Of a DNA stretch of 64,000 nucleotides, positions 1-64,000 are shown one piece after another. This DNA is from Alkalinema sp. FACHB-956 (GTDB lineage: Bacteria > Cyanobacteriota > Cyanobacteriia > Leptolyngbyales > Leptolyngbyaceae): contig NZ_JACJRC010000013.1 of assembly GCF_014697025.1 (NCBI RefSeq), forward strand, positions 62,001 through 126,000, read 5' to 3'. Under the pieces are notes generated by a model. It saw only the letters and a program-made list of their open reading frames with translations. It ran no database searches and had not been told where the DNA came from. Position 1 is the first letter of the stretch. The number at the start of each line of letters is the position of its first letter. Position numbers and translations under genes: made by a program.

Positions 1-577
1 TGCCTGCACCATACAGCTTGAGCGGTCGATCGGGATAGGAAGCACGAATCTGATTCCAGTTGGTGATTTTTCCCTGGGCAGCCGATTCCCAAATTTTCTT
101 CAGTTCTGCGACTGTGATATCGTTTGCCCAAGTGTTTTGCGGATTCACGACCACGGTGAGCGCATCGAAGGCGATCGGAAATTCATAGAAGCGAACACCC
201 GCTTTTCCACAAGCTTCTATTTCTTCTTTGAGGATTGGACGAGACGCATTATTGATGTCCGTTTCACCCGCACAGAATTTCTTGAAACCGCCACCGGTTC
301 CAGAAAATTTGAGGTCGATCGGTCCTGCTTTAGCATCGGTCGTTCTACGGTACTGCTTCACCATCAACTCAGAAATGGGAAACACCGTACTTGAGCCATC
401 AATTTTGATACCGGGGGAAGGCGGCATCACAGGATTCTTCAGTCCTTGGGCCGCATTGGCTGCCTGGGTTTGAGCAGAGTCGGTGGCTGGATTGGAGGTA
501 CACCCTGCGATGCTCAAGGCCATCACCATGCAGGCACCCAGCAGACGTTGGAAGGAAATGAATGTTTGAAGGGTCAT
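1..577 (-). CDS. pstS: Phosphate ABC transporter substrate-binding protein PstS (3' end cut by window edge)
   Basis: Reading the minus strand from ATG at 577 gives about 192 residues before the window ends. The N-terminus is a lipoprotein signal with lipobox S-I-A-G-C (Cys26), so the mature protein should be lipid-anchored and periplasmic. After a Pro/Ala linker comes the PstS hallmark I-D-G-S-S-T-V-F-P-I, then F-S-G-T-G-G-G-F-K-K-F and the D-I-N-N-A-S-R-P segment, which in this family contact phosphate. The family delivers phosphate to the PstCAB importer. It lies 127 bp downstream of arsR on the same strand, with a perfect 10-bp inverted repeat between them, suggesting ArsR control or arsenic-linked function (inference). 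No pstC/A/B genes are visible, but the window ends inside this gene. Confidence 0.93.
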   Translation of the reverse strand, partial: MTLQTFISFQRLLGACMVMALSIAGCTSNPATDSAQTQAANAAQGLKNPVMPPSPGIKIDGSSTVFPISELMVKQYRRTTDAKAGPIDLKFSGTGGGFKKFCAGETDINNASRPILKEEIEACGKAGVRFYEFPIAFDALTVVVNPQNTWANDITVAELKKIWESAAQGKITNWNQIRASYPDRPLKLYGAG

Positions 578-644
578 ATTTGAAATGTCATCGTGTATCT
601 CACCAATGGAACAGTGAGGAATGCACTAATCATTTCAAGTAAAT

Positions 645-676
645 TTGATGTTTTCAAGTGTTCTATAAAACATCAA
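645..676. promoter_or_regulatory. Perfect inverted repeat between arsR and pstS (candidate ArsR operator)
   Basis: TTGATGTTTT (645-654) and AAAACATCAA (667-676) form a perfect 10-bp inverted repeat with a 12-bp spacer. ArsR/SmtB repressors typically bind dyads containing ATCAA/TTGAT half-sites, and this dyad has exactly such ends. It sits 29 bp after the arsR stop and 68 bp before the pstS start. It has no T-tract, so it does not look like an intrinsic terminator. Operator function is inferred. Confidence 0.45.
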
Positions 677-704
677 GCGTTAAGAATAGTAAAAACCTGC
701 TGGA

Positions 705-1034
705 TTAAACGTCATCGCGACACTTCCGGGGGGGCAGGATGGGACTTAAGCGGCGAAATTCTGCTAAATACTGTTCTAAAACGACAAATTGAGCCAAATT
801 CAAACTGTAGTAAACCCAGCGTCCTTCCTGTCTGGCCTGAACCAGCTGGGCTTCTTTGAGCGTCTTGAGGTGGAAGGAGAGCTTCGACTGGCTGACTTCG
901 AGGGTTTCGCACAAATCACAAACGCAGAGTTCACGATCGCGCAGTAAATCTAACACCTGAACCCGTAAGGGATCAGAGAGCGCATGAAACCCGGCAACAA
1001 TCATATTTGATGAAAACTCAACAGTCTTTGGCAT
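705..1034 (-). CDS. arsR: ArsR-family metalloregulatory repressor
   Basis: This 109-residue winged-helix protein carries the As(III)-sensing motif E-L-C-V-C-D-L-C (Cys37, Cys39, Cys42) at the start of the DNA-binding region, followed by a recognition helix (S-Q-S-K-L-S-F-H-L-K-T-L) and a wing (A-R-Q-E-G-R-W-V-Y-Y-S-L). Family members bind DNA as dimers and are released by arsenite or antimonite. ATG at 1034 is preferred over the in-frame TTG one codon upstream. The C-terminal Cys in R-K-C-R-D-D-V could be an extra ligand (speculative). Downstream on the same strand is pstS, separated by a dyad that could be the operator. No arsB/arsC/acr3 is visible. Confidence 0.93.
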   Translation of the reverse strand: MPKTVEFSSNMIVAGFHALSDPLRVQVLDLLRDRELCVCDLCETLEVSQSKLSFHLKTLKEAQLVQARQEGRWVYYSLNLAQFVVLEQYLAEFRRLSPILPPRKCRDDV

Positions 1035-1160
1035 CAACTTTTCTCGAAATGATAGGAGGGTTAGTATTCTCAGTGTAGTCTGCCTTCAGAGCGATCGGGA
1101 ATCTGCAAAAGGATCGTCATCGGGAGGATTATAGGGATGGTCATCGAGATGGTCATTGCG

Positions 1161-2411
1161 CTAGGTAATCTTCGGTGATTCTAGGTGGCGACCTCTGATC
1201 TGTTGCAAATCTTCCGGTGTAGGAGTTTCTCCCACCGTGTAATAACCTGCGGCTTTTTTGGCTTCCATTTCGACCCAAGCATCCGCCGGAATGCGATCGT
1301 CCGGCAACGGCACCCGCTCTACGACCGTAATTCCCGACTCCACGATCGCCTGATACTTCATATCACTCATGGACACGAGGCGATCGATCCGTTGCACCCC
1401 TAACCAATGCAACACATCCGGCATCAACGCCTGAAACCGTGCGTCCTGCACCCCCGCCACACACTCCGTCCGCTCAAAATAACCATCGGCCCGATCGCCC
1501 GATCGTTTCCGCGCATTGTAAACCAGATATTTTGTTACCTCGCCCAGCGCCCGTCCTTCCTTGCGGAAATAGACCACCAAGCCCGTGCCCCCCGCCTGTG
1601 CTGTTTGAATACATTCCTCAATGCCATGCATCAGATAGGGCCGACAGGTGCAAATATCCGAGCCAAACACATCCGACCCATTGCACTCATCGTGGATGCG
1701 TACGGTTAAGGAGCGAGTCAAATCCCCGATCGCCGCCACCTCACCCAGAATATAAACCGTCGTCCCGCCGATCGGTGGCAACCAGATTTTCAAATCAGGC
1801 CGACTGATTAACTCCGGAAACATCCCCCCCGTTTGATGGTGCAACGCTTGGCGCAACGTCGCCTCCGCCACCCCCAGCCGTTCCGCCACCCCCGGCAAAT
1901 ACCACACCGGATCGATCGCCACCTTCGTTACCCGCACGTCCCCGGACTCCAGCAACCACAGACCATCCGGTTGCAACCGCCCCGCCGTCATCGCCTGCTG
2001 GACTTCCGGCAAATTCAAATGGGCCTGGGTAATCGCGATCGTCGGTTGAATGTTGTACTCCTTGACGATCAACGGCGCAAACACCTCCGTCACCCGTGCG
2101 CCCCAGGGATCCAATGAGACAATGCGCCGCCGACTACACCAGGCCGGATTGGGGGGAATCTGGACGATCGGTTCCGTCTGACTCAAATCGCTGCGGTGGT
2201 CAGGACTCAGTTGTCCCGTAGCCACGGCCAACGCCCGATAGACGCTATAACTGCCGCCATGGGTACCAATAACATTGCGGTGCTTTGGATTCGTCACCGT
2301 TCCCACGATCGCACCCCGTTCTAGCGGATCGCAAGCGCCCCACCGGATGCGGGGCTGCAATCCAGCCAGTTTCAGCGAAGAATTTTTAGGAGGAAGCGGT
2401 TGGCTGACCAT
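1161..2411 (-). CDS. GTP cyclohydrolase II-family protein, long URC1-like form
   Basis: This 416-residue protein has a RibA-type domain in its C-terminal half: R-I-H-D-E-C-N-G-S-D-V-F-G-S-D-I-C-T-C carries the three zinc Cys, followed by Y-F-R-K-E-G-R-A-L-G (compare Y-H-R-Q-E-G-R in E. coli RibA) and G-I-T-V-V-E-R-V-P-L. E. coli RibA is about 196 residues; here about 220 extra N-terminal residues precede it (R-N-V-I-G-T-H-G-G-S-Y-S-V-Y-R-A-L). That layout matches the long GTP cyclohydrolase II homologues of the URC1 uracil-degradation group, from memory. It is likely a GTP-hydrolysing zinc enzyme, but its role, riboflavin or pyrimidine breakdown, is not settled. No URC4 or uracil phosphoribosyltransferase gene is adjacent. 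mutY lies upstream on the same strand. Confidence 0.85.
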   Translation of the reverse strand: MVSQPLPPKNSSLKLAGLQPRIRWGACDPLERGAIVGTVTNPKHRNVIGTHGGSYSVYRALAVATGQLSPDHRSDLSQTEPIVQIPPNPAWCSRRRIVSLDPWGARVTEVFAPLIVKEYNIQPTIAITQAHLNLPEVQQAMTAGRLQPDGLWLLESGDVRVTKVAIDPVWYLPGVAERLGVAEATLRQALHHQTGGMFPELISRPDLKIWLPPIGGTTVYILGEVAAIGDLTRSLTVRIHDECNGSDVFGSDICTCRPYLMHGIEECIQTAQAGGTGLVVYFRKEGRALGEVTKYLVYNARKRSGDRADGYFERTECVAGVQDARFQALMPDVLHWLGVQRIDRLVSMSDMKYQAIVESGITVVERVPLPDDRIPADAWVEMEAKKAAGYYTVGETPTPEDLQQIRGRHLESPKIT

Positions 2412-2507
2412 GGGTTACCCCGTGCAAGAGAGAAAGGGAAAAAGGGATGCACAAACCTAACGAGCCCAGGACTCGTCTTTTACCGTCTTAATCGATTAGC
2501 CATCGAT

Positions 2508-3725
2508 CTACTGGCCAATGCTGGCTGGACGACCCGCCTGCCGTAGCGCTTCAATAATTTGCACATTTGCTTTTGGGAAGGGATATTGATCGATCGTCTC
2601 CAACGTCACCCAGTTCACCTCATCGCATTCGATCGTCTGGGGTTCGCCCGATACATGGCGACAGTGGTGCACATGCAGCGTCACTTTAAAATGCGTGTAG
2701 GCGTGATCAACCGTGATGAGTTCCTCCCCCACCGCAATTTCGATGCCCAGTTCTTCCCGGATTTCCCGTTGAATGCAGTCCTGGATCGATTCGTTGGGTT
2801 CCACCTTGCCGCCCGGAAACTCCCACAGTCCGCCCAGCAGTCCTTCCTGCTTACGGCGATCGATCAAAATATTGCCCTGATCATCCCAGATCACAGCAAC
2901 GCCAATAATTTTGTGGGGAAGGGGTGCCTTGGTTTCTGTCATAGGTATTTTTGTCTGAACCCCTAAATTGTAAGCCTTGCAGTGTGCATTCCATGGACAG
3001 AGCAAACAGCCGGGATTGTGCGGGGTGCAGAGGGTGGCCCCCAGATCCATCAGTGCTTGGTTGAAATCCCGACCCCGATCGGGCGGTACCAAGGCTTCCG
3101 ACCAAGACCAGAGGCGATCGAGGGACTTTGCTGGGGGAACCTCTAGGGCGATCAATCGCGCCAGCACCCGTTTGACATTGCCATCCAAAATGGGCAACGG
3201 TAGATTAAACGCCGCACTGAGAATGCCACCCGCCGTTGTCCGGCCAATTCCGGGCAATGCAAGGGTTGCTTCCAGTGTTTCAGGAAACTGCCCTTGATAC
3301 TGTTCAACAATTACTTTTGCGGCCTTGTGCAAGTTGCGAGCACGGGCATAGTAGCCCAAGCCTTCCCAAGCCTTCAGCACATCCTGCTGATCCGCTGCGG
3401 CCAACCCTTCCACCGTGGGGAAGCGATCGAGCCAGCGCTGAAAATACGGGATCACCGTTTTCACCTGGGTTTGCTGCAACATGATTTCGGAAATCCAAAT
3501 GGCATAGGGATCCCGCAGCCTACGCCAGGGCAAATCCCGGCCACAGTCGCCATACCAATCCAGCAGCGATCGCCGCAGACTGTCCACAACCTGCTGTCGG
3601 CTGTCCAAAACTTCCGGTGAACCGAGTTCCGTTGCGCGATCGGATGACCACAAAAAATTCGGCAGATGAGGATCCACCGAATCAAGAGGGGTTATTGGTT
3701 GCGTTGTTTGTCTAGAGGAAGCCAT
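2508..3725 (-). CDS. mutY: A/G-specific adenine glycosylase MutY fused to an intact Nudix domain
   Basis: MutY removes adenine mispaired with 8-oxoguanine. Counting from ATG at 3725 (405 residues), the glycosylase domain has S-E-I-M-L-Q-Q-T with catalytic Glu80, the helix-hairpin-helix L-P-G-I-G-R-T-T-A-G-G, Asp181 in I-L-D-G-N-V-K-R, and a [4Fe-4S] loop C-x6-C-x2-C-x5-C (Cys233, 240, 243, 249). The C-terminal third is a MutT-like domain. Unlike E. coli MutY, it keeps the full Nudix consensus G-x5-E-x7-R-E-U-x-E-E-x-G-U (residues 306-328), so it may also hydrolyse an oxidised nucleotide such as 8-oxo-dGTP (inference). A roughly 35-residue unstructured N-terminal extension precedes the core. 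A TTG three codons upstream is a less likely start. Confidence 0.95.
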   Translation of the reverse strand: MASSRQTTQPITPLDSVDPHLPNFLWSSDRATELGSPEVLDSRQQVVDSLRRSLLDWYGDCGRDLPWRRLRDPYAIWISEIMLQQTQVKTVIPYFQRWLDRFPTVEGLAAADQQDVLKAWEGLGYYARARNLHKAAKVIVEQYQGQFPETLEATLALPGIGRTTAGGILSAAFNLPLPILDGNVKRVLARLIALEVPPAKSLDRLWSWSEALVPPDRGRDFNQALMDLGATLCTPHNPGCLLCPWNAHCKAYNLGVQTKIPMTETKAPLPHKIIGVAVIWDDQGNILIDRRKQEGLLGGLWEFPGGKVEPNESIQDCIQREIREELGIEIAVGEELITVDHAYTHFKVTLHVHHCRHVSGEPQTIECDEVNWVTLETIDQYPFPKANVQIIEALRQAGRPASIGQ

Positions 3726-4128
3726 CGGATTCAAAATGCAGGTTCAGCAAACACAGATGCCACAGTGGTTGAGGCCATGAGTGGTTGAGGCCATGAGTGG
3801 TTGAGCCCATGGAGCTTAGCCCATGGAGATGTCTAAGCCCGTGTACAGACCTTTCATCGGCAACAGAGGCCAACTGTATCGCGTTCGTCTTGCATTTTCA
3901 ATGTTCAAAGTCCCGATCGAGAAATCTGAGGCGTTGCTTCTGATGATTTCCAACCTCAGATTGCCCAGTAGAGTGCGGTTAATCACAGTGGGAAGAAAAT
4001 TACTTCAGGCACGATCGAGGGGCGATCGGCCCAGGTTTTTTTTACGCTTGAAACCTTCACGCTCAAAGTTGCTCACAACCTCTCAACTGCAAATTTTCAA
4101 GCTGCAAATTTTCAAGCTTTAGGTTTTT
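3726..4128. other. Gene-free stretch with two tandem repeats
   Basis: I see no credible gene. It holds three copies of a 16-bp unit AGTGGTTGAGGCCATG (3764-3811, third copy one mismatch) and two exact copies of a 15-bp unit CTGCAAATTTTCAAG (4087-4116). A 99-codon plus-strand frame here has no recognisable features or ribosome-binding site and was not called. Confidence 0.6.
3764..3811. repeat. Tandem repeat, 3 x 16 bp
   Basis: Unit AGTGGTTGAGGCCATG at 3764-3779 and 3780-3795, and AGTGGTTGAGCCCATG at 3796-3811. It lies just upstream of mutY. It belongs to a set of unrelated short tandem repeats scattered through the window. Confidence 0.9.
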
Positions 4129-4461
4129 CTACGCTTCAAAATTAGACAGCGTTTGCTCCAGAGTCATTCGCTGTTCCACATTGCGCAGAAAGTAACCACT
4201 CATCATCGCCGAAGCCAACAACTGCCCCAAACTCTCGCGGTTGGTGGTAATCGAAACATCAAAGGCTCCAGATGGCAGTCCACCTAACAACCCGATAATA
4301 TTGCGCTCCATGGCTTGAAGCACTTCCGAAGAACCAGGGCGAGATAACTGAGCAACGGTTTCTGGACTCAGCGACTGAACATAATCCCACAATTGGCTGG
4401 GATCGTTGCCATGGGAATTAAATTCAGAAAGATTAATCGCGTCGTTCACGGGAACCTCCAT
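4129..4461 (-). CDS. DUF760 family protein
   Basis: This 110-residue protein matches the cyanobacterial and plastid DUF760 family as I remember it: L-W-D-Y-V-Q-S-L-S-P-E-T-V-A-Q-L-S, then A-M-E-R-N-I-I-G-L-L-G-G-L-P-S, I-T-T-N-R-E-S-L-G-Q-L-L-A-S-A-M-M-S-G-Y-F-L-R-N-V-E-Q-R-M. No signal peptide or membrane segment is present, so it is probably cytosolic and helical. Its biochemical function is not known to me. It starts at ATG 4461 with no strong Shine-Dalgarno. It is monocistronic, with gene-free stretches on both sides. Confidence 0.85.
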   Translation of the reverse strand: MEVPVNDAINLSEFNSHGNDPSQLWDYVQSLSPETVAQLSRPGSSEVLQAMERNIIGLLGGLPSGAFDVSITTNRESLGQLLASAMMSGYFLRNVEQRMTLEQTLSNFEA

Positions 4462-4799
4462 CGGAGAAAACAGGCTAACACTGTTAGACGGATTGCATTG
4501 ACGAATTCCAGAGCGACATCTTTCAAACCGACGAATTTTAATCTCTGGGTTGAATACCTGGGTTGAATACCTGGGTTAAATGTCTGGGAATTGCGGATTG
4601 AAGAATCGCGTCCAACGGTTGAAATAGGAAGTGTTTCCTGCGGGATGCACCTAATTTAACAAGCCAATCCAAAGTAGGCAGTAGGCAGAACCGAACCCAA
4701 GGGTGGGGGGTTTCTATAACAGCGGGGCTGTAGATAGCCGCTCTACCAGTCTCTAGCCTGCACACCTGCAAGCTTTTCCCAACCCTTGGCATTGCAGGA
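4462..4799. other. Gene-free stretch with a 13-bp tandem repeat
   Basis: No credible gene is seen. Three units of 13 bp, GGGTTGAATACCT twice and a diverged third, lie at 4547-4585. An 84-codon minus-strand frame (4538-4792) has biased, unstructured composition and no family resemblance, and was left out. Confidence 0.6.
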
Positions 4800-5276
4800 T
4801 TATTCCAATAAACTGCGCAACATCCAGGCGTTTTTCTCGTGGAGTTGCATCCGCTGGGTCAGCAAGTCCGCTGTGGGTTCATCGTGGGCTTCATCAACGA
4901 TCGGGAACAGCGATCGGGCGGTGCGAACCACTGCTTCTTGGCCTTCCACCAGCAGCTGAATCATTTCATCAGCCTTGGGCACCCCAGCGGTTTCGGGAAT
5001 TGAGGTCAGCTTGGCGTAGTCGCTGTAGGTTCCAGGGGCGGGAAAGCCCAAGGCCCGAATCCGTTCAGCGATTAGATCCACTGCCAGCGCCAGTTCGGTG
5101 TACTGCGTTTCGAACATCAAATGCAGCGTGTTAAACATTGGCCCCGTCACGTTCCAGTGGAAGTTATGGGTTTTGAGGTACAACGTATAGGTATCTGCCA
5201 ATAGCCGCGATAGACCATCTGCAATATCTTTGCGAGCCGCGTCATCAATTCCGATATTGACTGCTTTCGTTGCCAT
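4800..5276 (-). CDS. dps: Dps-family DNA-binding ferritin-like protein
   Basis: A 158-residue four-helix Dps protein. The ferroxidase site is recognisable in [23 protein letters not shown] (His, Asp/Glu ligands shared across the 12-mer subunit interface) and in the following [13 protein letters not shown]. Dps proteins oxidise Fe(II) with peroxide, store iron and protect DNA under oxidative stress or starvation. ATG at 5276 is chosen because AGAGGA lies just upstream; a longer in-frame version from 5357 would add a basic stretch without homology. A good promoter at 5543-5571 implies a leader of about 260 nt. Confidence 0.93.
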
Positions 5277-5890
5277 AGGTTTTCCTCTCTTTTTACGGGC
5301 AATCCACTCAAAGCGATTTTTGCGAGTGATTTTTGCGGTTGGTGTAATACCGACCATTCACTCCATTCAATTGGATAATTCAATTCACCTCCGTACAGCC
5401 CTTGCAGCTTTCCCACCAATACTCACAGATGTATGCTCACGCTCACAAGAAGCTGCTTACAAGATACGCACAGAAAGATACTCACAGAGTCATAGGGATT
5501 GGGGGATCAGCCTGCAAGGTAGGGTGGATTGAATCTATATAAATCATACTCGTAATGACTACGACTTGCAAATAAATCTTGGGGATCGTGCTTTTCCCGA
5601 TCGCCCGTTACAATAGGGGGCAGTATCCAAAGAAATTAGCTGCTGTCAGGCAACGTCAGTTAACCCAGTAAGTAGAGTCCGTAGGAAGGAGCAGGCTTTG
5701 ATCAGCTTGCCTTGGCGGAAAGATAAAGCGCAATCGTCCATGCCTGTATGGTAGATTGGCAGCCTATCCCCGCAAGTCTGCGTCCCTTTTACAGTTCACG
5801 TTCAGAGTCACCTTTACAGTCATCCCTGCGCAGTCCCACTCTTACAGGTACCCCTGCGTAGTCCCACCCTCGCAATTAACGGAACCCGCC
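5277..5890. other. Intergenic region between divergent dps and the Pro-rich gene
   Basis: It holds the likely dps promoter and long dps leader. I see no other gene, and a 100-codon plus-strand frame at 5230-5532 overlaps the dps start antisense and has no family features. The 150 bp before 5891 are rich in repeated CAGTCCCA-type words. Confidence 0.5.
5543..5571 (-). promoter_or_regulatory. Candidate promoter of dps
   Basis: On the minus strand, TTGCAA (5571-5566) and TATGAT (5548-5543) are separated by exactly 17 bp, a good sigma-70-type promoter. Transcription would begin near 5536, giving a leader of about 260 nt before the dps start. Not experimentally shown. Confidence 0.5.
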
Positions 5891-6412
5891 ATGCATCCCG
5901 TATACCAAATTCAGCCGCCCATTGGTTGGACTCCTCCCACCAACCCCGACGAACAAACGATCGCGCCGCCCGTAGGGGGAATCCGAACCTACGCGATCCA
6001 GCCGCCGATCGGGGCTGCCGATACCAGCCATTACAATGTTATTCCGCCGATCGGGTCAGAGCCTGCCACGATGGTTCCGAGCCAACCCGTGACCGCCCCC
6101 ACCGGAGCCCCGGCCTGCCCCTCCTTGCATCCCGCCTACAGTGTGTCGCCAGCAGGCATGGACACCACCCCTTGCCCCATCGTCCAACCGCCGATCGGGT
6201 CACAACCCGCTAACCTCGTGCCGAGCCAGCCGCTGACACCCCCCTACGGCGCAACCCCCGTTTACCAGCCTGTGGATCCTGCGATCGGGTCCCAGCCCAG
6301 CACGATGTTACCCAGTCAGCCGATCCAACCTCCGATCGGATCGACACCCATGACCTTAATTCCCAGCCAACCCATTCAACCGCCGATCGGGGGACCTCGC
6401 TGGAATCAGTAG
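5891..6412 (+). CDS. Pro-rich repeat protein (PPIG/PSQP repeats), unknown function
   Basis: A 173-residue low-complexity protein made of irregular repeats of the form P-P-I-G-S-x-P-x-x-x-x-P-S-Q-P. Eight PPIG-like units are visible, and three P-S-Q-P-containing modules at the C-terminus are nearly identical. There is no signal peptide, membrane segment or globular domain. ATG at 5891 (M-H-P-V-Y-Q-I) is chosen; an upstream ATG at 5756 would add 45 residues of unlike composition. Six of the eight units are encoded by DNA containing CGATCGG or CGATCGGG, the core of the HIP1-like octamer, so repeat expansion and octamer enrichment may be connected. I do not recognise a family. It could be intrinsically disordered or a spurious frame in a repeat-rich region. 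Confidence 0.6.
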   Translation: MHPVYQIQPPIGWTPPTNPDEQTIAPPVGGIRTYAIQPPIGAADTSHYNVIPPIGSEPATMVPSQPVTAPTGAPACPSLHPAYSVSPAGMDTTPCPIVQPPIGSQPANLVPSQPLTPPYGATPVYQPVDPAIGSQPSTMLPSQPIQPPIGSTPMTLIPSQPIQPPIGGPRWNQ

Positions 6413-6526
6413 AGAATCTGCATTATTGTGTCAGCCTCTTGAAAAGTACGAGCCAGTCACGTCATGATTAGGGCGTTGGCAACGTTCTGAAGCTGCTGGT
6501 TCGCAGTGGTGATCAGGAGGCTTGGC

Positions 6527-9500
6527 GTGGCAGTTTTGCATGGTAGTTGGATTCCGCAAACCAGCCAGTTTTTTCTATGGGGAGAAACTTGGCGACATCT
6601 GGATTCGTTTCCTGAGACGCAGGATGAAATTTTGCCGCATCCGTTTCTGCTAAGTTCCCAGGAATTGTGGGAAGGGCTGAAGACGGTTGATCTGACGACA
6701 GTTCTGGCCAGTTCACCGTCAGCCCCCGTTGCGGAAACACCCCGATCGCGCCGGAAATCCACGAGTTCAACAGAGACCTCCCCCGCCTCCCCCTGGGGCG
6801 ATCGCTGGGTCACTCAGTCGCTCCTGCTGCCAACCCACGATCGCTTACCGCTTCTATCCGGTGCCGATTTAGATCAGCCTAGCGTTTCCCTAACCGATGC
6901 ATCCCAAGCCCCAGCGCTACAAGCTTGGATGGTATCCGGGGTCGCCTTGGACATTGGGGACGCCCTTCAACTTTTGCACAAAATTCCCCTGGGGTTACTC
7001 AACGATCGCGATTCCCTCTGGGGAGAAGATCTACGTTTTTGGTGCCATACCGTTCGCTGGGGTCTAGATCTGTTAGCACGAGGCAAGTTTTTGCCAACGC
7101 TGCACCAAGCGGGAGAAATTGTCCTGTCTCACTGGCAAGTGGTGCTAGATAGCGCGATCGATCAGGAACGATTGGGTCATCTCGCCCACCGGATGCCTTT
7201 GGTCTGCCAAAGTTACAGCCAAGCGACCCCGGAGGACTTGGAAGGAATCCGCAACCAGGGACGATCGCAGATCATCGAGTTCCTCAACTACACGGTTGAT
7301 CACTTGATTCGTCAGGTCTTTGCTAGCAGTCCTATCGCCATTCCCAAGCTTCTTCCCAAAGGCTTACAAACCTGGATTCAATCTCTACAGCAATCCCAAG
7401 CCAGCCTCGATGCCACCGTTGCCGAGGGATTAATACCAGCGTTAACCGCCTGGACAGCAACGCTGCAATTGCAAATTGACCAGTTTCGGCCTTGCTTGCG
7501 GTTACATCCACCGGCCACCGGCGAGACCACATGGATTGTGGAATACGGTTTACAGGCGATCGGTGATTCGACATTCTGGGTGTCGGCTCCCATGATTTGG
7601 CAAAATCCGGTGGAGACCTTGACGCTATCCAGACGATCGATCGTCCGCCCCCAGGAAACGCTTTTGCGGGGGCTCGGCTTAGCTTGCCGTATTTATCCTG
7701 TCTTGGAAACGAGTTTGCAAACGGCCTGTCCCGAAATTTGTCCGCTAACGCCCATCCAAGCCTATGAGTTTCTGCGATCGATCGCCTGGAAATTGCAGGA
7801 ACGGGGAATTGGGGTCATTTTACCGGATAGTTTAGCCAACCGTTCTGGCTGGGCCAATCGATTGGGCTTGAAAATTTCAGCGACAACGCCTAAAAAACTG
7901 AAACAGCAACGCTTGGGATTGCAAAGTTTACTGAGTTTTCAATGGGAACTCTCCATCGGGGGGCATAGTTTAACTAAAGCTGAGTTTGAAAAATTAGTGG
8001 CGCTGAATATGCCACTGGTGGAAATCAATGGCGAGTGGGTCGAGCTGCGGCCCCAGGATATTCAAGCGGCCCAAAACTTTTTTGCCAGTCGCAAGGATCA
8101 GAAAACCCTTTCCTTGGAAGATGCGCTGCGGCTCAGTACCGGCGATACGCAGACGATCGATAAACTGCCCGTCGTCAGTTTTGAAGCTTCGGGGGCGTTG
8201 CAGGAATTGGTGACCACCCTGGCCGATAGTCAATCCATTACCCCGATCGCCCAACCGAAAGGCTTCCAAGGGGAACTGCGGCCCTACCAAGCACGGGGCG
8301 TGGGTTGGTTAGCCTTCCTAGAACAATGGGGCTTGGGGGCTTGTCTGGCCGATGACATGGGGCTGGGGAAAACGATTCAATTCATTGCTTTTCTGCTGCA
8401 CCTCAAGCAACATAAAGCCCTGGAAAGCCCCATCCTCTTGGTTTGTCCTACCTCCGTTTTGGGCAACTGGGAACGGGAAATTCAACGGTTTGGCCCTAGT
8501 TTAAAAGTCTTGCTGCACCATGGTGAGAAACGATCGCAGGGGGTCACGTTCACGGCACAAGCGAAAAAGCATGATTTGGTGATTACAAGTTATGCGCTGA
8601 TTCACCGGGATGTGACAACGCTGAAAACAGTAGATTGGCAAGGAATTGTGCTCGATGAAGCCCAGAATATTAAAAACGCTGAAGCCAAACAGTCCCAAGC
8701 CATTCGTCAGTTAGAAGCCCAATTTCGCATTGCATTAACGGGAACTCCGGTGGAAAATCGCTTGGCTGAACTGTGGTCTATTCTCGATTTTCTCAATCCA
8801 GGATACTTAGGCAGCAAGCAGTTTTTCCAGCGACGCTTTGCCATTCCGATCGAACGCTACGGGGACACCACGTCGTTGCAGACCCTGCGATCGCTCGTGC
8901 AGCCTTTTATTTTACGCCGACTAAAAACCGATCGATCGATCATTCAAGATCTGCCCGAAAAGCAGGAAATGACGGTTTTTTGTGGATTATCGGAACAACA
9001 GGCCGCCCTCTATCAACAAATTGTAGATGCATCGTTGGCAGACATTGAAAAAGCGGAAGGCATTCAACGCAAGGGAATTATTTTAGGATTGCTGACCAAG
9101 CTGAAACAAGTTTGTAATCATCCGGTGCTACTGGCAGAAAAATCGAAAGCCCCCATTGATGCCAAATTTTGCCTCACTTCTGGCAAAATTCAACGCCTAG
9201 AAGAGATGCTGGAAGTGGTCTTGGCCGAGGGCGATCGGGCTTTAATTTTTACCCAGTTTGCCGAGTGGGGTAAGCTGCTAAAAGCTTATTTAGAAACCAC
9301 CACCCGCCAGGAGGTTCTCTTTCTCTACGGCAGCACCCCCAAAGCCCAGCGGGAAGCCATGGTCGATCGCTTTCAGCAGGATCCCCGTGCCCCCCGCTTG
9401 TTTATCCTGTCGCTGAAAGCAGGGGGCGTTGGGCTCAATCTAACCCGTGCAAACCACGTTTTCCATTTCGATCGCTGGTGGAATCCGGCGGTGGAAAATC

Positions 9501-9748
9501 AAGCCACCGATCGGGTCTTTCGCATTGGTCAAAAACGCAATGTTCAAGTCCATAAATTTGTCTGTTCAGGCACTTTGGAAGAACGAATTCATGACATGAT
9601 CGAAAGTAAAAGAGCCCTGGCAGAAAATGTCGTGGGAACGGGTGAAAATTGGCTCACGGAACTCAATACCGATCAACTCAGAGATTTACTTTTGCTCGAT
9701 CGACGGGCCGTGATTGCGGATGAAGCGACTAGCGCTACAAGCCCATGA
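6527..9748 (+). CDS. SNF2-family DNA-dependent ATPase/helicase
   Basis: This 1073-residue protein has an N-terminal bacterial SNF2-associated region of about 590 residues and a C-terminal two-lobe ATPase. Lobe 1 has A-D-D-M-G-L-G-K-T (Walker A) and [10 protein letters not shown] (DEAQ box), then L-T-G-T-P-V-E-N-R. Lobe 2 has [13 protein letters not shown] and [21 protein letters not shown]. Such proteins translocate on double-stranded DNA and remodel protein-DNA complexes, RNA polymerase in the HepA/RapA case. GTG at 6527 is preferred over the GTG at 6506 because AGGAGG (6515-6520) sits six bases before it and the product then starts M-A-V-L-H-G-S-W-I, as I recall for cyanobacterial homologues. 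The NACHT gene begins 220 bp downstream on the same strand. Confidence 0.93.
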   Translation: [1073 protein letters not shown]

Positions 9749-9757
9749 TGCCTCCAG

Positions 9758-9948
9758 CAAGTTACCAATTTATTCAAGTTACCAACTAATTGAGGAAGAT
9801 CGCAAAAATAGGTTGACAATTCTAGCTTAGAATTTCCCGCGAAAATGGAAATTAATGACTAGAAATTGCGGGGTTTTAGGGGTTTCAACAAAAATGCAAA
9901 ACTTGGGGAGATTGTATCGTGAGTGCAAAGATACGGTAACTTGGTAAC
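9758..9948. promoter_or_regulatory. Repeated GTTACCAA boxes and a palindrome upstream of the NACHT gene
   Basis: CAAGTTACCAA occurs at 9758-9768 and 9775-9785 (17-bp period). Inverted copies TTGGTAAC (9941-9948) and GGTAAC (9935-9940) lie just before the NACHT start. Between them are TTGACA (9813-9818) and a perfect 7-bp inverted repeat AATTCTA-gct-TAGAATT (9818-9834). I found no convincing -10 box at 17 bp. The symmetry suggests an operator, but the 17-bp period also fits the local tandem-repeat habit. Confidence 0.35.
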
Positions 9949-9968
9949 ACCTGTTTTTTGGCTTTCCC

Positions 9969-12377
9969 ATGCAGCAATTTCATCATTCTTTGAGTCTCAC
10001 CATACAGGGTCACAAGGAGGTTGAACAACAGCTTAAACAAAAACAGTGGACGATTGCTCAGTTAGCGGATGTGGCTTCGGTTCACCTGACGATCGCTCAG
10101 AATTTCCAGGCTGGGAAACAGGTAGATTCTGAAAGCTTTTCCCGTTTGTGCCATGCGATCCAAATCCATTGGGGATCAGTTTGTGCACAAACCCTGGATT
10201 CATTGCAGGCCATGTCTCCATCCTGTCTCTGTGAATTCAGCGGTTGTACCACCGATTTGGATGCCTGTCATGAATTGTCCTTTCAGATTATTCGGCAACA
10301 ATGCCGCGAAAAAATTCTGTCGCAGCATAGCAAAATTCGCTTATTCAATCAGCAACTCATTGAGATTGATCAACTCTATGTTGATAGTTATTTTTTAAAC
10401 GCTCCGACCAAAATCAGTGAACTGACTGCTCTCGGGCGTTGGGGTGTGCGAAAATCTAGTTTTGCAGTTGCCAATGCTCCCTCGCCGCTCCTCGTATTAG
10501 GCAAACCGGGCGCAGGAAAAACCACCCTGCTGAAACAACTCGCGATCGCTTGCTGTCGGGGACAGTTCAAATCTGAGTTAATTCCAGTGTGGATTGAACT
10601 TCAACCCGTGGATCACCCCCATTGGCACTTTTTATATGCCATTTTGGAGGCGATGGGTTTATGTTCCCAGGAATCCCATGCCCAAGAATTTGCCCAAGAC
10701 CGAGAGCGGCTCAACCAACTCCTAACCCAAGGCCAGCTCTTAATCTTCATAGATGGCTTGGATGAAGTCCCCCTGGCCTTTCGCAAAAAGGTGCAAGAGC
10801 AAATTTGTTGGTTGTTACAACATCCGGTGTATCGCAAAAATGATGTGATCCTCAGTTGCCGAACACCCACGATCGAAGCTTGGAGCCCACGTTGGAAAAA
10901 TCAATTATTTACAGCAGTGGAAATTGCTGACTTGAATGAGCGACAAGTGGAATCCTTCGTTCAAGCCTGGTTACAAACCCGCCGAGAGGCCCAACAACCT
11001 CTAGAGCGACCGTGGCAATCATTTTTTTCCAGCCTTAGGCGTTGTTTTGAGCGTAGGGAACTGACACTGACGCCCATGCTGTTGGGGTTGGCCTGTTGGG
11101 TTTTTGAAAATACGGGGGATCTGCCGCCCCAGGTGTCTCAACTTTATGGAGCAGCGATCGAGTTACTGCTGACCCCGGGCCAAGCCGAGCTCCAGGTATC
11201 CTCCAAATTAGCGGAGCGGATTTATCATCAATTGACTTCTCTCGATCGCAGGCAGATCCTCATGGAAATTGCGATTCGCAAAATTGAGACTTCGCCTAAT
11301 TTTGTGATTTTTGATCAGTCTGAGCTGGTGAATTGGATTAACCAGATTCTGGAATTGCATCACTATCGCGATGGCTTAGCAATTCTCATGATGATTGCAG
11401 ATAAACAAGGTTTGCTGATACAAAAAGCCGATCGTCGCTGGTCATTTTCCCATTCGATTTTTCAGGAATATTTCATTACGCAATGGTTGCTGCAACAGTC
11501 TCCCATGCAACTTGCGGAGAAGCTGATTCATCCATCTTGGCAACCGGCGATCGAACAAATTGTCCGCTCTCAAAAACAATCCGATCGCTTAATCGGTGCG
11601 CTCAAACAAGCCATTGATCAAATGCTGGCTCAGGATACCCAACTCCAAACCTTGCTGCGGTGGGTCAATCAAAAAGCGAATACCTTGGTCGTCCCCTATA
11701 AACCGGCGGCGGTGCGCATGTTTTACCTTGGGTTGGCCCATGCCTTAACGAGCGATCTTAGCCGTGATCTGGCCCGTGCCCGTGCCCTAGATGCGGCGTT
11801 GGCGATCGATGTCACGCTGGATTTAGATTTAGACTTCAACCTCGATTTAGACTTTGCCCTAGCCCGCATCCTAGCCCGTGCCCTGGATTTTGACCTCGAT
11901 CGGGCCTTGGCGCTGGCCCGTGCCCTGGCCCGTGCCCTGGATTGCACCCTAGCGCTGGCCCATACGCCTGCTTTGGCCTTGGATTGTGCCTTGGAGGAAA
12001 CCCTCTCGCTGGATCTCATCCGGGCCTTGGACTATGCCCTCGATTGTGCCCGTACCTTGGCCCCAGATCTGACCCATTCTCTCGCACACTACAGAGCCAT
12101 CATCCTAGCCGCAGAACAAAATGGAATGGATACGTTTTTAGGCTGGTGGCAACTCTACGGCCAACAGTGGATAGAGCAACTCCGTCAAATTATCATTACC
12201 CATCGCAATCTTGGTCATGCATGGCCCCTAAGTCGGCAACAGAAGGAACGACTGAAGCAATACGATCGCGCCAATCAATTTCTTGTGCAATTGCTGAAAA
12301 TTGAAGGAGCCGTGAGTGAAGCAACGAAAAGTCAGATCGAAACAACGTTATTGCTACCGGCGACCAGAATCTTTTGA
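9969..12377 (+). CDS. NACHT-family NTPase with N-terminal HTH and Ala-Leu-Asp-rich tail
   Basis: 802 residues. Residues about 12-75 resemble the small helix-turn-helix found at the N-terminus of cyanobacterial NACHT/NB-ARC proteins. The NTPase has Walker A G-K-P-G-A-G-K-T-T (178-186), Walker B L-L-I-F-I-D-G-L-D-E (257-266) and sensor L-S-C-R-T-P (295-300). A winged-helix region ends in F-S-H-S-I-F-Q-E-Y-F (493-502), typical of NACHT proteins. Residues about 586-705 are a low-complexity array of A-R-A-L-D / L-D-L-D units, then about 95 ordinary residues. Bacterial NACHT proteins are STAND switches, several shown to block phage. No effector domain such as a nuclease or protease is recognisable, so the output is unknown. 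The repeat tail may be a coil-forming or sensor segment (inference). Confidence 0.85.
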   Translation: MQQFHHSLSLTIQGHKEVEQQLKQKQWTIAQLADVASVHLTIAQNFQAGKQVDSESFSRLCHAIQIHWGSVCAQTLDSLQAMSPSCLCEFSGCTTDLDACHELSFQIIRQQCREKILSQHSKIRLFNQQLIEIDQLYVDSYFLNAPTKISELTALGRWGVRKSSFAVANAPSPLLVLGKPGAGKTTLLKQLAIACCRGQFKSELIPVWIELQPVDHPHWHFLYAILEAMGLCSQESHAQEFAQDRERLNQLLTQGQLLIFIDGLDEVPLAFRKKVQEQICWLLQHPVYRKNDVILSCRTPTIEAWSPRWKNQLFTAVEIADLNERQVESFVQAWLQTRREAQQPLERPWQSFFSSLRRCFERRELTLTPMLLGLACWVFENTGDLPPQVSQLYGAAIELLLTPGQAELQVSSKLAERIYHQLTSLDRRQILMEIAIRKIETSPNFVIFDQSELVNWINQILELHHYRDGLAILMMIADKQGLLIQKADRRWSFSHSIFQEYFITQWLLQQSPMQLAEKLIHPSWQPAIEQIVRSQKQSDRLIGALKQAIDQMLAQDTQLQTLLRWVNQKANTLVVPYKPAAVRMFYLGLAHALTSDLSRDLARARALDAALAIDVTLDLDLDFNLDLDFALARILARALDFDLDRALALARALARALDCTLALAHTPALALDCALEETLSLDLIRALDYALDCARTLAPDLTHSLAHYRAIILAAEQNGMDTFLGWWQLYGQQWIEQLRQIIITHRNLGHAWPLSRQQKERLKQYDRANQFLVQLLKIEGAVSEATKSQIETTLLLPATRIF

Positions 12378-12413
12378 GCCGAGGTCTGATGGTATGGTGG
12401 TAGTGCGTCTGAG

Positions 12414-13319
12414 GTGATTGCTGTGTCTTCGATCGATTCTCCGATATCCCAATCCACGGTTAGCTCCACTGCTAGCTCCACTGCTAGCTCTAACTGGCAT
12501 GGTTTACTGAACCTAGAATTTCAGGCCGTCAATGGCAAGACTCGGCTAACCCATAGCCAAGCGATCGCCCCCTACAAAGTGCAGCGATCGTTTGCCCAAG
12601 CCGATGGCACCTGTCAGGTGGTGATGTTGCACACAGCGGGCGGGATGGTTGGTGGCGATCGCTTAACGACGGCAGTGACGATCGGGGAACAGGCTCAGGT
12701 GTTGCTCACCACCGCTGCTGCCGCGAAAATTTATAAATCGACGGGAACCCTCACCCAGCAAACCGTTCACCTGACCGTAGCGCCCCAGGCTTGTCTAGAA
12801 TGGCTGCCCCAGGAAACGATTTTGTTCGATCGCGCCCAGTATCGTCAGGATCTCCGGATTGAACTGGCAGCGGGGGCGCAGGTGGTGCTGTGGGAAATCA
12901 CGCGCTTTGGTCGGACGGCGCGGGGCGAGCAATTTAGCCAAGGAGATTGGCGATCGCACACGGAGGTTTGGCAGGCGGGCACCCCTCTTTGGATCGATCG
13001 GCAATGGCTTCCCGGTTCGCCGGAAATGCTGGCCAGTCCCCACGGATTGAATCATTGTCCGATCGTGGGCACCTTGGCTTGGATAGGCCGATCCCTGGAC
13101 AAGTCAGATGTTGAAGTGGCTCGGCAGTTATGGGACCCGATCGCGGCGCACCATCCCGATGACCAATTTGGTGTGACCCGCTTACCCCAGGGGTTGCTCT
13201 GTCGCTACCGAGGCCATTCCAGCACCGCAGTGCGCCATGGGTTCATTCAGACTTGGCAATGGATTCGATCGGTGCAAGGTCGATCGTGGGAGGAGTTACC
13301 CCGGGTCTGGATGCTGTAG
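12414..13319 (+). CDS. ureD: Urease accessory protein UreD
   Basis: This 301-residue UreD/UreH protein helps assemble the urease nickel centre with UreF and UreG. Recognisable family segments are H-T-A-G-G-M-V-G-G-D, L-T-T-A-A-A-A-K-I-Y, L-P-Q-E-T-I-L-F-D-R-A and F-G-R-T-A-R-G-E. The start is GTG at 12414 or GTG at 12423; neither has a strong Shine-Dalgarno. The first 25 residues are Ser/Thr-rich and include a 12-bp DNA repeat giving S-S-T-A twice, absent from typical UreD. The gene begins 36 bp after the NACHT stop and is followed by ureA. The last codons and stop overlap a 13-bp duplication (13311-13336). Confidence 0.95.
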   Translation: MIAVSSIDSPISQSTVSSTASSTASSNWHGLLNLEFQAVNGKTRLTHSQAIAPYKVQRSFAQADGTCQVVMLHTAGGMVGGDRLTTAVTIGEQAQVLLTTAAAAKIYKSTGTLTQQTVHLTVAPQACLEWLPQETILFDRAQYRQDLRIELAAGAQVVLWEITRFGRTARGEQFSQGDWRSHTEVWQAGTPLWIDRQWLPGSPEMLASPHGLNHCPIVGTLAWIGRSLDKSDVEVARQLWDPIAAHHPDDQFGVTRLPQGLLCRYRGHSSTAVRHGFIQTWQWIRSVQGRSWEELPRVWML

Positions 13320-13458
13320 CTAGATGCTGTAGCTAGATGGTTGTCACGAGTTCTAAGATTTAGCTTATGAATTTTGAGATTCTGGGAAAGGAGTTGTAAA
13401 CTCAAACTCGGATTGTTCTAGTCCATTTGCTTGTTGATTACCGTTGGTTGAGTTTGCC

Positions 13459-13761
13459 ATGCAACTGTCACCCCAAGAAAAAGATAAATTGCTCATTTTT
13501 ACAGCGGCGCTGCTCGCGGAACGACGCAAAAATCGCGGCCTCAAACTCAACTACCCGGAAGCCGTTGCCTACATTACCGCTGGCATTCTGGAGGGGGCAC
13601 GGGATGGCCGCACGGTGGCGGAACTGATGACCTATGGCAAGACGTTACTCAGCCGCGATGATGTGATGGAGGGGATTGCAGAAATGATCCCTGAAGTGCA
13701 GGTGGAAGCCACGTTTCCCGATGGCACTAAACTCGTTACCGTCCACGATCCCATTCAGTAA
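13459..13761 (+). CDS. ureA: Urease gamma subunit UreA
   Basis: 100 residues, the exact usual length of UreA. Family signature stretches are [34 protein letters not shown] and [20 protein letters not shown]. UreA is the small structural subunit of the nickel enzyme that splits urea into ammonia and carbamate. ATG at 13459 is used. It sits 139 bp after ureD, and an unrelated gene separates it from ureB. Confidence 0.97.
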
Positions 13762-13825
13762 AGCCTCCCTCCAGCCCAGATCCCCTCCAGTAAAATAGAA
13801 GGACTCCTTTTGAGGAGGATAGAGG

Positions 13826-14464
13826 ATGGGATTAGATATTGGTTTATTGCTGGAATATTATGATACCGATGGCTGGCAGCCTGCTTTGCATGTCGCCGAT
13901 CGGGTGAAAAACCCACGCACGCACCTCGGGCTTCTGGAAGTATGTTCGTGGAGCTGGCGACAATCTCCTACCTCCATATTTTTTGGAGATGATCCCATCA
14001 TCCCCTTCAATCTAGGACTGCCTACAGATCTTTCTGCAAGGGTTTGGGAAGCCGTGCACTTGAATTTTGAAGACGATGATGAGTATGCTGGATGGATTGC
14101 GCTGCCTGACCTGTATCTATCAGAGTGGTCGGAACAAATGGTCTTGGTTGAGGGGTGGGTGGAACCGCAGTATGCCCATCTATTTGGAGACGGCTATCAA
14201 CCCGCCCCGATCGCTCAACTGAAAGCGATGGGAACCCATGGTTACCACTTGGCTCAGACGCTCCAGTGGTGTCGCCGAGCTAAAACTCCTGCGGCCTTTG
14301 CTGAGTACCAAAAACATGGCCTACAGCCCTATGAGTCTCGCCTCCGTGTCACATGGCTGGAACCCTTAATAGAATTTGTCAGGAGAATCTGGGATGAGGG
14401 TTTATCGGGATTAGTGGAACTGGAATTTCCAGAACGTTATCGTTTGATTACGACCGTTGGCTAG
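13826..14464 (+). CDS. Hypothetical protein inserted between ureA and ureB
   Basis: 212 residues, acidic and Trp/Tyr-rich, with no signal peptide or membrane segment. I do not recognise a family. It begins M-G-L-D-I-G-L-L-L-E-Y-Y and contains acidic F-E-D-D-D-E-Y-A-G-W-I and a basic W-C-R-R-A-K stretch. Translation is well supported: GAGGAGG precedes ATG at 13826. A short hairpin CTCCT-tttg-AGGAG overlaps that Shine-Dalgarno. Its position interrupts the usual ureDABC order, so it is either a recent insertion or a lineage-specific passenger. Nothing in its sequence links it to urea metabolism. Confidence 0.75.
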   Translation: MGLDIGLLLEYYDTDGWQPALHVADRVKNPRTHLGLLEVCSWSWRQSPTSIFFGDDPIIPFNLGLPTDLSARVWEAVHLNFEDDDEYAGWIALPDLYLSEWSEQMVLVEGWVEPQYAHLFGDGYQPAPIAQLKAMGTHGYHLAQTLQWCRRAKTPAAFAEYQKHGLQPYESRLRVTWLEPLIEFVRRIWDEGLSGLVELEFPERYRLITTVG

Positions 14465-14783
14465 TGGGTCAGGCTAGGTTCATGGGTTTGGCAATCTTGA
14501 AATAGTCAATAGAGGGTGAGGTGAATAGATTGAGTAGACGATCTGAATGTTGAAAAGACTCAGTATCGACAAGCCTCGGTATCGAAAAGACATTGACGCA
14601 GTAGGATTTGCACTGCATCATACAAATGGTTCAGACTTGTGGTTCAGACTTGTGGTTCAGACTTGCACATCGTGTATTGAGCAGTTGTCAGAACAATTGT
14701 GAATCATTACGCTATATGGCAGTCTCAGGACGGAGTGAACAATCTAGCTACAACATTATTTACAACATTGCGAGGTGTTGTCC
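14465..14783. other. Gene-free stretch before ureB with a 13-bp tandem repeat
   Basis: No gene is seen. Three exact 13-bp copies of TGGTTCAGACTTG lie at 14627-14665. The region presumably carries the ureB promoter, but I see no clear -35/-10 pair. Confidence 0.6.
14627..14665. repeat. Tandem repeat, 3 x 13 bp
   Basis: Unit TGGTTCAGACTTG at 14627-14639, 14640-14652 and 14653-14665, all identical. Confidence 0.95.
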
Positions 14784-15131
14784 ATGATTCCCGGTGAAAT
14801 TTTTCCCGCTGAAGGTGAGATTGAATTAAACGCCAATCGGCCCACAGTCACGATCGCGGTGGCCAATACGGGCGATCGACCGGTTCAGGTTGGATCCCAT
14901 TTCCATTTCTATGAAGTGAATGCTGCGTTGACCTTCGATCGGGCCTCGGCTCGGGGGATGCGGCTGGATATTCCGGCGGGTACAGCGGTGCGGTTTGAAC
15001 CCGGCGATGAGAAGGAAGTAACCTTGGTGCCCTACGTCGGCAAGCGCGAGGTCTATGGCTTCAATGCCCAGATCGAAGGCAAGCTGGACGGCAAAGCGAA
15101 GAAATCTGGTAGCAAAAAGAAAAATAAATAG
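14784..15131 (+). CDS. ureB: Urease beta subunit UreB
   Basis: This 115-residue protein matches Ure[49 protein letters not shown]. It ends in a Lys-rich extension (about 12 residues) beyond the usual length of 101-105. ATG at 14784 is chosen over an ATG three codons upstream because homologues start M-I-P-G-E. UreB packs with UreA and UreC to form the apoenzyme. The catalytic subunit gene ureC is not downstream; a COQ4 homologue follows instead. Confidence 0.96.
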
Positions 15132-15273
15132 GTAACAATCATCTGGGTAGACGGATATCCGTCTAGTTTGGCAATCTCAACCTGATGGGAGGGGCGTTAT
15201 CTTAAACGGTAGGCGGGTCTGATACTGAGATCCGACGAATGGATAAGAGATTCGATCGTTCATCAGGGAATTC

Positions 15274-15936
15274 ATGATGAGAAGTTTTAAAGAACTGCGG
15301 CGGTTTAATTTAGATTCGTTGCAAACGTTAAAGGCGATCTTAACCCTATTGCGAGATCCCAGTCAGACGGAATCGGTCTATGACGTGGAAGATGGATTAT
15401 GCAACACCGAAGCCATGAAAGCGGCAACGGAAAAAATGATGTCTATTCCTGAAATTGCGCAGCTAGTTCGCGATCGCTACATTGTGCCGACACCGGATTT
15501 GGCAAAACTGCTGCTCTGTCCGGACGGATCGCTGGGAAAAGCCTATGCCAACTACATTACGGGGTTTGGCTTTGATCCAGATTTCTATCGAAAAATGGAA
15601 ATCAAGGACGATATGACCTATCTGCTTTTCCGGTTGCGGCAAACCCATGATATCTGGCATGTAGTGGCGGGATTTTCCGTAGATGTGGCAGGGGAAATTG
15701 GCATTAAAGCGTTTGAATTGGCACAAACCCATCGACCGTTGTCGGGGATCTTGATTGCTGGAGCATTTTTGCAAACGTTACTGAAATCGCCTCGGGATCT
15801 AGAAATCTTATTGTCCCAAATTTCGCGAGGGTATCAGTTAGGATTGCGGGCAAAACCATTTTTAGCCCAACGCTGGGAGGAACACTGGGAGAAACCATTA
15901 GCTCAATGGCGAGAAGAACTCGGTGTTACGGTATAA
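15274..15936 (+). CDS. COQ4 family protein
   Basis: 220 residues. The COQ4 zinc motif H-D-x-x-H-x11-E is exact: H-D-I-W-H, eleven residues, then Glu in G-E-I-G-I-K-A-F-E. Upstream are C-N-T-E-A-M and D-F-Y-R-K-M. In mitochondria COQ4 organises ubiquinone synthesis and has been reported to act in the C1 decarboxylation/hydroxylation step. Cyanobacteria make plastoquinone instead, so the substrate here is uncertain. No transmembrane segment is obvious; family members are usually peripheral membrane proteins. It lies between ureB and a DUF2237 gene on the same strand, with no evident functional link. Confidence 0.88.
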   Translation: MMRSFKELRRFNLDSLQTLKAILTLLRDPSQTESVYDVEDGLCNTEAMKAATEKMMSIPEIAQLVRDRYIVPTPDLAKLLLCPDGSLGKAYANYITGFGFDPDFYRKMEIKDDMTYLLFRLRQTHDIWHVVAGFSVDVAGEIGIKAFELAQTHRPLSGILIAGAFLQTLLKSPRDLEILLSQISRGYQLGLRAKPFLAQRWEEHWEKPLAQWREELGVTV

Positions 15937-16108
15937 ACAATCATTAGCCAGTCGGCTAGTAGACGCATCATCTATAAGCTAGTAAAGCTCATGGGTGTTG
16001 AAGCTCATAATTTACGAATTTTGACGGTATTGAGTTTGTTGGGTTGATAGAATGAAACGGGTTCAAGGAATCCAACAAACTCAAGTGGTGATTTAGGAAA
16101 CGGGTGCC

Positions 16109-16501
16109 ATGACCAGTCAAATTAGCAGTCGGCCTAGGAATGTATTGGGTGGGGAGTTGCAGTGTTGTTGCACGTCGCCCAAGACGGGGTTTTATCGGGA
16201 TGGGTTTTGTCAAACCGATAAGTGGGATTATGGCAGCCACACGGTTTGCGCGCAGGTGACGCAGGCGTTTTTAGAGTTTTCCCGATCGCGGGGTAATGAC
16301 CTGATTACGCCCCTTCCGGCCTATGAGTTTCCGGGGTTGCGACCGGGAGATAAGTGGTGTCTTTGTGTGTCGCGCTGGAAGGAGGCATTGGAAGCAGGGG
16401 TGGCTCCGCCGATCGTGTTGGAGGCTTGTCATATCAAAGCGTTGCAGGTGGTGACACTGGAACAGTTGCAGCAACACGCGATCGGGCAAACGGTGGAATA
16501 G
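16109..16501 (+). CDS. DUF2237 family protein
   Basis: 130 residues with the conserved core of DUF2237: N-V-L-G-G-E-L-Q-C-C, T-G-F-Y-R-D-G-F-C, H-T-V-C-A-Q-V-T-Q-A-F-L-E-F-S, R-G-N-D-L, F-P-G-L-R-P-G-D-K-W-C-L-C-V-S-R-W and V-L-E-A-C-H-I-K-A-L. The several conserved Cys suggest metal binding or disulfides (inference). Its function is unknown to me. It starts at ATG 16109 and is the last gene before the first leader RNA. Confidence 0.9.
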   Translation: MTSQISSRPRNVLGGELQCCCTSPKTGFYRDGFCQTDKWDYGSHTVCAQVTQAFLEFSRSRGNDLITPLPAYEFPGLRPGDKWCLCVSRWKEALEAGVAPPIVLEACHIKALQVVTLEQLQQHAIGQTVE

Positions 16502-16576
16502 GGCTGGGCTGAACTTTTCCTCCGGTGCACGGATTTCCTAGGCGCAGAATTTTCCCGATCGAGGTCACAAACTATC

Positions 16577-16608
16577 ACCGATATTACAAACTACCGATAT
16601 TACAAACT
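16577..16608. repeat. Tandem repeat, 2 x 16 bp
   Basis: ACCGATATTACAAACT at 16577-16592 and 16593-16608. It overlaps a CAAACTACCGATATT word (16587-16601) that is 13/15 identical to CACACTACCGAAATT at 51458-51472, the same relative place before the second leader promoter. Confidence 0.85.
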
Positions 16609-16612
16609 ATCT

Positions 16613-16649
16613 CTGTACGGTTGACAGCGTGGGACTTTCTTCGTAGGCT
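16613..16649 (+). promoter_or_regulatory. Promoter of leader RNA copy 1
   Basis: CTGTACGG (16613-16620) directly abuts TTGACA (16621-16626); 17 bp later is TAGGCT (16644-16649). The 13-bp word CTGTACGGTTGAC is repeated exactly at the second locus (51494-51506), again with a 17-bp-spaced -10 candidate. The -10 here is weak. Transcription would start near 16656, leaving a leader of about 265 nt. Confidence 0.55.
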
Positions 16650-16679
16650 TGTTTCTCATAGCTGAGTGCAAACGTGTTT

Positions 16680-16920
16680 TGTCAGCCCCGTTGGTCGAAG
16701 ACCGACCGTAAGGGCAATGAATCAGCTAGACCCCAAAAATTAAGGCGCTGCCCCAGTTGCGACCAACAACGTAAGGCAGCTAAACCCCGAAGCTGATTCC
16801 GGCAGCTAGGCGGTCTGACACGGATTTTAACATTCGATCGGGCCACCCTACTTGTCCTGCGCAAAAGGGTGGTCTTAATTTTTGGGATTTCTTCCCATCA
16901 CCTCATTTAGGAGAAATCCC
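16680..16920 (+). promoter_or_regulatory. Switch-like leader RNA, copy 1
   Basis: The elements in order are as follows. P1 is GAATCAGCT (16719-16727) with AGCTGATTC (16791-16799). CCCAAAAATTAAG lies at 16732-16744. P2 is GCTGCC (16747-16752) with GGCAGC (16775-16780). Then come the conserved CTAAACCCCGAAGCTG (16780-16795), a terminator-like hairpin 16841-16849/16866-16874 followed by a T-tract, and an 11-bp hairpin (one G-U) GGGATTTCTTC (16884-16894) with GGAGAAATCCC (16910-16920) that buries the Shine-Dalgarno right before ATG 16921. CCCAAAAATTAAG is perfectly complementary over 13 bp to CTTAATTTTTGGG (16874-16886), so it could compete with both hairpins. A second leader at 51541-51774 has the same plan with different paired bases. 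The ligand, if any, is unknown. Confidence 0.7.
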
Positions 16921-17148
16921 ATGTTTACTGGCTTTGGCGGCAACGATCGCCCAGAAACTTCGATCGACGATTCCCGCAGACCCTTCCAAATCTACCTCCT
17001 CGGCACCCGCGAAGAAATCCAATCCACGATCAACCAACTGCAAGTGGTGCGGTTTTGTGAGCGGATTCGTTGGAGTCCACCGATTCCAGTCCTCGGCTCC
17101 GATTGGAAATATATCAGCATGATGGAACGCGATCGGGCGTCGGAATGA
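16921..17148 (+). CDS. Small protein downstream of leader copy 1, unknown function
   Basis: 75 residues, starting at ATG 16921 directly after a Shine-Dalgarno (AGGAG, 16909-16913) that sits in a hairpin stem. Residues from R-P-F-Q-I-Y-L-L-G onward align without gaps to the small protein at 51775-51960 (shared L, G, I, L, V, F, W, S, G at fixed spacing over about 51 positions), so the two are probably homologous. The predicted order is beta strand, helix, then strands. No membrane segment or signal is present. It has a loose resemblance to short DUF3970-type proteins, from memory and unproven. It is monocistronic; the next gene runs the opposite way. Confidence 0.75.
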   Translation: MFTGFGGNDRPETSIDDSRRPFQIYLLGTREEIQSTINQLQVVRFCERIRWSPPIPVLGSDWKYISMMERDRASE

Positions 17149-17192
17149 GCAACCCTGAAGGGCTGGCTGACACCTGAGGGGCTTGAAATATA

Positions 17193-17214
17193 AGGGGCTG
17201 AATTCCCCTCTATT
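17193..17214. terminator. Candidate terminator between convergent genes
   Basis: AAGGGG-ctgaatt-CCCCTC followed by TATTT lies between the small gene and the convergent MCP gene. The stem is short (5 bp) and the T-run poor, so this is tentative. Confidence 0.35.
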
Positions 17215-17224
17215 TCACCTTAAA

Positions 17225-20116
17225 CTATTCCACCTTAAACATTTCCACAGAGTCCTTCAAATCTTGAGCCGTCGCCACCGTCTTCTGCAAGGCCACCACC
17301 ACCTGCTCCGAGGAAGCTGCGGTCGTTTCGGTCAACTTAGCCGTTGTTTGCATGAGTGCCTCCACCGATCGCGACGTTTCCACCTGGGACACCGTCGTTT
17401 GCGAAATCGACTCCACCCACTGGCTAATTTGTTGCGAGACTTTCACCAGACTGGCCAACCCCAGCTTGGCATTGCGCACATCATGGCTCCCCGCAGCAAC
17501 CTGCTGACTGCCTTGGTTCATCGCCTCGACGACGGCTTTGGTTTCCAACTGAATGGTTTCCGTAATTTGCTCAATTTCCCGCGTGGCCTCCGCCGATCGG
17601 GCCGCCAATCCCGCCACTTCCGAGGCAATGATGGCAAAGCCGCGTCCCTGGGCTCCCGCACGACTGGCTTCTAAACCCGCATTGACGGCAAGGAGGTCAG
17701 TCTGTACCGCAAATTCCTTAATTAGGGCAACAATACGGGAAATTTGCTGGGAGGACATACCGAGCTGCTGCACCTTTTGCGCCGTGTCTTCGATCGTCCC
17801 GCGCAACTGATCAATTTTCTCCACGGTGACCGCCATGGACTGTTCATGGGTCATGGCAGTTTTCGTCGCATTCTGAGCGACGATCGTCGATTGATTGGCA
17901 TTTTCCGCGATCGTTTCGATCGTCGTGGTCATGTGTTGAATTAAGCTCAACAGGTGTTGAATCTCACTCACCTGCTGCCTCGATTCCAAAGCCAGGTTCT
18001 GCATAGCAGCTTCGTTATCGCTCAGCAAATCATTCACCGTCAACGTGGATGATTTCACCTTCACCACCAGGTCACGCAAGCTTTCTACAATCACATTAAA
18101 GAAGTCACCCAGCGTTCCGAGATCCCCCGCCATCACGTCAGCTCGAACGGTCAAGTCCCCCTGGGCAACGCCTTCCACATCATTCAATAAATGGACAATT
18201 TGTTGCTGAAGTTGATCCTTGAGCGTTTCTGCGGACAATCGTGATTGCTGTTGATTTTTCAACAACTGAGCTTGATCTAAGGCATAACCGATCTGGTTGG
18301 CAAACTGCACAAATAGGTTGATTTCAGACCCTTGCCAATAGCGAGGTCGTTGGCATTGGTGGGCACAGAGCAAACCAATTAACTGGTTATTATGACGAAT
18401 GGGAGCCACCAGATTGGCTTTGACTTGTAACCGCTCTAAATAGTCGCGGTGACGATCGGTCAGATCCGCCTGGTTCACGTCATTCATAAACCAGAAAGAT
18501 TGCTCCTTCGGTTGTTCAGTTTTACTCAAGCCCAACAGATCATCGATTTCTAACCCTACGGCCTGGGGTACCCCCGACACCACCGATTCCGCAATAGCCT
18601 TCCCCCGGAACCCAGAATCCGTAAAGTCATACATCAATACCCGATCGACCTTGAGCAACTGACGAATTTCTTCCACCGCCGTTTGGGTAATGCTGTCAAA
18701 ACTGAGGGAACTGCGCATCTTAGCGATCGCGTCGTTGAGCATCTTCGCTTCTCGCGCTTGTTGCTCCTGGCGACTGGCTTCTTCCGACAGCGCCATTTCC
18801 GAGGCCGCGATCGTGTCAGCCATGCGGTTAAATTGCACCGTCAACTGGCCAATTTCATCACTGGACAACACCTTAGCCCGAGCCGTCCGATCTCCCTGGG
18901 CAAAGGCTTGGGCCGTCTGTTCCAATTGCCGAATCGCCTTCACCACCGTGCGCCGAAACAGCAGCGAAAACCCTACAATAAACAGGAAAGACACCCCAAG
19001 AACAACCCCTTCCTGGAGTAAGCTTCGTTGTAACAGTTGGTTCACACTGTCTTCGGGGGTTCCCCGCACAATCAAGGCCGGAGCCTCCGGGGTATAGCTT
19101 GGTTCGCTGCCGTTAGGTGTTTCCACAATGCGCGTGGGCAGCGCTTTCGCCGCGACGGTATAGGTTTTCCCGTTGATCTCCATCCGTCCGGTAACCGCTT
19201 TCCCCTTCTGTTGTACCGCTTGGTTTAGAAGATCCAATCCCGCTTGAGGAATCCCCAAATCCCGCTGAATGCCATCGAAGGTACTGCCAATGCGAAATTG
19301 TTGCGGAGCAGCTTGTAAATAAACGCCACTGTACCCTCCACCAAAGGCATTGATCGTGTTTTCGACGATCGTGGGTTTGTAGTTGACGACATCTCCAAAC
19401 ACCAACGCCCCGATCGGCGCTTGGGTCGCCGGATCTTTAACAGGAGTCACCACATAGCGAATTAAGGCCTGGGGCAACTCCCGATCGTAGTTTTCCGGTA
19501 AAGGGGGGGACTCGCGGTTAATTTCCTGCTGGGCCACGATCGCGCTGGCTTTAATCTGCTGATTGGTTTTGAGAGCTTCGCTGACTAACTGATTGGGATC
19601 AAATGTGTCCCCCGTGCGATCGTTATTGGCATTGGTAATGATTTTTAAATCCCTACCCACCAACGTTGCATATTCAATCTTGCGGGCGCGCACTTCGTTT
19701 TGCAAAATTGTCTTGATATAGCTTTGCAGCCCTGCGTTGACGGTTTCCCCCCGCGATCGCAACTTCGCCGCATTAATCACCGAGACGTTGTCCGCTTGCC
19801 CCCGCGAACCAAAGCCCATTTGATTAATCTTGATGTTGTAATTCGTCTCTGTGACCGCAAGTTCTGAGGTTGCTTGGGACAAGAGCTGTGTCCGCAAACT
19901 ATTTGTCAGAACTATCGTCGAGCCAATACCCAATCCCAGAATGGGAATGAGCTCACAGGCAATGATGGCAAGAACTTGCTTTTGACCAATGGGCCGATCG
20001 TTGAACCATTGGAACAGATTGGCCCCCAGGGAGGGACTCGGTTCGCGGGGCGGCAGTTGCAAGTCAGCGGGTAAAGCAGTCTTGGACTTGGGCGGAGAGG
20101 GGAGAGTGTTGGTCAT
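17225..20116 (-). CDS. Methyl-accepting chemotaxis protein with GAF domain lacking the bilin Cys (second PixJ-like)
   Basis: 963 residues: cytoplasmic N-tail, TM1 (about 48-70), a periplasmic sensor region to about 365, TM2 (about 370-387), HAMP, GAF (about 465-615), a second HAMP-like stretch and an MCP signalling hairpin. The hairpin tip reads F-A-V-Q-T-D-L-L-A-V-N-A-G-L-E-A-S-R-A-G, diverged from the usual Q-T-N-L-L-A-L-N-A-x-I-E-A-A-R-A-G-E. In the GAF domain the position of the cyanobacteriochrome Cys-His is Arg555-His556 (L-T-D-R-H-R-D-Y-L), so covalent bilin attachment at the usual site is not expected. The start codon overlaps the pixL stop by 4 bp (ATGA), implying translational coupling. 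It is the last gene of the pix-like operon. Confidence 0.9.
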   Translation of the reverse strand: MTNTLPSPPKSKTALPADLQLPPREPSPSLGANLFQWFNDRPIGQKQVLAIIACELIPILGLGIGSTIVLTNSLRTQLLSQATSELAVTETNYNIKINQMGFGSRGQADNVSVINAAKLRSRGETVNAGLQSYIKTILQNEVRARKIEYATLVGRDLKIITNANNDRTGDTFDPNQLVSEALKTNQQIKASAIVAQQEINRESPPLPENYDRELPQALIRYVVTPVKDPATQAPIGALVFGDVVNYKPTIVENTINAFGGGYSGVYLQAAPQQFRIGSTFDGIQRDLGIPQAGLDLLNQAVQQKGKAVTGRMEINGKTYTVAAKALPTRIVETPNGSEPSYTPEAPALIVRGTPEDSVNQLLQRSLLQEGVVLGVSFLFIVGFSLLFRRTVVKAIRQLEQTAQAFAQGDRTARAKVLSSDEIGQLTVQFNRMADTIAASEMALSEEASRQEQQAREAKMLNDAIAKMRSSLSFDSITQTAVEEIRQLLKVDRVLMYDFTDSGFRGKAIAESVVSGVPQAVGLEIDDLLGLSKTEQPKEQSFWFMNDVNQADLTDRHRDYLERLQVKANLVAPIRHNNQLIGLLCAHQCQRPRYWQGSEINLFVQFANQIGYALDQAQLLKNQQQSRLSAETLKDQLQQQIVHLLNDVEGVAQGDLTVRADVMAGDLGTLGDFFNVIVESLRDLVVKVKSSTLTVNDLLSDNEAAMQNLALESRQQVSEIQHLLSLIQHMTTTIETIAENANQSTIVAQNATKTAMTHEQSMAVTVEKIDQLRGTIEDTAQKVQQLGMSSQQISRIVALIKEFAVQTDLLAVNAGLEASRAGAQGRGFAIIASEVAGLAARSAEATREIEQITETIQLETKAVVEAMNQGSQQVAAGSHDVRNAKLGLASLVKVSQQISQWVESISQTTVSQVETSRSVEALMQTTAKLTETTAASSEQVVVALQKTVATAQDLKDSVEMFKVE

Positions 20117-23100
20117 ACAGCAGCAGCTTCGGCAGATGCCTGAACGAGAATTTTCAGGGTTTTTAAGAGATCTTGTTCGTTATAGGGTTTCGTAAAGTAG
20201 GCGTCAGCACCCAACCCCGTTGCCATGCGACGGTGCTTGTCCCCACTACGAGAGGTCAGCATGGCCACCGGCAGCGATCGCAAGCCTTCATCGGCCTTCA
20301 AGCGGGTCAGGAGGCCAAAGCCATCCAGTCGCGGCATTTCCACATCACAGATCACCGCTGACACGAGGAGTCCTGCCCGCAGCTTATCCCAGGCATCCTG
20401 CCCATCCTTCGCCTGCTCCACCCGGTAGCCTGCCCGCTCTAGGGTTAGCGCCAGGAATCGCCGGACGTTAATCGAGTCATCCACAATCAGGAGCGTGGGG
20501 CGTTGACTGGTCGTGGGGGCGAGGCCAATCCTGCTGACGGACAGAATGGGGAAATTGGGTACCCGCTCGTAGGTGGTAATCCATTGCAGCAACTCATTCA
20601 TATTCACCATGGGAACAATTCGCCCATCGCCCAAAATGGTGCAGTTGCTAAAGCCTGCGGGTAACTTGAGTGGGCCTTCAATGCGCCGACTGGCTACTTC
20701 CTGTTCGCCCCAACAGCGCTGAATGTGAATCCCCACCCGCTCCGAGCCCCGCCGGGTGATCAGGACGGCATCGGCGTTAATGGTGGGAGCCGCTTCCAGG
20801 GTCTGGGGCTGGCGGGCACAGTTAAAGGGCAACCATTGGCCCAGGCGCACGATGGGGATCAAGTCACCGTTGTGGCGCAGGAGTTCTCGGCCATTCCCGT
20901 TTTGCAGTTGATCGGGTTGGAAGAGACAAATTTCTTCCACTGCATCGTTGGGAATCGCCAGTAGCATCCCCTGACTTTCGATCAGCAAGATCCGCGCGAT
21001 CGAAAGGGTATGGGGGACGGAGAGCGTAAACGTGGTGCCTTCTCCGGCTTGGGTGTTGACGGTAATTTCTCCCCGAATTTGTTTCAGGTGTTCCCGAACT
21101 ACATCCATGCCAACGCCCCGACCGGAAATTGCGGTCACCGAATCGCTGGTGCTGAACCCCGGCTCAAAAATCAGAGACAATAAATCCTCTTCGCTGGCCG
21201 TGGCGAGTAAGCCAGCGTCCAGGCCCATGGCCTCCGCCCGACGGCGAATTTTGTGCAGGGGAATGCCACCGCCGTCATCGCGCACTGTAATCAGGGTGCG
21301 GTTGCCTCGGGTGATCGCAGTGATTTCAATTAAGCCCTCTGCGGTTTTGCCTTGACTGACGCGCATGTTGGGATCCTCAATGCCATGGTCAAAGGCATTG
21401 CGCAGCAGATGCATGAGCGGATCTTGCAACGCTTCTAGGATATTGCGATCGATTAATAACGTGCCCCCCACCACATTGAAGCGCACCTTTTTCTTATATT
21501 GCAGGGCCAGCTCCCGCAGGGCACGGGGGAAGCGATCGGTGACATCAGACAGGGGCCGCATCCGCAATTGAGACAGGCGGCTTTGTAGGTTTTTAGCGGT
21601 TTTATTGAGATCGCGGGTGGTTTGTTCTGCGTCATCCAGACCCAAGTCGAGGTCTGTCGCCACTTCTTGCAATTGCACGATCGTCTCCATCAACTGCTGC
21701 GACAGGGAGTGGAGATCCCCATAGCGATCCATTTCTAGGGAATCGAAGGTCGCGGCAATCTGGGTGGAATCCTCTGCGGCGGGGGCTGGGTTGGACGGCA
21801 GACTCGCCGAGAGGGGGAAGTTAGCTGGAATAAAACTCCCTAGGCGGGGATAGGATGCACTTTGAGATGATGAACCTTGGGATGCACTTTGAGATGCTGA
21901 ACCTTGGGATGAACCTTGGGCTGCTGAACCTTGGGCTGGGGACTGGCGGGCAACGGAGTTCAGATCGTAGATCGATCGCACATCGCTGTTGGCCTGATCC
22001 AATTGCTTAATCCGTTCACGCAGCAATTTACTGAGGGTCCGCAGGCGTTTTAAATACAGTTCCAAACCATTGCGCTCGATCGCCAACTCACCGAAGAGAT
22101 CATTGAGCTGGTTCAGTTGGCGCACAGGTACCCGGACTGTCGCATCTTCATCGACCTCGTTGTCCGCAGCCGCAGAGATTTTGCTGCCGGGTTGAGAGGA
22201 GCGATCGGGCTGGACTTGCCAGGTGGGATTGGGATCAACGGTGCGACCTACCTCGATCGTGGTTGTTCGCTGGGAGCCATTGCGGGTCGGCTGATCCTGG
22301 GCGGTGATGGCTTCCTGGTGGTAGAAATCTTCGCTCGCAGGTTCGGCTTGGGCAGCGGCGATCGCGGCATCCCATGACCAGTCCAAGTCAGCGGTTGCAT
22401 CGAATCCCGGTTCAAAGCCCGTTACCGCTGAGGCGACCTCCACGGGCAGATCTTGCCCTTGCCCTGCATCCGCCCAAGCAGTGTCTGCGGCCAGGTCGAT
22501 CGGCAACTCCGGTAACCCCTCGGCAGTCAACGTGGTCGGGAGATGGTGACGTTGTCCGGACAACACCAAGCTTTGACTGTGCCGCCAAGTTTCTAGGGCC
22601 GTTTGGGCAATCAGGGGGACTTGTTCAGGGGTGGCAACGATTGCCCATTGCCCCACATGGGTGCACAGTTGGCTGAACTCGGAGAGTTGCAGCATTTCAC
22701 CCAATCCGCCCAACTCCTGGGCCAGGATGTTGACCTCTTCCCGCAAACAGGGTTGCTCTGGATTGGACAGAACCGCTTCTAAGCGTTGCAGACACCCTTC
22801 CACTTCGGTTTCAAACAGCAGGGTGATAATTTCTTGCCCATCCTCTGGATTCAGCACCGATTCCGCATCTTCACTGTCGGGATCCCCAAGGCGATCGTGG
22901 AGCGCGTCAAATTGCGGCAGCACTTGGGCTTCGAGCCAATGGAGATCGATTTGAGTCAGGTGGGGCATTTGCGATCGACTGTGATCGATGACCTGGCGTA
23001 AACAGTCGATCGCGTGCAGAAATTGATTTTCTAGGCTGTCGTCAATTTCCAGATTGGCCCGCTGAATTTTGAGAACTTTAAAGCCATCTTCTAATCGATG

Positions 23101-23364
23101 GGCCAAACTACTCAACACATCAAAGCCCATCATGCCTGCTCCACCTTTGATGGAGTGGGCCGATCGAAGCGCTGCATTCAACTTAGCTTGGTCAACCTGT
23201 CCATCCGCAATCCCGAGAATCGCAGCGTCTAGCGCATCCAGATAGGCTTGGGCTTCGTCGAGAAACTGTCGCTTAATTTCAAGTTCCTTATCCATGGGAG
23301 GCTCTGCGATCACTAGAGGAAAGAGTGTATCGATCCAAGGATTAATACGAATCAGTGCGTTCAT
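20113..23364 (-). CDS. pixL: Hybrid CheA histidine kinase with C-terminal receiver (PixL-like)
   Basis: 1083 residues. The order is Hpt with phospho-acceptor His70 in S-A-H-S-I-K-G-G-A-G; an acidic linker; a Ser/Gln-rich repeat tract (about 480-510); the dimerisation domain; the ATPase with N-A-F-D-H-G-I-E-D-P, D-D-G-G-G-I and G-R-G-V-G-M-D; a CheW-like domain; and a receiver with phosphorylatable Asp in I-C-D-V-E-M-P-R-L-D-G-F and Lys in F-T-K-P-Y. It matches PixL/TaxAY-type CheA-CheY hybrids that control type IV pilus phototaxis. The start at 23364 has GAAGGGA upstream; ATG at 23295 (M-D-K-E-L-E-I-K) is an equally homologous alternative. It lies between the two MCP genes, unlike the J1-J2-L order I recall for Synechocystis. 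Confidence 0.92.
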   Translation of the reverse strand: MNALIRINPWIDTLFPLVIAEPPMDKELEIKRQFLDEAQAYLDALDAAILGIADGQVDQAKLNAALRSAHSIKGGAGMMGFDVLSSLAHRLEDGFKVLKIQRANLEIDDSLENQFLHAIDCLRQVIDHSRSQMPHLTQIDLHWLEAQVLPQFDALHDRLGDPDSEDAESVLNPEDGQEIITLLFETEVEGCLQRLEAVLSNPEQPCLREEVNILAQELGGLGEMLQLSEFSQLCTHVGQWAIVATPEQVPLIAQTALETWRHSQSLVLSGQRHHLPTTLTAEGLPELPIDLAADTAWADAGQGQDLPVEVASAVTGFEPGFDATADLDWSWDAAIAAAQAEPASEDFYHQEAITAQDQPTRNGSQRTTTIEVGRTVDPNPTWQVQPDRSSQPGSKISAAADNEVDEDATVRVPVRQLNQLNDLFGELAIERNGLELYLKRLRTLSKLLRERIKQLDQANSDVRSIYDLNSVARQSPAQGSAAQGSSQGSASQSASQGSSSQSASYPRLGSFIPANFPLSASLPSNPAPAAEDSTQIAATFDSLEMDRYGDLHSLSQQLMETIVQLQEVATDLDLGLDDAEQTTRDLNKTAKNLQSRLSQLRMRPLSDVTDRFPRALRELALQYKKKVRFNVVGGTLLIDRNILEALQDPLMHLLRNAFDHGIEDPNMRVSQGKTAEGLIEITAITRGNRTLITVRDDGGGIPLHKIRRRAEAMGLDAGLLATASEEDLLSLIFEPGFSTSDSVTAISGRGVGMDVVREHLKQIRGEITVNTQAGEGTTFTLSVPHTLSIARILLIESQGMLLAIPNDAVEEICLFQPDQLQNGNGRELLRHNGDLIPIVRLGQWLPFNCARQPQTLEAAPTINADAVLITRRGSERVGIHIQRCWGEQEVASRRIEGPLKLPAGFSNCTILGDGRIVPMVNMNELLQWITTYERVPNFPILSVSRIGLAPTTSQRPTLLIVDDSINVRRFLALTLERAGYRVEQAKDGQDAWDKLRAGLLVSAVICDVEMPRLDGFGLLTRLKADEGLRSLPVAMLTSRSGDKHRRMATGLGADAYFTKPYNEQDLLKTLKILVQASAEAAAV

Positions 23365-23580
23365 ATTAATCCCTTCAGCAACATTTACGATAATTGTTAG
23401 TGAATTAAAACGCTAAATGCAACCCATTCACGTATATCCCCGAACAATCATCATAAATTCATCATGCAATATTTGTTTTTGGCTACAAGTTATCCACGCT
23501 CCCTACATAATTAATCCATCACGCAACTGATTGATAAAGTAACTGATCTAGAATGCCACTTGTCTGCGATTCAATTTGTC

Positions 23581-23612
23581 CACTGCATCACTAATCCACT
23601 GCATCACTAATC
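23581..23612. repeat. Tandem repeat, 2 x 16 bp
   Basis: CACTGCATCACTAATC at 23581-23596 and 23597-23612, spanning the end of the pixJ coding region. Confidence 0.9.
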
Positions 23613-26438
23613 CACCACAAACGTTCCCACAGATGCTTGGAGATCTTGGGCGATATTGAGGGTTTGACGCAGGGTCGCCGACACTTCTCGGGAAGAATCG
23701 GAGGTACGGCTGGAGAATTGGGCGATTTCCCGCATGCGATCGGAAATGATGTTGGAGGTTGCCACTTGGGAGATCGTCGCTTCGGAAATGGCTTGCACCA
23801 ATTCATCCACCTGACGCGCCACTTCGACCACCTGCCCTAAGGTATCCTTCGCATCGTTGACCAAGCGGGTACTCTTGACCACTTGGCTGGTTCCCTGTTC
23901 CATCGCATTGACCACCTCCGCCGTTTCCTGCTGAATCGCAGAGACGATCGTTTCAATTTCACGGGTCGCAGCAGCAGCGCGGGTCGCCAGTTCCGCCACT
24001 TCCTCCGCCACAACGGCAAAGCCTTGACCATCTTCACCCGCCCGGGCGGCTTCGATCCCCGCATTAATGGCCAGCAAGTTAGTTTGCATGGCAATTTGGT
24101 TAATCAGCGAAATCACCTTGGAGATCTCCTGGGAGGATTCCCCTAACCGTTTCACCTTTTTCGCGGTATCGCCGATCGTGGTTCGCAGGGTCAAAATGTT
24201 ATTCACCGTCGATTCCATCGCGGCCCCACCGGTTTGGGCATTCTCGGCAGCAGCGCGGGTAATGGTAGCTGCTTGCTGGGCGTTATTGGCCACGTCGCGG
24301 ATGGACTGCGCCATCGTTGCTAGGGATCCCAGGGTGCGATCTGTCTCTTCCGCTTGCCGCCCTGACTCTTCCGCCAGTTGGATAATTGCGGATTCGTTAG
24401 CCGCGAGGGATTGGTTCACCTGAGTCGCCGAATCCTTCACCTGTAAAACGATCGTTCTCAAACTTTCAATAATCGAGTTAAAGAAGTCAGCAACGGTTCC
24501 GATATCGCCGGCATTCACATCCGCCCGCACGGTCAGGTTCCCCATGGCAGCCCCTTCCACGTTGGAGAGGAGTTCGATCAGCTGCATCTGGAGTGTTTCC
24601 TTTTGTTTACGGCGATCTTCGGAAAGAATTTCCGCCGTTTGTCGGGCTTGGTCGGTTTGCTCCAGCAAGAAAGCCTGGTCTAGGGCAAAGCCAATCTGGG
24701 TCGAGAGTTGTTTAAAGAAGTCAATTTCCTCCGGTTCCCAGTGGCGGGGAGCATCGCATTGGTGGGCACAGAGTAACCCAATCAGTTCCCCACCCCGCAT
24801 GATCGGAGCGACCATGTTAGCTTTGACGGCCAGCTTTTCTAGAATTTTGCAGTGGCAGTCGGCCAGGTTTTGTTTACTCCAATCCTCGATCGTCCAGATG
24901 CGACCGCTGCGGTAGCGATCGAGGGTGCCAGGAGTCAGGGGATCTTCAATGGTTTGGCCCATGGCGATCGGCCAACCCGCAGAAACTGATTCCGCCGTAA
25001 TCACGCCACTCAGCCAATCGGGATTAAAGCGATAGATCACTACCCGATCGCACTTCAGAAAGTCCTGAATTTCTTCAACGCTGGTTTGCAGAATATCGTC
25101 GAAGTTAAGGGAACGACGAATGCTTACCACTACTTTACTGAGCAGATTCGATTGCTCGGCATTGCGGGTTTGCTGGGCAATCAGTTGCCCCAACTGCGCC
25201 GCCATCTGGTTGATGTTGGCACCCAGGACAGCCAATTCATCCTGCCCTGTCACTTGCAGGCGGGTCTCCAATTTCCCATCTCCCAAGGCCTGCACAGCTT
25301 GACTCGCTTCCAACAAGGGTTTGGTACCCCGGCGAGCCAACCAAGCAGCCAGTAGACCCACCCCAACCGCAGTGAGGGCAGTTCCCAAGGCAATGGTGGT
25401 AAGGAGCGATCGCTGGGGAGCAAAGGCAATGTTGCTCGATAGGTTAATGATGGATCCCCACCGTAAATCCAACCCCTCTAACCGCTCCACCGGAGCATAG
25501 CCGATCAACTGCTCTTCACTATCGTGTTCTCCAACCGCTCCCCCCTCTTGGCGTTGGCTAAGGAAGCTGGCAATGGCGGGGAATTCCTTGACAGCGGACT
25601 GCCCCAAGTTTTGCTCCCGTCTAGCATCCGACGCCAGAAAAATGTTGCCTGAGGCATCAACGACGTGATAGTGGGCACCATTCCCCGCAAAGGCACGGGC
25701 CACATCATTAATTTTGTCGATGGGAATACGAGTTCGCACCACACCAATTAATTTGCGGCTACTGTCATCAATGAGCGGAGCTGCAACGTGAACCACCCAG
25801 CGGCCCGTAGAAATGGATTTTTCGGGCGGGGAGATGATGGGGGTACGGGTTGCAAGCACCTGCTGGAAATAGTTGCGATTGCGGTGATTCTCTAACTTAT
25901 CTCCAGCGGATTGGGCAATCACATCGCCATTGAGGTCAAAGGCCGCCACACTGTCATAGACGCCATAGACTTCCACAAATCGGGTCAGGAGATCCTCTTG
26001 ATCAACCCGATCGACATTTTTACGAACGCGCTCATTGGTAAAAACCGGCAATCTGGAGATCACCAAAATATCCCCAAAACGCTCGTTCATAAACCGATTG
26101 AGTTTATCCGCCAGCCCCCGAGCTTGGGTCAGATTCGTTTGAGTAATTTGCTGGGAAATGGTTCGGTCTGCCACGGTATAGGCCAGTCCCCCAATCCCGA
26201 TAATGGGTACAGTGCCTAGGACGATCGCCAAAGTGGTTGCTTTGGTTCGCAGACTCATTTGCTGGGTCCACTGAAGCATTTGATCCCAGTGACGTTTGGG
26301 CGATCGGGTTTGGAGTTTCGGTAAAGGATCTGGAGTGGCATTGGGAATCGCTGATGAACCGATCGGGGAATCAGCAATCTCAGTCCGAACAGTCGGACTC
26401 ATGCGACTAGTCGTCGTTGTGTTGAGTTGGTCAACCAT
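23607..26438 (-). CDS. pixJ: Methyl-accepting chemotaxis protein with cyanobacteriochrome-type GAF (PixJ-like)
   Basis: 943 residues: cytoplasmic N-tail, TM1 (about 67-89), a periplasmic Cache-like sensor (about 90-340, with [11 protein letters not shown]), TM2 (about 345-368), HAMP, GAF (about 440-590) and an MCP signalling domain with canonical tip [21 protein letters not shown]. The GAF has [16 protein letters not shown] with Cys528-His529 at the bilin-attachment position of cyanobacteriochromes such as PixJ (L-x-x-C-H-x-x-x-L). This makes it a plausible phycocyanobilin photoreceptor feeding PixL. Chromophore binding is inferred. The first half may also sense a periplasmic ligand. Confidence 0.92.
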
Positions 26439-26901
26439 AGGTATTCAGCGAAGTATCCGGACAGAATGATTTAGTTTGAGAGCTTGAGCACCGTCTAATA
26501 TGGTCGGAGATTGCCGATTAGCGGAGATAACCCAGTCATAGGGGCTTGATGTTCATGTCGCGCTTGCTATTCATGGCACGCTTGATGTTCATGGCATGAA
26601 TTCCGGAGAGCGTTCTTCAGCGATCGCTCCAGCAACGTTCTGCGAAAGCTTGATCGATGACCCGAGATCATTTCCTGCGATCAGTTACCCATTGTCGCTA
26701 CTACCCATTGTTGCTACTAGGGGCAATCATTCAGCATACGCTTTCGGAGTCAGCTTGCAGAATCAGCTAGTAGAACCCGCTATCAGCACCAGTTGCTAGG
26801 ATCAGCCACACCAGATTTAATGTTGCATGCCATTTTGCGTTGCCAATCCCCTTGGGCTGAACCATGGGCTTAACCAGCCGATGATGGATTGACCTATCCC
26901 C
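26439..26901. other. Gap inside the pix operon without a gene
   Basis: 463 bp between pixI and pixJ. I see only degenerate repeats of TTCATGGCACGCTTGATG around 26550-26600 and no credible gene, so an internal promoter for pixJ is possible. Confidence 0.5.
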
Positions 26902-27393
26902 TTAAATCTGAAGAACTGGGGCTTGCAAAATGGCTTCGGGATTGAGGACAAGGATGATATCCCCGTTTTGTACCGTGCAGCCTTGTAGATAGGGCAGTAA
27001 GCTGGGGGGGGTGTGGGTCGGCACTTGAAAGGTATCGGGATTGAGGGAAATCATGCCTTCAACCTCCGTCACGGCAAATCCCACCAGCGTATTGCCCTGC
27101 TTGAATACCACAACGGGTTGGGTTTGGCGATTTAATTCCAAGCAACCCACCCCCAATAAATTCGCCAAATCCACCAGCCATAGAATTTGACTGCGCCGAT
27201 TCATCAGACCCAGAACCGGCACGGGCATATTGGGGATTGCAGTAATCCGATGAATCGGCAACGCCAAAACTTCCTGCACTGCACTCATCGGAACAACCGC
27301 TTGAATATTGTTGGGTAAGGTGACCCGAAGATACCCCGTATCCAGAGTAGTCAGCGCTCGAGGCGCTGGCACAGCTAAAGTCGATTGATTCAT
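26902..27393 (-). CDS. pixI: CheW-like adaptor (PixI)
   Basis: 163 residues with a single CheW domain: V-P-M-S-A-V-Q-E-V-L-A-L-P, I-T-A-I-P-N-M-P-V-P-V-L-G-L-M-N-R-R-S-Q-I-L-W-L-V-D-L and G-F-A-V-T-E-V-E-G-M. CheW proteins bridge MCPs to CheA in the membrane array. Its place between pixH and pixJ and upstream of the CheA gene fits the pixGHIJL arrangement. It is cytosolic, with no signal peptide. Confidence 0.9.
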   Translation of the reverse strand: MNQSTLAVPAPRALTTLDTGYLRVTLPNNIQAVVPMSAVQEVLALPIHRITAIPNMPVPVLGLMNRRSQILWLVDLANLLGVGCLELNRQTQPVVVFKQGNTLVGFAVTEVEGMISLNPDTFQVPTHTPPSLLPYLQGCTVQNGDIILVLNPEAILQAPVLQI

Positions 27394-27429
27394 GAGTTCA
27401 TGCCTGAAAAGACGATTGCAGGAATAAGG

Positions 27430-27819
27430 CTAGAGTTTGACCGTTTGAATCGCTTGAACTAGAGCTTCACGGGTAAAGGGCTTGGTGATGTACGCATTAG
27501 CCCCTTGTTTCATGCCCCACAGGCGATCGATGTCTTGATTTTTGGACGTACAAAAGATAACCGGAATCTTGGCCGTTTCGGGATGTTTCCGCAGACTACG
27601 GCAGAGCTCAAACCCACTCATCCCCGGCATGACCACGTCACTAACAATGACATCCGGCTTTTGGTCGAGGGCTAACTGGAGAGCATCCTTGGCATTGGCT
27701 GTACCAATGACGGTATAACCGCTCTCCCGGAGATAATGACTCAGCAGTTCCATTTCTGAGGGAGTATCTTCCACCACCAAAATCGTTGCCATTTTCGTGT
27801 CGATAAATGATGAAACCAT
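27430..27819 (-). CDS. pixH: CheY-like response regulator (PixH)
   Basis: 130 residues, a single receiver domain: I-L-V-V-E-D-T-P-S-E acidic pocket, phosphorylated Asp in V-I-V-S-D-V-V-M-P-G-M-S-G-F-E, Thr in F-C-T-S-K-N, and Lys in Y-I-T-K-P-F. No output domain, so it probably acts on the pilus motor or competes for PixL phosphate. ATG at 27819 is chosen because GTGAGG sits six bases upstream. A longer frame to 27909 would add a basic leader, and the ATG at 27792 lacks a ribosome site. Confidence 0.9.
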   Translation of the reverse strand: MVSSFIDTKMATILVVEDTPSEMELLSHYLRESGYTVIGTANAKDALQLALDQKPDVIVSDVVMPGMSGFELCRSLRKHPETAKIPVIFCTSKNQDIDRLWGMKQGANAYITKPFTREALVQAIQTVKL

Positions 27820-27912
27820 GTAAACCTCACATTTTTTGCACCATCTTATTGCCCCATCCTGTGCACCCTTAAGTTGGCAATGACGTTTGCGTCCTCTCGG
27901 GTCTGACACCTG

Positions 27913-28941
27913 CTAGGTCAAATGCTTGAAGACGGTTTTCAATAAATCGGCTTGATTGAAAGGCTTAGTCAGGTAGCCGGATGCACCCACTAACTTTGCC
28001 TTCGCCCGATCAATGAAGCCAGTATGCCCGGTCACCATAATGATAGGAATTGTTTTACTAGTCGGATGTCGCCGAAGTAACGAACACAATTCATAACCAT
28101 CGAGGTTGGGCATTCCAACATCTAACAAAATTAAATCAGGTTTGCTGCGCACCACCTGCATCAGTGCTTTAACGGGATCATTGATCATGATCACCGAAAA
28201 ATTTTGATCATCGAGAAAACAATTAATGGCCTGAAGTACTGTGGGGCTATCGTCAATACAGACGATCGTGTAGTGGTCTTTGGCGAGTGGTTGTTCTGCG
28301 TTCTGGGGCGGCTCAGCCACCGAACGAGTAGCGGAAAGAGGGGGATCAAGACTGAGCTGAGGCAGGCGTAGGGCAGTCGGGGTCGCAGAAGCGTTGGAAA
28401 CCTGAGAGTAGCGCTGGCGAATCTGGGATTGGCAATGTTCTACCAGCGTCTTAAGTTCTAGTTGACCAAAGCTGGGGGCTTGGGCAAGCACGTCACTATC
28501 GATCGGGAGAAAACGACCGGCCTTAATTTCTAGGAACCCTTCTAGGACTTCCTTCGCTAAATTCTCGATGAGCACGATCGCATCCGCTGGCAGGAGATAA
28601 CCTTGGTCAACGAGCCAGCAAATCGCCCGATAATCTGGTTCAACATTCGCCTGGTTCCGAACGCTATGTTCAAAGCGAGACCGAGCTTCTTCTCGAATTG
28701 CAGCCGTCAAACTAGGAAGCTGCATCGCCAACTGTTCTAGATGGCGCTCTAACCGGCCAAAGGGATCCACTAGATTCGTGGCATAGGTTAATTGCCCACG
28801 ATCGAGGTAGATTGACCAAACAGTGGCTTCACTCGTCACTTGCAGACGTCCCGTCGTTTGGCGACTACTCAACTGAGCCAACAGATTTAAAGGATGTAGC
28901 CGTTCAAATGAGCGATAGCTAACGGAAGACAGTGTATTCAT
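27913..28941 (-). CDS. pixG: PatA-type response regulator (PixG)
   Basis: 342 residues: N-terminal PATAN/DUF4388 region (L-N-L-L-A-Q-L-S-S-R-Q-T-T-G-R-L-Q-V, W-S-I-Y-L-D-R-G-Q-L-T-Y-A), a helical linker, and a C-terminal receiver (I-V-C-I-D-D-S-P-T-V-L, phosphorylated Asp in L-L-D-V-G-M-P-N-L-D-G-Y, T-G-H-T, L-T-K-P-F). PatA-family regulators work in phototaxis (PixG/TaxP1) and, in Nostoc, in heterocyst patterning. ATG at 28941 has GAGAG upstream; ATG at 28956 is possible but its Shine-Dalgarno would be too close. It is the first gene of the operon, only about 93 bp before pixH. Confidence 0.9.
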   Translation of the reverse strand: MNTLSSVSYRSFERLHPLNLLAQLSSRQTTGRLQVTSEATVWSIYLDRGQLTYATNLVDPFGRLERHLEQLAMQLPSLTAAIREEARSRFEHSVRNQANVEPDYRAICWLVDQGYLLPADAIVLIENLAKEVLEGFLEIKAGRFLPIDSDVLAQAPSFGQLELKTLVEHCQSQIRQRYSQVSNASATPTALRLPQLSLDPPLSATRSVAEPPQNAEQPLAKDHYTIVCIDDSPTVLQAINCFLDDQNFSVIMINDPVKALMQVVRSKPDLILLDVGMPNLDGYELCSLLRRHPTSKTIPIIMVTGHTGFIDRAKAKLVGASGYLTKPFNQADLLKTVFKHLT

Positions 28942-28995
28942 GCCGCGTTCTCTCATTCCTCATAATTTGGTCAACAAAAATCACCGAATAGCAGT

Positions 28996-29024
28996 GATAT
29001 AGATGCCAAAATCCCACCAGTAAA
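28996..29024 (-). promoter_or_regulatory. Candidate promoter of the pix operon
   Basis: On the minus strand TTTACT (29024-29019) and TATATC (29001-28996) are 17 bp apart, about 60 bp before the pixG start. Each hexamer matches the consensus at about four positions. Inferred only. Confidence 0.35.
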
Positions 29025-29887
29025 TTACTAGAGTTGATACTCAAAAATCATAAAAATTACGAATTAAACATCGCTGTTACCCCAACAAAAGCCACAAACG
29101 TATCATCTTTATCATCAAACTACGTAGTATTTGACAAAAGACTGTAGGAATTGCTGGGAACAACTGGCAAAGTTATAGATCGTTCATTTTTAAGATTAGC
29201 CAATGTCAATGATCAACCGCTGTTCATGAATAATCACTCGATGACGATTTTAGGAACATTTGACTAATTCACATATTGCACGATCGACGAATTGATACTA
29301 GAGATCAGTTCCATGCCACTGAATTGAACAACCTAATTAGACTTATGTATTAGACTGCTCAACTGTTGTGCAAATCCTGTGGAGTTTTTAAGTCGAAGGA
29401 CTGAAAAACACACTTGAGAATATCTACAGGATGCATTTTCTCTAGTACTCACTATCGCTCCAACTGACTTAAATCAATACTTACAACGGTGATGGCACAG
29501 GATTAGAACAAGGCTATGAAGTTTTTTCAATCTCCATAGAAAATCTGTCCTCACAGTGACCTCACAGTATGCAGTTTGATTTGGCACCAAAATCTTGATC
29601 GATGGGTTATCCAATTCAACTGAACTGAAAATATTCAATTCGGCGCATGGGATATCTGCAATATCCCTTTTCAAAAGGACGATTAACTGAAATAGACTGA
29701 ATAAGATAACACCATTTTGTATCCTAGAAGACAACAGGTTCCATCATGGTGAAAAAGACACAACATACATAGGATTGCTTTGGGATAGCTAATCTTGAAA
29801 GTTGTTTGACTCAAAAACTTCTGACGCAAAAACTTTCAACTCAACCAACAACTCAACCCATCATGACTCGCCATCCTGCAAATGTCT

Positions 29888-29935
29888 AAACACCAAAGTA
29901 TCCAAACACCAAAGCATCCAAATACCAAAGCATCC
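29888..29935. repeat. Tandem repeat, 3 x 16 bp
   Basis: AAACACCAAAGTATCC, AAACACCAAAGCATCC and AAATACCAAAGCATCC in consecutive 16-bp steps. The substitutions show the units have started to diverge. Confidence 0.9.
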
Positions 29936-30673
29936 AAACACGAATGACCGAATCTTGAAGACCCAAATTGAATGACCGAACCTTAGTCCCCCCAGCCCAT
30001 CCAGCAATGAAAGTGTTTTATCAGCATCATGCTTTTTACTGAATTTCAGTAAAGCTCCTATTGTCACTGCTAGCTTAATAGTTTAAGTGGGAAAAAAGCA
30101 AGATCTCACCTTAGGAAGATGCTTCATAAAAAAAAGACAATCTTTTTTAGACTTTCAGGGGAGGAATAAACCAGCCCAGCGGGATCAACTCTTTCTAAAA
30201 GCCTATATACCTTGATAGAGCAGTCTCAATCTCGTGATTGGGAAAGAATTGATAGAAAATTCCCCCGAAGAATTTTATTTACTGGGACTTCAACATTCAT
30301 CGGGTTTGTAAGCAAAGAGCGATATAAATTAATTTTTCTTAATATTTTTTCAATTTGCGTTTTGCTTGACATTCCCACGTTGTAGGCTCAAATACTTTGC
30401 ATGTTCACCTTTACAGGAACCCTATTCCCCTTCCAAAATCTTGAAACAATAGCGTTTGTTAGCCAGTCGTGTTTGTCAGCCAGTCGTGTTTGTCGATCGC
30501 GTTTGCTGGCCAATAGCATTTGCTAGTAGTATCTGCCCAAAAACGATTTCCGTAGAAGAACACCTTTCTAAAATTAACCTGTGCTAACTAACCTGTGCTA
30601 ACTAATATTATTAATTATTAACTAATATAGGCATTGCTAACTAACACTATCAACTCACACTGCTAATTAAAAG

Positions 30674-30717
30674 AGGCGCTGCTAATTGTAAGGATAATTT
30701 TCCCAACTTAGCAACGC
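30674..30717 (-). terminator. Candidate terminator downstream of the phosphohexomutase gene
   Basis: Inverted arms GGCGCTGCTAA and TTAGCAACGCC (one mismatch) enclose about 22 nt; on the minus strand the hairpin is followed by TCTTTTAATT. It lies about 180 bp after the phosphohexomutase stop. Confidence 0.4.
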
Positions 30718-30810
30718 CCTATTGTGTATTTAACTGTCTTTAATGAATTGAGGCATCAATGGAGTGAGGCATCAGTTCTCACTTGCATTTCCAGATCATG
30801 GGACATCGGT

Positions 30811-30858
30811 TTACCGATTCATTGGGTTACCGATTCATTGGCTTACCGATTGATTGAG
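30811..30858. repeat. Tandem repeat, 3 x 16 bp
   Basis: TTACCGATTCATTGGG, TTACCGATTCATTGGC and TTACCGATTGATTGAG in consecutive 16-bp steps. Confidence 0.9.
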
Positions 30859-30898
30859 TTAACCCTATGCCAAGATACGCCTCAATACCTCAATACAT

Positions 30899-32359
30899 CT
30901 AGGCCGCACTGGCCCAGTCCTTAGCCCAGTTCAATGTCTTGTGCACTTCGTCCAACGTAGCAGCCTCGCAGTACAAGCGCAGCACCGGCTCAGTGCCACT
31001 AAATCGAATTAATAGCCAACTATGATCTGCAAGCCGAAACTTGTAACCATCATCGGTTTGGCAGCTTGCAACTGCTTTGCCAGCGATCGTTTGTAAGGGA
31101 GAATTTTGCAACTGTGCTAGTAGGCGATCGCGCACATCCAAACTCGCTAAGGGTAAGTCAATGCGATCGTAGGCTGCATCAAATCCTGTTTTCTCCTGTA
31201 ATTGACGATACAGGTCACTCAAATCACACCCGGTTTGTACCACCGTTTCCAGGACATACAAAGCTGAGAGCAGCGCATCCCGTTCAGGAATATGGTGTCC
31301 GTAGCCAATTCCGCCGGATTCTTCGCCCCCTAGCAGTGCTTGGGCTTCCAACATACGATCGGCAATGTATTTATACCCGATCGGCGTTTCAAACACCGGC
31401 AGGTTAAATAAGGCCGCCGCTCTGGGAATCAAGTCAGACCCGCTCACGGTTTTAACGACTTCCCCCGTTTTACCCTTACGGGTAGCCATATGTTCAATCA
31501 GGATAGGAATCAGCACCTGGGAGCTAAGAAATTTTCCCGCGCCATCCACCGCAGCAATGCGATCGCAGTCTCCGTCAAAGACCAAGCCCACTTTAACGCC
31601 ATTGGGAACCACATCGTCCCTTAATCGCTGCATCAAGGTCGTCAAATATTTCGGTAACGGTTCCGGCGCACCGCCCTCAAACAGCGGATCCCGATCGGAG
31701 TTGAGTTCCTCCACGTCAATCCCCAAAATCTGACTGACTCCCGTGGACGAAGCCCCATGCATCGCATCGACTAAGACCTTCAATTTGCCCTGCTGAATGG
31801 CCGATCGAATGGCCTCAATATCCACTAATTGTCGGAGTCCCTCACAGTAGCCCGTCCAAGGGTTAAAAGATTGGAGGGTACCCGGTGTACTGGCGGGAGC
31901 GGGCTGGGAGCCTGCATTTAAGAGTGCTTCAATTTTCTGGGTCACTTCCGGCGGCACCGATCCCCCAAAGGCACTTTTCACCTTCAGGCCAGAATAGCTA
32001 CCGGGGTTGTGACTCGCGGTAATCACGATCGCCCCTAGGGCATTCATCTGCTTAGCAGCCCAGCTAAAGGCCGGGGTAGGGGCATAACATTCGGATAGCA
32101 AAACATCAAAGCCAATGGCTTGAACGGTATTTGCCACCGTTTCTGCAAATTGTTCTGACAGGAAGCGGCGATCGTACCCCACCACGACAGTATTACTACC
32201 CGTGGTTGGCCCGTAGACTTCCTTGAGGATTTGCGCTGCTAGAGGGGCCACCCGCGCCACCCGCTCAAACGTAAAGTCGGCGGCAATGACCCCGCGCCAA
32301 CCGTCCGTTCCAAACTTAATGGGGTGGATCGTTGGGACATTTAAGCCAGTTTGAGCCAT
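30899..32359 (-). CDS. Phosphoglucomutase/phosphomannomutase family protein
   Basis: 486 residues of the alpha-D-phosphohexomutase family. All four active-site loops are visible: phosphoserine loop T-A-S-H-N-P (Ser116), metal loop D-G-D-C-D-R, sugar loop G-G-E-E-S-G-G-I-G, and phosphate loop R-F-S-G-T-E-P-V-L-R. The enzyme interconverts hexose 1- and 6-phosphates for glycogen and surface sugars; specificity between glucose, mannose and glucosamine phosphates cannot be read from the motifs. It follows pyk on the same strand with a 117-bp gap, so the two may be cotranscribed. Confidence 0.93.
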   Translation of the reverse strand: MAQTGLNVPTIHPIKFGTDGWRGVIAADFTFERVARVAPLAAQILKEVYGPTTGSNTVVVGYDRRFLSEQFAETVANTVQAIGFDVLLSECYAPTPAFSWAAKQMNALGAIVITASHNPGSYSGLKVKSAFGGSVPPEVTQKIEALLNAGSQPAPASTPGTLQSFNPWTGYCEGLRQLVDIEAIRSAIQQGKLKVLVDAMHGASSTGVSQILGIDVEELNSDRDPLFEGGAPEPLPKYLTTLMQRLRDDVVPNGVKVGLVFDGDCDRIAAVDGAGKFLSSQVLIPILIEHMATRKGKTGEVVKTVSGSDLIPRAAALFNLPVFETPIGYKYIADRMLEAQALLGGEESGGIGYGHHIPERDALLSALYVLETVVQTGCDLSDLYRQLQEKTGFDAAYDRIDLPLASLDVRDRLLAQLQNSPLQTIAGKAVASCQTDDGYKFRLADHSWLLIRFSGTEPVLRLYCEAATLDEVHKTLNWAKDWASAA

Positions 32360-32476
32360 AGGTCAGGAACCTCACAAATATACTTTTTTCAGATAATTCA
32401 TGCACCTGAACTAGTGTATCCGTGAGGTCTGGGCTTCGGCTAGGGCTTGATAAACTCTTGACGGAGAGTTCTAGGC

Positions 32477-34249
32477 TTATTCTTCGCTCCCCTTGGCCGT
32501 ATGGCCCAAGCCAGAATAAACCACGCCCTGTTGCATATCTAGGGTGACGATTTCCCCGTCCCGAATAACAGACGTGGCATCTTTGACCCCGACAATCACG
32601 GGAACACCCAGCCGCAGACCGATCGTAGCCGCATGGCCCGTCACATTGCCGTCTTCAATCACAACACCGCCTGCCCGCCGGATGGCATCCACGTAATTGG
32701 CAGACGTGCTAGAAGCAACCAGAATATCCCCGGCTTCAAAATGGGTGAGGGCTTTCTCGTTGTACATGATGCGGGCGCGTCCACTGACGGACTTTTCCCC
32801 GATCGCCACACCCTTGCCCCGCACTGCCGTCACCACTTCCACCTTAATTAAGTCTGTGGATCCGGCTACACCCTTCAGTGTTCCGGCGGTGAGCACGACG
32901 AGATCCCCCGCCGCCAACATACTGCGTTCTTGAGCTAAGTTAATCGCAGCTTCAAAGGTTTCGGAGGTCGTATCTAGTTCCAGCATCAGCAAGGGTTTGA
33001 CCCCCCAAACTAACTGCAACTGCCGCGCCACATCCATGTGGGGGGTAATAGCCAAAATGGGGGTTCTCGGGCGGAACTTGGAGACGTTCCGGGCCGTTGC
33101 TCCTGTTTTGGTCAAGGTCATGATAGCGGCGGCATTGAGTTGTTCTGCAATGCGTCCCACCGCCTTACTGATGGCATTAGTAATGGACTTGCCAGCATCT
33201 TCCTTGATCCGGTTGGCCTTTTCCCGTTCGGTGCGGATAGCAATTTGCGCCATGGTGGCCACGGCTTCCACGGGATACTTCCCAACGGCGGTTTCGTTGG
33301 ACAGCATGACGGCATCGGTGCCATCCAAAATTGCGTTGGCGATATCCGAAACCTCTGCTCGGGTAGGCCGGGGATTGTTCACCATGCTGTCCAGCATTTG
33401 GGTGGCGGTGATGATGGGAATCCCTAGGCGATTAGCGGTGGCAATCAGGCGTTTTTGCAGAATTGGCACATCTTCGGCGGGTAGTTCTACCCCCAGGTCT
33501 CCCCGCGCCACCATCACGCCATCGGACAGCGACAGAATTTCTTCCATCTGCTCGATCGCTTCGTGCTTCTCAATCTTGACAACCACGGGGGTACTTTTTC
33601 CTGCGTTGGAGATCATTTCCTTGATCTCCTTCACATCTTCGGGGTTACGGACAAAGCTGAGGGCGACCCAGTCCACACCGTTGTCTAACCCGAACAGTAA
33701 ATCCTTGCGATCCTTATCCGTCAGCGCCTTAATGGACAGGTATACGCCGGGGAAGTTGACCCCTTTGCTGTTGGACAGGACACCGCCGACCACAACCCGG
33801 CAGTGCAATTCCCCTGCGGTCTTATCAATCCGTTCCACCGTCATTTCGACTTTGCCATCATCCAATAGAATGGTGGCCCCTTCTGGCACTTCCTCGGCCA
33901 AGGGTTCATAGGTGATGGAACTCATGGCTTGAGTGCCGGGGATTTGTTTGCTCGTCAAGATGAAGGGATCCCCTTTTTTGAGGGTGATGGATCCGTCTTC
34001 AAATTTACCCAGGCGAATCTTGGGGCCTTGTAAATCCTGCAAAATCCCCACGGGATAGTTAAGTTCGTTGGAAACTTGGCGAATCACACGAATGCTGCGC
34101 AGATGGTCATCGTGGGTACCGTGGGAGAAGTTCAGCCGAAAGGTGGTCGCTCCGGCTTTGATCAACTCCCGTAGAACCTCCGGGCTGCTGGTAGCGGGGC
34201 CGATCGTCGCGACAATTTTGGTTCTACGGCGAGAAGGTTGGAACGTCAT
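32477..34249 (-). CDS. pyk: Pyruvate kinase with C-terminal PEP-utiliser domain
   Basis: 590 residues. The catalytic barrel has T-K-I-V-A-T-I-G-P, R-L-N-F-S-H-G, V-V-K-I-E-K-H-E-A-I, M-V-A-R-G-D-L-G-V-E-L and T-A-T-Q-M-L-D-S-M. After the allosteric C-domain (S-K-F-R-P-R-T-P-I-L-A-I) comes an extra domain of about 110 residues like the phospho-histidine domain of PEP-using enzymes, with G-N-V-T-G-H-A-A-T-I-G-L-R and G-D-I-L-V-A-S-S-T. This long form is common in cyanobacteria and Bacillus. It converts PEP and ADP to pyruvate and ATP. ATG at 34249 starts M-T-F-Q-P-S-R-R-R-T-K-I; an upstream frame lacks homology. Confidence 0.96.
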   Translation of the reverse strand: MTFQPSRRRTKIVATIGPATSSPEVLRELIKAGATTFRLNFSHGTHDDHLRSIRVIRQVSNELNYPVGILQDLQGPKIRLGKFEDGSITLKKGDPFILTSKQIPGTQAMSSITYEPLAEEVPEGATILLDDGKVEMTVERIDKTAGELHCRVVVGGVLSNSKGVNFPGVYLSIKALTDKDRKDLLFGLDNGVDWVALSFVRNPEDVKEIKEMISNAGKSTPVVVKIEKHEAIEQMEEILSLSDGVMVARGDLGVELPAEDVPILQKRLIATANRLGIPIITATQMLDSMVNNPRPTRAEVSDIANAILDGTDAVMLSNETAVGKYPVEAVATMAQIAIRTEREKANRIKEDAGKSITNAISKAVGRIAEQLNAAAIMTLTKTGATARNVSKFRPRTPILAITPHMDVARQLQLVWGVKPLLMLELDTTSETFEAAINLAQERSMLAAGDLVVLTAGTLKGVAGSTDLIKVEVVTAVRGKGVAIGEKSVSGRARIMYNEKALTHFEAGDILVASSTSANYVDAIRRAGGVVIEDGNVTGHAATIGLRLGVPVIVGVKDATSVIRDGEIVTLDMQQGVVYSGLGHTAKGSEE

Positions 34250-34330
34250 GAACAAATACTCAACGACTGAACAGGTTCGATCGAATTTAGTGAAAGCATA
34301 TGGGATAGTACCACGGAAGGGGAAACCAAA

Positions 34331-34360
34331 GAAAAAACCCTGCCCCAATCTGGGACAGGG
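34331..34360 (-). terminator. Intrinsic terminator of the COP23 gene
   Basis: On the minus strand CCCTGTCCCA-gat-TGGGGCAGGG (34360-34338) is followed by TTTTTT (34337-34332). It lies about 140 bp after the COP23 gene stop and before pyk. Confidence 0.85.
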
Positions 34361-34415
34361 AACTCACCAACCTAGCTGCAAACCTGCGGCTACAGGAAGC
34401 TAAGAAGCTAAAAAA

Positions 34416-34441
34416 TTGAGGCGCAAAGTTGAGGCGCAAAG
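34416..34441. repeat. Tandem repeat, 2 x 13 bp
   Basis: TTGAGGCGCAAAG at 34416-34428 and 34429-34441, followed by a partial third copy. Confidence 0.9.
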
Positions 34442-34500
34442 TTGAGACTAAAAAATTGTTATGACGCCTCTAGAGACAACTTTCATGGATCCAATCACAA

Positions 34501-35415
34501 TTAACGGAAAATTCTAGGATTCAGTTTGAGCCCAGAACGGGGTTTTTTCGGCGCAGAGGTCGAGGGTTTCGCCGCTGGGGTCGGCAGATTGACGCCATTG
34601 CTGAGCTTGGCTCCGGTACCGCCATCGGCTTTATCCAAGAAAGGTCGCAGGTTGATGCCAGCATTCTTGGACGCTGGGGTAGCGTTGCCCGTGGCAGTCT
34701 CCGCAGTTTTACCCACACCGGGAATCCCCAATAGATCTCCCAGTTGGTTCAGGATATCGCCGCCATTCTTTTTGGATCCGTAGGTTAACACCCCTTGGGT
34801 CATTTCACCACTATCTGCGATCGCCAGATTTTGGAAAACGCGATCGCGGGTCGCGATCGGATCCTGGCCATTGGGAACCGTCAGAACAATTCGGCAGGCC
34901 GGTACTTTCTCAGTGGTGACGCAGATGGTGTTATAGCCGTTTTCCACTGCCGTCATCATTTCCGTCAGGCCATCGGGGCGGTAGGACTCCAAGCGTCGCG
35001 CAATCTCAGCACAGCGGCGATCGCTGCTCCAGCCACCCCCCATCTGGCTCGGAACAGCCCAAGGAAACATTTTCGTAGGCTGACTTTCCGGCATGTAGAC
35101 AACCGTTTGTTGGCCATTGAGGGTCTGGCAGGCAAACCGGACACCCGTGAGGGGAATATTGGTGCTGGGCGTTGTGGCTGTGGGGGTAGTTGATGAGGGC
35201 GTGCTGCTGCTGGGGGTGGAAACCGTTTCCGTGGGCACAGTGACATCGCCCGTAGAGCGCAGGCTAGACCGAGGAGTCGTTTGCGCCTGCGCCATGCCAC
35301 TGGTGAAGAGAAGCGTTGCGATCGCGGCACTGCTACCCCGTAGGAGTAACTGACCGAGGGCCAATTGACTGAGTCCTAACTGACTGAACCGGAAACCAGA
35401 GAGAAGTCGTGCCAT
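34501..35415 (-). CDS. COP23 domain protein, secreted or periplasmic
   Basis: 304 residues. A hydrophobic signal sequence ends near A-Q-A-Q-T (about 45). A Ser/Thr/Pro-rich linker follows, then the COP23 (circadian oscillating protein 23 kDa) domain: V-R-F-A-C-Q-T-L-N-G-Q-Q-T-V-V-Y, P-W-A-V-P, W-S-S-D-R-R-C-A-E-I-A-R-R-L-E-S-Y and N-T-I-C-V-T-T-E-K-V-P-A-C. Four Cys of the domain could form disulfides. The C-terminus is a Pro/Ala/Lys tail. Function is unknown; COP23 was named for circadian abundance in Cyanothece. ATG at 35415 is used rather than TTG three codons upstream. The signal region has a repeated S-Q-L-x-L pattern. Confidence 0.88.
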   Translation of the reverse strand: MARLLSGFRFSQLGLSQLALGQLLLRGSSAAIATLLFTSGMAQAQTTPRSSLRSTGDVTVPTETVSTPSSSTPSSTTPTATTPSTNIPLTGVRFACQTLNGQQTVVYMPESQPTKMFPWAVPSQMGGGWSSDRRCAEIARRLESYRPDGLTEMMTAVENGYNTICVTTEKVPACRIVLTVPNGQDPIATRDRVFQNLAIADSGEMTQGVLTYGSKKNGGDILNQLGDLLGIPGVGKTAETATGNATPASKNAGINLRPFLDKADGGTGAKLSNGVNLPTPAAKPSTSAPKKPRSGLKLNPRIFR

Positions 35416-36030
35416 GGGAGTCAATCCTTAATCCAGAAAGGTGTGAGTTGCGAAGACAGTTTTGAACAGGTTTCAACAAACGATGGAAACTCAAGAGCAC
35501 CAAGTGAGAGAAGTAATTGAGAGAAGTGATTGAGAGAAATCATCGAGACAAGTACTGTTCGATCTCAAGGCTTAGGAGTCAATGCTTGGGGGCATGAACT
35601 GGAGAAATTGGGTAACGTGTCTAACCCGTCTAACTACTGGCCTAAGACCCGAATCTTCCAGCAAAAGTTCCCAGCCACCCGTTCTCAGCCACCCGTTCTC
35701 AGCCATCCGTTCTCATGGACGCCCATTGATGCTGTATCTATATAGCTGTGTCGATGACAAGTATTTGATGTGTTCTAGTATTCCCTGGGTCTAGTAATCT
35801 CCTGACACCCACCGCTCTACACCAAGCAACCCAGGCCATTCCACCCATGGCCATAGCTTGGAGGACGCAACAGAGCTTGCCCAAGCAACTGGGATAACGC
35901 CCAATCTGATAACGACAAACGTAGCAAACACAAGCGCTTTGATGAGAAAAACTTACTAGTCTTTACTTAACTTCATGACATTCCGTATCGTGTATACTAC
36001 CCGAGGGTGTGAGAAAGGAGAGAAAGCCTG
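35416..36030. other. Intergenic region between COP23 gene and crtR
   Basis: It contains short GAGAGAAGT repeats near 35510-35540, the 3 x 14 bp repeat at 35672-35713, and a TATACT -10 candidate (35993-35998) before crtR. Two plus-strand frames of about 70 codons have no support. Confidence 0.5.
35672..35713. repeat. Tandem repeat, 3 x 14 bp
   Basis: CAGCCACCCGTTCT twice and CAGCCATCCGTTCT once, in consecutive 14-bp steps. Confidence 0.93.
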
Positions 36031-37029
36031 ATGGCGGCGGCAAAGCAGCCCCTAGCAGTTCCCCGCGAGCTAGTTGGTGCTCCCGGGCCGGGACAGTTCA
36101 ATCCCAACTTATTTATGTTCATCGCTGCGGTGGCGATCGCCGCATTTTCAACATGGGGACATTTTGAACTCCATTGGGCTAGCTGGATAACGTTTTGCCT
36201 CAACTTTTTAGCGTTGCATTTGGTGGGAACGGTTATCCATGATGCCTGCCATGGGGTTGCCCACCGGAGCAAGGTCGTTAATGCGATCCTAGGCCATGGC
36301 AGTGCGTTCCTATTGTGGTTTTCGTTTCCAGTGTTCACGCGGGTGCACATGCAGCACCATGCCAATGTGAATGACCCCGATAATGACCCCGATCATATCG
36401 TCTCCACCATGGGGCCTTTGTGGTTGATCAATGCCCGGTTCATGTACCACGAGGTTTACTTCTTTCAGCGGAAACTCTGGAAAAAGTTTGAGCTTTACGA
36501 GTGGATCCTGGCGCGATCGAGTGCGGTTCTCCTCCTTTGGCTGGCCTACCACTTTGGGTTTATCCACTACATTTTCAATTTCTGGTTTACCCCGTTGGCC
36601 TTGGTGGGTCTAGAACTCGGATTATTTTTTGATTATTTGCCCCACCGTCCCTTTAAGGAGCGCGATCGCTGGCTCAATGCTCGGGTCTACCCCGGTCGCA
36701 TCCTGAATTACCTCATTGGTGGGCAAAACTACCATCTCGTCCACCACCTCTGGCCAGCAGTACCTTGGTACAACTACGAAAAGGTTTACTTTGCCATGAA
36801 GCCTTTGTTGGATGAAAAAGGCTGTCATCAAACCCTTGGCATCTTCACAGAGGATCCACTGCATTTCATCTATGATGTGTTCATTGGGATTCGTCGCCAT
36901 CGTCGCCCTGCTGAGGCGGCTGTCGTGTCCCCCGTAGAACCACTGCTAGATGTGATGACTGATCCGGTTGAGCCCGAATCCGCTGAACCCGAATCCTTAA
37001 TGGCATCAGAACCTGCTCAATCGCTCTAG
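36031..37029 (+). CDS. crtR: Beta-carotene hydroxylase CrtR
   Basis: 332-residue di-iron membrane hydroxylase. The three His clusters are H-D-A-C-H-G-V-A-H, H-M-Q-H-H-A-N and N-Y-H-L-V-H-H, within several hydrophobic segments (for example F-M-F-I-A-A-V-A-I-A-A-F and A-V-L-L-L-W-L-A). The sequence F-T-R-V-H-M-Q-H-H-A-N-V-N-D-P-D-N-D-P-D-H is the CrtR signature. The family hydroxylates beta-ionone rings to make zeaxanthin and related xanthophylls in thylakoid or cytoplasmic membranes. AGGAG lies 10 bases before ATG 36031. The last 40 residues are an acidic tail with repeats of E-P-E-S. A terminator follows at 37090-37120. Confidence 0.96.
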   Translation: MAAAKQPLAVPRELVGAPGPGQFNPNLFMFIAAVAIAAFSTWGHFELHWASWITFCLNFLALHLVGTVIHDACHGVAHRSKVVNAILGHGSAFLLWFSFPVFTRVHMQHHANVNDPDNDPDHIVSTMGPLWLINARFMYHEVYFFQRKLWKKFELYEWILARSSAVLLLWLAYHFGFIHYIFNFWFTPLALVGLELGLFFDYLPHRPFKERDRWLNARVYPGRILNYLIGGQNYHLVHHLWPAVPWYNYEKVYFAMKPLLDEKGCHQTLGIFTEDPLHFIYDVFIGIRRHRRPAEAAVVSPVEPLLDVMTDPVEPESAEPESLMASEPAQSL

Positions 37030-37089
37030 TCCTCAATCCCTCTTGGCAAAGGATTGAGCTAGGTCAGATAGCAAATCCAACTTTTGATT

Positions 37090-37120
37090 AAGGCTTTCTC
37101 TTGGGGAGGAAGCCTTTTTT
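37090..37120 (+). terminator. Intrinsic terminator after crtR
   Basis: AAGGCTT (37090-37096) and AAGCCTT (37110-37116) form a stem with TTTTTT at its 3' side, 61 bp after the crtR stop. Confidence 0.75.
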
Positions 37121-37204
37121 GATTTGGAACTTTTTGGGAGAGGGTTCCATTTCTAGGCAGACTGGAAAAGATGGTTTAGTCAGTTTTTCTTATCTGTGCG
37201 AGTT

Positions 37205-38143
37205 ATGGCTGTTGTTACTTCCAACGTGGCTACTTCAAATCCTCCCCCACTGAAATATGCCTATTTTCCCGGCTGTGTGGCCCAGGGAGCCTGTCGGGAA
37301 CTCTACCAGTCCACAGCGCTATTGACCCAGGCATTGGGGATTGAGTTACTAGAGCTGAAAAAAGCTTCCTGTTGTGGCTCTGGCACCTTCAAAGAAGATT
37401 CCCAGTTGCTGGAGGATACCGTCAATGCGCGTAACATTGCCCTCGCGGAGGAATTAGGACTGCCTTTGCTGACCCATTGCAGTACCTGCCAGGGGGTGAT
37501 TGGGCATGTGGATGATCGTCTCAAGCAAGCCCAGCAGTCAAACCCAGCTTATTTTGAGCAAGTCAATGGATTTCTCAAGAAAGAAGGGTGTTCTCCTTAC
37601 CAAGGCACCAGCGCCGTCCGGCATTTACTCTGGGTCATGGTGGCGGACTATGGCGTTGAAGCTATCAAACAGCGAGTGAAACGCCAGCTGTCAGGGCTGA
37701 AATGTGCCGCGTTTTATGGCTGCTATCTTCTGCGGGGACAGGACAACCCCTACGATGATCCAGTCAATCCAAAATCCATGGAAACCCTGTTTACAGCAGT
37801 TGGTGCGGATCCAATTTACTACTCAGGTCGAACGCAATGCTGTGGTTGGCCCATTTCTAGCTACGCCACGGAACAATCATTTCAAATGGCAGGCGGGCAC
37901 TTACAGGCCGCGATCGCGTCGGGTGCTGATTGCATTGTTACGCCCTGCCCACTCTGTCACATGCAGTTAGACTCCCGCCAACCAGAAATTGAAAAGGTCA
38001 CGGGACAGTCACTCAAACTGCCGATTTTGCACCTTCCCCAGTTGATTGCCTTGGCCTTGGGGATTGCACCGCAGGATCTGGGCCTCGATCGGCATGTTGT
38101 CTCTACCCAACCAGTTTTGGATAAACTTGCGCGGCTTTCATAA
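37205..38143 (+). CDS. CCG-domain iron-sulfur protein (HdrB-like)
   Basis: 312 residues with two CCG domains as in heterodisulfide reductase subunit B. Domain 1: F-P-G-C-V-A-Q-G, A-S-C-C-G-S-G-T-F, T-H-C-S-T-C-Q-G. Domain 2: F-Y-G-C-Y-L-L-R-G, T-Q-C-C-G-W-P-I-S, T-P-C-P-L-C-H-M-Q. The Cys sets bind an iron-sulfur cluster or mediate thiol-disulfide redox. In cyanobacteria the homologue is often annotated as HdrB-like or as a succinate dehydrogenase/quinone reductase subunit; the electron partner is unknown here. ATG at 37205 is preferred to GTG at 37196. There is no signal peptide. A four-unit tandem repeat follows the stop. Confidence 0.88.
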   Translation: MAVVTSNVATSNPPPLKYAYFPGCVAQGACRELYQSTALLTQALGIELLELKKASCCGSGTFKEDSQLLEDTVNARNIALAEELGLPLLTHCSTCQGVIGHVDDRLKQAQQSNPAYFEQVNGFLKKEGCSPYQGTSAVRHLLWVMVADYGVEAIKQRVKRQLSGLKCAAFYGCYLLRGQDNPYDDPVNPKSMETLFTAVGADPIYYSGRTQCCGWPISSYATEQSFQMAGGHLQAAIASGADCIVTPCPLCHMQLDSRQPEIEKVTGQSLKLPILHLPQLIALALGIAPQDLGLDRHVVSTQPVLDKLARLS

Positions 38144-38693
<550 letters not shown>

Positions 38694-39457
38694 GAACATC
38701 TTATACGCAATTACTTTTCATTCATGTGGGTTCAACAGTGGGGCAAATCTTTGCCCCTTTTTTATTGCTTACTTGCGTAGGGCTTGTCTTCTTGAAGACC
38801 CTGACCTTGAAGATCCTGACAATGATTAGTTTTTCGTATTGATTCAAGCAAGTTGATAGAGGAAAGCCTAGTTTTTGGATCCTTACAGCTGGCTTAACCT
38901 CAGCATTAAGTGCGATCGCAAGTGTCGGTTCTTCCGTACATTTACTAGATCTGATTCAGGGTAGATGCTTTTAGGTCTAGCTTGGGTTCTAGCTTTATCG
39001 TGAGTTCATATTGCTGGAAGACTGATTCCTAGGTATCTGTGCCGAAAGTAACACCCCTCTAGCCAGCATAAATTCATGGATAACCGGAGTTACGGCGACC
39101 AAGAGTTTATTCAAGCTTTACAGACGACTCAGTGGGAGTACGCTACGATAACCACTATCAGGTGTTTTCAACGTCTAAAGATTCTAAAACTGCTCCGTTA
39201 GATTTGGTAGGTTGCATATTTCCCCAGATCTGAGAGCTAAGAGTTTTTACGATCTGCTGCCGTAGATTTTCAAGGCTGGTTTTCATTCTGGAATAAATTA
39301 TCCAAGTTTTTCGGGATTAAACCTGGAAATACTGAAGCTATCAGTCTTGCGGCAGGTAATGAGTAAAGTTTACTGGTCTGATGTTGTGATCTTGAACTAA
39401 CGGATCAACACATAGGCAGGGAATGGTTTTAGGGCTGTGAAGGATGGGGTTATATAA
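38694..39457. other. Intergenic region after psaC
   Basis: It holds the psaC terminator (38740-38764). A 41-codon frame (39076-39201) has no supporting features. I see nothing else recognisable. Confidence 0.5.
38740..38764 (+). terminator. Intrinsic terminator of psaC
   Basis: GGGGCAAA-tc-TTTGCCCC stem followed by TTTTTT, 47 bp after the psaC stop. Confidence 0.9.
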
Positions 39458-40315
39458 ATGCTAAATAATTCGATCGAAACTCAAAACGTAATTGGTTTAC
39501 CTGTCACGGCCCTGCCGTTTGAAGCCCAAATTAATTGGATTATGAAATGGGGACGCGCCCATCTCAGCAAAGTAGTGTGTGTCGCAAATGTGCACATGCT
39601 GACCGAAGCTTCGTGGGATGCCCGACTGTCCTCAGTCTTGCAAACGGCTGATTTAGTCACCCCCGATGGCATGCCCTTGGTGTGGATGTTGCGCCTCCTG
39701 ACGGGTCGGTCACAAGATCGCGTTGCAGGGTTAGATATCATGCTGTCCGTCTGTCAGCAGGCTGAACGGGAGGGGTTACCTGTTTTCTTTGCTGGCTCAG
39801 ATCAGCTGATTTTGGCAAAGATGCGTCGCAACCTCCAACGGGACTTTCCCAATCTCATCATTGCCGGGATGGAACCCCTGCCCTTTGGTTCGATTCCGCT
39901 GCCCCCAGAACAAGAGGCACCTGTCCTGAAAAAGATTCAAGAGAGTCGCGCAGGGATTGTCTTTGTTTCTCTAGGCTGTCCTAAGCAGGAACTCTGGATG
40001 GCGCAGCATCGCGAGGACATTCAAGGCGTTATGGTCGGTATCGGCGGTGTATTTCCCGTCTATGCAGGCTTACACAAACGTGCACCTAGGGTCATTCGGG
40101 AAATTGGTCTAGAGTGGCTCTATCGGCTTTTGCAGGAACCTCGCCGTCTTTGGAAACGCTACTATCGTACAATTCCGCCATTTCTTTGGATGGCTGCGAA
40201 GCAACTTTGGCAGACGGCTCGTCATCCAGGCCATTCCGTCGAGCTGGTGGAAGGCTCGGCCTTTGTGGAATCTAAATCGACTTTGGAACAACTCACATCG
40301 AGTCATCATAAATAG
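39458..40315 (+). CDS. WecG/TagA/CpsF family glycosyltransferase
   Basis: 285 residues of glycosyltransferase family 26: V-V-C-V-A-N-V-H-M-L, A-D-L-V-T-P-D-G-M-P-L-V-W (with the conserved Asp), R-V-A-G-L-D-I-M, F-V-S-L-G-C-P-K-Q-E-L-W-M and G-I-G-G-V-F-P-V-Y-A-G-x5-R-A-P. Members transfer N-acetylmannosamine-type sugars to lipid-linked acceptors in the synthesis of exopolysaccharide, enterobacterial antigen or teichoic-acid linkers. The C-terminal basic and aromatic helix probably contacts the membrane. It starts at ATG 39458. It is alone, but a second glycosyltransferase gene converges on it 383 bp downstream. Confidence 0.9.
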   Translation: MLNNSIETQNVIGLPVTALPFEAQINWIMKWGRAHLSKVVCVANVHMLTEASWDARLSSVLQTADLVTPDGMPLVWMLRLLTGRSQDRVAGLDIMLSVCQQAEREGLPVFFAGSDQLILAKMRRNLQRDFPNLIIAGMEPLPFGSIPLPPEQEAPVLKKIQESRAGIVFVSLGCPKQELWMAQHREDIQGVMVGIGGVFPVYAGLHKRAPRVIREIGLEWLYRLLQEPRRLWKRYYRTIPPFLWMAAKQLWQTARHPGHSVELVEGSAFVESKSTLEQLTSSHHK

Positions 40316-40698
40316 TTTAGATCGCACACATATAGCAAATATAAACATATAACAAATATATGGTTACGAAAAATAGTTGTGATTGGATTCATAATTCATA
40401 GAAACAGGTATCGCTGAATCAACCTAATTATTTATTCTGAGAGTTTTGACAACACCATCTCTGCTGTCAACGAAGTATACTAGAAAGACTATCCTTAAAC
40501 TATTGTTGCAACGGTCTTGGCAAACCGTTCCGACAAAGAACGCAGAGCAACACTCTAATAAATTGATTACTTACATGCTCGTTAACGTTCAGGCAAAGCA
40601 TGGCAGGCCATAATAAGCACGGCTACCATGCCTATTATGGCTACAGCATAAGTTATTACTACAGCGCAAGCTAATGCGATAAGTTCAAGCAAACTATT
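40316..40698. other. Gap between convergent glycosyltransferase genes
   Basis: 383 bp, AT-rich, no gene seen; some imperfect repeats of GGCTAC/TATTATGGC near 40620-40660. Confidence 0.5.
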
Positions 40699-41871
40699 CT
40701 AGCGTTGCGCTTGTCGATAGATAGTCATCAGCTGTTCATAGTTAGCTTCCGGCGTATAGAGCGCTTTGTATTGCTGTTGAGCGTGGGTTCCGAGAACCTG
40801 TAATTCCTTAGCATGACTGTTAGCCCACTGTAATTTTTGGGCGAGACTCTCCACATCTCGGGGAATAAAGTGAAGTCCTGTTTCACTATCCCTAACAATT
40901 TCAGCCATACTGCCAAAGCTAGGAACAATCACTGGCAAACCGCAGGCAAAGGCTTCGGAGATCGTTAGTGGAAACCCTTCATACCAAATCGACGGAAAGA
41001 CTAATACCTGAGCCTGTCGCATCAGCTTAAGAACCGTATCTTTGTCTCGGCGGCCCAGCAGTTGAATACGATCGTCCAGTCGGTCTTGCTGGATTTGAGA
41101 TTGCAGGTGATCGCGCAGGGGGCCATCTCCCACAATCTTTAAGGGGAGATCGAGACCATATCGTTGATAAGCTTCAAGCAGAAGCGCAACCCCTTTTTCC
41201 TCTGACAATCGACCGACAAATAGAGCATAGGACTGCCGATCAACGGGTAAACTGGGTGGGACAAATACAAAATTCGGCTTGACATGAATTCGATCACCGG
41301 GTAAGCCACCTTGTATCAGTTTTTGCCGTTGGAATTGGGTGAGGGCAATGTAACCATTCACCCGATCGTGCCAAGTGTTGCGCCATTGATGCCAACTCAG
41401 CATCGCTGCGACGATCGCTGTTTGAGCCTTGGAGTCACGGTAGCAACCGTACTGCACTCCCGGCGCTGCAAAGGATCGACCTACACAAGCTTCACAGATT
41501 TCGTTCTCACGAAACAGCATTGCCTTCGGACAAATCAACCGATAGTTGTGCAAAGTTTGAATCACAGGAATACCGCGATCGTGACAAGCATCGTAGATCG
41601 AAGGAGATAGTAGCGGAAAAAAATTATGAACATGGACGATGTCGGGTTGAAATTGCGCCAATCGATCGCAGAGAAGACGTTTGGCAGTCCAGGAATAAAT
41701 TGCCTGTGGAGCCGCCAGAACTTTGCTCCAGGAATTGCGCAGATCATCGTTACTGACTTCGAGAAGCTCAACAGAGTGACCATATTGCCTCAAGAGTGCC
41801 TGCTCTGATTGAACAACACCTTCCTCTCCTCCAACAATTTGGTAGCGATTGTGCAACTGTAGAATTCGCAT
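40699..41871 (-). CDS. Glycosyltransferase family 4 protein
   Basis: 390-residue GT-B enzyme. The N-terminal acceptor domain starts M-R-I-L-Q-L-H-N-R-Y-Q-I-V-G-G-E-E. The C-terminal donor domain has F-V-G-R-L-S-E-E-K-G-V, I-V-G-D-G-P-L and the E-x7-E motif region E-G-F-P-L-T-I-S-E-A-F-A-C-G-L-P-V-I-V. A Cys pair region I-C-P-K-A-M-L-F-R-E-N-E-I-C-E-A-C is seen in related polysaccharide glycosyltransferases. It probably acts in capsule or exopolysaccharide synthesis; donor and acceptor are unknown. It is divergent from the gene at 42006. Confidence 0.92.
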   Translation of the reverse strand: MRILQLHNRYQIVGGEEGVVQSEQALLRQYGHSVELLEVSNDDLRNSWSKVLAAPQAIYSWTAKRLLCDRLAQFQPDIVHVHNFFPLLSPSIYDACHDRGIPVIQTLHNYRLICPKAMLFRENEICEACVGRSFAAPGVQYGCYRDSKAQTAIVAAMLSWHQWRNTWHDRVNGYIALTQFQRQKLIQGGLPGDRIHVKPNFVFVPPSLPVDRQSYALFVGRLSEEKGVALLLEAYQRYGLDLPLKIVGDGPLRDHLQSQIQQDRLDDRIQLLGRRDKDTVLKLMRQAQVLVFPSIWYEGFPLTISEAFACGLPVIVPSFGSMAEIVRDSETGLHFIPRDVESLAQKLQWANSHAKELQVLGTHAQQQYKALYTPEANYEQLMTIYRQAQR

Positions 41872-42005
41872 AGCTTAGTTAGGAGGCGTTTCAAGGGGCA
41901 CGAAAGTCTCATCAACAGCTCTAAGCTAACATACCCCTTTCAAATTACTGTTGCCAAGCGATAATAAGTTTGTCAAGTTTATTTAAACTCTGGATAGGAG
42001 CTGGA

Positions 42006-42707
42006 ATGACCGATCGCCCCTTTGCCGAAATTCTGCACCAAGCCGAAATTCTGCACCAAGTTGCAACACCAGCGAGTTCGGGCAATCGGCCTGCCACCCA
42101 AGCCGTAGTTGAGGCCCTTTTACAGGCCGAAAAGGAGACCCAGCAGACGCGAATGCTATACCCCATCACCGATTTGGTTGGAAAATGGCGGTTGTGTTTT
42201 GCAACCGGAACCAAGCGAGTCCGGCGACGGGCAGGCATCGTCTTAGGGCCAGGATTTTATCTGCCTCAATGGGTTCCGGCTTATCTGGAATTTGCTCCTG
42301 TTTCTCAAGCACTCCAGTCTGGAACAGCCCCGGAACCTACTCCAGAGTTAATTTCCCCTGCGTTAATTTCCCCTGCAAATGCCAATTTGGGCCAGAATTT
42401 AACGATCGCGAATCAACTGCAAGTGGGACTCGTTACCTTACGCTTAACCGGCCCCGCCCGCTATCTCGGCAAGAAAAATTTGCTGGCCTTTGATTTTCTC
42501 CATTTGCAAGTTCAGGTGCTGGGCAAAACGCTGTATGACGGAAAATTTCCGGCTCCCCAACGGGCCAAACCCTTTGAGCAACTGCCGATCGGCCAGTTAC
42601 CCTTTTTTGCCTTTTTTACCGTCACCGATCGCTACATTGCCGCACGGGGCCGGGGGGGTGGCCTAGCCCTGTGGGTGCGATCGGGTGAACCAGCGGAAAA
42701 CGCCTAG
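42006..42707 (+). CDS. PAP/fibrillin-like lipid-associated protein (tentative)
   Basis: 233 residues. The core L-V-G-K-W-R-L-C-F-A-T-G-T-K, V-L-G-P-G-F-Y-L-P and F-F-T-V-T-D-R-Y-I-A-A-R-G-R-G-G-G-L-A-L-W resembles cyanobacterial relatives of plastid lipid-associated (fibrillin) proteins, a lipocalin-like beta fold. This is from memory and not certain. ATG at 42006 is supported by TAGGAG five bases upstream. The DNA repeats A-E-I-L-H-Q twice near the N-terminus and L-I-S-P-A twice in the middle. The stop lies 13 bp from the convergent topoisomerase stop, without a visible terminator. Confidence 0.65.
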   Translation: MTDRPFAEILHQAEILHQVATPASSGNRPATQAVVEALLQAEKETQQTRMLYPITDLVGKWRLCFATGTKRVRRRAGIVLGPGFYLPQWVPAYLEFAPVSQALQSGTAPEPTPELISPALISPANANLGQNLTIANQLQVGLVTLRLTGPARYLGKKNLLAFDFLHLQVQVLGKTLYDGKFPAPQRAKPFEQLPIGQLPFFAFFTVTDRYIAARGRGGGLALWVRSGEPAENA

Positions 42708-42720
42708 GCTGTGTCCAAAC

Positions 42721-45369
42721 TTAGAACTCATCCTCCCCTTCGCCATAAGGCACGATGGGCAGAATCAAATCCGTCACCTTTTCACCCTTGGCGATTTTGA
42801 AGGGTTTTTCGCCTTTATCCATGCGCGTACCCAACAGCACCGCTTCCACCGGCAGCTTGGCCACGCAAGTATCACTCATGAGCGCCAGGGTGTGAGTACC
42901 AGGAAAGGCGACGGTCATCCCCATCAGGACGTCGGATTTATTCGTGAATTGGAAGACATTCTGACCCAGTTCCCCAGGGGCACAGAGCTTGAGGGCTCCA
43001 ACGGTCATCCGTTTCGCATAGCCCTGCTCCGACACCATAAGAAAATCGTCTTCATAGCCTGCGATCGCCCAACCCACAAAGCGCTCTAGCTTCAACAGCT
43101 TAGTGACTTGGGTCCCTACCGAAGTACGGTTGGCGATCGGGAAGGTTTCTTCATTCACCTCAATCCGCACCACTCGCCCCAAACTGGTACAGACCACCAC
43201 CTGATCGCCTTCTTCAACAAATCCCGCCAAGAGAACGGAGTCATCGTCCTTGAGCTTGGTGGCAATCAGTCCACGATTGGTCATGTCTTGGAATTCCGTT
43301 AAGGCAATGCGTTTCATTTTGCCTTGAGCCGTCAACAGCAGCAGAGCTTGGCTGTCCAAATCCTCTGGCAAAAAGAAGGTGCTGACGATCGCGCGGGTAT
43401 CGGCTCCGACCCCGGCATTGGCTGGTAACAACGTCACCAACGGCACACCCTTGGTACGAGCTGCCGCTTGGGGAATGTCCCGCACGCTCAGCGGAAAGGC
43501 TTTGCCGCTCCGGGTCAAGACCACTAACGTTTCGGCAGTGGTTGTGAATTCCGTCTGAATGACCACGTCATCCAATTCTTCTAAAACGGGCTTATCAAGA
43601 TCCTCCGTTTTTCGTTGTTGCCGTTGATAGGTTTTGGGACTGACACGACGGATATAGCCCTTTTGCGTGAGCTCGATCACGGTCTCTTGATCGTCTTCTA
43701 CGGCGAATAATTCGACTTCTTCGATCGCTGGTTTAGGCGAAGCTTTGCGACCTTTTTCGGCCTTGGGTGCACTGACGGCAGCTTCAGTGGCGTCCGCATT
43801 TTTTGGGAGTGCACTGGCGCGTTTGGCCAATGGTTTGGAGGATTCCAGGGGCGCAGTGGGGGAAGCCCCCAGGTCTAGAATGCGAGTTTTCCGGGCATCC
43901 CCAAATTGCTTTTTCAAATGGCGCAATTCTTTTTTCAGCGCTTTCAGTAATTCCCGCCGATCGCTCAACAGTTTTTTCAAGTCGGCAATCTTCGTGGTTA
44001 ACTCCTCAAACTCCGTTTGCAAATTCTGGTGTTCCAACCCAGTTAAACGACGCAGGGGCATCCCTAAAATCGCATCGGCTTGGCGATCGCTAAAGTCAAA
44101 CTGATTTTGCAATTCCACCTTGGCACTGGTTCCATCGGGGGCGTTACGCAGGATGTCAATCACATCATCTAGATTGGCCAACGCTTCCAACCAACCCTCC
44201 ACGAGGTGAATTCGGTTTTCGTGCTGGGTCAGTTCATGGCCATAGCGCCGGGTCAGGGTTTCTTCCCGGAAGGTGAGAAATTCCTGGAGCAATTCCCGCA
44301 GGGTCATCTGGCGGGGTTGGGCCTGGGAGAGGGCCAACATGATCGTTCCGAAATTACTTTGCAGCGCCGTTTGCTTGTACAGTGCCTGCAAAATATGATT
44401 GGGGTTCGTATCGCGCTTCAGTTCAATGACGACCCGAATGCCTTCCCGATCGCTCTCGTCGCGAATATCGGAAATTCCCTCTAGCTTGCCGCCATTCACC
44501 AATTCCGCAATTTTTTCGATCAGCGAAGCTTTATTGACCTGGTAGGGCAGTTCCGTAATGACGATCGCCGATCGGCGGTGTTTCCCTTTGCCGACATGGA
44601 TCTCCTCAATATCCGTCACCCCCCGGATGGGAATGCTCCCCCGTCCGGTTAAGTAGGCCTCCCGAATCCCTTCGGTGCCAACAATTTCGCCCCCCGTGGG
44701 AAAATCGGGGCCAGGAATAATTTCCAGGAGCTTTTCGTCCGCCAGATTGGGATTATCAATCAGCGCAATCAAGCCATCCACCACCTCGCCCAGGTTGTGG
44801 GGCGGAATATTCGTTGCCATCCCCACGGCAATCCCTGAGGATCCATTCAGCAGCAAGAAGGGCAATTGTGCCGGGAGAACCGTGGGCTCCTGCTGGGAGT
44901 TATCGAAGTTGCCGATAAATTCCACGGTGGAATCACCAATTTCCGTCAGCATGGACTCATTGCTGATCGGAGACAAGCGGGTTTCGGTGTACCGCATCGC
45001 AGCGGGCGGATCGTTGTCCACAGACCCGAAGTTGCCATGGCCTGCCAGTAGGGGATAGCGGCTGGAAAAGTCCTGCACCATCCGCACCAGGGCGTCATAG
45101 ACCGCCTGATCCCCATGGGGGTGGTATTTACCCAGTACATCCCCCACCACACGGGCGCATTTCCGGAAGGGGCGATCGGGCGTCAACCCCAGTTCATGCA
45201 TCGCGTAGAGAATCCGACGGTGCACAGGTTTTAGGCCATCGCGCACGTCGGGCAGGGCACGCCCCACAATCACGCTCATGGCGTATTCCAAGTAGGACTG
45301 CTGCATTTCCGTATGCAGCGCGGTGGAGATCACCTGTCCTGTTTGGAGAATATCTAACTGCTTAGCCAT
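42721..45369 (-). CDS. gyrA: Type II DNA topoisomerase subunit A (GyrA/ParC family)
   Basis: 882 residues. The breakage-reunion domain has catalytic Tyr127 in A-A-M-R-Y-T-E-T, and the quinolone-resistance region reads G-K-Y-H-P-H-G-D-Q88-A-V-Y-D92. A Lys-rich linker with S-K-P-L-A-K and a six-bladed C-terminal wrapping domain follow. The usual GyrA box (Q-R-R-G-G-K-G) is not visible; the nearest stretch is Q-R-Q-Q-R-K-T, so the enzyme may behave more like topoisomerase IV or wrap DNA weakly. Cyanobacteria often have two A subunits, and this looks like the less canonical one (inference). Gln replaces the Ser that corresponds to E. coli Ser83. Confidence 0.93.
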
Positions 45370-45706
45370 GGACGGGGGTTCCTGTGAAATTTCGCGAAAG
45401 GTGGAGAAGATGAATAGGAGTGCTCGTACCCACTCTTAACATAGTTTGGGAAAGGTAGGATTTGAGAAGAGAGATTTTTAGACCGTCTCAGTAAAAACCC
45501 GATTGTGGATTTTGCTGAATTGAATCATAGATGGAAAAGTTTGAATGAATTTTTATCCAGTAAGCTGTATGGCAGTTTGATTAGATGAGAGTCTAGGGTT
45601 TGACTTGATCCTTTGGCAAGCCTGCTGGGAGTAGAGGCTGCTGATAGGACGATGGACAAACTGTAGATGCTAATCGAATCGGGGGCCCAGGATCTAGGTG
45701 ATAGGG
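45370..45706. other. Intergenic region between divergent topoisomerase and receiver genes
   Basis: 337 bp without a recognisable gene or repeat. It must carry promoters for both neighbours; I see no strong hexamer pair. Confidence 0.5.
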
Positions 45707-46105
45707 ATGAGAACTGTTTTATTAGTGGAAGATGACCCGATTAATGCACGGGTTTTTTCAAAAATCCTCACCAAACGGGGAGGATTGGCGGTCAAGCACA
45801 CCGAAAATGTGGAAGAAGTTTTACAAATCACGCAAGCCAAGCAAGCAGACATTGTTCTGATGGATGTTTCGTTGTCCCGCAGCATGTATCAGGGCAAATC
45901 CGTCGATGGGATCCGGCTGACCCAAATGCTGAAGGATAATCCTGACACGGCTCACCTCCCTGTCATTCTAGTCACGGCCCACGCCATGGATGGCGATCGG
46001 GAAACCTTTCTAGCAAAAAGTGGGGCAGATGGCTACATTTCTAAGCCAGTGATTGACCACGAGGCCTTTGTGAATCAGATTTTGGCATTGCTGCCGGAGA
46101 ATTAG
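45707..46105 (+). CDS. Single-domain response regulator
   Basis: 132 residues, receiver only: L-L-V-E-D-D-P-I-N-A acidic pocket, phosphorylated Asp in I-V-L-M-D-V-S-L-S, Thr in L-V-T-A-H-A-M, Lys in Y-I-S-K-P-V. A short insertion (S-R-S-M-Y-Q-G-K-S-V-D-G) follows the Asp, as in DivK-like and hybrid-kinase-associated receivers. ATG at 45707 is chosen over GTG at 45698. It has no adjacent kinase, so its partner is unknown. It is divergent from the topoisomerase gene. Confidence 0.9.
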   Translation: MRTVLLVEDDPINARVFSKILTKRGGLAVKHTENVEEVLQITQAKQADIVLMDVSLSRSMYQGKSVDGIRLTQMLKDNPDTAHLPVILVTAHAMDGDRETFLAKSGADGYISKPVIDHEAFVNQILALLPEN

Positions 46106-46215
46106 CGATCGGGCTCGCGATCGAGGCGCAAATCTGTGCATAATTTCATCATTGCTTAAAACAGTATCGTACATTTGTACTACTATAAGTCCAATTTGGC
46201 AAGAAGTTTGGCAAG

Positions 46216-46920
46216 ATGAAATTTCAGCGATCGCCTTTAATTCTACTGCTGGTTGCAACACTTCTAGGAATCGGCGTGTATGTGGTGGAAGGTCGTAAAT
46301 CAACGCCCCCAGCCACGGAGACGGCGGGCAGTCAGCCAATTTTTAATTTTCAGGAAGCGGATATTCGTGCATTCACGCTGAAAACCTGGGTCAATACGCT
46401 CGTGTTTGAAAAGCAGGGGAACCAATGGCAAATGCTTGCGCCGGAAAAAACACCTGCCAGTGAGGCCGCGATCGCCTTTTTGACCAATTTACTCGCCACC
46501 GGCCAATCGGAACGATCGCTACCCACTGCTGCCGATCGGCGGGCGGAATTTGGGTTAGAGCCCCCCCTCGCAACGGTGGAAGTAAAGTTAGCCGATCAAA
46601 AAGTGCATACCTTGATCCTGGGCAAGCCCAACTTTAATCGCACGGCTTTGTATGCGATCGTCGATCCACCGGCTGATCCCAAGGCAGAACTCACGGTGCT
46701 GCTCGTCCCGACGACGTTTGAGAGTGCGGTCACCCGGCCCCTCGCAGAATGGAAAGCCTCAGCACCCAAGGCCAGTCCATCCCCCTCTGTGTCCCCTAGT
46801 TCCAGGCCATCGGCCTCTGCCTCCCCCAGTCCCGTTAGTTCCACTCCTGCATCTCCTGCCCCTGCGGAATCCACTTCACCTGCACCGACTCCTGCTACAC
46901 CCCTCCCATCCCCCCAATAA
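46216..46920 (+). CDS. DUF4340 domain protein, membrane-anchored
   Basis: 234 residues: an N-terminal membrane anchor (L-I-L-L-L-V-A-T-L-L-G-I-G-V-Y), a DUF4340 domain (F-T-L-K-T-W, F-E-K-Q-G-N-Q-W-Q-M-L-A-P-E-K-T-P-A-S-E, F-G-L-E-P-P-L-A-T-V-E-V-K) and a Pro/Ser/Ala tail of about 55 residues. DUF4340 proteins occur beside gliding-type ABC transporters elsewhere, but none is here. The tail resembles a wall- or surface-exposed linker. Function is unknown. It starts at ATG 46216, 111 bp after the receiver gene. Confidence 0.85.
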   Translation: MKFQRSPLILLLVATLLGIGVYVVEGRKSTPPATETAGSQPIFNFQEADIRAFTLKTWVNTLVFEKQGNQWQMLAPEKTPASEAAIAFLTNLLATGQSERSLPTAADRRAEFGLEPPLATVEVKLADQKVHTLILGKPNFNRTALYAIVDPPADPKAELTVLLVPTTFESAVTRPLAEWKASAPKASPSPSVSPSSRPSASASPSPVSSTPASPAPAESTSPAPTPATPLPSPQ

Positions 46921-47078
46921 GTTCGCGCCTCAATTCATTCCCAATTCTTAAAGTTTGCCCACCGCTTCAATCCCCACAGCGGAAATTCAGCCATTGTGTT
47001 GTTTTAATTTCTGTTTTGTCTTTGGTTTTTATGTCTATAGTGGAAGATTGAAGTTTTTGGTTCCATCCCATTCCACCC

Positions 47079-47930
47079 ATGTCTCCCACTGCCACCTTGC
47101 TGCTGTCTTGTCCCGATCAGAAGGGTCTGGTCGCAAAATTAGCCAACTTCATTTACTCCAATGGCGGCAATATCATCCAGGCGGATCAGCATACGGACTT
47201 TTCGGCGGGGTTGTTTCTGACGCGGATCGAGTGGCAGTTGGAGGGATTCAACCTTCCCCGAGATGTGATTCACCCGGCCCTGGGTGCGATCGCGAATCCC
47301 CTGGGAGCGCACTGGGAAGTACATTTCTCCGATCGACGGCCTCGGATTGCCATTTGGGTCAGCAAGCAGGATCACTGTTTACTCGATCTGCTGTGGCGAC
47401 ACCAGGCTGGGGAACTGGATGCGGAAATTCCCGTGATGATTAGCAACCACGCGGATCTCGCACCGATCGCCCAGCAGTTTGGCATTGACTTCCACCCTCT
47501 GCCGATTACCCCGGATACCAAACTGGCCCAGGAAGCCAAACAACTGGAAATCCTTCAGCAATACCAGATTGATCTAGTCGTGTTGGCGAAATATATGCAG
47601 GTGTTGTCCTCGGATTTTGTCCAAAATTTTCCCCAGGTGATTAATATTCACCATTCCTTTTTACCAGCCTTTGCGGGGGCCAATCCCTACCAACGGGCCT
47701 ACGATCGGGGGGTCAAAATCATCGGTGCAACAGCCCACTACGCCACACCGGATCTGGATGAGGGGCCGATTATTGAGCAGGACGTGATCCGAGTTAGCCA
47801 CCGGGACAATGTGAAGGATTTAATTCGCAAAGGCAAGGATTTGGAGCGGATTGTCCTGGCGCGGGCAGTGCGGCTGCATTTGCAACACCGGGTGTTGGTC
47901 TACGGTAATCGGACAGTAGTGTTTGCGTAG
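47079..47930 (+). CDS. purU: Formyltetrahydrofolate deformylase PurU
   Basis: 283 residues: an N-terminal ACT domain (T-L-L-L-S-C-P-D-Q-K-G-L-V-A-K-L) and a formyl-transferase fold with I-N-I-H-H-S-F-L-P-A-F, G-A-N-P-Y-Q-R-A-Y, I-G-A-T-A-H-Y and L-D-E-G-P-I-I-E-Q-D. The catalytic Asn-His-Asp triad corresponds to N-I-H-H and D-E-G-P. It hydrolyses 10-formyl-THF to formate and THF, supplying formate for PurT or balancing one-carbon pools. The stop region overlaps a 3 x 9 bp repeat (47922-47948). Confidence 0.96.
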   Translation: MSPTATLLLSCPDQKGLVAKLANFIYSNGGNIIQADQHTDFSAGLFLTRIEWQLEGFNLPRDVIHPALGAIANPLGAHWEVHFSDRRPRIAIWVSKQDHCLLDLLWRHQAGELDAEIPVMISNHADLAPIAQQFGIDFHPLPITPDTKLAQEAKQLEILQQYQIDLVVLAKYMQVLSSDFVQNFPQVINIHHSFLPAFAGANPYQRAYDRGVKIIGATAHYATPDLDEGPIIEQDVIRVSHRDNVKDLIRKGKDLERIVLARAVRLHLQHRVLVYGNRTVVFA

Positions 47931-47948
47931 TTTGCATAGTTTGCGTAG
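47922..47948. repeat. Tandem repeat, 3 x 9 bp
   Basis: GTTTGCGTA, GTTTGCATA and GTTTGCGTA across the purU stop codon. Confidence 0.85.
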
Positions 47949-48298
47949 ATAGTCATCCCCTGGAGTTGAACCATTTTCTCGACTGGCTGATGCGGTTACC
48001 CGAAGAGTGGGAAAAGCTGTTTCAGTCAGAGTTAAAGGCTTTTGAGGAGACACGACAAATGAAGTACATCACCACGATCGAACGCATGGCGGAAAAACGG
48101 GGTGAACGATCTTTCCTGATACGACTACTAAATCGCAAGTTTGGCTCCATCAACGATCTCCCCCTCGATCGTATCAACGCCCTATCGATGACCTATGGTC
48201 GGTCGTAGACCATCGAGCAACTCGAATCCCTCGGTGAAGCCTTGTTGGATTTTAGATCGATCGATGACCTCACCGCGTGGCTGGAAAATCAGGGATAG
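47945..48298 (+). pseudogene. Rpn/DUF4351-family fragment with in-frame stop
   Basis: Only the C-terminal part of an Rpn-type (recombination-promoting nuclease/putative transposase) protein remains: D-W-L-M-R-L-P-E-E-W, R-Q-M-K-Y-I-T-T-I-E-R-M, L-N-R-K-F-G-S-I-N-D-L. An in-frame TAG at 48206-48208 sits in a short insertion; the frame then continues T-I-E-Q-L-E-S-L-G-E-A-L-L-D-F-R-S-I-D-D-L to a stop at 48296-48298. The same tail is intact in the gene at 50217-51083. The nuclease half is missing, so this is a decayed duplicate. Confidence 0.85.
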
Positions 48299-48384
48299 AG
48301 CCGATCTCCCAAGCAACTGGCCTAACGATCGAACAGATCCAGGAACTTCAGGCTCAAGCTGATCAGAATTAAGAACCGATCACG

Positions 48385-48438
48385 CTGCTCCGCTTCGACT
48401 CGATCGACGATCGGACCACCTGGTTAAATCATCAAGGG
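48385..48438 (+). pseudogene. Second DUF4351 tail remnant
   Basis: Eighteen codons reading L-L-R-F-D-S-I-D-D-R-T-T-W-L-N-H-Q-G resemble the L-L-D-F-x-S-I-D-D-L-x-x-W-L-E-N-Q tail of the neighbouring copies. Between this and the previous fragment, 48299-48372 also matches the DNA that follows the intact gene (51084-51158), with a single-base deletion. This points to repeated duplication of the 3' end of this gene family. Confidence 0.55.
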
Positions 48439-48631
48439 TCAGGGCCGATCGCGCTAAATTGCTCCAAAAGATATTACCGAAAAACAGGCGTAAAGCCCCC
48501 GGCTTCAGACGCGCGGCTTATATCCCCGCGTCTGACCAACGGGAGGAAGCCAACCAGATACTAGAGCGACAAACCCGCAAATCCACATTCTTATGATGAG
48601 CCTACTATCACAAGAGTAGGAGGAAACCCCC

Positions 48632-49822
48632 ATGCTAGTGCTTGAGTTCAAAACCTACGGCAAGCCTGCACAGTTCAGAGTAGTTGATGAAGCCATCCGT
48701 GTGACTCAGTTCATTCAGAATAAATCAATTCGATTGTGGATGGATGGGCAGGCTAAATCCTGGGTTGAACTATCTCGCCACTGTTCGCTGCTGGCAAAAG
48801 AATTTAACTTTGCAAATCAGCTGAATTCAATGGCTCGACAAGCAGCAGCAGAACGAGCATGGGCAAGTATTTCCAAGTTCTACGACCATTGTAAAAAGAA
48901 AGTTCCTGGCAAGAAAGGATTCCCGACTTTTCAGAAAGATTGTCGCAGTGTGGAATACAAAACCTCTGGATGGAAACTCTCGGATGACCGCAAATCCATC
49001 ACTTTTACTGATAAGTGTGGGATTGGTCGATTGAGAATGAAAGGGACTCGTGACCTGCATTTCTATCCAATCGACCAGATTAAACGGGTGCGGTTGGTGC
49101 GACGGGCCGATGGCTACTATGTGCAATTTTGCGTATCGGTAGACCGTGCTGAAAATGTTGAATCAACTGGGAAAGCAGTCGGATTAGATGTGGGATTGCA
49201 AGAGTTCTACACCGATTCCGATGGCGCGACGGTTGAAAATCCTCGGTTTCTACGCAAGGCGGCAAGAGTCTTGAAGCGTAGTCAGCGTAGAGTTTCCAAG
49301 AAAGTTAAAGGTTCAAGCAATCGGAGAAAAGCAAGACAGATTTTAGGTAAGCGTCATCTCAAAATAAGTAGGCAGCGTAAAGACCATGCCATTAAGTTGG
49401 CAAGGTGCGTAGTCACATCTAACGATGTTGTCGCCTACGAAGATTTGAGAATCAAAAATATGGTGCGAAATCATTGTCTTGCCAAATCGATTAACGATGC
49501 ATCTTGGTATCAGTTCAGGTGCTGGGTGGAGTACTACGGCAAAGTATTTTCTAAAATCACGATTGCCGTTCCACCAGCCTATACCAGCCAAGAATGCTCT
49601 AACTGCGGCGTGATTGTGAAAAAGTCTCTATCCCAAAGAACCCACTCTTGCCAGTGTGGGTGTGAAATGGATAGAGACCACAACGCAGCTAGAAACATCC
49701 TGAGTCGGGGATTAGCTACCGTAGGGCATACGGGAAGCCTCATACTAGACATGGGAAACGCTTGGGGAGATGGAGCCTCTACTGTTGTTGGCAAAAGCCT
49801 GCTACAGCAAGCACTGTCGTAG
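48632..49822 (+). CDS. tnpB: TnpB RNA-guided nuclease of the IS605/IS1341 group
   Basis: 396 residues, apparently intact. The RuvC triad is visible: Asp186 in G-L-D-V-G-L-Q, Glu270 in V-A-Y-E-D-L-R-I-K-N-M, and Asp349 in D-R-D-H-N-A-A-R-N. The zinc ribbon has Cys322, Cys325 and a Cys cluster at 340-344. An Arg-rich bridge region (K-R-S-Q-R-R-V-S-K-K) precedes the second motif. TnpB proteins cut DNA using an RNA from the element's right end and are ancestors of Cas12. GTAGGAGGA precedes ATG 48632. The guide RNA would come from the 3' end of this gene and the right end. Confidence 0.95.
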   Translation: MLVLEFKTYGKPAQFRVVDEAIRVTQFIQNKSIRLWMDGQAKSWVELSRHCSLLAKEFNFANQLNSMARQAAAERAWASISKFYDHCKKKVPGKKGFPTFQKDCRSVEYKTSGWKLSDDRKSITFTDKCGIGRLRMKGTRDLHFYPIDQIKRVRLVRRADGYYVQFCVSVDRAENVESTGKAVGLDVGLQEFYTDSDGATVENPRFLRKAARVLKRSQRRVSKKVKGSSNRRKARQILGKRHLKISRQRKDHAIKLARCVVTSNDVVAYEDLRIKNMVRNHCLAKSINDASWYQFRCWVEYYGKVFSKITIAVPPAYTSQECSNCGVIVKKSLSQRTHSCQCGCEMDRDHNAARNILSRGLATVGHTGSLILDMGNAWGDGASTVVGKSLLQQALS

Positions 49823-49862
49823 AACCAAGAATCCCCTGGCTTCTAGCCACGGGGAGTGTCAA
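49700..49862 (+). ncRNA. Candidate omega/reRNA scaffold of the tnpB element
   Basis: In this family the guide RNA overlaps the tnpB 3' end and stops at the element's right end, with the guide being the flanking host DNA. The right-end hairpin (about 49833-49854) is present. The guide would then begin at 49863 in the Rhs remnant. Extent is by analogy; no direct evidence. Confidence 0.35.
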
Positions 49863-50104
49863 GTGTCTTGTCTTATAAATCTGCCATTACTTGCATCATA
49901 AAACCACTGACGCAGATAGTAATCACCCAACGCTCTATCATACTGCTCTCCCGCATACTGATACTTGTTAATCGCAGCTCCACTCTGAATGATGGTTTCA
50001 CCAAATGCGTTATACCTAGGGGCATGTGTTGAATACCTATGGGTATCCATCAGCAACCGCGTACTGCCTAATTCATCCTTGTCATAGAAGTAGCGGGTGG
50101 TGGG
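49863..50104 (-). pseudogene. Rhs/YD-repeat core remnant truncated by the IS
   Basis: On the minus strand the frame reads T-R-Y-F-Y-D-K-D-E-L-G-S-T-R-L-L, then Y-N-A-F-G-E-T and Y-Q-Y-A-G-E-Q-Y-D-R-A-L-G-D-Y-Y-L-R, F-Y-D-A-S-N-G-R-F-I-R-Q-D. This is the RHS-repeat-associated core found just before the toxin tip of Rhs polymorphic toxins. It has an in-frame TAA just upstream and ends within the IS right end. No toxin or immunity gene remains. Confidence 0.85.
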
Positions 50105-50216
50105 TTACTGCTCAAGTCGTTGGGAGTGCCGTCATTGCTGCTGACAGCACTCTGACATCCGAGTTCGTTATGGCTTCTAGTACAATAGAACGCACTCTCT
50201 TGCAATCGGCTACAGT

Positions 50217-51083
50217 ATGCGTCGTGATGCTATTTTTTATAAACTGTTCCAGCAGGCTCCCAATCTGCTTTTTGAGCTATTGGAAGCGGTGCCAGAAACT
50301 GCCTATTCTGTGATGCAGACACGGCGTGAACGCTATCGCTTTGAGTCGGTGGTGGTCAAAGAACCAACCTTTATGATTGATGGCGTGTTTTTGCCACCGG
50401 AAGAGCAACCACCAGGGGTGGTGTTTTTCGCTGAAGTGCAGATGCAACCGGATCAAGGGCTGTATGAGCGAATGTTTGCGGAGTCGATGGCCTATTTTTA
50501 TCGCAATCGGGAGGCGTTCTCTGATTGGCAGGCCGTGGTGATTTATCCATCTCGATCAACGGAACAGAGCAAGATTTATCCCCATCGATCGCTGCTGAAT
50601 GGTGGACAAGTGCATCGAATCTATCTCAATGAGTTGGGAGAAATCGATGCGTTGCCGTTAGGGGTGGCGGCAATGGTGCTGACGATCGTGGAGGAGACAG
50701 AAGCGCCAGATATCGCTAAAATGCTGCTCCAGCGGGCGAATCAAGAGATTATAGACTTGTCTGAAAAGCAAGCGATAATAGAGATGGTCAGTACGATCAT
50801 CGCTTACATGTTTACCACGTTATCGAGACAGGAGATTGATGACATGCTGGGTACTAAAATGGAAGACGTTCGAGTATTTCGGGAAGCTAAAGAAGAAGGA
50901 GCAATCGGAGAAGCCAGATCGCTGCTCCTACGCCAACTAACCCGAAAAGTGGGCTCCATCAACGATCGTACCCTCGATCTCATCAATTCCCTATCGATCG
51001 AACAACTCGAATCCCTCGGTGAAGCACTACTAGATTTTGGATCGATCGATGACCTCTCTAATTGGTTAGAAAATCAGAACTAG
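50217..51083 (+). CDS. Rpn-family PD-(D/E)XK nuclease/putative transposase (DUF2887 + DUF4351)
   Basis: 288 residues. The N-terminal DUF2887-like part starts M-R-R-D-A-I-F-Y-K-L-F-Q and has the nuclease core F-M-I-D-G-V-F-L-P followed by V-V-F-F-A-E-V-Q-M-Q (Asp, then Glu-x-Gln). The C-terminal DUF4351 reads L-T-R-K-V-G-S-I-N-D-R-T-L-D, S-I-E-Q-L-E-S-L-G-E-A-L-L-D-F. Such proteins promote recombination or act in unclear ways, and are highly multiplied in cyanobacteria. The frame continues after the TAG stop for 24 more codons (starting M-P-I-A-Q-A-T-G-L) to a TAA at 51156-51158, suggesting that the stop may be recent. Two decayed partial copies lie upstream. Confidence 0.9.
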   Translation: MRRDAIFYKLFQQAPNLLFELLEAVPETAYSVMQTRRERYRFESVVVKEPTFMIDGVFLPPEEQPPGVVFFAEVQMQPDQGLYERMFAESMAYFYRNREAFSDWQAVVIYPSRSTEQSKIYPHRSLLNGGQVHRIYLNELGEIDALPLGVAAMVLTIVEETEAPDIAKMLLQRANQEIIDLSEKQAIIEMVSTIIAYMFTTLSRQEIDDMLGTKMEDVRVFREAKEEGAIGEARSLLLRQLTRKVGSINDRTLDLINSLSIEQLESLGEALLDFGSIDDLSNWLENQN

Positions 51084-51457
51084 ATGCCGATCGCTCAAGC
51101 TACCGGACTCTCGATCGAAGAACTACAGAAACTTCAGACTCAAGCCGAACAGAATTAACGGTCGATCGCGCTCAATATGCTGCGAATGAATATGTCTCTA
51201 GTCCTCTTGAATCACTTCGGGAAAGGATAAATCGGCTAAAAACGACGAAATTCTTACACAGCTTGAGCTTTAGCATATGTAGTCTATTTCCAAGTTTTTA
51301 AACCATTTGACAATAATGCGTATATGCTGGACAGCTCATTGTCAAAAGCTTTCAGCTTTTAGAGTCGATTTTACTTGGCTTCAAGTGACTGAAGAGGGCT
51401 AGAGACGATCTCTGAAGTCACAGGGCTGATAGTGCTACCAAAATTGTAGTATCAAAA
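51084..51457. other. Region between the Rpn gene and the second leader RNA
   Basis: Begins with 24 in-frame codons following the Rpn stop (51084-51158), then holds no recognisable gene. A small hairpin AAAAGCT-ttc-AGCTTTT lies at about 51344-51360. Confidence 0.5.
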
Positions 51458-51467
51458 CACACTACCG

Positions 51468-51486
51468 AAATTGAGTACCTCAATTT
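51468..51486. promoter_or_regulatory. Inverted repeat upstream of leader promoter 2
   Basis: AAATTGAG-tac-CTCAATTT is a perfect 8-bp dyad with a 3-bp spacer, 8 bp before the CTGTACGGTTGAC block. It may be an operator. No equivalent dyad is at the first locus, although the ACTACCGA word next to it is shared. Confidence 0.4.
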
Positions 51487-51493
51487 ACCACCG

Positions 51494-51530
51494 CTGTACG
51501 GTTGACGGAAAAAGCGATCGCCGCTACATT
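51494..51530 (+). promoter_or_regulatory. Promoter of leader RNA copy 2
   Basis: CTGTACGG (51494-51501), TTGACG (51502-51507), 17 bp, TACATT (51525-51530). The first 13 bp are identical to the first locus. Transcription would start near 51537, giving a leader of about 238 nt. Confidence 0.6.
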
Positions 51531-51540
51531 GCTATAGTTA

Positions 51541-51774
51541 AGCAGCAATCGGACATTCAAACCCTGCTGCCGATACGCCCAAAAAACTAGCGCGATCGCA
51601 ATGAGATTCCAGCCTCAGAACGATCGCTAAGCCCCCAAGCTGCTGATACCAGCATGGTTGCCTGGATTGCATTTTAGCACCCCAAGCCGCCCTGTTTCGC
51701 CATGTCAGAAAACGGGGCGGCTAGCTTTTTTGGGTTTTCCTCGTCCATTGACTTCACATTTTGGAGGAAAACCT
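51541..51774 (+). promoter_or_regulatory. Switch-like leader RNA, copy 2
   Basis: Same plan as copy 1. P1 is AGCAGC (51541-51546) with GCTGCT (51639-51644). A small extra hairpin is ATCGG/CCGAT (51548-51552/51570-51574). CCCAAAAAACTAGC lies at 51578-51591. P2 is GCGATC (51592-51597) with GATCGC (51622-51627). The conserved CTAAGCCCCCAAGCTG (51627-51642) is 14/16 identical to copy 1. A 12-bp terminator-like stem at 51686-51697/51710-51721 is followed by TTTTTT. The Shine-Dalgarno-burying stem is GGTTTTCCTC (51733-51742) with GAGGAAAACC (51764-51773). CCCAAAAAACTAGC pairs with GCTAGCTTTTTTGGG (51720-51734) with one bulged C. Paired arms differ from copy 1 yet remain complementary. Confidence 0.72.
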
Positions 51775-51960
51775 ATGACCCGCTATACCAAGAAGATCAA
51801 GCTGCAACTGAGTGGCGAAGCCGATGCCGTTGATGCTGCAATTGGCATTTTGCACGTTATCAACTTCATCAGTGCCCACGAATGGAGTCAAACCGTCCGC
51901 AAACGGGGAGAACCCACCGTCGTGCGCGTTGCAGCTCGGGAGATCATGCTAGAAGGCTAA
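51775..51960 (+). CDS. Small protein downstream of leader copy 2, unknown function
   Basis: 61 residues, basic, starting M-T-R-Y-T-K-K-I-K-L-Q-L-S-G at ATG 51775 with Shine-Dalgarno GGAGG held in a 10-bp stem. The predicted order is strand (K-I-K-L-Q-L), helix (A-V-D-A-A-I-G-I-L-H-V-I), then strands (T-V-V-R-V-A-A). It aligns without gaps to residues about 19-69 of the 75-residue protein at 16921-17148. It resembles short DUF3970-type proteins, from memory and unproven. It is monocistronic; the TIR-WD40 gene starts 386 bp downstream. Function unknown; a nucleic-acid or protein-binding role would be a guess. Confidence 0.78.
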   Translation: MTRYTKKIKLQLSGEADAVDAAIGILHVINFISAHEWSQTVRKRGEPTVVRVAAREIMLEG

Positions 51961-52346
51961 TCATTTTTGGCAACCTGTTGGGGAAACATGAGGAACTGTA
52001 TGATTCCGCCCTTGGACGTATGGTTTAACAACATGTTCCCCAATACATGCATCGCTCAGCTGAGCGTCTTGATAGATTGCAACTTTAGCAACATAAATGC
52101 TGAAAGTAAGGAATCACTAAGCCCATTGTGATTGGGATCAAATTTGAGAATCATGCTTGATCGCGATGGGGCGATCTCTGGATTTCTTGCACCGTTTCAG
52201 ATCCCCCGTAATACGGCGTGATTCCATTTTCTCTGCAAGCCTTAAATTCCAGAGAATAAATTTCCCTAAAGGAATCGCTTGATCGTCAGTTGATCACCAC
52301 AAAATTGTAGGAGAGAACGTACAGGCAGTCTCAGTGAAAGTTTCCC
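51961..52346. other. Gap before the TIR-WD40 gene with a long inverted repeat
   Basis: TTGGGGAAACATG (51978-51990) and CATGTTCCCCAA (52032-52043) form a 12-bp stem with one bulged base and a 41-nt loop, 17 bp after the small gene. There is no T-tract, so it is more likely an RNA-stabilising or regulatory hairpin than a terminator. No gene is seen in the rest. Confidence 0.5.
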
Positions 52347-55300
52347 ATGGTCTACCAATTGCAAAACGCCTTTATTTCCTACGGACGAGCAGATAGCAAA
52401 ACCTTTGCCCTCATGCTCCACAAGCGGTTAACGGCAGCAGGCTTTGAAGTCTGGCTCGACTTTGATGACATTCCCCTAGGCGTTGATTACCAAAATCAAA
52501 TTAATGATGGCATTGAAAAAGCGGATAATTTTCTCTATATCATCTCACCCCATTCGATTAATTCTCCCTACTGCCGCAAGGAAATAGAACTTGCCCTAGC
52601 TTGTAATAAACGAATTATTCCCCTACTCCATTGTGAGCAAATTACCCCAGCAATTTGGCAGCAGCGTAACCCCCAAGGGTCGATCGCCGATTGGGAAGAT
52701 TATCAAGCTAAGGGACTGCATTCCAGCTTTCCGAATATGCATCCTGCGATCGGGAAGATTAATTGGATCTATATGCGGGAAGGCGTGGATGACTTTGAAG
52801 CAGGATTGGCCGGACTCCTTGAGATTTTTGAACGCCACTGGGATTATGTCCGTCACCATACAACCTTTTTAGCCAAAGCCCTCGACTGGCAACGGCAACA
52901 AAAACAATCGCGTTATCTCCTCATTGGAGAAGATCGACAACAGGCAGAAACCTGGCTCAAAATACAATTTAAAACCGAACAGCCTCCTTGCATTCCAACA
53001 GACTTACATTGCGAATTTATTAGCGAAAGCATCAAGAACGCCAATAACTTGATGACGCAGGTATTTATAGCCCATGCAGATACCGATGACGCGATCGCGG
53101 AACAAATTCGCCGAAGTTTGATGCGCCATGGGCTCACAACCTGGATTAATAAAGTCGATATCCAAACGGGCCTCGTTTTCCAACAAGCCATTCAACGGGG
53201 AATCGAAGAAGCCGATAACATCATCTATGTGCTCTCGCCAGACTCGCTCCAATCGGATTACTGTCACCAGGAAATTCAGTACGCATTATCTTTAAATAAA
53301 CGCATCATTCCAATCTTAGTTCGATCGATCGAGGCCGATCAAATCCCCCCGGAACTCGCGAATCTCCAATATATTGACCTGACTGATAATACGATCGAAG
53401 CTGATTACGACTATGTTGAAAGCCAACTCATTCGCAGTTTATGTCAAGATTCAACCTATTACGAAGCCCATAAAATTCTATTAGTCAAAGCCCTCAAGTG
53501 GGAGCGTCAAAATCGCAATCCGAGTCTGCTACTCCGGGGTTATAACCTACGCCATGCAGAGACTTGGTTCAAGGTTGCTCAAACGAATCCCTACTATCGC
53601 CCGATCGCGCTCCAGGAAACCTTTATTAGCGAGAGCTTACGGCAGCCTCCGATCGGGTCGCTGGATGTGTTTATTTCCTATTCCCGCACCGATTCCGATT
53701 TTGCCCGACAACTGAATGATGCCCTCCAGATCCAGGGAAAAACCACCTGGTTTGATCAAGAGAGCATTGCTTCCGGATCAGACTTTCAGCGGGAAATCCA
53801 TCGCGGTATTGAAAGTGCGGATCATTTTCTCTTCATTGTGTCGCCGAGTTCGATCAATTCTCCCTATTGCGCTGATGAGGTGGAGTATGCCGCCAAGCTC
53901 AATAAACGCATTATTACCGTTTTGCATCGCCCCATCCGTCTCGCAGAACTGCATCCCGAACTCGCGAAGGTGCAGTGGATTGATTTTAATCGCCAAGCAG
54001 GGGAGTTTGGAGTCCATTTTCGGGAACTGATTCGGACGCTGGATACGGATTCGGAACATTTGCAAACCCATACGAAACTACTGCTGCGGGCGATCGAATG
54101 GGATAGCGCAGGCCGTAAGGAGAGTCTGTTGCTGCGGGAGGATGCCCTAGAGGCGGCGGAGCAGTGGTTAACCGAACGTCAAAATAAAACACCCCAGCCT
54201 ACAGAGCTGCACGAAACCTACATCCACACCGGACGATCGGCAGCGGACAGCCAACAACGCGCCACCCAGATTTTGCAGGATGCGGCAACCAAGGGTAAAC
54301 AGCGGATTTTGATTGGAACGATCGTGATGACGATCGGGCTAGGAGTTGCTGGGATGGCTGGAATCACGGCCTACCAAGCATGGCAACAGGCTCAGCAAGC
54401 GGAAACCGCCCAGAAGTTAGCACAACTGGGGACACGATTGGAGCGCGAAGGGAATAACCTTCTCCAACAATTCAACAGCCAGCAATTAGATGCACTAGCC
54501 AACGCAATTTATACCGGTCAAGAACTACAAAATAATACACAAAATTTACCGCTCGATCGCTATCCTGCCTTTAGTCCAATTTTCGCCCTGCAAACCATCC
54601 TCGATCGCATTCGCGAAGTCAACCGCATTCCCGCCCATCCCGGCCACCAAGTCCTAGCAGTGCAGTTTCTCGCCGACGGGCCACCCTTGCTGACGATCGG
54701 AGACGATCGCAGCCTCCGAGAATGGACGATCGACGGGCAATCCCAAGCCAAGCGGGAACTGGGGACTGCGGATCTGTGGAGCGCCAGCATCAGCCGAGAC
54801 GGACAAGGGATCGCCACGATCGCGCAGGATGGCCTCCTCTCCCTGTGGAATCGGACTGGGCAACGCCTGAAACAGTGGAAAATCACATCCGGCGACTTTG
54901 CCAGCGTGCACTTTAGTCCCGACGGGAATCAACTGGCAACTCTAACGCAAACGGGACAGCTCCAGATCTGGAATCGTCAAGGACAACGGATCTCACAACG
55001 CAAACTTCAAGGCACAAACTTCACCTGGGATCCCCAAGGAAAATCCTTGGCTAGTGTGGATGCCGCTGGCGTGGTGCGGCTGTGGCGGCAGGATGGATCC
55101 CTGGAGCGATCGTTCAAAACCCAACAGGCGGCGATTTTGACTGTGCAGTTTAGCCCCGATGGACAACGCCTAGCCACGGGCGATCGGGAGGGTGTGGTGC
55201 GGATTTGGACTCTCACCGGGCAGCAACTGGACGAACTGAAGACCCAGCAAGCCTTTGTCTTAAGTCTCAGTTGGAGTTCCGATGGCCAGCAACTGGCAAC

Positions 55301-56204
55301 CGCCGATGCCGATGGCAATGTGCGGCTCTGGCGTCTGAGTATGCCTAAGGGGTCGGGCTTTTCGACCCAACAGCCCCAGGTGGTGAATTTGCAATTTGGT
55401 GCTGAGGGGCAACTCTGGACAGCGGCGGGGACGGAGACCATTCAGGCTTGGAGTCTCAGCGGAAAGCCGATCGCAACGCTCGCACTCCCAGCACAAACGG
55501 TAATCGCCTTCCGTTTTAGTCCCGACAATAAGACCCTGGCAATCCTGACGCTGGATGGCAAAGCCCAATTCCTCGATCGGCAAGGCAAAGCCACTGCTCC
55601 ACCGTTTCAAGCCCACCAGGGAGATGGCTCCAGCCTTCACTTCAGTCCCGATGGCCAAAGCCTACTCACCACGGGAACCGATGGTGTAGCACGGCTGTGG
55701 ACTCTACAAGGGCAAAAACAACTGGAACTGAAAGTGCCGGATCTGGCGGGTAAACCCCAAGCGGTGCATAGTGCAGGCTTTAGGAGCGATCGGATTTTGA
55801 CCGTGAGTGAGGATGGTGTGGTGCGGTTTTGGGCGAGATCGGGGCAACTACTGGGTAGCCTGAATGCCCATCCCGGCAAGGTGGTGTGGGCGATCGCGGT
55901 GAGTCCCGATGGGCAACGGTTTGCGACGGCGAGTGAGGATGGGACGGTGCGGCTGTGGAGCATGACGCAAAACCTGCTGGCAGAATTTCGAGGGTTTCCC
56001 AGCAAAATCCTCAGTTTGCAATTTAGTCCCGATGGCCAGCAGATTGCGGCGGGAGGGGCTGATGGAACGGTGCGCTGGATTCCGGTCGAGTCCTTGGGGG
56101 AGTTGCTCGATCGGGGTTGTCGTTGGATACAACCCTATTTACGCAATCCCAGCCTTGCACCAACCATGCGGCAACAACTCTCTAGATGTAACTCCTTTGG
56201 GTGA
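52347..56204 (+). CDS. Triple-TIR, transmembrane, WD40 protein
   Basis: 1285 residues. TIR1 (about 6-165), TIR2 (about 236-365) and TIR3 (about 437-565) each keep the NADase Glu of the Y-C-x-x-E motif: Glu79, Glu309 and Glu511. Each TIR is followed by a similar helical linker of the pattern L-L-x-K-A-L-x-W-x-R-x-x-x-x-x-S-x-L-L. A hydrophobic segment (about 653-674) follows K-G-K-Q-R, predicting TIRs in the cytosol and the C-terminus outside. Then come a coiled-coil-like stretch (675-725) and about twelve WD40 repeats (about 760-1265) with many F-S-P-D-G-Q units. Bacterial TIR domains cleave or cyclise NAD+ in anti-phage systems; WD40 likely senses a partner. It is upstream of no recognised partner gene. 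No Thoeris ThsA or CBASS gene is near. Confidence 0.93.
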   Translation: MVYQLQNAFISYGRADSKTFALMLHKRLTAAGFEVWLDFDDIPLGVDYQNQINDGIEKADNFLYIISPHSINSPYCRKEIELALACNKRIIPLLHCEQITPAIWQQRNPQGSIADWEDYQAKGLHSSFPNMHPAIGKINWIYMREGVDDFEAGLAGLLEIFERHWDYVRHHTTFLAKALDWQRQQKQSRYLLIGEDRQQAETWLKIQFKTEQPPCIPTDLHCEFISESIKNANNLMTQVFIAHADTDDAIAEQIRRSLMRHGLTTWINKVDIQTGLVFQQAIQRGIEEADNIIYVLSPDSLQSDYCHQEIQYALSLNKRIIPILVRSIEADQIPPELANLQYIDLTDNTIEADYDYVESQLIRSLCQDSTYYEAHKILLVKALKWERQNRNPSLLLRGYNLRHAETWFKVAQTNPYYRPIALQETFISESLRQPPIGSLDVFISYSRTDSDFARQLNDALQIQGKTTWFDQESIASGSDFQREIHRGIESADHFLFIVSPSSINSPYCADEVEYAAKLNKRIITVLHRPIRLAELHPELAKVQWIDFNRQAGEFGVHFRELIRTLDTDSEHLQTHTKLLLRAIEWDSAGRKESLLLREDALEAAEQWLTERQNKTPQPTELHETYIHTGRSAADSQQRATQILQDAATKGKQRILIGTIVMTIGLGVAGMAGITAYQAWQQAQQAETAQKLAQLGTRLEREGNNLLQQFNSQQLDALANAIYTGQELQNNTQNLPLDRYPAFSPIFALQTILDRIREVNRIPAHPGHQVLAVQFLADGPPLLTIGDDRSLREWTIDGQSQAKRELGTADLWSASISRDGQGIATIAQDGLLSLWNRTGQRLKQWKITSGDFASVHFSPDGNQLATLTQTGQLQIWNRQGQRISQRKLQGTNFTWDPQGKSLASVDAAGVVRLWRQDGSLERSFKTQQAAILTVQFSPDGQRLATGDREGVVRIWTLTGQQLDELKTQQAFVLSLSWSSDGQQLATADADGNVRLWRLSMPKGSGFSTQQPQVVNLQFGAEGQLWTAAGTETIQAWSLSGKPIATLALPAQTVIAFRFSPDNKTLAILTLDGKAQFLDRQGKATAPPFQAHQGDGSSLHFSPDGQSLLTTGTDGVARLWTLQGQKQLELKVPDLAGKPQAVHSAGFRSDRILTVSEDGVVRFWARSGQLLGSLNAHPGKVVWAIAVSPDGQRFATASEDGTVRLWSMTQNLLAEFRGFPSKILSLQFSPDGQQIAAGGADGTVRWIPVESLGELLDRGCRWIQPYLRNPSLAPTMRQQLSRCNSFG

Positions 56205-56541
56205 CTTATCAGTTTATCCTGGACTATCCTGTCAGCTTGCCATTGAACAATTCTCAAGAAATTGATACACGACAATTCCAGAATTAGCTCCCAGTGGTAA
56301 ACTCAAGGACAATCATAAGCTCAACCGCAAGCCTAGTCACAAGCCTAGTCATAAGCCCAGTCACAAGACCAATGATCTTGATTCGTCGGATTCCTTTGCC
56401 TTGATGATGGCGACTCAGTTCTATCAACCCTGCTCTATACGTCATTGACGATCATGTTTAATCACCCATCTTCAGAAATTCGTATTCAGTAATTCCCTCT
56501 ATTTTTTCTAGCGTTGATATTGAAGTCTCCATAGCACATCT
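56205..56541. other. Gap between the TIR-WD40 and porin genes
   Basis: Three 12-bp units (56327-56362) are present. In-frame stops (TAG 56509-56511, TGA 56515-56517) rule out an upstream extension of the porin. No gene is seen. Confidence 0.55.
56327..56362. repeat. Tandem repeat, 3 x 12 bp
   Basis: CGCAAGCCTAGT, CACAAGCCTAGT and CATAAGCCCAGT in consecutive 12-bp steps. Confidence 0.85.
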
Positions 56542-58221
56542 ATGATCCCGATCTTGCCTGCGGCCCCAGTTATAACCCCCCCCGCCGAAGTGCGTTCTGT
56601 TCCGATCGCTGCGACCCCTTCTCCCCTGTCTGCGATCGCGTCTGATGCTCTGACCTCTGCCAATCCTGAAGCGTCTCCCGAAGTCAATCCAGCCCTCGCC
56701 CAAATCACCGCCGTTTCCCAGCTGAGCGATGTCAAGCCAACGGATTGGGCCTTTCAAGCGCTGCAAAGCCTCGTAGAACGGTATGGCTGTCTGGCGGGCT
56801 ACCCGGAGCGTACCTTTCGTGGCAACCGGCCCCTGACTCGCTACGAATTTGCCGTGGGGCTCAACCAGTGTGTCGATCGGCTCGTAGAGCAAACCGGCCC
56901 AGCGATCGCAACGGGGTTATCTGAACCACTGTCTAAACCACTGTCTAAACCATTCGTGCGAACGGAAGATCTCGCAACCCTCAAACAGTTAAACCAGGAA
57001 TTCACCTCAGAATTAGCCACCCTGCGCGGCTCGATCGCCAGTCTCGAACAACGGACTGCCAGCCTCGAACAACAGCAATTTTCAACCACCGTCAAACTCC
57101 AGGGACAGGCCGTCTTCGGCTTGGGGGTGGCTGCAGGCGGAAAGCCACCGGGCAAGGGCGAAAATAACGTCGTTTTAACGGATCTGATTCAGCTCCAATT
57201 AGCCTCTTCCTTCCGTCCAGGACGCGATCTATTGCGGGTGGGGCTCGTGGCCAGCAACTTTGCCAATGACGGCTTTGGTGGGTTTCAGGCACTCAACACC
57301 AACATGGCCTTTACCTCCTACCTCGGCAACAATAACCAGTTGCAGATCAATACGGTGGACTATCGCTTTGCCGTGAACGATCGGCTCGTGTTGGCCTTTC
57401 AGCCCGTCGGCTTTACCCTCAGCAGCGTGCTCAGCACCAACTCCTCCTACGGTGATGCGGGAACGGGTGCAATTTCCCGATTTGCAGCCTTGAACCCGGT
57501 TTTGCGGATGGGCAATCTTGATGCGGGAGTGGGTTTGGATTGGCTGATGTCCAATCGCTGGCGCTTGCAGGTGGCCTATGGCGCGCGATCGGCCAATGAT
57601 CCGCAGCAAGGACTCTTTGGCTCAGGGCATCAAGCGATCGGGGTGCAGTTGCTCAATAAACCCAGCGCCAATACGATTTTGGGGTTTACCTACATCAATG
57701 CCTACGCCAGCGATGCTCACCTGGATACCTTCACAGGCAGCCAAAACGCCGATACCTCCGGCGGTATTGAAGCACCCGCAAAAATGCATGCCCTAGCGGC
57801 CTCGATGCGTTGGCGGGTATCACCTAAGGTGACGCTGGGGGCTTGGGGCGGTGCGGTTTTAACCGACTCAACCTTTGGCAGAATCTTTCGCGTGATTACC
57901 GATCGGGATGTGCGGCTCAAGGATTTGGGGGCCGTCACCCTCGCGACGACCTATTTAGTTTCCCTGGGGATTGAGGATCCCTTTGGTAGAATTGGTGATC
58001 AATGGGTATTTATGGTCGGACAACCCCCGAAATTAAATGCTGGGGTCCTCATCGAACGCAGTGATTCAAGTACTTCGCTGCACTTTGAGACGTTCTACCG
58101 CATGCGGATCAACGATCATCTTTCCATTGTACCGGGCTTCTTTTGGGTGACTAATCCGGGGCATATTCGGGAAAATAATGATATTTTTGTCGGCAGTCTG
58201 CGGACAACGTTTAATTTCTAG
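56542..58221 (+). CDS. Iron-uptake-type outer membrane porin with SLH domain
   Basis: 559 residues. After a Pro/Ala-rich start comes an SLH domain (V-S-Q-L-S-D-V-K-P-T-D-W-A-F-Q-A-L-Q-S-L-V-E-R-Y-G-C-L-A-G-Y-P, written here as its run of conserved positions), a coiled coil (L-A-T-L-R-G-S-I-A-S-L-E-Q-R), then an OprB-like beta-barrel ending in N-F. Cyanobacterial porins of this type tether the outer membrane to the wall through SLH and carry inorganic ions or iron. Oddly, the start M-I-P-I-L-P-A-A-P has no cleavable signal peptide, and stop codons block extension. The mature part A-L-A-Q-I-T looks like a signal-cleavage site, so the N-terminus may be damaged or the true start mis-sited. Confidence 0.85.
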   Translation: MIPILPAAPVITPPAEVRSVPIAATPSPLSAIASDALTSANPEASPEVNPALAQITAVSQLSDVKPTDWAFQALQSLVERYGCLAGYPERTFRGNRPLTRYEFAVGLNQCVDRLVEQTGPAIATGLSEPLSKPLSKPFVRTEDLATLKQLNQEFTSELATLRGSIASLEQRTASLEQQQFSTTVKLQGQAVFGLGVAAGGKPPGKGENNVVLTDLIQLQLASSFRPGRDLLRVGLVASNFANDGFGGFQALNTNMAFTSYLGNNNQLQINTVDYRFAVNDRLVLAFQPVGFTLSSVLSTNSSYGDAGTGAISRFAALNPVLRMGNLDAGVGLDWLMSNRWRLQVAYGARSANDPQQGLFGSGHQAIGVQLLNKPSANTILGFTYINAYASDAHLDTFTGSQNADTSGGIEAPAKMHALAASMRWRVSPKVTLGAWGGAVLTDSTFGRIFRVITDRDVRLKDLGAVTLATTYLVSLGIEDPFGRIGDQWVFMVGQPPKLNAGVLIERSDSSTSLHFETFYRMRINDHLSIVPGFFWVTNPGHIRENNDIFVGSLRTTFNF

Positions 58222-58327
58222 CGATCGCGCGATCGTGGATGATACCCATTGCTGATCCTATTCACTATCTCATTCAATCTTGCACTTGACTTGATGCTGA
58301 TCTAGGTATTGTAGGAGCATAGAAACC

Positions 58328-59392
58328 ATGAAAAAAAGGTTTGTAGGGATTACTGGCACAGCATTATTCTCAGGATTCTTCTTGATGTTATGGCTTGCAT
58401 CTCCTGGAATCGCTCAAAATGCTCGACGGGCGACAATTCGCGAGATCCTAGACAGCCGCCAAGTCTATATCCAAAACCGACAAGCCCGCGAAAATGATGT
58501 CAGTACCGAAGGTCAAACGGTACGAACAGCATCCGCTCGGACGGGACTTTCTTTTAATGCGCGGGGAGGATTACGGCTGGGGCAACGATCGGCGCTCACC
58601 GTGGGCAGTCAATGTGTCCGGCTCATCCAAGGCCAAGTGATGATCGGGGGAAGCGTGGGGCGTAATGGCTGCGTCGGGCGGATCGAAGTGCGTCCCTACG
58701 GCACGGTGTATGTCATGCAGTTGGATGAGCAGAATCGGGCCCAGGTAGCCGTCCTAGAGGGGCGCGTTGAAGTGTTTAACAGTGACGATCCGGAGGTCAA
58801 GGTCAGTGTGGCTGCCAATCAAGTGGTCACAACCGACAGCGATGGTAACTTCGTCATCGGCACAGATGCTAAGCCTACGGTGACGCCTCTCAGCCAAGCC
58901 CAAATCCAAACAATTACGACCTCTTTGGTACAGGGGTTTCAGGTGCCCTTGCCGGATCTCGATCGAGTTGCATTTTTGCAGCCGCCCTCGGGCTTTGCCA
59001 GTCGTTTCTTGCAGGAAGCGTTACTCGGACGGGAGGGCGATTTTGATCTCGATACGCAAAAAGGAGAACCTGCACTGCCCCTCATTGTCCAAGGAAACAC
59101 TGCATTCGGCATTTTTACCCGGACTTCAAACAATGCAGGGACATTTACGCCCTCCATTGGCCCAGCGATTCCCATTTCTGTCGATTTTGATAACCAAACC
59201 ATTAGCATTGGCGGCCAAACCGGCATTTCCAATACCTTTGGACTGAGTGGGAATAACGCCTCGGGAACGGTAGTCTTACAAACTGGCCAAGTCCTTCAGC
59301 TCAATGTGTTTGGGGTTAATAAACAAGAGCCGCCTGTGGGAAGTTCCCTACCCGGTTCGTTGACTTCTGGCGTGGGCATCCGCGATCGCTAG
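58328..59392 (+). CDS. FecR-domain secreted protein
   Basis: 354 residues. A signal peptide (L-F-S-G-F-F-L-M-L-W-L-A-S-P-G-I-A-Q) precedes a FecR-type beta domain: G-L-S-F-N-A-R-G-G-L-R-L-G-Q-R-S, V-L-E-G-R-V-E-V-F, V-A-A-N-Q-V-V. The C-terminal half has a beta-rich segment with D-F-D-N-Q-T-I-S-I-G-G-Q-T. Classic FecR relays iron-citrate signals to a sigma factor; no fecI or TonB receptor is nearby, so the role is uncertain. TAGGAG precedes ATG 58328. It follows the porin gene by 106 bp, possibly cotranscribed. Confidence 0.82.
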   Translation: MKKRFVGITGTALFSGFFLMLWLASPGIAQNARRATIREILDSRQVYIQNRQARENDVSTEGQTVRTASARTGLSFNARGGLRLGQRSALTVGSQCVRLIQGQVMIGGSVGRNGCVGRIEVRPYGTVYVMQLDEQNRAQVAVLEGRVEVFNSDDPEVKVSVAANQVVTTDSDGNFVIGTDAKPTVTPLSQAQIQTITTSLVQGFQVPLPDLDRVAFLQPPSGFASRFLQEALLGREGDFDLDTQKGEPALPLIVQGNTAFGIFTRTSNNAGTFTPSIGPAIPISVDFDNQTISIGGQTGISNTFGLSGNNASGTVVLQTGQVLQLNVFGVNKQEPPVGSSLPGSLTSGVGIRDR

Positions 59393-59571
59393 GGCGGCTC
59401 TAGGGAAGGAATGCGCTGGGCGGAATGCATCAGATTGTGGACTTTGGTCGCAGGCTGACGATCGCGGTGTATAGTGAGCCCAAGGATTTTTCCCAGCTAG
59501 CTCATAATCTACTGACTCACGATCCACTCGTTCAAAATTCAGTTTGTTCAAAATCCAGTTAGAGATGCCCT

Positions 59572-60597
59572 ATGGCTCGATCGAACTCGCTTAAGTTCTA
59601 CATTGCCACCCGCTTGTTGATGGCTCCGTTCATGCTGTGGCTGATTACCACCCTGGTCTTTCTGCTGCTGCGAGCCACTCCGGGGGATCCGGCGGATGCA
59701 CTGCTGGGGCCCAAGGCTTCTCCAGCGGCCAAGGCGGCACTGCGGGCACAATGCGGGCTCGATAAGTCACTGATTGGGCAGTATGGGGATTACCTCTGGT
59801 CGCTCTTACGCCTGGATTTGGGTAAGTCCTGTAGTGGGAAGGGGACTGTGGTCTGGGATGTGATTCAGCAGCACTTTCCAGCTACGGCAGAATTAGCGAT
59901 CGGAAGTTTGGCGATCGCGCTGGTTGTGGGGGTGGCGATCGGAGCCTTGTCGGCCTCCAAGCCCAATAGCGGTTGGGATACTAGTGGTCGGCTGTTTGGC
60001 ATCATTACCTATGCCATTCCGCTGTTTTGGTTCGGCATGTTGTTGCAGTTAATTTTTTCCGTAGGTCTGGGGTTATTTCCCCTCGGCACCCGCTTTCCCA
60101 CGACGATGCCAACCCCTACAGGTATCACGGGGTTGTATACGATCGATAGCTTACTCAGTGGCAATTTTCAGCAATTTTTTACAGCGCTGTATTACCTCGC
60201 ATTGCCTGCATTGTCCCTAGGCGTGTTAATCAGTGGCATTTTTGAACGGATTGTTCGGGTCAATTTGAAACAAACCTTGCAAGCAGATTACGTGGAAGCA
60301 GCACGGGCGCGGGGCATTCCAGAACGGCGAATTCTTTGGAACCATGCCTTTCGCAACACCTTAATTCCCGTCGTCACCATTTTGGGATTAACGCTGGCGG
60401 CAATGCTGGGGGGCGCGATTTTAACGGAAGTGACCTTCTCCTGGCCCGGTTTAGCCAATCGTCTGTACCGCGCAATCGCCCAACGGGATTATGCCGTGGT
60501 GCAGGGGATTGTTGTCTTTTTTGCGGCCATTGTTGCGATCGCTAGTATTGCCATTGACATTATCAACGCCTACATCGATCCTAGAATTCGCTACTAA
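59572..60597 (+). CDS. ABC transporter permease (DppB/OppB family)
   Basis: 341 residues with six hydrophobic segments (for example M-L-W-L-I-T-T-L-V-F-L-L-L and A-L-V-V-G-V-A-I-G-A-L-S-A) and the EAA loop Y-V-E-A-A-R-A-R-G-I-P-E-R-R-I-L. The N-terminal R-A-T-P-G-D-P-A-D-A is typical of dipeptide/oligopeptide/nickel permeases. It imports peptides or related substrates together with a partner permease, ATPases and a binding protein. None of these genes is adjacent, which is common for scattered cyanobacterial ABC systems. Start ATG 59572. Confidence 0.93.
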   Translation: MARSNSLKFYIATRLLMAPFMLWLITTLVFLLLRATPGDPADALLGPKASPAAKAALRAQCGLDKSLIGQYGDYLWSLLRLDLGKSCSGKGTVVWDVIQQHFPATAELAIGSLAIALVVGVAIGALSASKPNSGWDTSGRLFGIITYAIPLFWFGMLLQLIFSVGLGLFPLGTRFPTTMPTPTGITGLYTIDSLLSGNFQQFFTALYYLALPALSLGVLISGIFERIVRVNLKQTLQADYVEAARARGIPERRILWNHAFRNTLIPVVTILGLTLAAMLGGAILTEVTFSWPGLANRLYRAIAQRDYAVVQGIVVFFAAIVAIASIAIDIINAYIDPRIRY

Positions 60598-60772
60598 AAG
60601 GCGACTCAGAGGCGACTCAGACGCGATTCAGGGCTGGGAGGTTCGGTTATGACCCCGTGCGATCGGAAGAATTTCACGTTAAGATGCATCGGTGTATAGA
60701 GACACTGCGGCTTGCTAGTGTTTTGCTATACCTGCCACAGGATACGACCCTGCCACACAACTCAACTGCGCC

Positions 60773-61573
60773 ATGATTGAACTCTACCAATTTGAAATGT
60801 CTAGCTATGCCGAGAAAGTTCGGCTCATTCTAGATTACAAAGGTCTGGATTACAAAAAAGTCGAAGTGACGCCCGGTGTGGGACAGATCGAAATTTTCCA
60901 ACTGTCGGGCCAGCGCCAAGTTCCCGTGATTAAAGACGAGGGAACCGTGGTGGCCGATTCCACCGCGATCGCGGAATACCTCGATCGGCGCTACCCAGAC
61001 AAGCCGATTATTCCGACCCAAAGCCTGCAACGGGGCCAATGCCGAGTCATGGAGCAGTGGGCCGATGAAATTTTTGGGATTAATGCCCGCAAAGGGTTAA
61101 TTGCAACCTTGGCGCAAAATAGTGCTTTCCGCACCGCTTTGCTACCCAATGCCACGCCGGATGTGTTGAAGAATTTAGTCACTTCTTTGCCGTCCTTAGA
61201 TTTTCTAGGGAATCTGGGCGCACCCGTCGGACTGTCACCGGATCAAATCAAAGCGGAACTGCGACAGAATTTAAGCTGGCTGTGCGATATCCTGTCGGAG
61301 CAACCTTACTTGGTGGGCAACGAGCCAACGTTGGCAGATTTTGCGGTTGCGGGGGTGAGTCTGTACATCAAGATTCCCACGGGCAATTACCTGAATGTGT
61401 CGGAAAGCCTTAAGGGACAAGGCGTACCGGGTATTGCTGACAATCCGCTGTTTGATGGGTTCTGGGCTTGGCGCGATAAGCTTTACAGCGATTTCCGGAA
61501 GATCACCGTGCCGGATACCTTTACCGCGAATAATGGTGGCGCATCCCGTCCGACTTCCATTAGCATTGATTAG
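60773..61573 (+). CDS. Glutathione S-transferase family protein
   Basis: 266 residues. The N-terminal thioredoxin fold has S-S-Y-A-E-K-V-R-L-I-L, Q-V-P-V-I and the glutathione site D-S-T-A-I-A-E-Y-L-D. The C-terminal helical domain has P-Y-L-V-G-N-E-P-T-L-A-D-F-A-V-A. The catalytic residue would be the Ser pair or Tyr in M-S-S-Y, as in zeta/beta-like GSTs. It could detoxify electrophiles or peroxides; the substrate is unknown. It starts at ATG 60773; a Thr/Ser/Asn tail ends the protein. The following Uma2 remnant begins about 70 bp later. Confidence 0.92.
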   Translation: MIELYQFEMSSYAEKVRLILDYKGLDYKKVEVTPGVGQIEIFQLSGQRQVPVIKDEGTVVADSTAIAEYLDRRYPDKPIIPTQSLQRGQCRVMEQWADEIFGINARKGLIATLAQNSAFRTALLPNATPDVLKNLVTSLPSLDFLGNLGAPVGLSPDQIKAELRQNLSWLCDILSEQPYLVGNEPTLADFAVAGVSLYIKIPTGNYLNVSESLKGQGVPGIADNPLFDGFWAWRDKLYSDFRKITVPDTFTANNGGASRPTSISID

Positions 61574-61644
61574 CTGCTTTGACGGGATTGGGCGAGTTCG
61601 GAAGATCCGACTGAAATCATTGATTGACTGGGGTTTTAGCGATC

Positions 61645-61967
61645 GGGCTGAGGCCCCATTATTCTTCAAGACGCCCCCTGATTATTCAAATAGTGGTCAT
61701 TCATTTACGATCGCGCCAGATTGGACGATCGAAGTGCTTTCTCCGGATCAAAGTCAAACAAAAGTCACTAGAAATATTTTGCATTGTTTCAAGCATGGAA
61801 CCCAAATGGGCTGGTTAATTGACCCGGCTGAGCAATGTGTCTTTGTTTATTCGCCGGATCAGCCCACCACGGTCTACGATGAAATCCCTACCAGATTACC
61901 TGTTCCACCCTTCGCCTAGGACTTCCATCTGACGATCTCAGATCTCTTGGGTTGGTTATCGGAGTAA
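61645..61967 (+). pseudogene. Uma2 (DUF820) endonuclease-like remnant with a nonsense codon
   Basis: In one frame: A-P-D-W-T-I-E-V-L-S-P-D-Q-S-Q-T-K-V-T, L-H-C-F-K-H-G-T-Q-M-G-W-L-I-D-P, then R-L-P-V-P-P-F-A, TAG (61917-61919), D-F-H-L-T-I-S-D-L-L-G-W-L-S-E and TAA (61965-61967). Uma2 homologues read through this site, commonly with Gln (CAG), so a single base change explains the stop. The N-terminal half is missing; the first codons read from unrelated DNA. Uma2 proteins are multi-copy, PD-(D/E)XK-like and of unclear role. Confidence 0.85.
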
Positions 61968-61998
61968 GGGCGTGGTTGGGAAACCCTAATTAATGGCG

Positions 61999-63075
61999 TT
62001 AGTAACCATCGATCGACCAGTGGGGTGCATCGGAAGGTAACTTGTAAACGCCGTAGGTAGCCCCCACATCCCACAGTTGTTGATTGTCAAAGGAATTGGT
62101 TGGTTTGGTAATTGTGACAATCTTACCGTTGGCATCTTGAATTTTCAGCGTATCCTTCCATTCAATATACCAATCGATCGCGTACCCCAATGTGTGATTC
62201 GATCGTAAAGCTGGAGGATAGGCAATATCATAGGTTCTGACCATCACCTCAGCGGCTTTCACCGCTAAATCTACCGTGTAGTGCATCCAATCAATTTCAA
62301 TACCTGGAAAGGTTGGAACATCCCGTGGGTCAAGGGTCTTGACAAATACCTTGTAGGAATAATGCATCAAGTGCACCCGTTCCAGAGGCCGCAGGGTATT
62401 ATTGATTTCGATCGCTGCACCCGCATCCCGTAGCGCCTTGTCAAAGGCCCGTACCCGTTGCCGAAAGGGAGAAGCCAAGTCATCGATCGACACACTGGCA
62501 GGCCGAAACTTTACCCATTCCGGGCCACTCAGTCGCTGGCGCAGGCGACGGCTAAACTCTGTGAGAATATTTAACCCAGGTTCAAAATCCGTTCCCAATT
62601 TTTTCTTAGTCTTATCCGAAAGTTTTTGGGCCAGCGTTGCTAGAAACGTTGGTTCAAGTTGTTTATAAGCTTGAATTAACGCCCTTGTACTGTTTGCCCC
62701 AAAATCGCCATCCAATTTCAGAGCGGGTTTCAGTCCAGCCGTCTCATTCAGGGTCTTCTGAAGATCGATCGTTTCATCCAAGCCATAATTCAGCGCTTGC
62801 AACAGCCGAGCCGCCGTCAGGTTCGCAACGTAGAAAATAAAGCCTTGCTTCAGGGCCGTTTGATAAGTCGCGGCATCCACGACCCCCGTCACGGGTAACT
62901 TACTGGTGGTTTGGTAGGTGCGGGTTGCAGTTTCCGTGGCACGACCAAAGTCGCCATCTGCCGTTCCCACGGGCAGCCCATTGGCCTGCAAAAACTTCTG
63001 CCAAGCGGCAACGGGCTCACCATAGGAACCCCGCCGAATTTGGACTAATCCCAATACTGTTGCATTAAACGCCAT
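61999..63075 (-). CDS. Peptidoglycan-binding, M15-type peptidase-like protein
   Basis: 358 residues. Residues about 10-75 are a PG_binding_1 domain (R-R-G-S-Y-G-E-P-V-A-A-W-Q-K-F-L, D-G-D-F-G-R-A-T-E). A second, weaker one is at about 95-150 (L-D-G-D-F-G-A-N-S-T-R-A). The C-terminus carries an M15 zinc peptidase-like motif: R-S-N-H-T-L-G-Y-A-I-D-W and, near the end, D-A-P-H-W (His-x6-Asp and a distal His). Such enzymes cut peptidoglycan stem peptides. No signal peptide is seen, so export would need a holin-like or injection route, or it acts after lysis (inference). Not obviously phage-derived: no other phage gene is nearby. Three 11-bp repeats (63080-63112) precede it. Confidence 0.82.
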   Translation of the reverse strand: MAFNATVLGLVQIRRGSYGEPVAAWQKFLQANGLPVGTADGDFGRATETATRTYQTTSKLPVTGVVDAATYQTALKQGFIFYVANLTAARLLQALNYGLDETIDLQKTLNETAGLKPALKLDGDFGANSTRALIQAYKQLEPTFLATLAQKLSDKTKKKLGTDFEPGLNILTEFSRRLRQRLSGPEWVKFRPASVSIDDLASPFRQRVRAFDKALRDAGAAIEINNTLRPLERVHLMHYSYKVFVKTLDPRDVPTFPGIEIDWMHYTVDLAVKAAEVMVRTYDIAYPPALRSNHTLGYAIDWYIEWKDTLKIQDANGKIVTITKPTNSFDNQQLWDVGATYGVYKLPSDAPHWSIDGY

Positions 63076-63079
63076 AACC

Positions 63080-63112
63080 CTTGATTCCTACTTGATTCCC
63101 ACTTGATTTCCA
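63080..63112. repeat. Tandem repeat, 3 x 11 bp
   Basis: CTTGATTCCTA, CTTGATTCCCA and CTTGATTTCCA in consecutive steps, directly upstream of the peptidase gene. Confidence 0.85.
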
Positions 63113-63327
63113 TACGTCTTGCGAAAACCAACGTGATGGTGCGGATCACAAGGTTTATTTCACAAGGTTTGCCTTGAACCAGAGACCTCGCATCAGCCTG
63201 TTTCAAGTGCTGTCTCACATTGTATGCAGAGTTCCTGCGATCGACGGACATTGTGCCAGAAAACTATAGCACTTGTTGCAAAATGCAACCCAACACGGAA
63301 ACAATTGCAGACCCCAATCTCACCCCC

Positions 63328-63768
63328 CTACTCACCACTGACTTGAAAGAAAACCGTGCGCTGGCGTGGCCCATCCAAATCCAGCAATAGAACGGATTGA
63401 TAGGTACCCAGGGCCAACTTGCCATCCACGATCGGAATCATTTCGCTCGTACTCAGCACCATCGCCATCAGGTGGGAGTGGGCATTCATGGGTTCATCCG
63501 GGGGAATATTCGGGCGTAAATGTAAATCGTTATGGAGGTAGCGATCCGTGGAAGGAGCCAATTTGTTGAGAAAGACTTTGATATCTTCGAGCAACCGTTC
63601 TTCATCTTCGTTAATTGCCAAGGCCGTCGTGGTGTGGCGCGAAAACACGATCGCATGGCCATTCTGAATCTGAGTGGTCGCGATAAAGTCTTGCAAGGGC
63701 TGCGTAAGATTGTGCAGGGTGATGCCTTCTCCGGTTTCCAGTTCCCAGAGGGTATGAACAATTGGCAT
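63328..63768 (-). CDS. UPF0047/YjbQ family protein
   Basis: 146 residues of the conserved UPF0047 (YjbQ) family: G-H-A-I-V-F-S-R-H-T-T-T-A-L-A-I-N-E-D-E, N-A-H-S-H-L-M-A-M, L-A-L-G-T-Y-Q-S-V-L-L-L-D-L-D-G-P-R-Q-R. Conserved His, Glu and Asp form a presumed metal/phosphate site. E. coli YjbQ has weak thiamine-phosphate synthase activity. ATG at 63768 (M-P-I-V-H-T-L-W-E-L) is used rather than an upstream ATG at 63822, whose added 18 residues are not family-like. It is divergent from the gene starting at 63959. Confidence 0.92.
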   Translation of the reverse strand: MPIVHTLWELETGEGITLHNLTQPLQDFIATTQIQNGHAIVFSRHTTTALAINEDEERLLEDIKVFLNKLAPSTDRYLHNDLHLRPNIPPDEPMNAHSHLMAMVLSTSEMIPIVDGKLALGTYQSVLLLDLDGPRQRTVFFQVSGE

Positions 63769-63958
63769 TTCGTGCGGTTCCTTGTAGAGTTCCTCTATAT
63801 TCTCCCTGAAAACCCGCAGCACAAGGGCATCTTCTCCCCAATCAAGGTAGATCGGCGGGATTTGTTAATTTGAGCCATGACATTCTCTAATCGGAAAGGG
63901 CTTGCAGAAGCCTAGCACCAGCCGTTTCAATAAAGGAACCCTTCACGAGGAGCCATCC

Positions 63959-64000
63959 ATGCAGGAAGCATTACAAACCCTGATGACTCAAATTAGCCGG
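63959..64000 (+). CDS. Start of an unidentified gene (cut by window edge)
   Basis: ATG at 63959 follows GAGGAG by six or seven bases, and the frame M-Q-E-A-L-Q-T-L-M-T-Q-I-S-R stays open to the last base. Too short to identify. Confidence 0.6.
   Translation, partial: MQEALQTLMTQISR

Follow-up and report, generated by a model that had tools for sequence, protein, structure and literature searches.

The window, i.e. the whole stretch of 64 kb that was analysed, comes from the 6.2-Mb genome of Alkalinema sp. FACHB-956 and contains two copies of a structured leader, at 16.6 kb and at 51.5 kb, each followed by a small gene. The parts of the first copy are:

16621..16649, plus strand: sense promoter read in the sequence (TTGACA, 17-nt spacer, TAGGCT)
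16732..16744, plus strand: 5' strand of helix P1, the antiterminator strand, CCCAAAAATTAAG; 12 of 13 P1 pairs vary on both sides in 55 diverse members
16747..16780, plus strand: P2 hairpin with covarying stems P2a (16747-16752/16775-16780) and P2b (16756-16759/16767-16770)
16760..16766, plus strand: first of two hypervariable loops (loop 1), here CGACCAA; copies of types I and II have a diversity of 0.51-0.58 per column
16791..16807, plus strand: P3 hairpin, AGCUG/CAGCU; 5 of 5 pairs vary on both sides in alignment A6
16796..16802, plus strand: second hypervariable loop (loop 2), here ATTCCGG; copies of types I and II have a diversity of 0.63-0.69 per column
16812..16844, plus strand: P4 helix, GGUCUGA/UCGGGCC; 95% of cells paired in alignment A1, with CG-to-UA double changes
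16824..16832, minus strand: putative antisense promoter, extended -10 TGTTAAAAT, with the conserved pattern TGnTAnnnT
16732..16817, minus strand: proposed antisense RNA of ~85 nt, predicted to form two hairpins with complementary loops and to end in the T-rich complement of P1 5'
16840..16875, plus strand: P5 terminator hairpin, with TTAATTTTT after it up to 16883; 98.7% of A6 cells are paired
16874..16886, plus strand: 3' strand of P1, CTTAATTTTTGGG, spanning the T-tract and the first GGG of P6
16883..16921, plus strand: P6 hairpin burying the Shine-Dalgarno sequence AGGAG (16909-16913), from the sequence and the fold of 16818-16925
16921..17148, plus strand: open reading frame of a small gene, 75 aa, of an unnamed cyanobacterial protein family

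Judging from the promoter, transcription of this copy probably starts near 16656. Two perfect 16-nt direct repeats, ACCGATATTACAAACT, adjoin the promoter on its upstream side (16577-16608), and similar TTGCAAA-like repeats lie at the same place in other copies; they are perhaps an activator site.

The original prediction described a terminator-like stem with a T-tract, a stem masking the Shine-Dalgarno sequence directly before the ATG at 16921, and an upstream 13-base segment competing with both. All three elements are present. The terminator stem pairs approximately 16840-16848 with 16867-16875, the Shine-Dalgarno stem has 10 perfect base pairs (16883-16892 with 16912-16921; 12 pairs in the fold), and folding 16818-16925, the 3' part of the leader, on its own yields both hairpins (z -4.2). 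The two P1 strands are 100% complementary over 13 nt.

The second copy consists of:

51502..51530, plus strand: sense promoter (TTGACG, 17 nt, TACATT)
51576..51738, plus strand: RNA core of type III, 102.9 bits with covariance model R1
51671..51679, minus strand: putative antisense -10, TGCTAAAAT
51775..51960, plus strand: small gene, 61 aa

Recurrence at 51.5 kb had also been predicted, from the shared words CTGTACGGTTGAC and CTAARCCCCSAAGCTG, and these are indeed exact, occurring twice each in the 64-kb window, at 16.6 and 51.5 kb. The second element is a copy that has diverged from the first but keeps its layout, with compensatory differences. With 2-3 mismatches allowed, the words by themselves could be due to chance; what makes the likeness significant is the approximately 76 copies in the genome and the covariation across genera. 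A gene for a TIR-domain-like protein runs from 52348 onwards, downstream of the second copy, and a NACHT-like gene with Asp/Leu/Ala-rich repeats lies at 9969-12377 of the window.

Fold, distribution and gene context of the RNA family

DNA search found some forty similar places in the genome, and covariance-model search found approximately 76 copies on the proper strand, belonging to three types. The covariance model R1 was built from 28 of the own-genome copies, while R2 is a broader model. A copy in this genome consists of a promoter, the leader and a gene of 60-75 aa. The sense promoter pattern TTGAn-N16-19-TAnnnT lies at most 170 nt upstream in 171 of 181 family cores. Homologues with covarying stems were found in other genera. 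Among 386 sampled cyanobacterial genomes, 10 have matches with R1 and 14 with R2; within the family of this organism 13 of 42 genomes carry the element, with 1-11 copies each apart from the present genome. Scanning named genomes with a pattern, and confirming the hits with R1, gave Microcoleus, Tychonema, Lyngbya, Leptolyngbyaceae, Symploca, Limnofasciculus, Myxacorys and others as carriers. An Anaerolineae MAG contig (L169), not among the sequences from which R2 was built, scores 54.6 bits with R2; the contig may be mis-binned, or else the distribution is wider and mobile. On this contig a 79-aa ORF lies downstream of the element (3985-4150, minus strand), and genes for a serine recombinase and a type I methylase are nearby.

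None of the 4227 Rfam families matches the window or 11 homologous loci at gathering score, and relaxed thresholds likewise gave nothing, which agrees with the earlier statement that the leader was not recognised as a known riboswitch class. No description of the RNA family was found in the open-access literature, and plasmid and phage collections contain no match to the RNA. In 55 diverse members (alignment A6) both partners vary in 29 of 34 base pairs, and there are 316 double-change cells compared with 93.5 (sd 8.3) in shuffles, none of 500 shuffles being as high; this alignment was made by fitting to the model, a bias towards the structure. Covariation is also above shuffles and slid controls in an unfitted MAFFT alignment of the own-genome copies. 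Because so many pairs covary and Rfam has no match, we conclude that the RNA family is real and undescribed.

Variants of the P2 stem covary, e.g. GUUG/CAAC, GCUG/CAGC and UGAG/CUCA, and P4 covaries among the own-genome copies. Between leader and gene the element has an intrinsic terminator, P5 with its T-tract, together with alternative pairings that would prevent it. P1 pairs with the T-tract, and the 3' arm of P4 overlaps the 5' arm of the terminator, so that P1 and P4 each compete with a part of the terminator; P1 also rivals the Shine-Dalgarno hairpin for GGG. Masking of the Shine-Dalgarno sequence, evident in copy 1, is not general. In Microcoleus-type leaders and some others the 3' hairpin stops short of the Shine-Dalgarno sequence, and we regard masking as a lineage feature. 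A 20-bp extended antiterminator suggested by RNAalifold for the own-genome copies was rejected, since it fails by eye in several other genera. The linker between P2 and P3 is conserved as far as the Anaerolineae MAG.

The leader is usually followed by a gene for a protein of 60-90 aa from an unnamed family, sometimes by unrelated genes and sometimes by none. Own-genome copies of the small gene differ mainly at third codon positions, an indication that the small protein is under selection. The 75-aa protein has distant relatives in 24 other genomes of the 386 sampled and two distant matches in the plasmid and phage collections, both on cyanobacterial plasmids; Pfam, NCBIfam, PADLOC, PHROGs and PDB sequences gave no significant match. 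The proteins have no evident membrane segment. The AlphaFold model is a soluble-looking beta-alpha-beta fold of low confidence (mean pLDDT 68), with which Foldseek found no significant match (best E 0.25). A complete recognisable gene is missing in 4 of 75 own-genome copies checked, at least one of which (L142) is a contig end. Elsewhere the leader precedes a 79-aa acidic protein (L187), a 327-aa DNA methyltransferase gene lying directly downstream with no small-protein gene (L218:1501-1663), or a protein of about 200 aa from an unnamed family with a KFVEGRGKFISYR motif and without Pfam match (L158:1921 and L162:509). Four stand-alone copies in MAGs (L155:1358-1515, L174:7456-7613, L196:1180-1333 and L156:312-465) have no gene, no sense promoter and no T-tract, and keep the whole fold with a long and different P1 and an intact minus-strand TGATAnnnT. 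Three of them (L155, L174 and L196) adjoin the same FAD-oxidoreductase-like gene. Unrelated downstream genes and stand-alone copies indicate that the module is portable.

Hypervariable loops and the opposite-strand promoter signature

Two loops of the leader differ from everything around them. Compared with the per-column diversity of loops 1 and 2 given above, the rest of the core in the same two types has about 0.07-0.10, and their terminator loop (18-19 nt), which lies outside the proposed antisense RNA, has 0.035-0.041. In 75 intact own-genome copies all loop pairs are distinct: among 2775 copy pairs loop 1 is common to 16, loop 2 to 11 and both to none. The loops are variable in other genomes too. 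Identity of the loops between copies is ~0.35-0.45 even with 4-fold-degenerate sites 80-95% identical, a comparison that recombination between leader and gene, among copies, may blur. Copy pairs with near-identical upstream flanks have equally diverged loops. The loops are thus copy-specific, as in incompatibility, and diverge faster than synonymous sites. It is very unlikely that this is only drift or the work of mutation hotspots in a leader that duplication and gene conversion have multiplied. The similarity of leader and gene is mosaic, suggesting recombination among copies, but the 18-22-nt terminator loop does not drift, the loops are saturated where synonymous sites are still largely identical, and conversion would homogenise 7-nt loops together with their flanks. 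A template-driven diversity-generating mechanism was considered and set aside: the loop positions hold all four bases, not A-only changes.

What do the loops pair with? Kissing in cis between loops 1 and 2 is absent (2.84 compared with 2.82, sd 0.07, in shuffles), and no pairing partner was found in the rest of the locus, which makes the opposite strand the obvious one. Between own-genome copies there was no pairing for P3-P3 or P2b-P3, and for P2b-P2b a modest excess of complementary 5-mers (178 compared with 119, sd 20). This excess of complementary loop-1 pairs would suit a trans-encoded RNA partner, and two exposed loops of 6-8 nt on constant stems could also be recognised by an RNA-binding protein, perhaps the small protein itself in autoregulation, given that the downstream gene is usually of one family. 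We consider partners of this kind improbable. A trans-encoded RNA has to contend with the missing complement in the locus and in the other loop combinations between copies, while a protein reader would be expected to conserve the loops rather than diversify them, is difficult to reconcile with the same leader preceding unrelated genes, and gains nothing from the fold search of the low-confidence protein model.

P4 has a single strongly conserved stretch, whose minus-strand sequence is TGnTAnnnT in all three own-genome types as well as in other genera. It is at the same place in 97 of 98 cores (96 by pattern and L099 by eye; L100 alone is without it). By a pattern search that fixes five positions it is found in 169 of 181 cores, with 3 more outside the search window, and most remaining cores without the TG retain a -10-like hexamer by eye. 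Position 5 of the hexamer, left free by the pattern, is A in 33 of 38 representatives, n and the central positions being degenerate; in sequence the free positions also look like those of a -10 element. An RNA starting ~7 nt past this extended -10 would contain no hairpins other than P3 and P2, and it would stop close to the T-rich sequence complementary to P1 5'. It would span exactly P1 5', P2, P3 and the 5' arm of P4. U-turn YUNR motifs, known to speed antisense pairing (PMC6562991), are enriched in the antisense loops (49 compared with 28, sd 4, and 43 compared with 27, sd 4). No -35 box is apparent for the putative antisense promoter and the antisense terminator is weak in sequence, its T-tract being several bases past the hairpin; both points, as read in the DNA, speak against an antisense RNA.

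Antisense attenuation as the proposed mechanism

The riboswitch-type control originally predicted stands in part: the leader is structured, and its mutually exclusive helices are able to govern termination and translation, with no sign of a ligand. The copy number of ~76, the two hypervariable loops, the opposite-strand promoter signature and the unrelated downstream genes shift the reading to attenuation by an antisense RNA. A new class of metabolite- or ion-binding riboswitch, in which the P1-P4 junction would be the aptamer and P1, P5 and P6 the expression platform, is unlikely. It would account for the multi-helix junction closed by a covarying P1, for the conserved linker CUAA-CCnCC-AA, for the terminator and Shine-Dalgarno hairpin, for the use of the leader before several unrelated genes and for the fold kept in stand-alone copies. 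It leaves unexplained why exactly two loops are hypervariable beside one frozen loop and why there is a -10 signature on the opposite strand. Nor do known riboswitches resemble an element with some 76 copies in front of one paralogous family; no metabolic gene is linked to the element and the gene context suggests no ligand. Orphan riboswitch candidates, such as the cyanobacterial motifs in Rfam, share with this leader conservation, covariation and an expression platform, and differ from it in the Rfam match, the loops and the opposite-strand signature.

Antisense-controlled attenuation is the simplest model that uses every part, and it is somewhat probable that each copy is a self-contained attenuator of this kind, privatised by divergence of its loops. 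The sense promoter would give the leader, in which P1 and P4 would favour read-through and translation, P1 by pairing with the T-tract and the start of the Shine-Dalgarno hairpin and P4 by pairing with the 5' arm of the terminator. The putative minus-strand promoter inside P4 would give an RNA of ~85 nt complementary to P1 5', P2, P3 and the P4 5' arm. This RNA would contact both loops first and then sequester both antiterminator strands, whereupon the P5 terminator, and in this lineage the masking hairpin P6, could form and turn the gene off. With a single stretch of DNA encoding both RNAs, the loops would be free to change, and selection against cross-silencing would lead to a unique loop pair in each copy.

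When the part covered by the antisense RNA is blocked in silico, the probability of the terminator is ~1.0 compared with 0.79 in the free leader; the modelled effect at equilibrium is therefore modest. P1 is weak in other genomes (0.25). With the free terminator at ~0.8 and P1 weak elsewhere, antitermination would have to be kinetic. Occurrence of the leader module before unrelated genes argues for the antisense model. Against it are the four gene-less copies that lack a T-tract and retain the entire fold, and the P2-P3 linker, which is conserved beyond the needs of antisense pairing alone. More tentatively, the genome may contain ~76 mutually orthogonal chromosomal antisense attenuators, each controlling one member of the small-protein family, with ongoing selection or a dedicated mechanism diversifying the two loops and so keeping the copies private.

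Diverging loops of this kind resemble plasmid incompatibility. As in pIP501 (RNAIII/repR) and pT181 (RNAI/repC), a terminator lies just upstream of the start codon, antiterminator helices are present, and an antisense RNA over two leader loops is proposed here. In pIP501 the antisense RNAIII causes attenuation within the repR leader, with a requirement for two loop pairs (PMC4981023). Unlike those plasmid systems, the present element has ~76 copies dispersed in the chromosome-scale assembly of one genome and stands before small proteins without a named family and other genes, not before replication genes; no sequence relation of its leader to theirs is expected. Sib/Ibs type I toxin-antitoxin systems exist in several chromosomal copies in E. 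coli. Their cis antisense RNA uses the target recognition domains TRD1 and TRD2 (PMC8309996). The two systems are alike in that a small gene occurs repeatedly on the chromosome, every copy having a cis antisense RNA, which is proposed in our case; the differences are that IbsC is a 19-aa membrane-acting peptide, shorter than the proteins encoded here, and that the present leader would be an attenuator.

The RNA family is new, while the mechanism of antisense attenuation is already known from plasmids. Our results add an undescribed, strongly covarying RNA family to cyanobacteria and draw attention to an unnamed small-protein family with dozens of copies in some genomes. If the antisense reading is true, nature would have provided in these leaders a large set of orthogonal RNA switches, ready-made as parts for RNA circuits. 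In that case, evolution in the style of plasmid incompatibility would have been played out inside one chromosome, with the private loops as its chromosomal equivalent.
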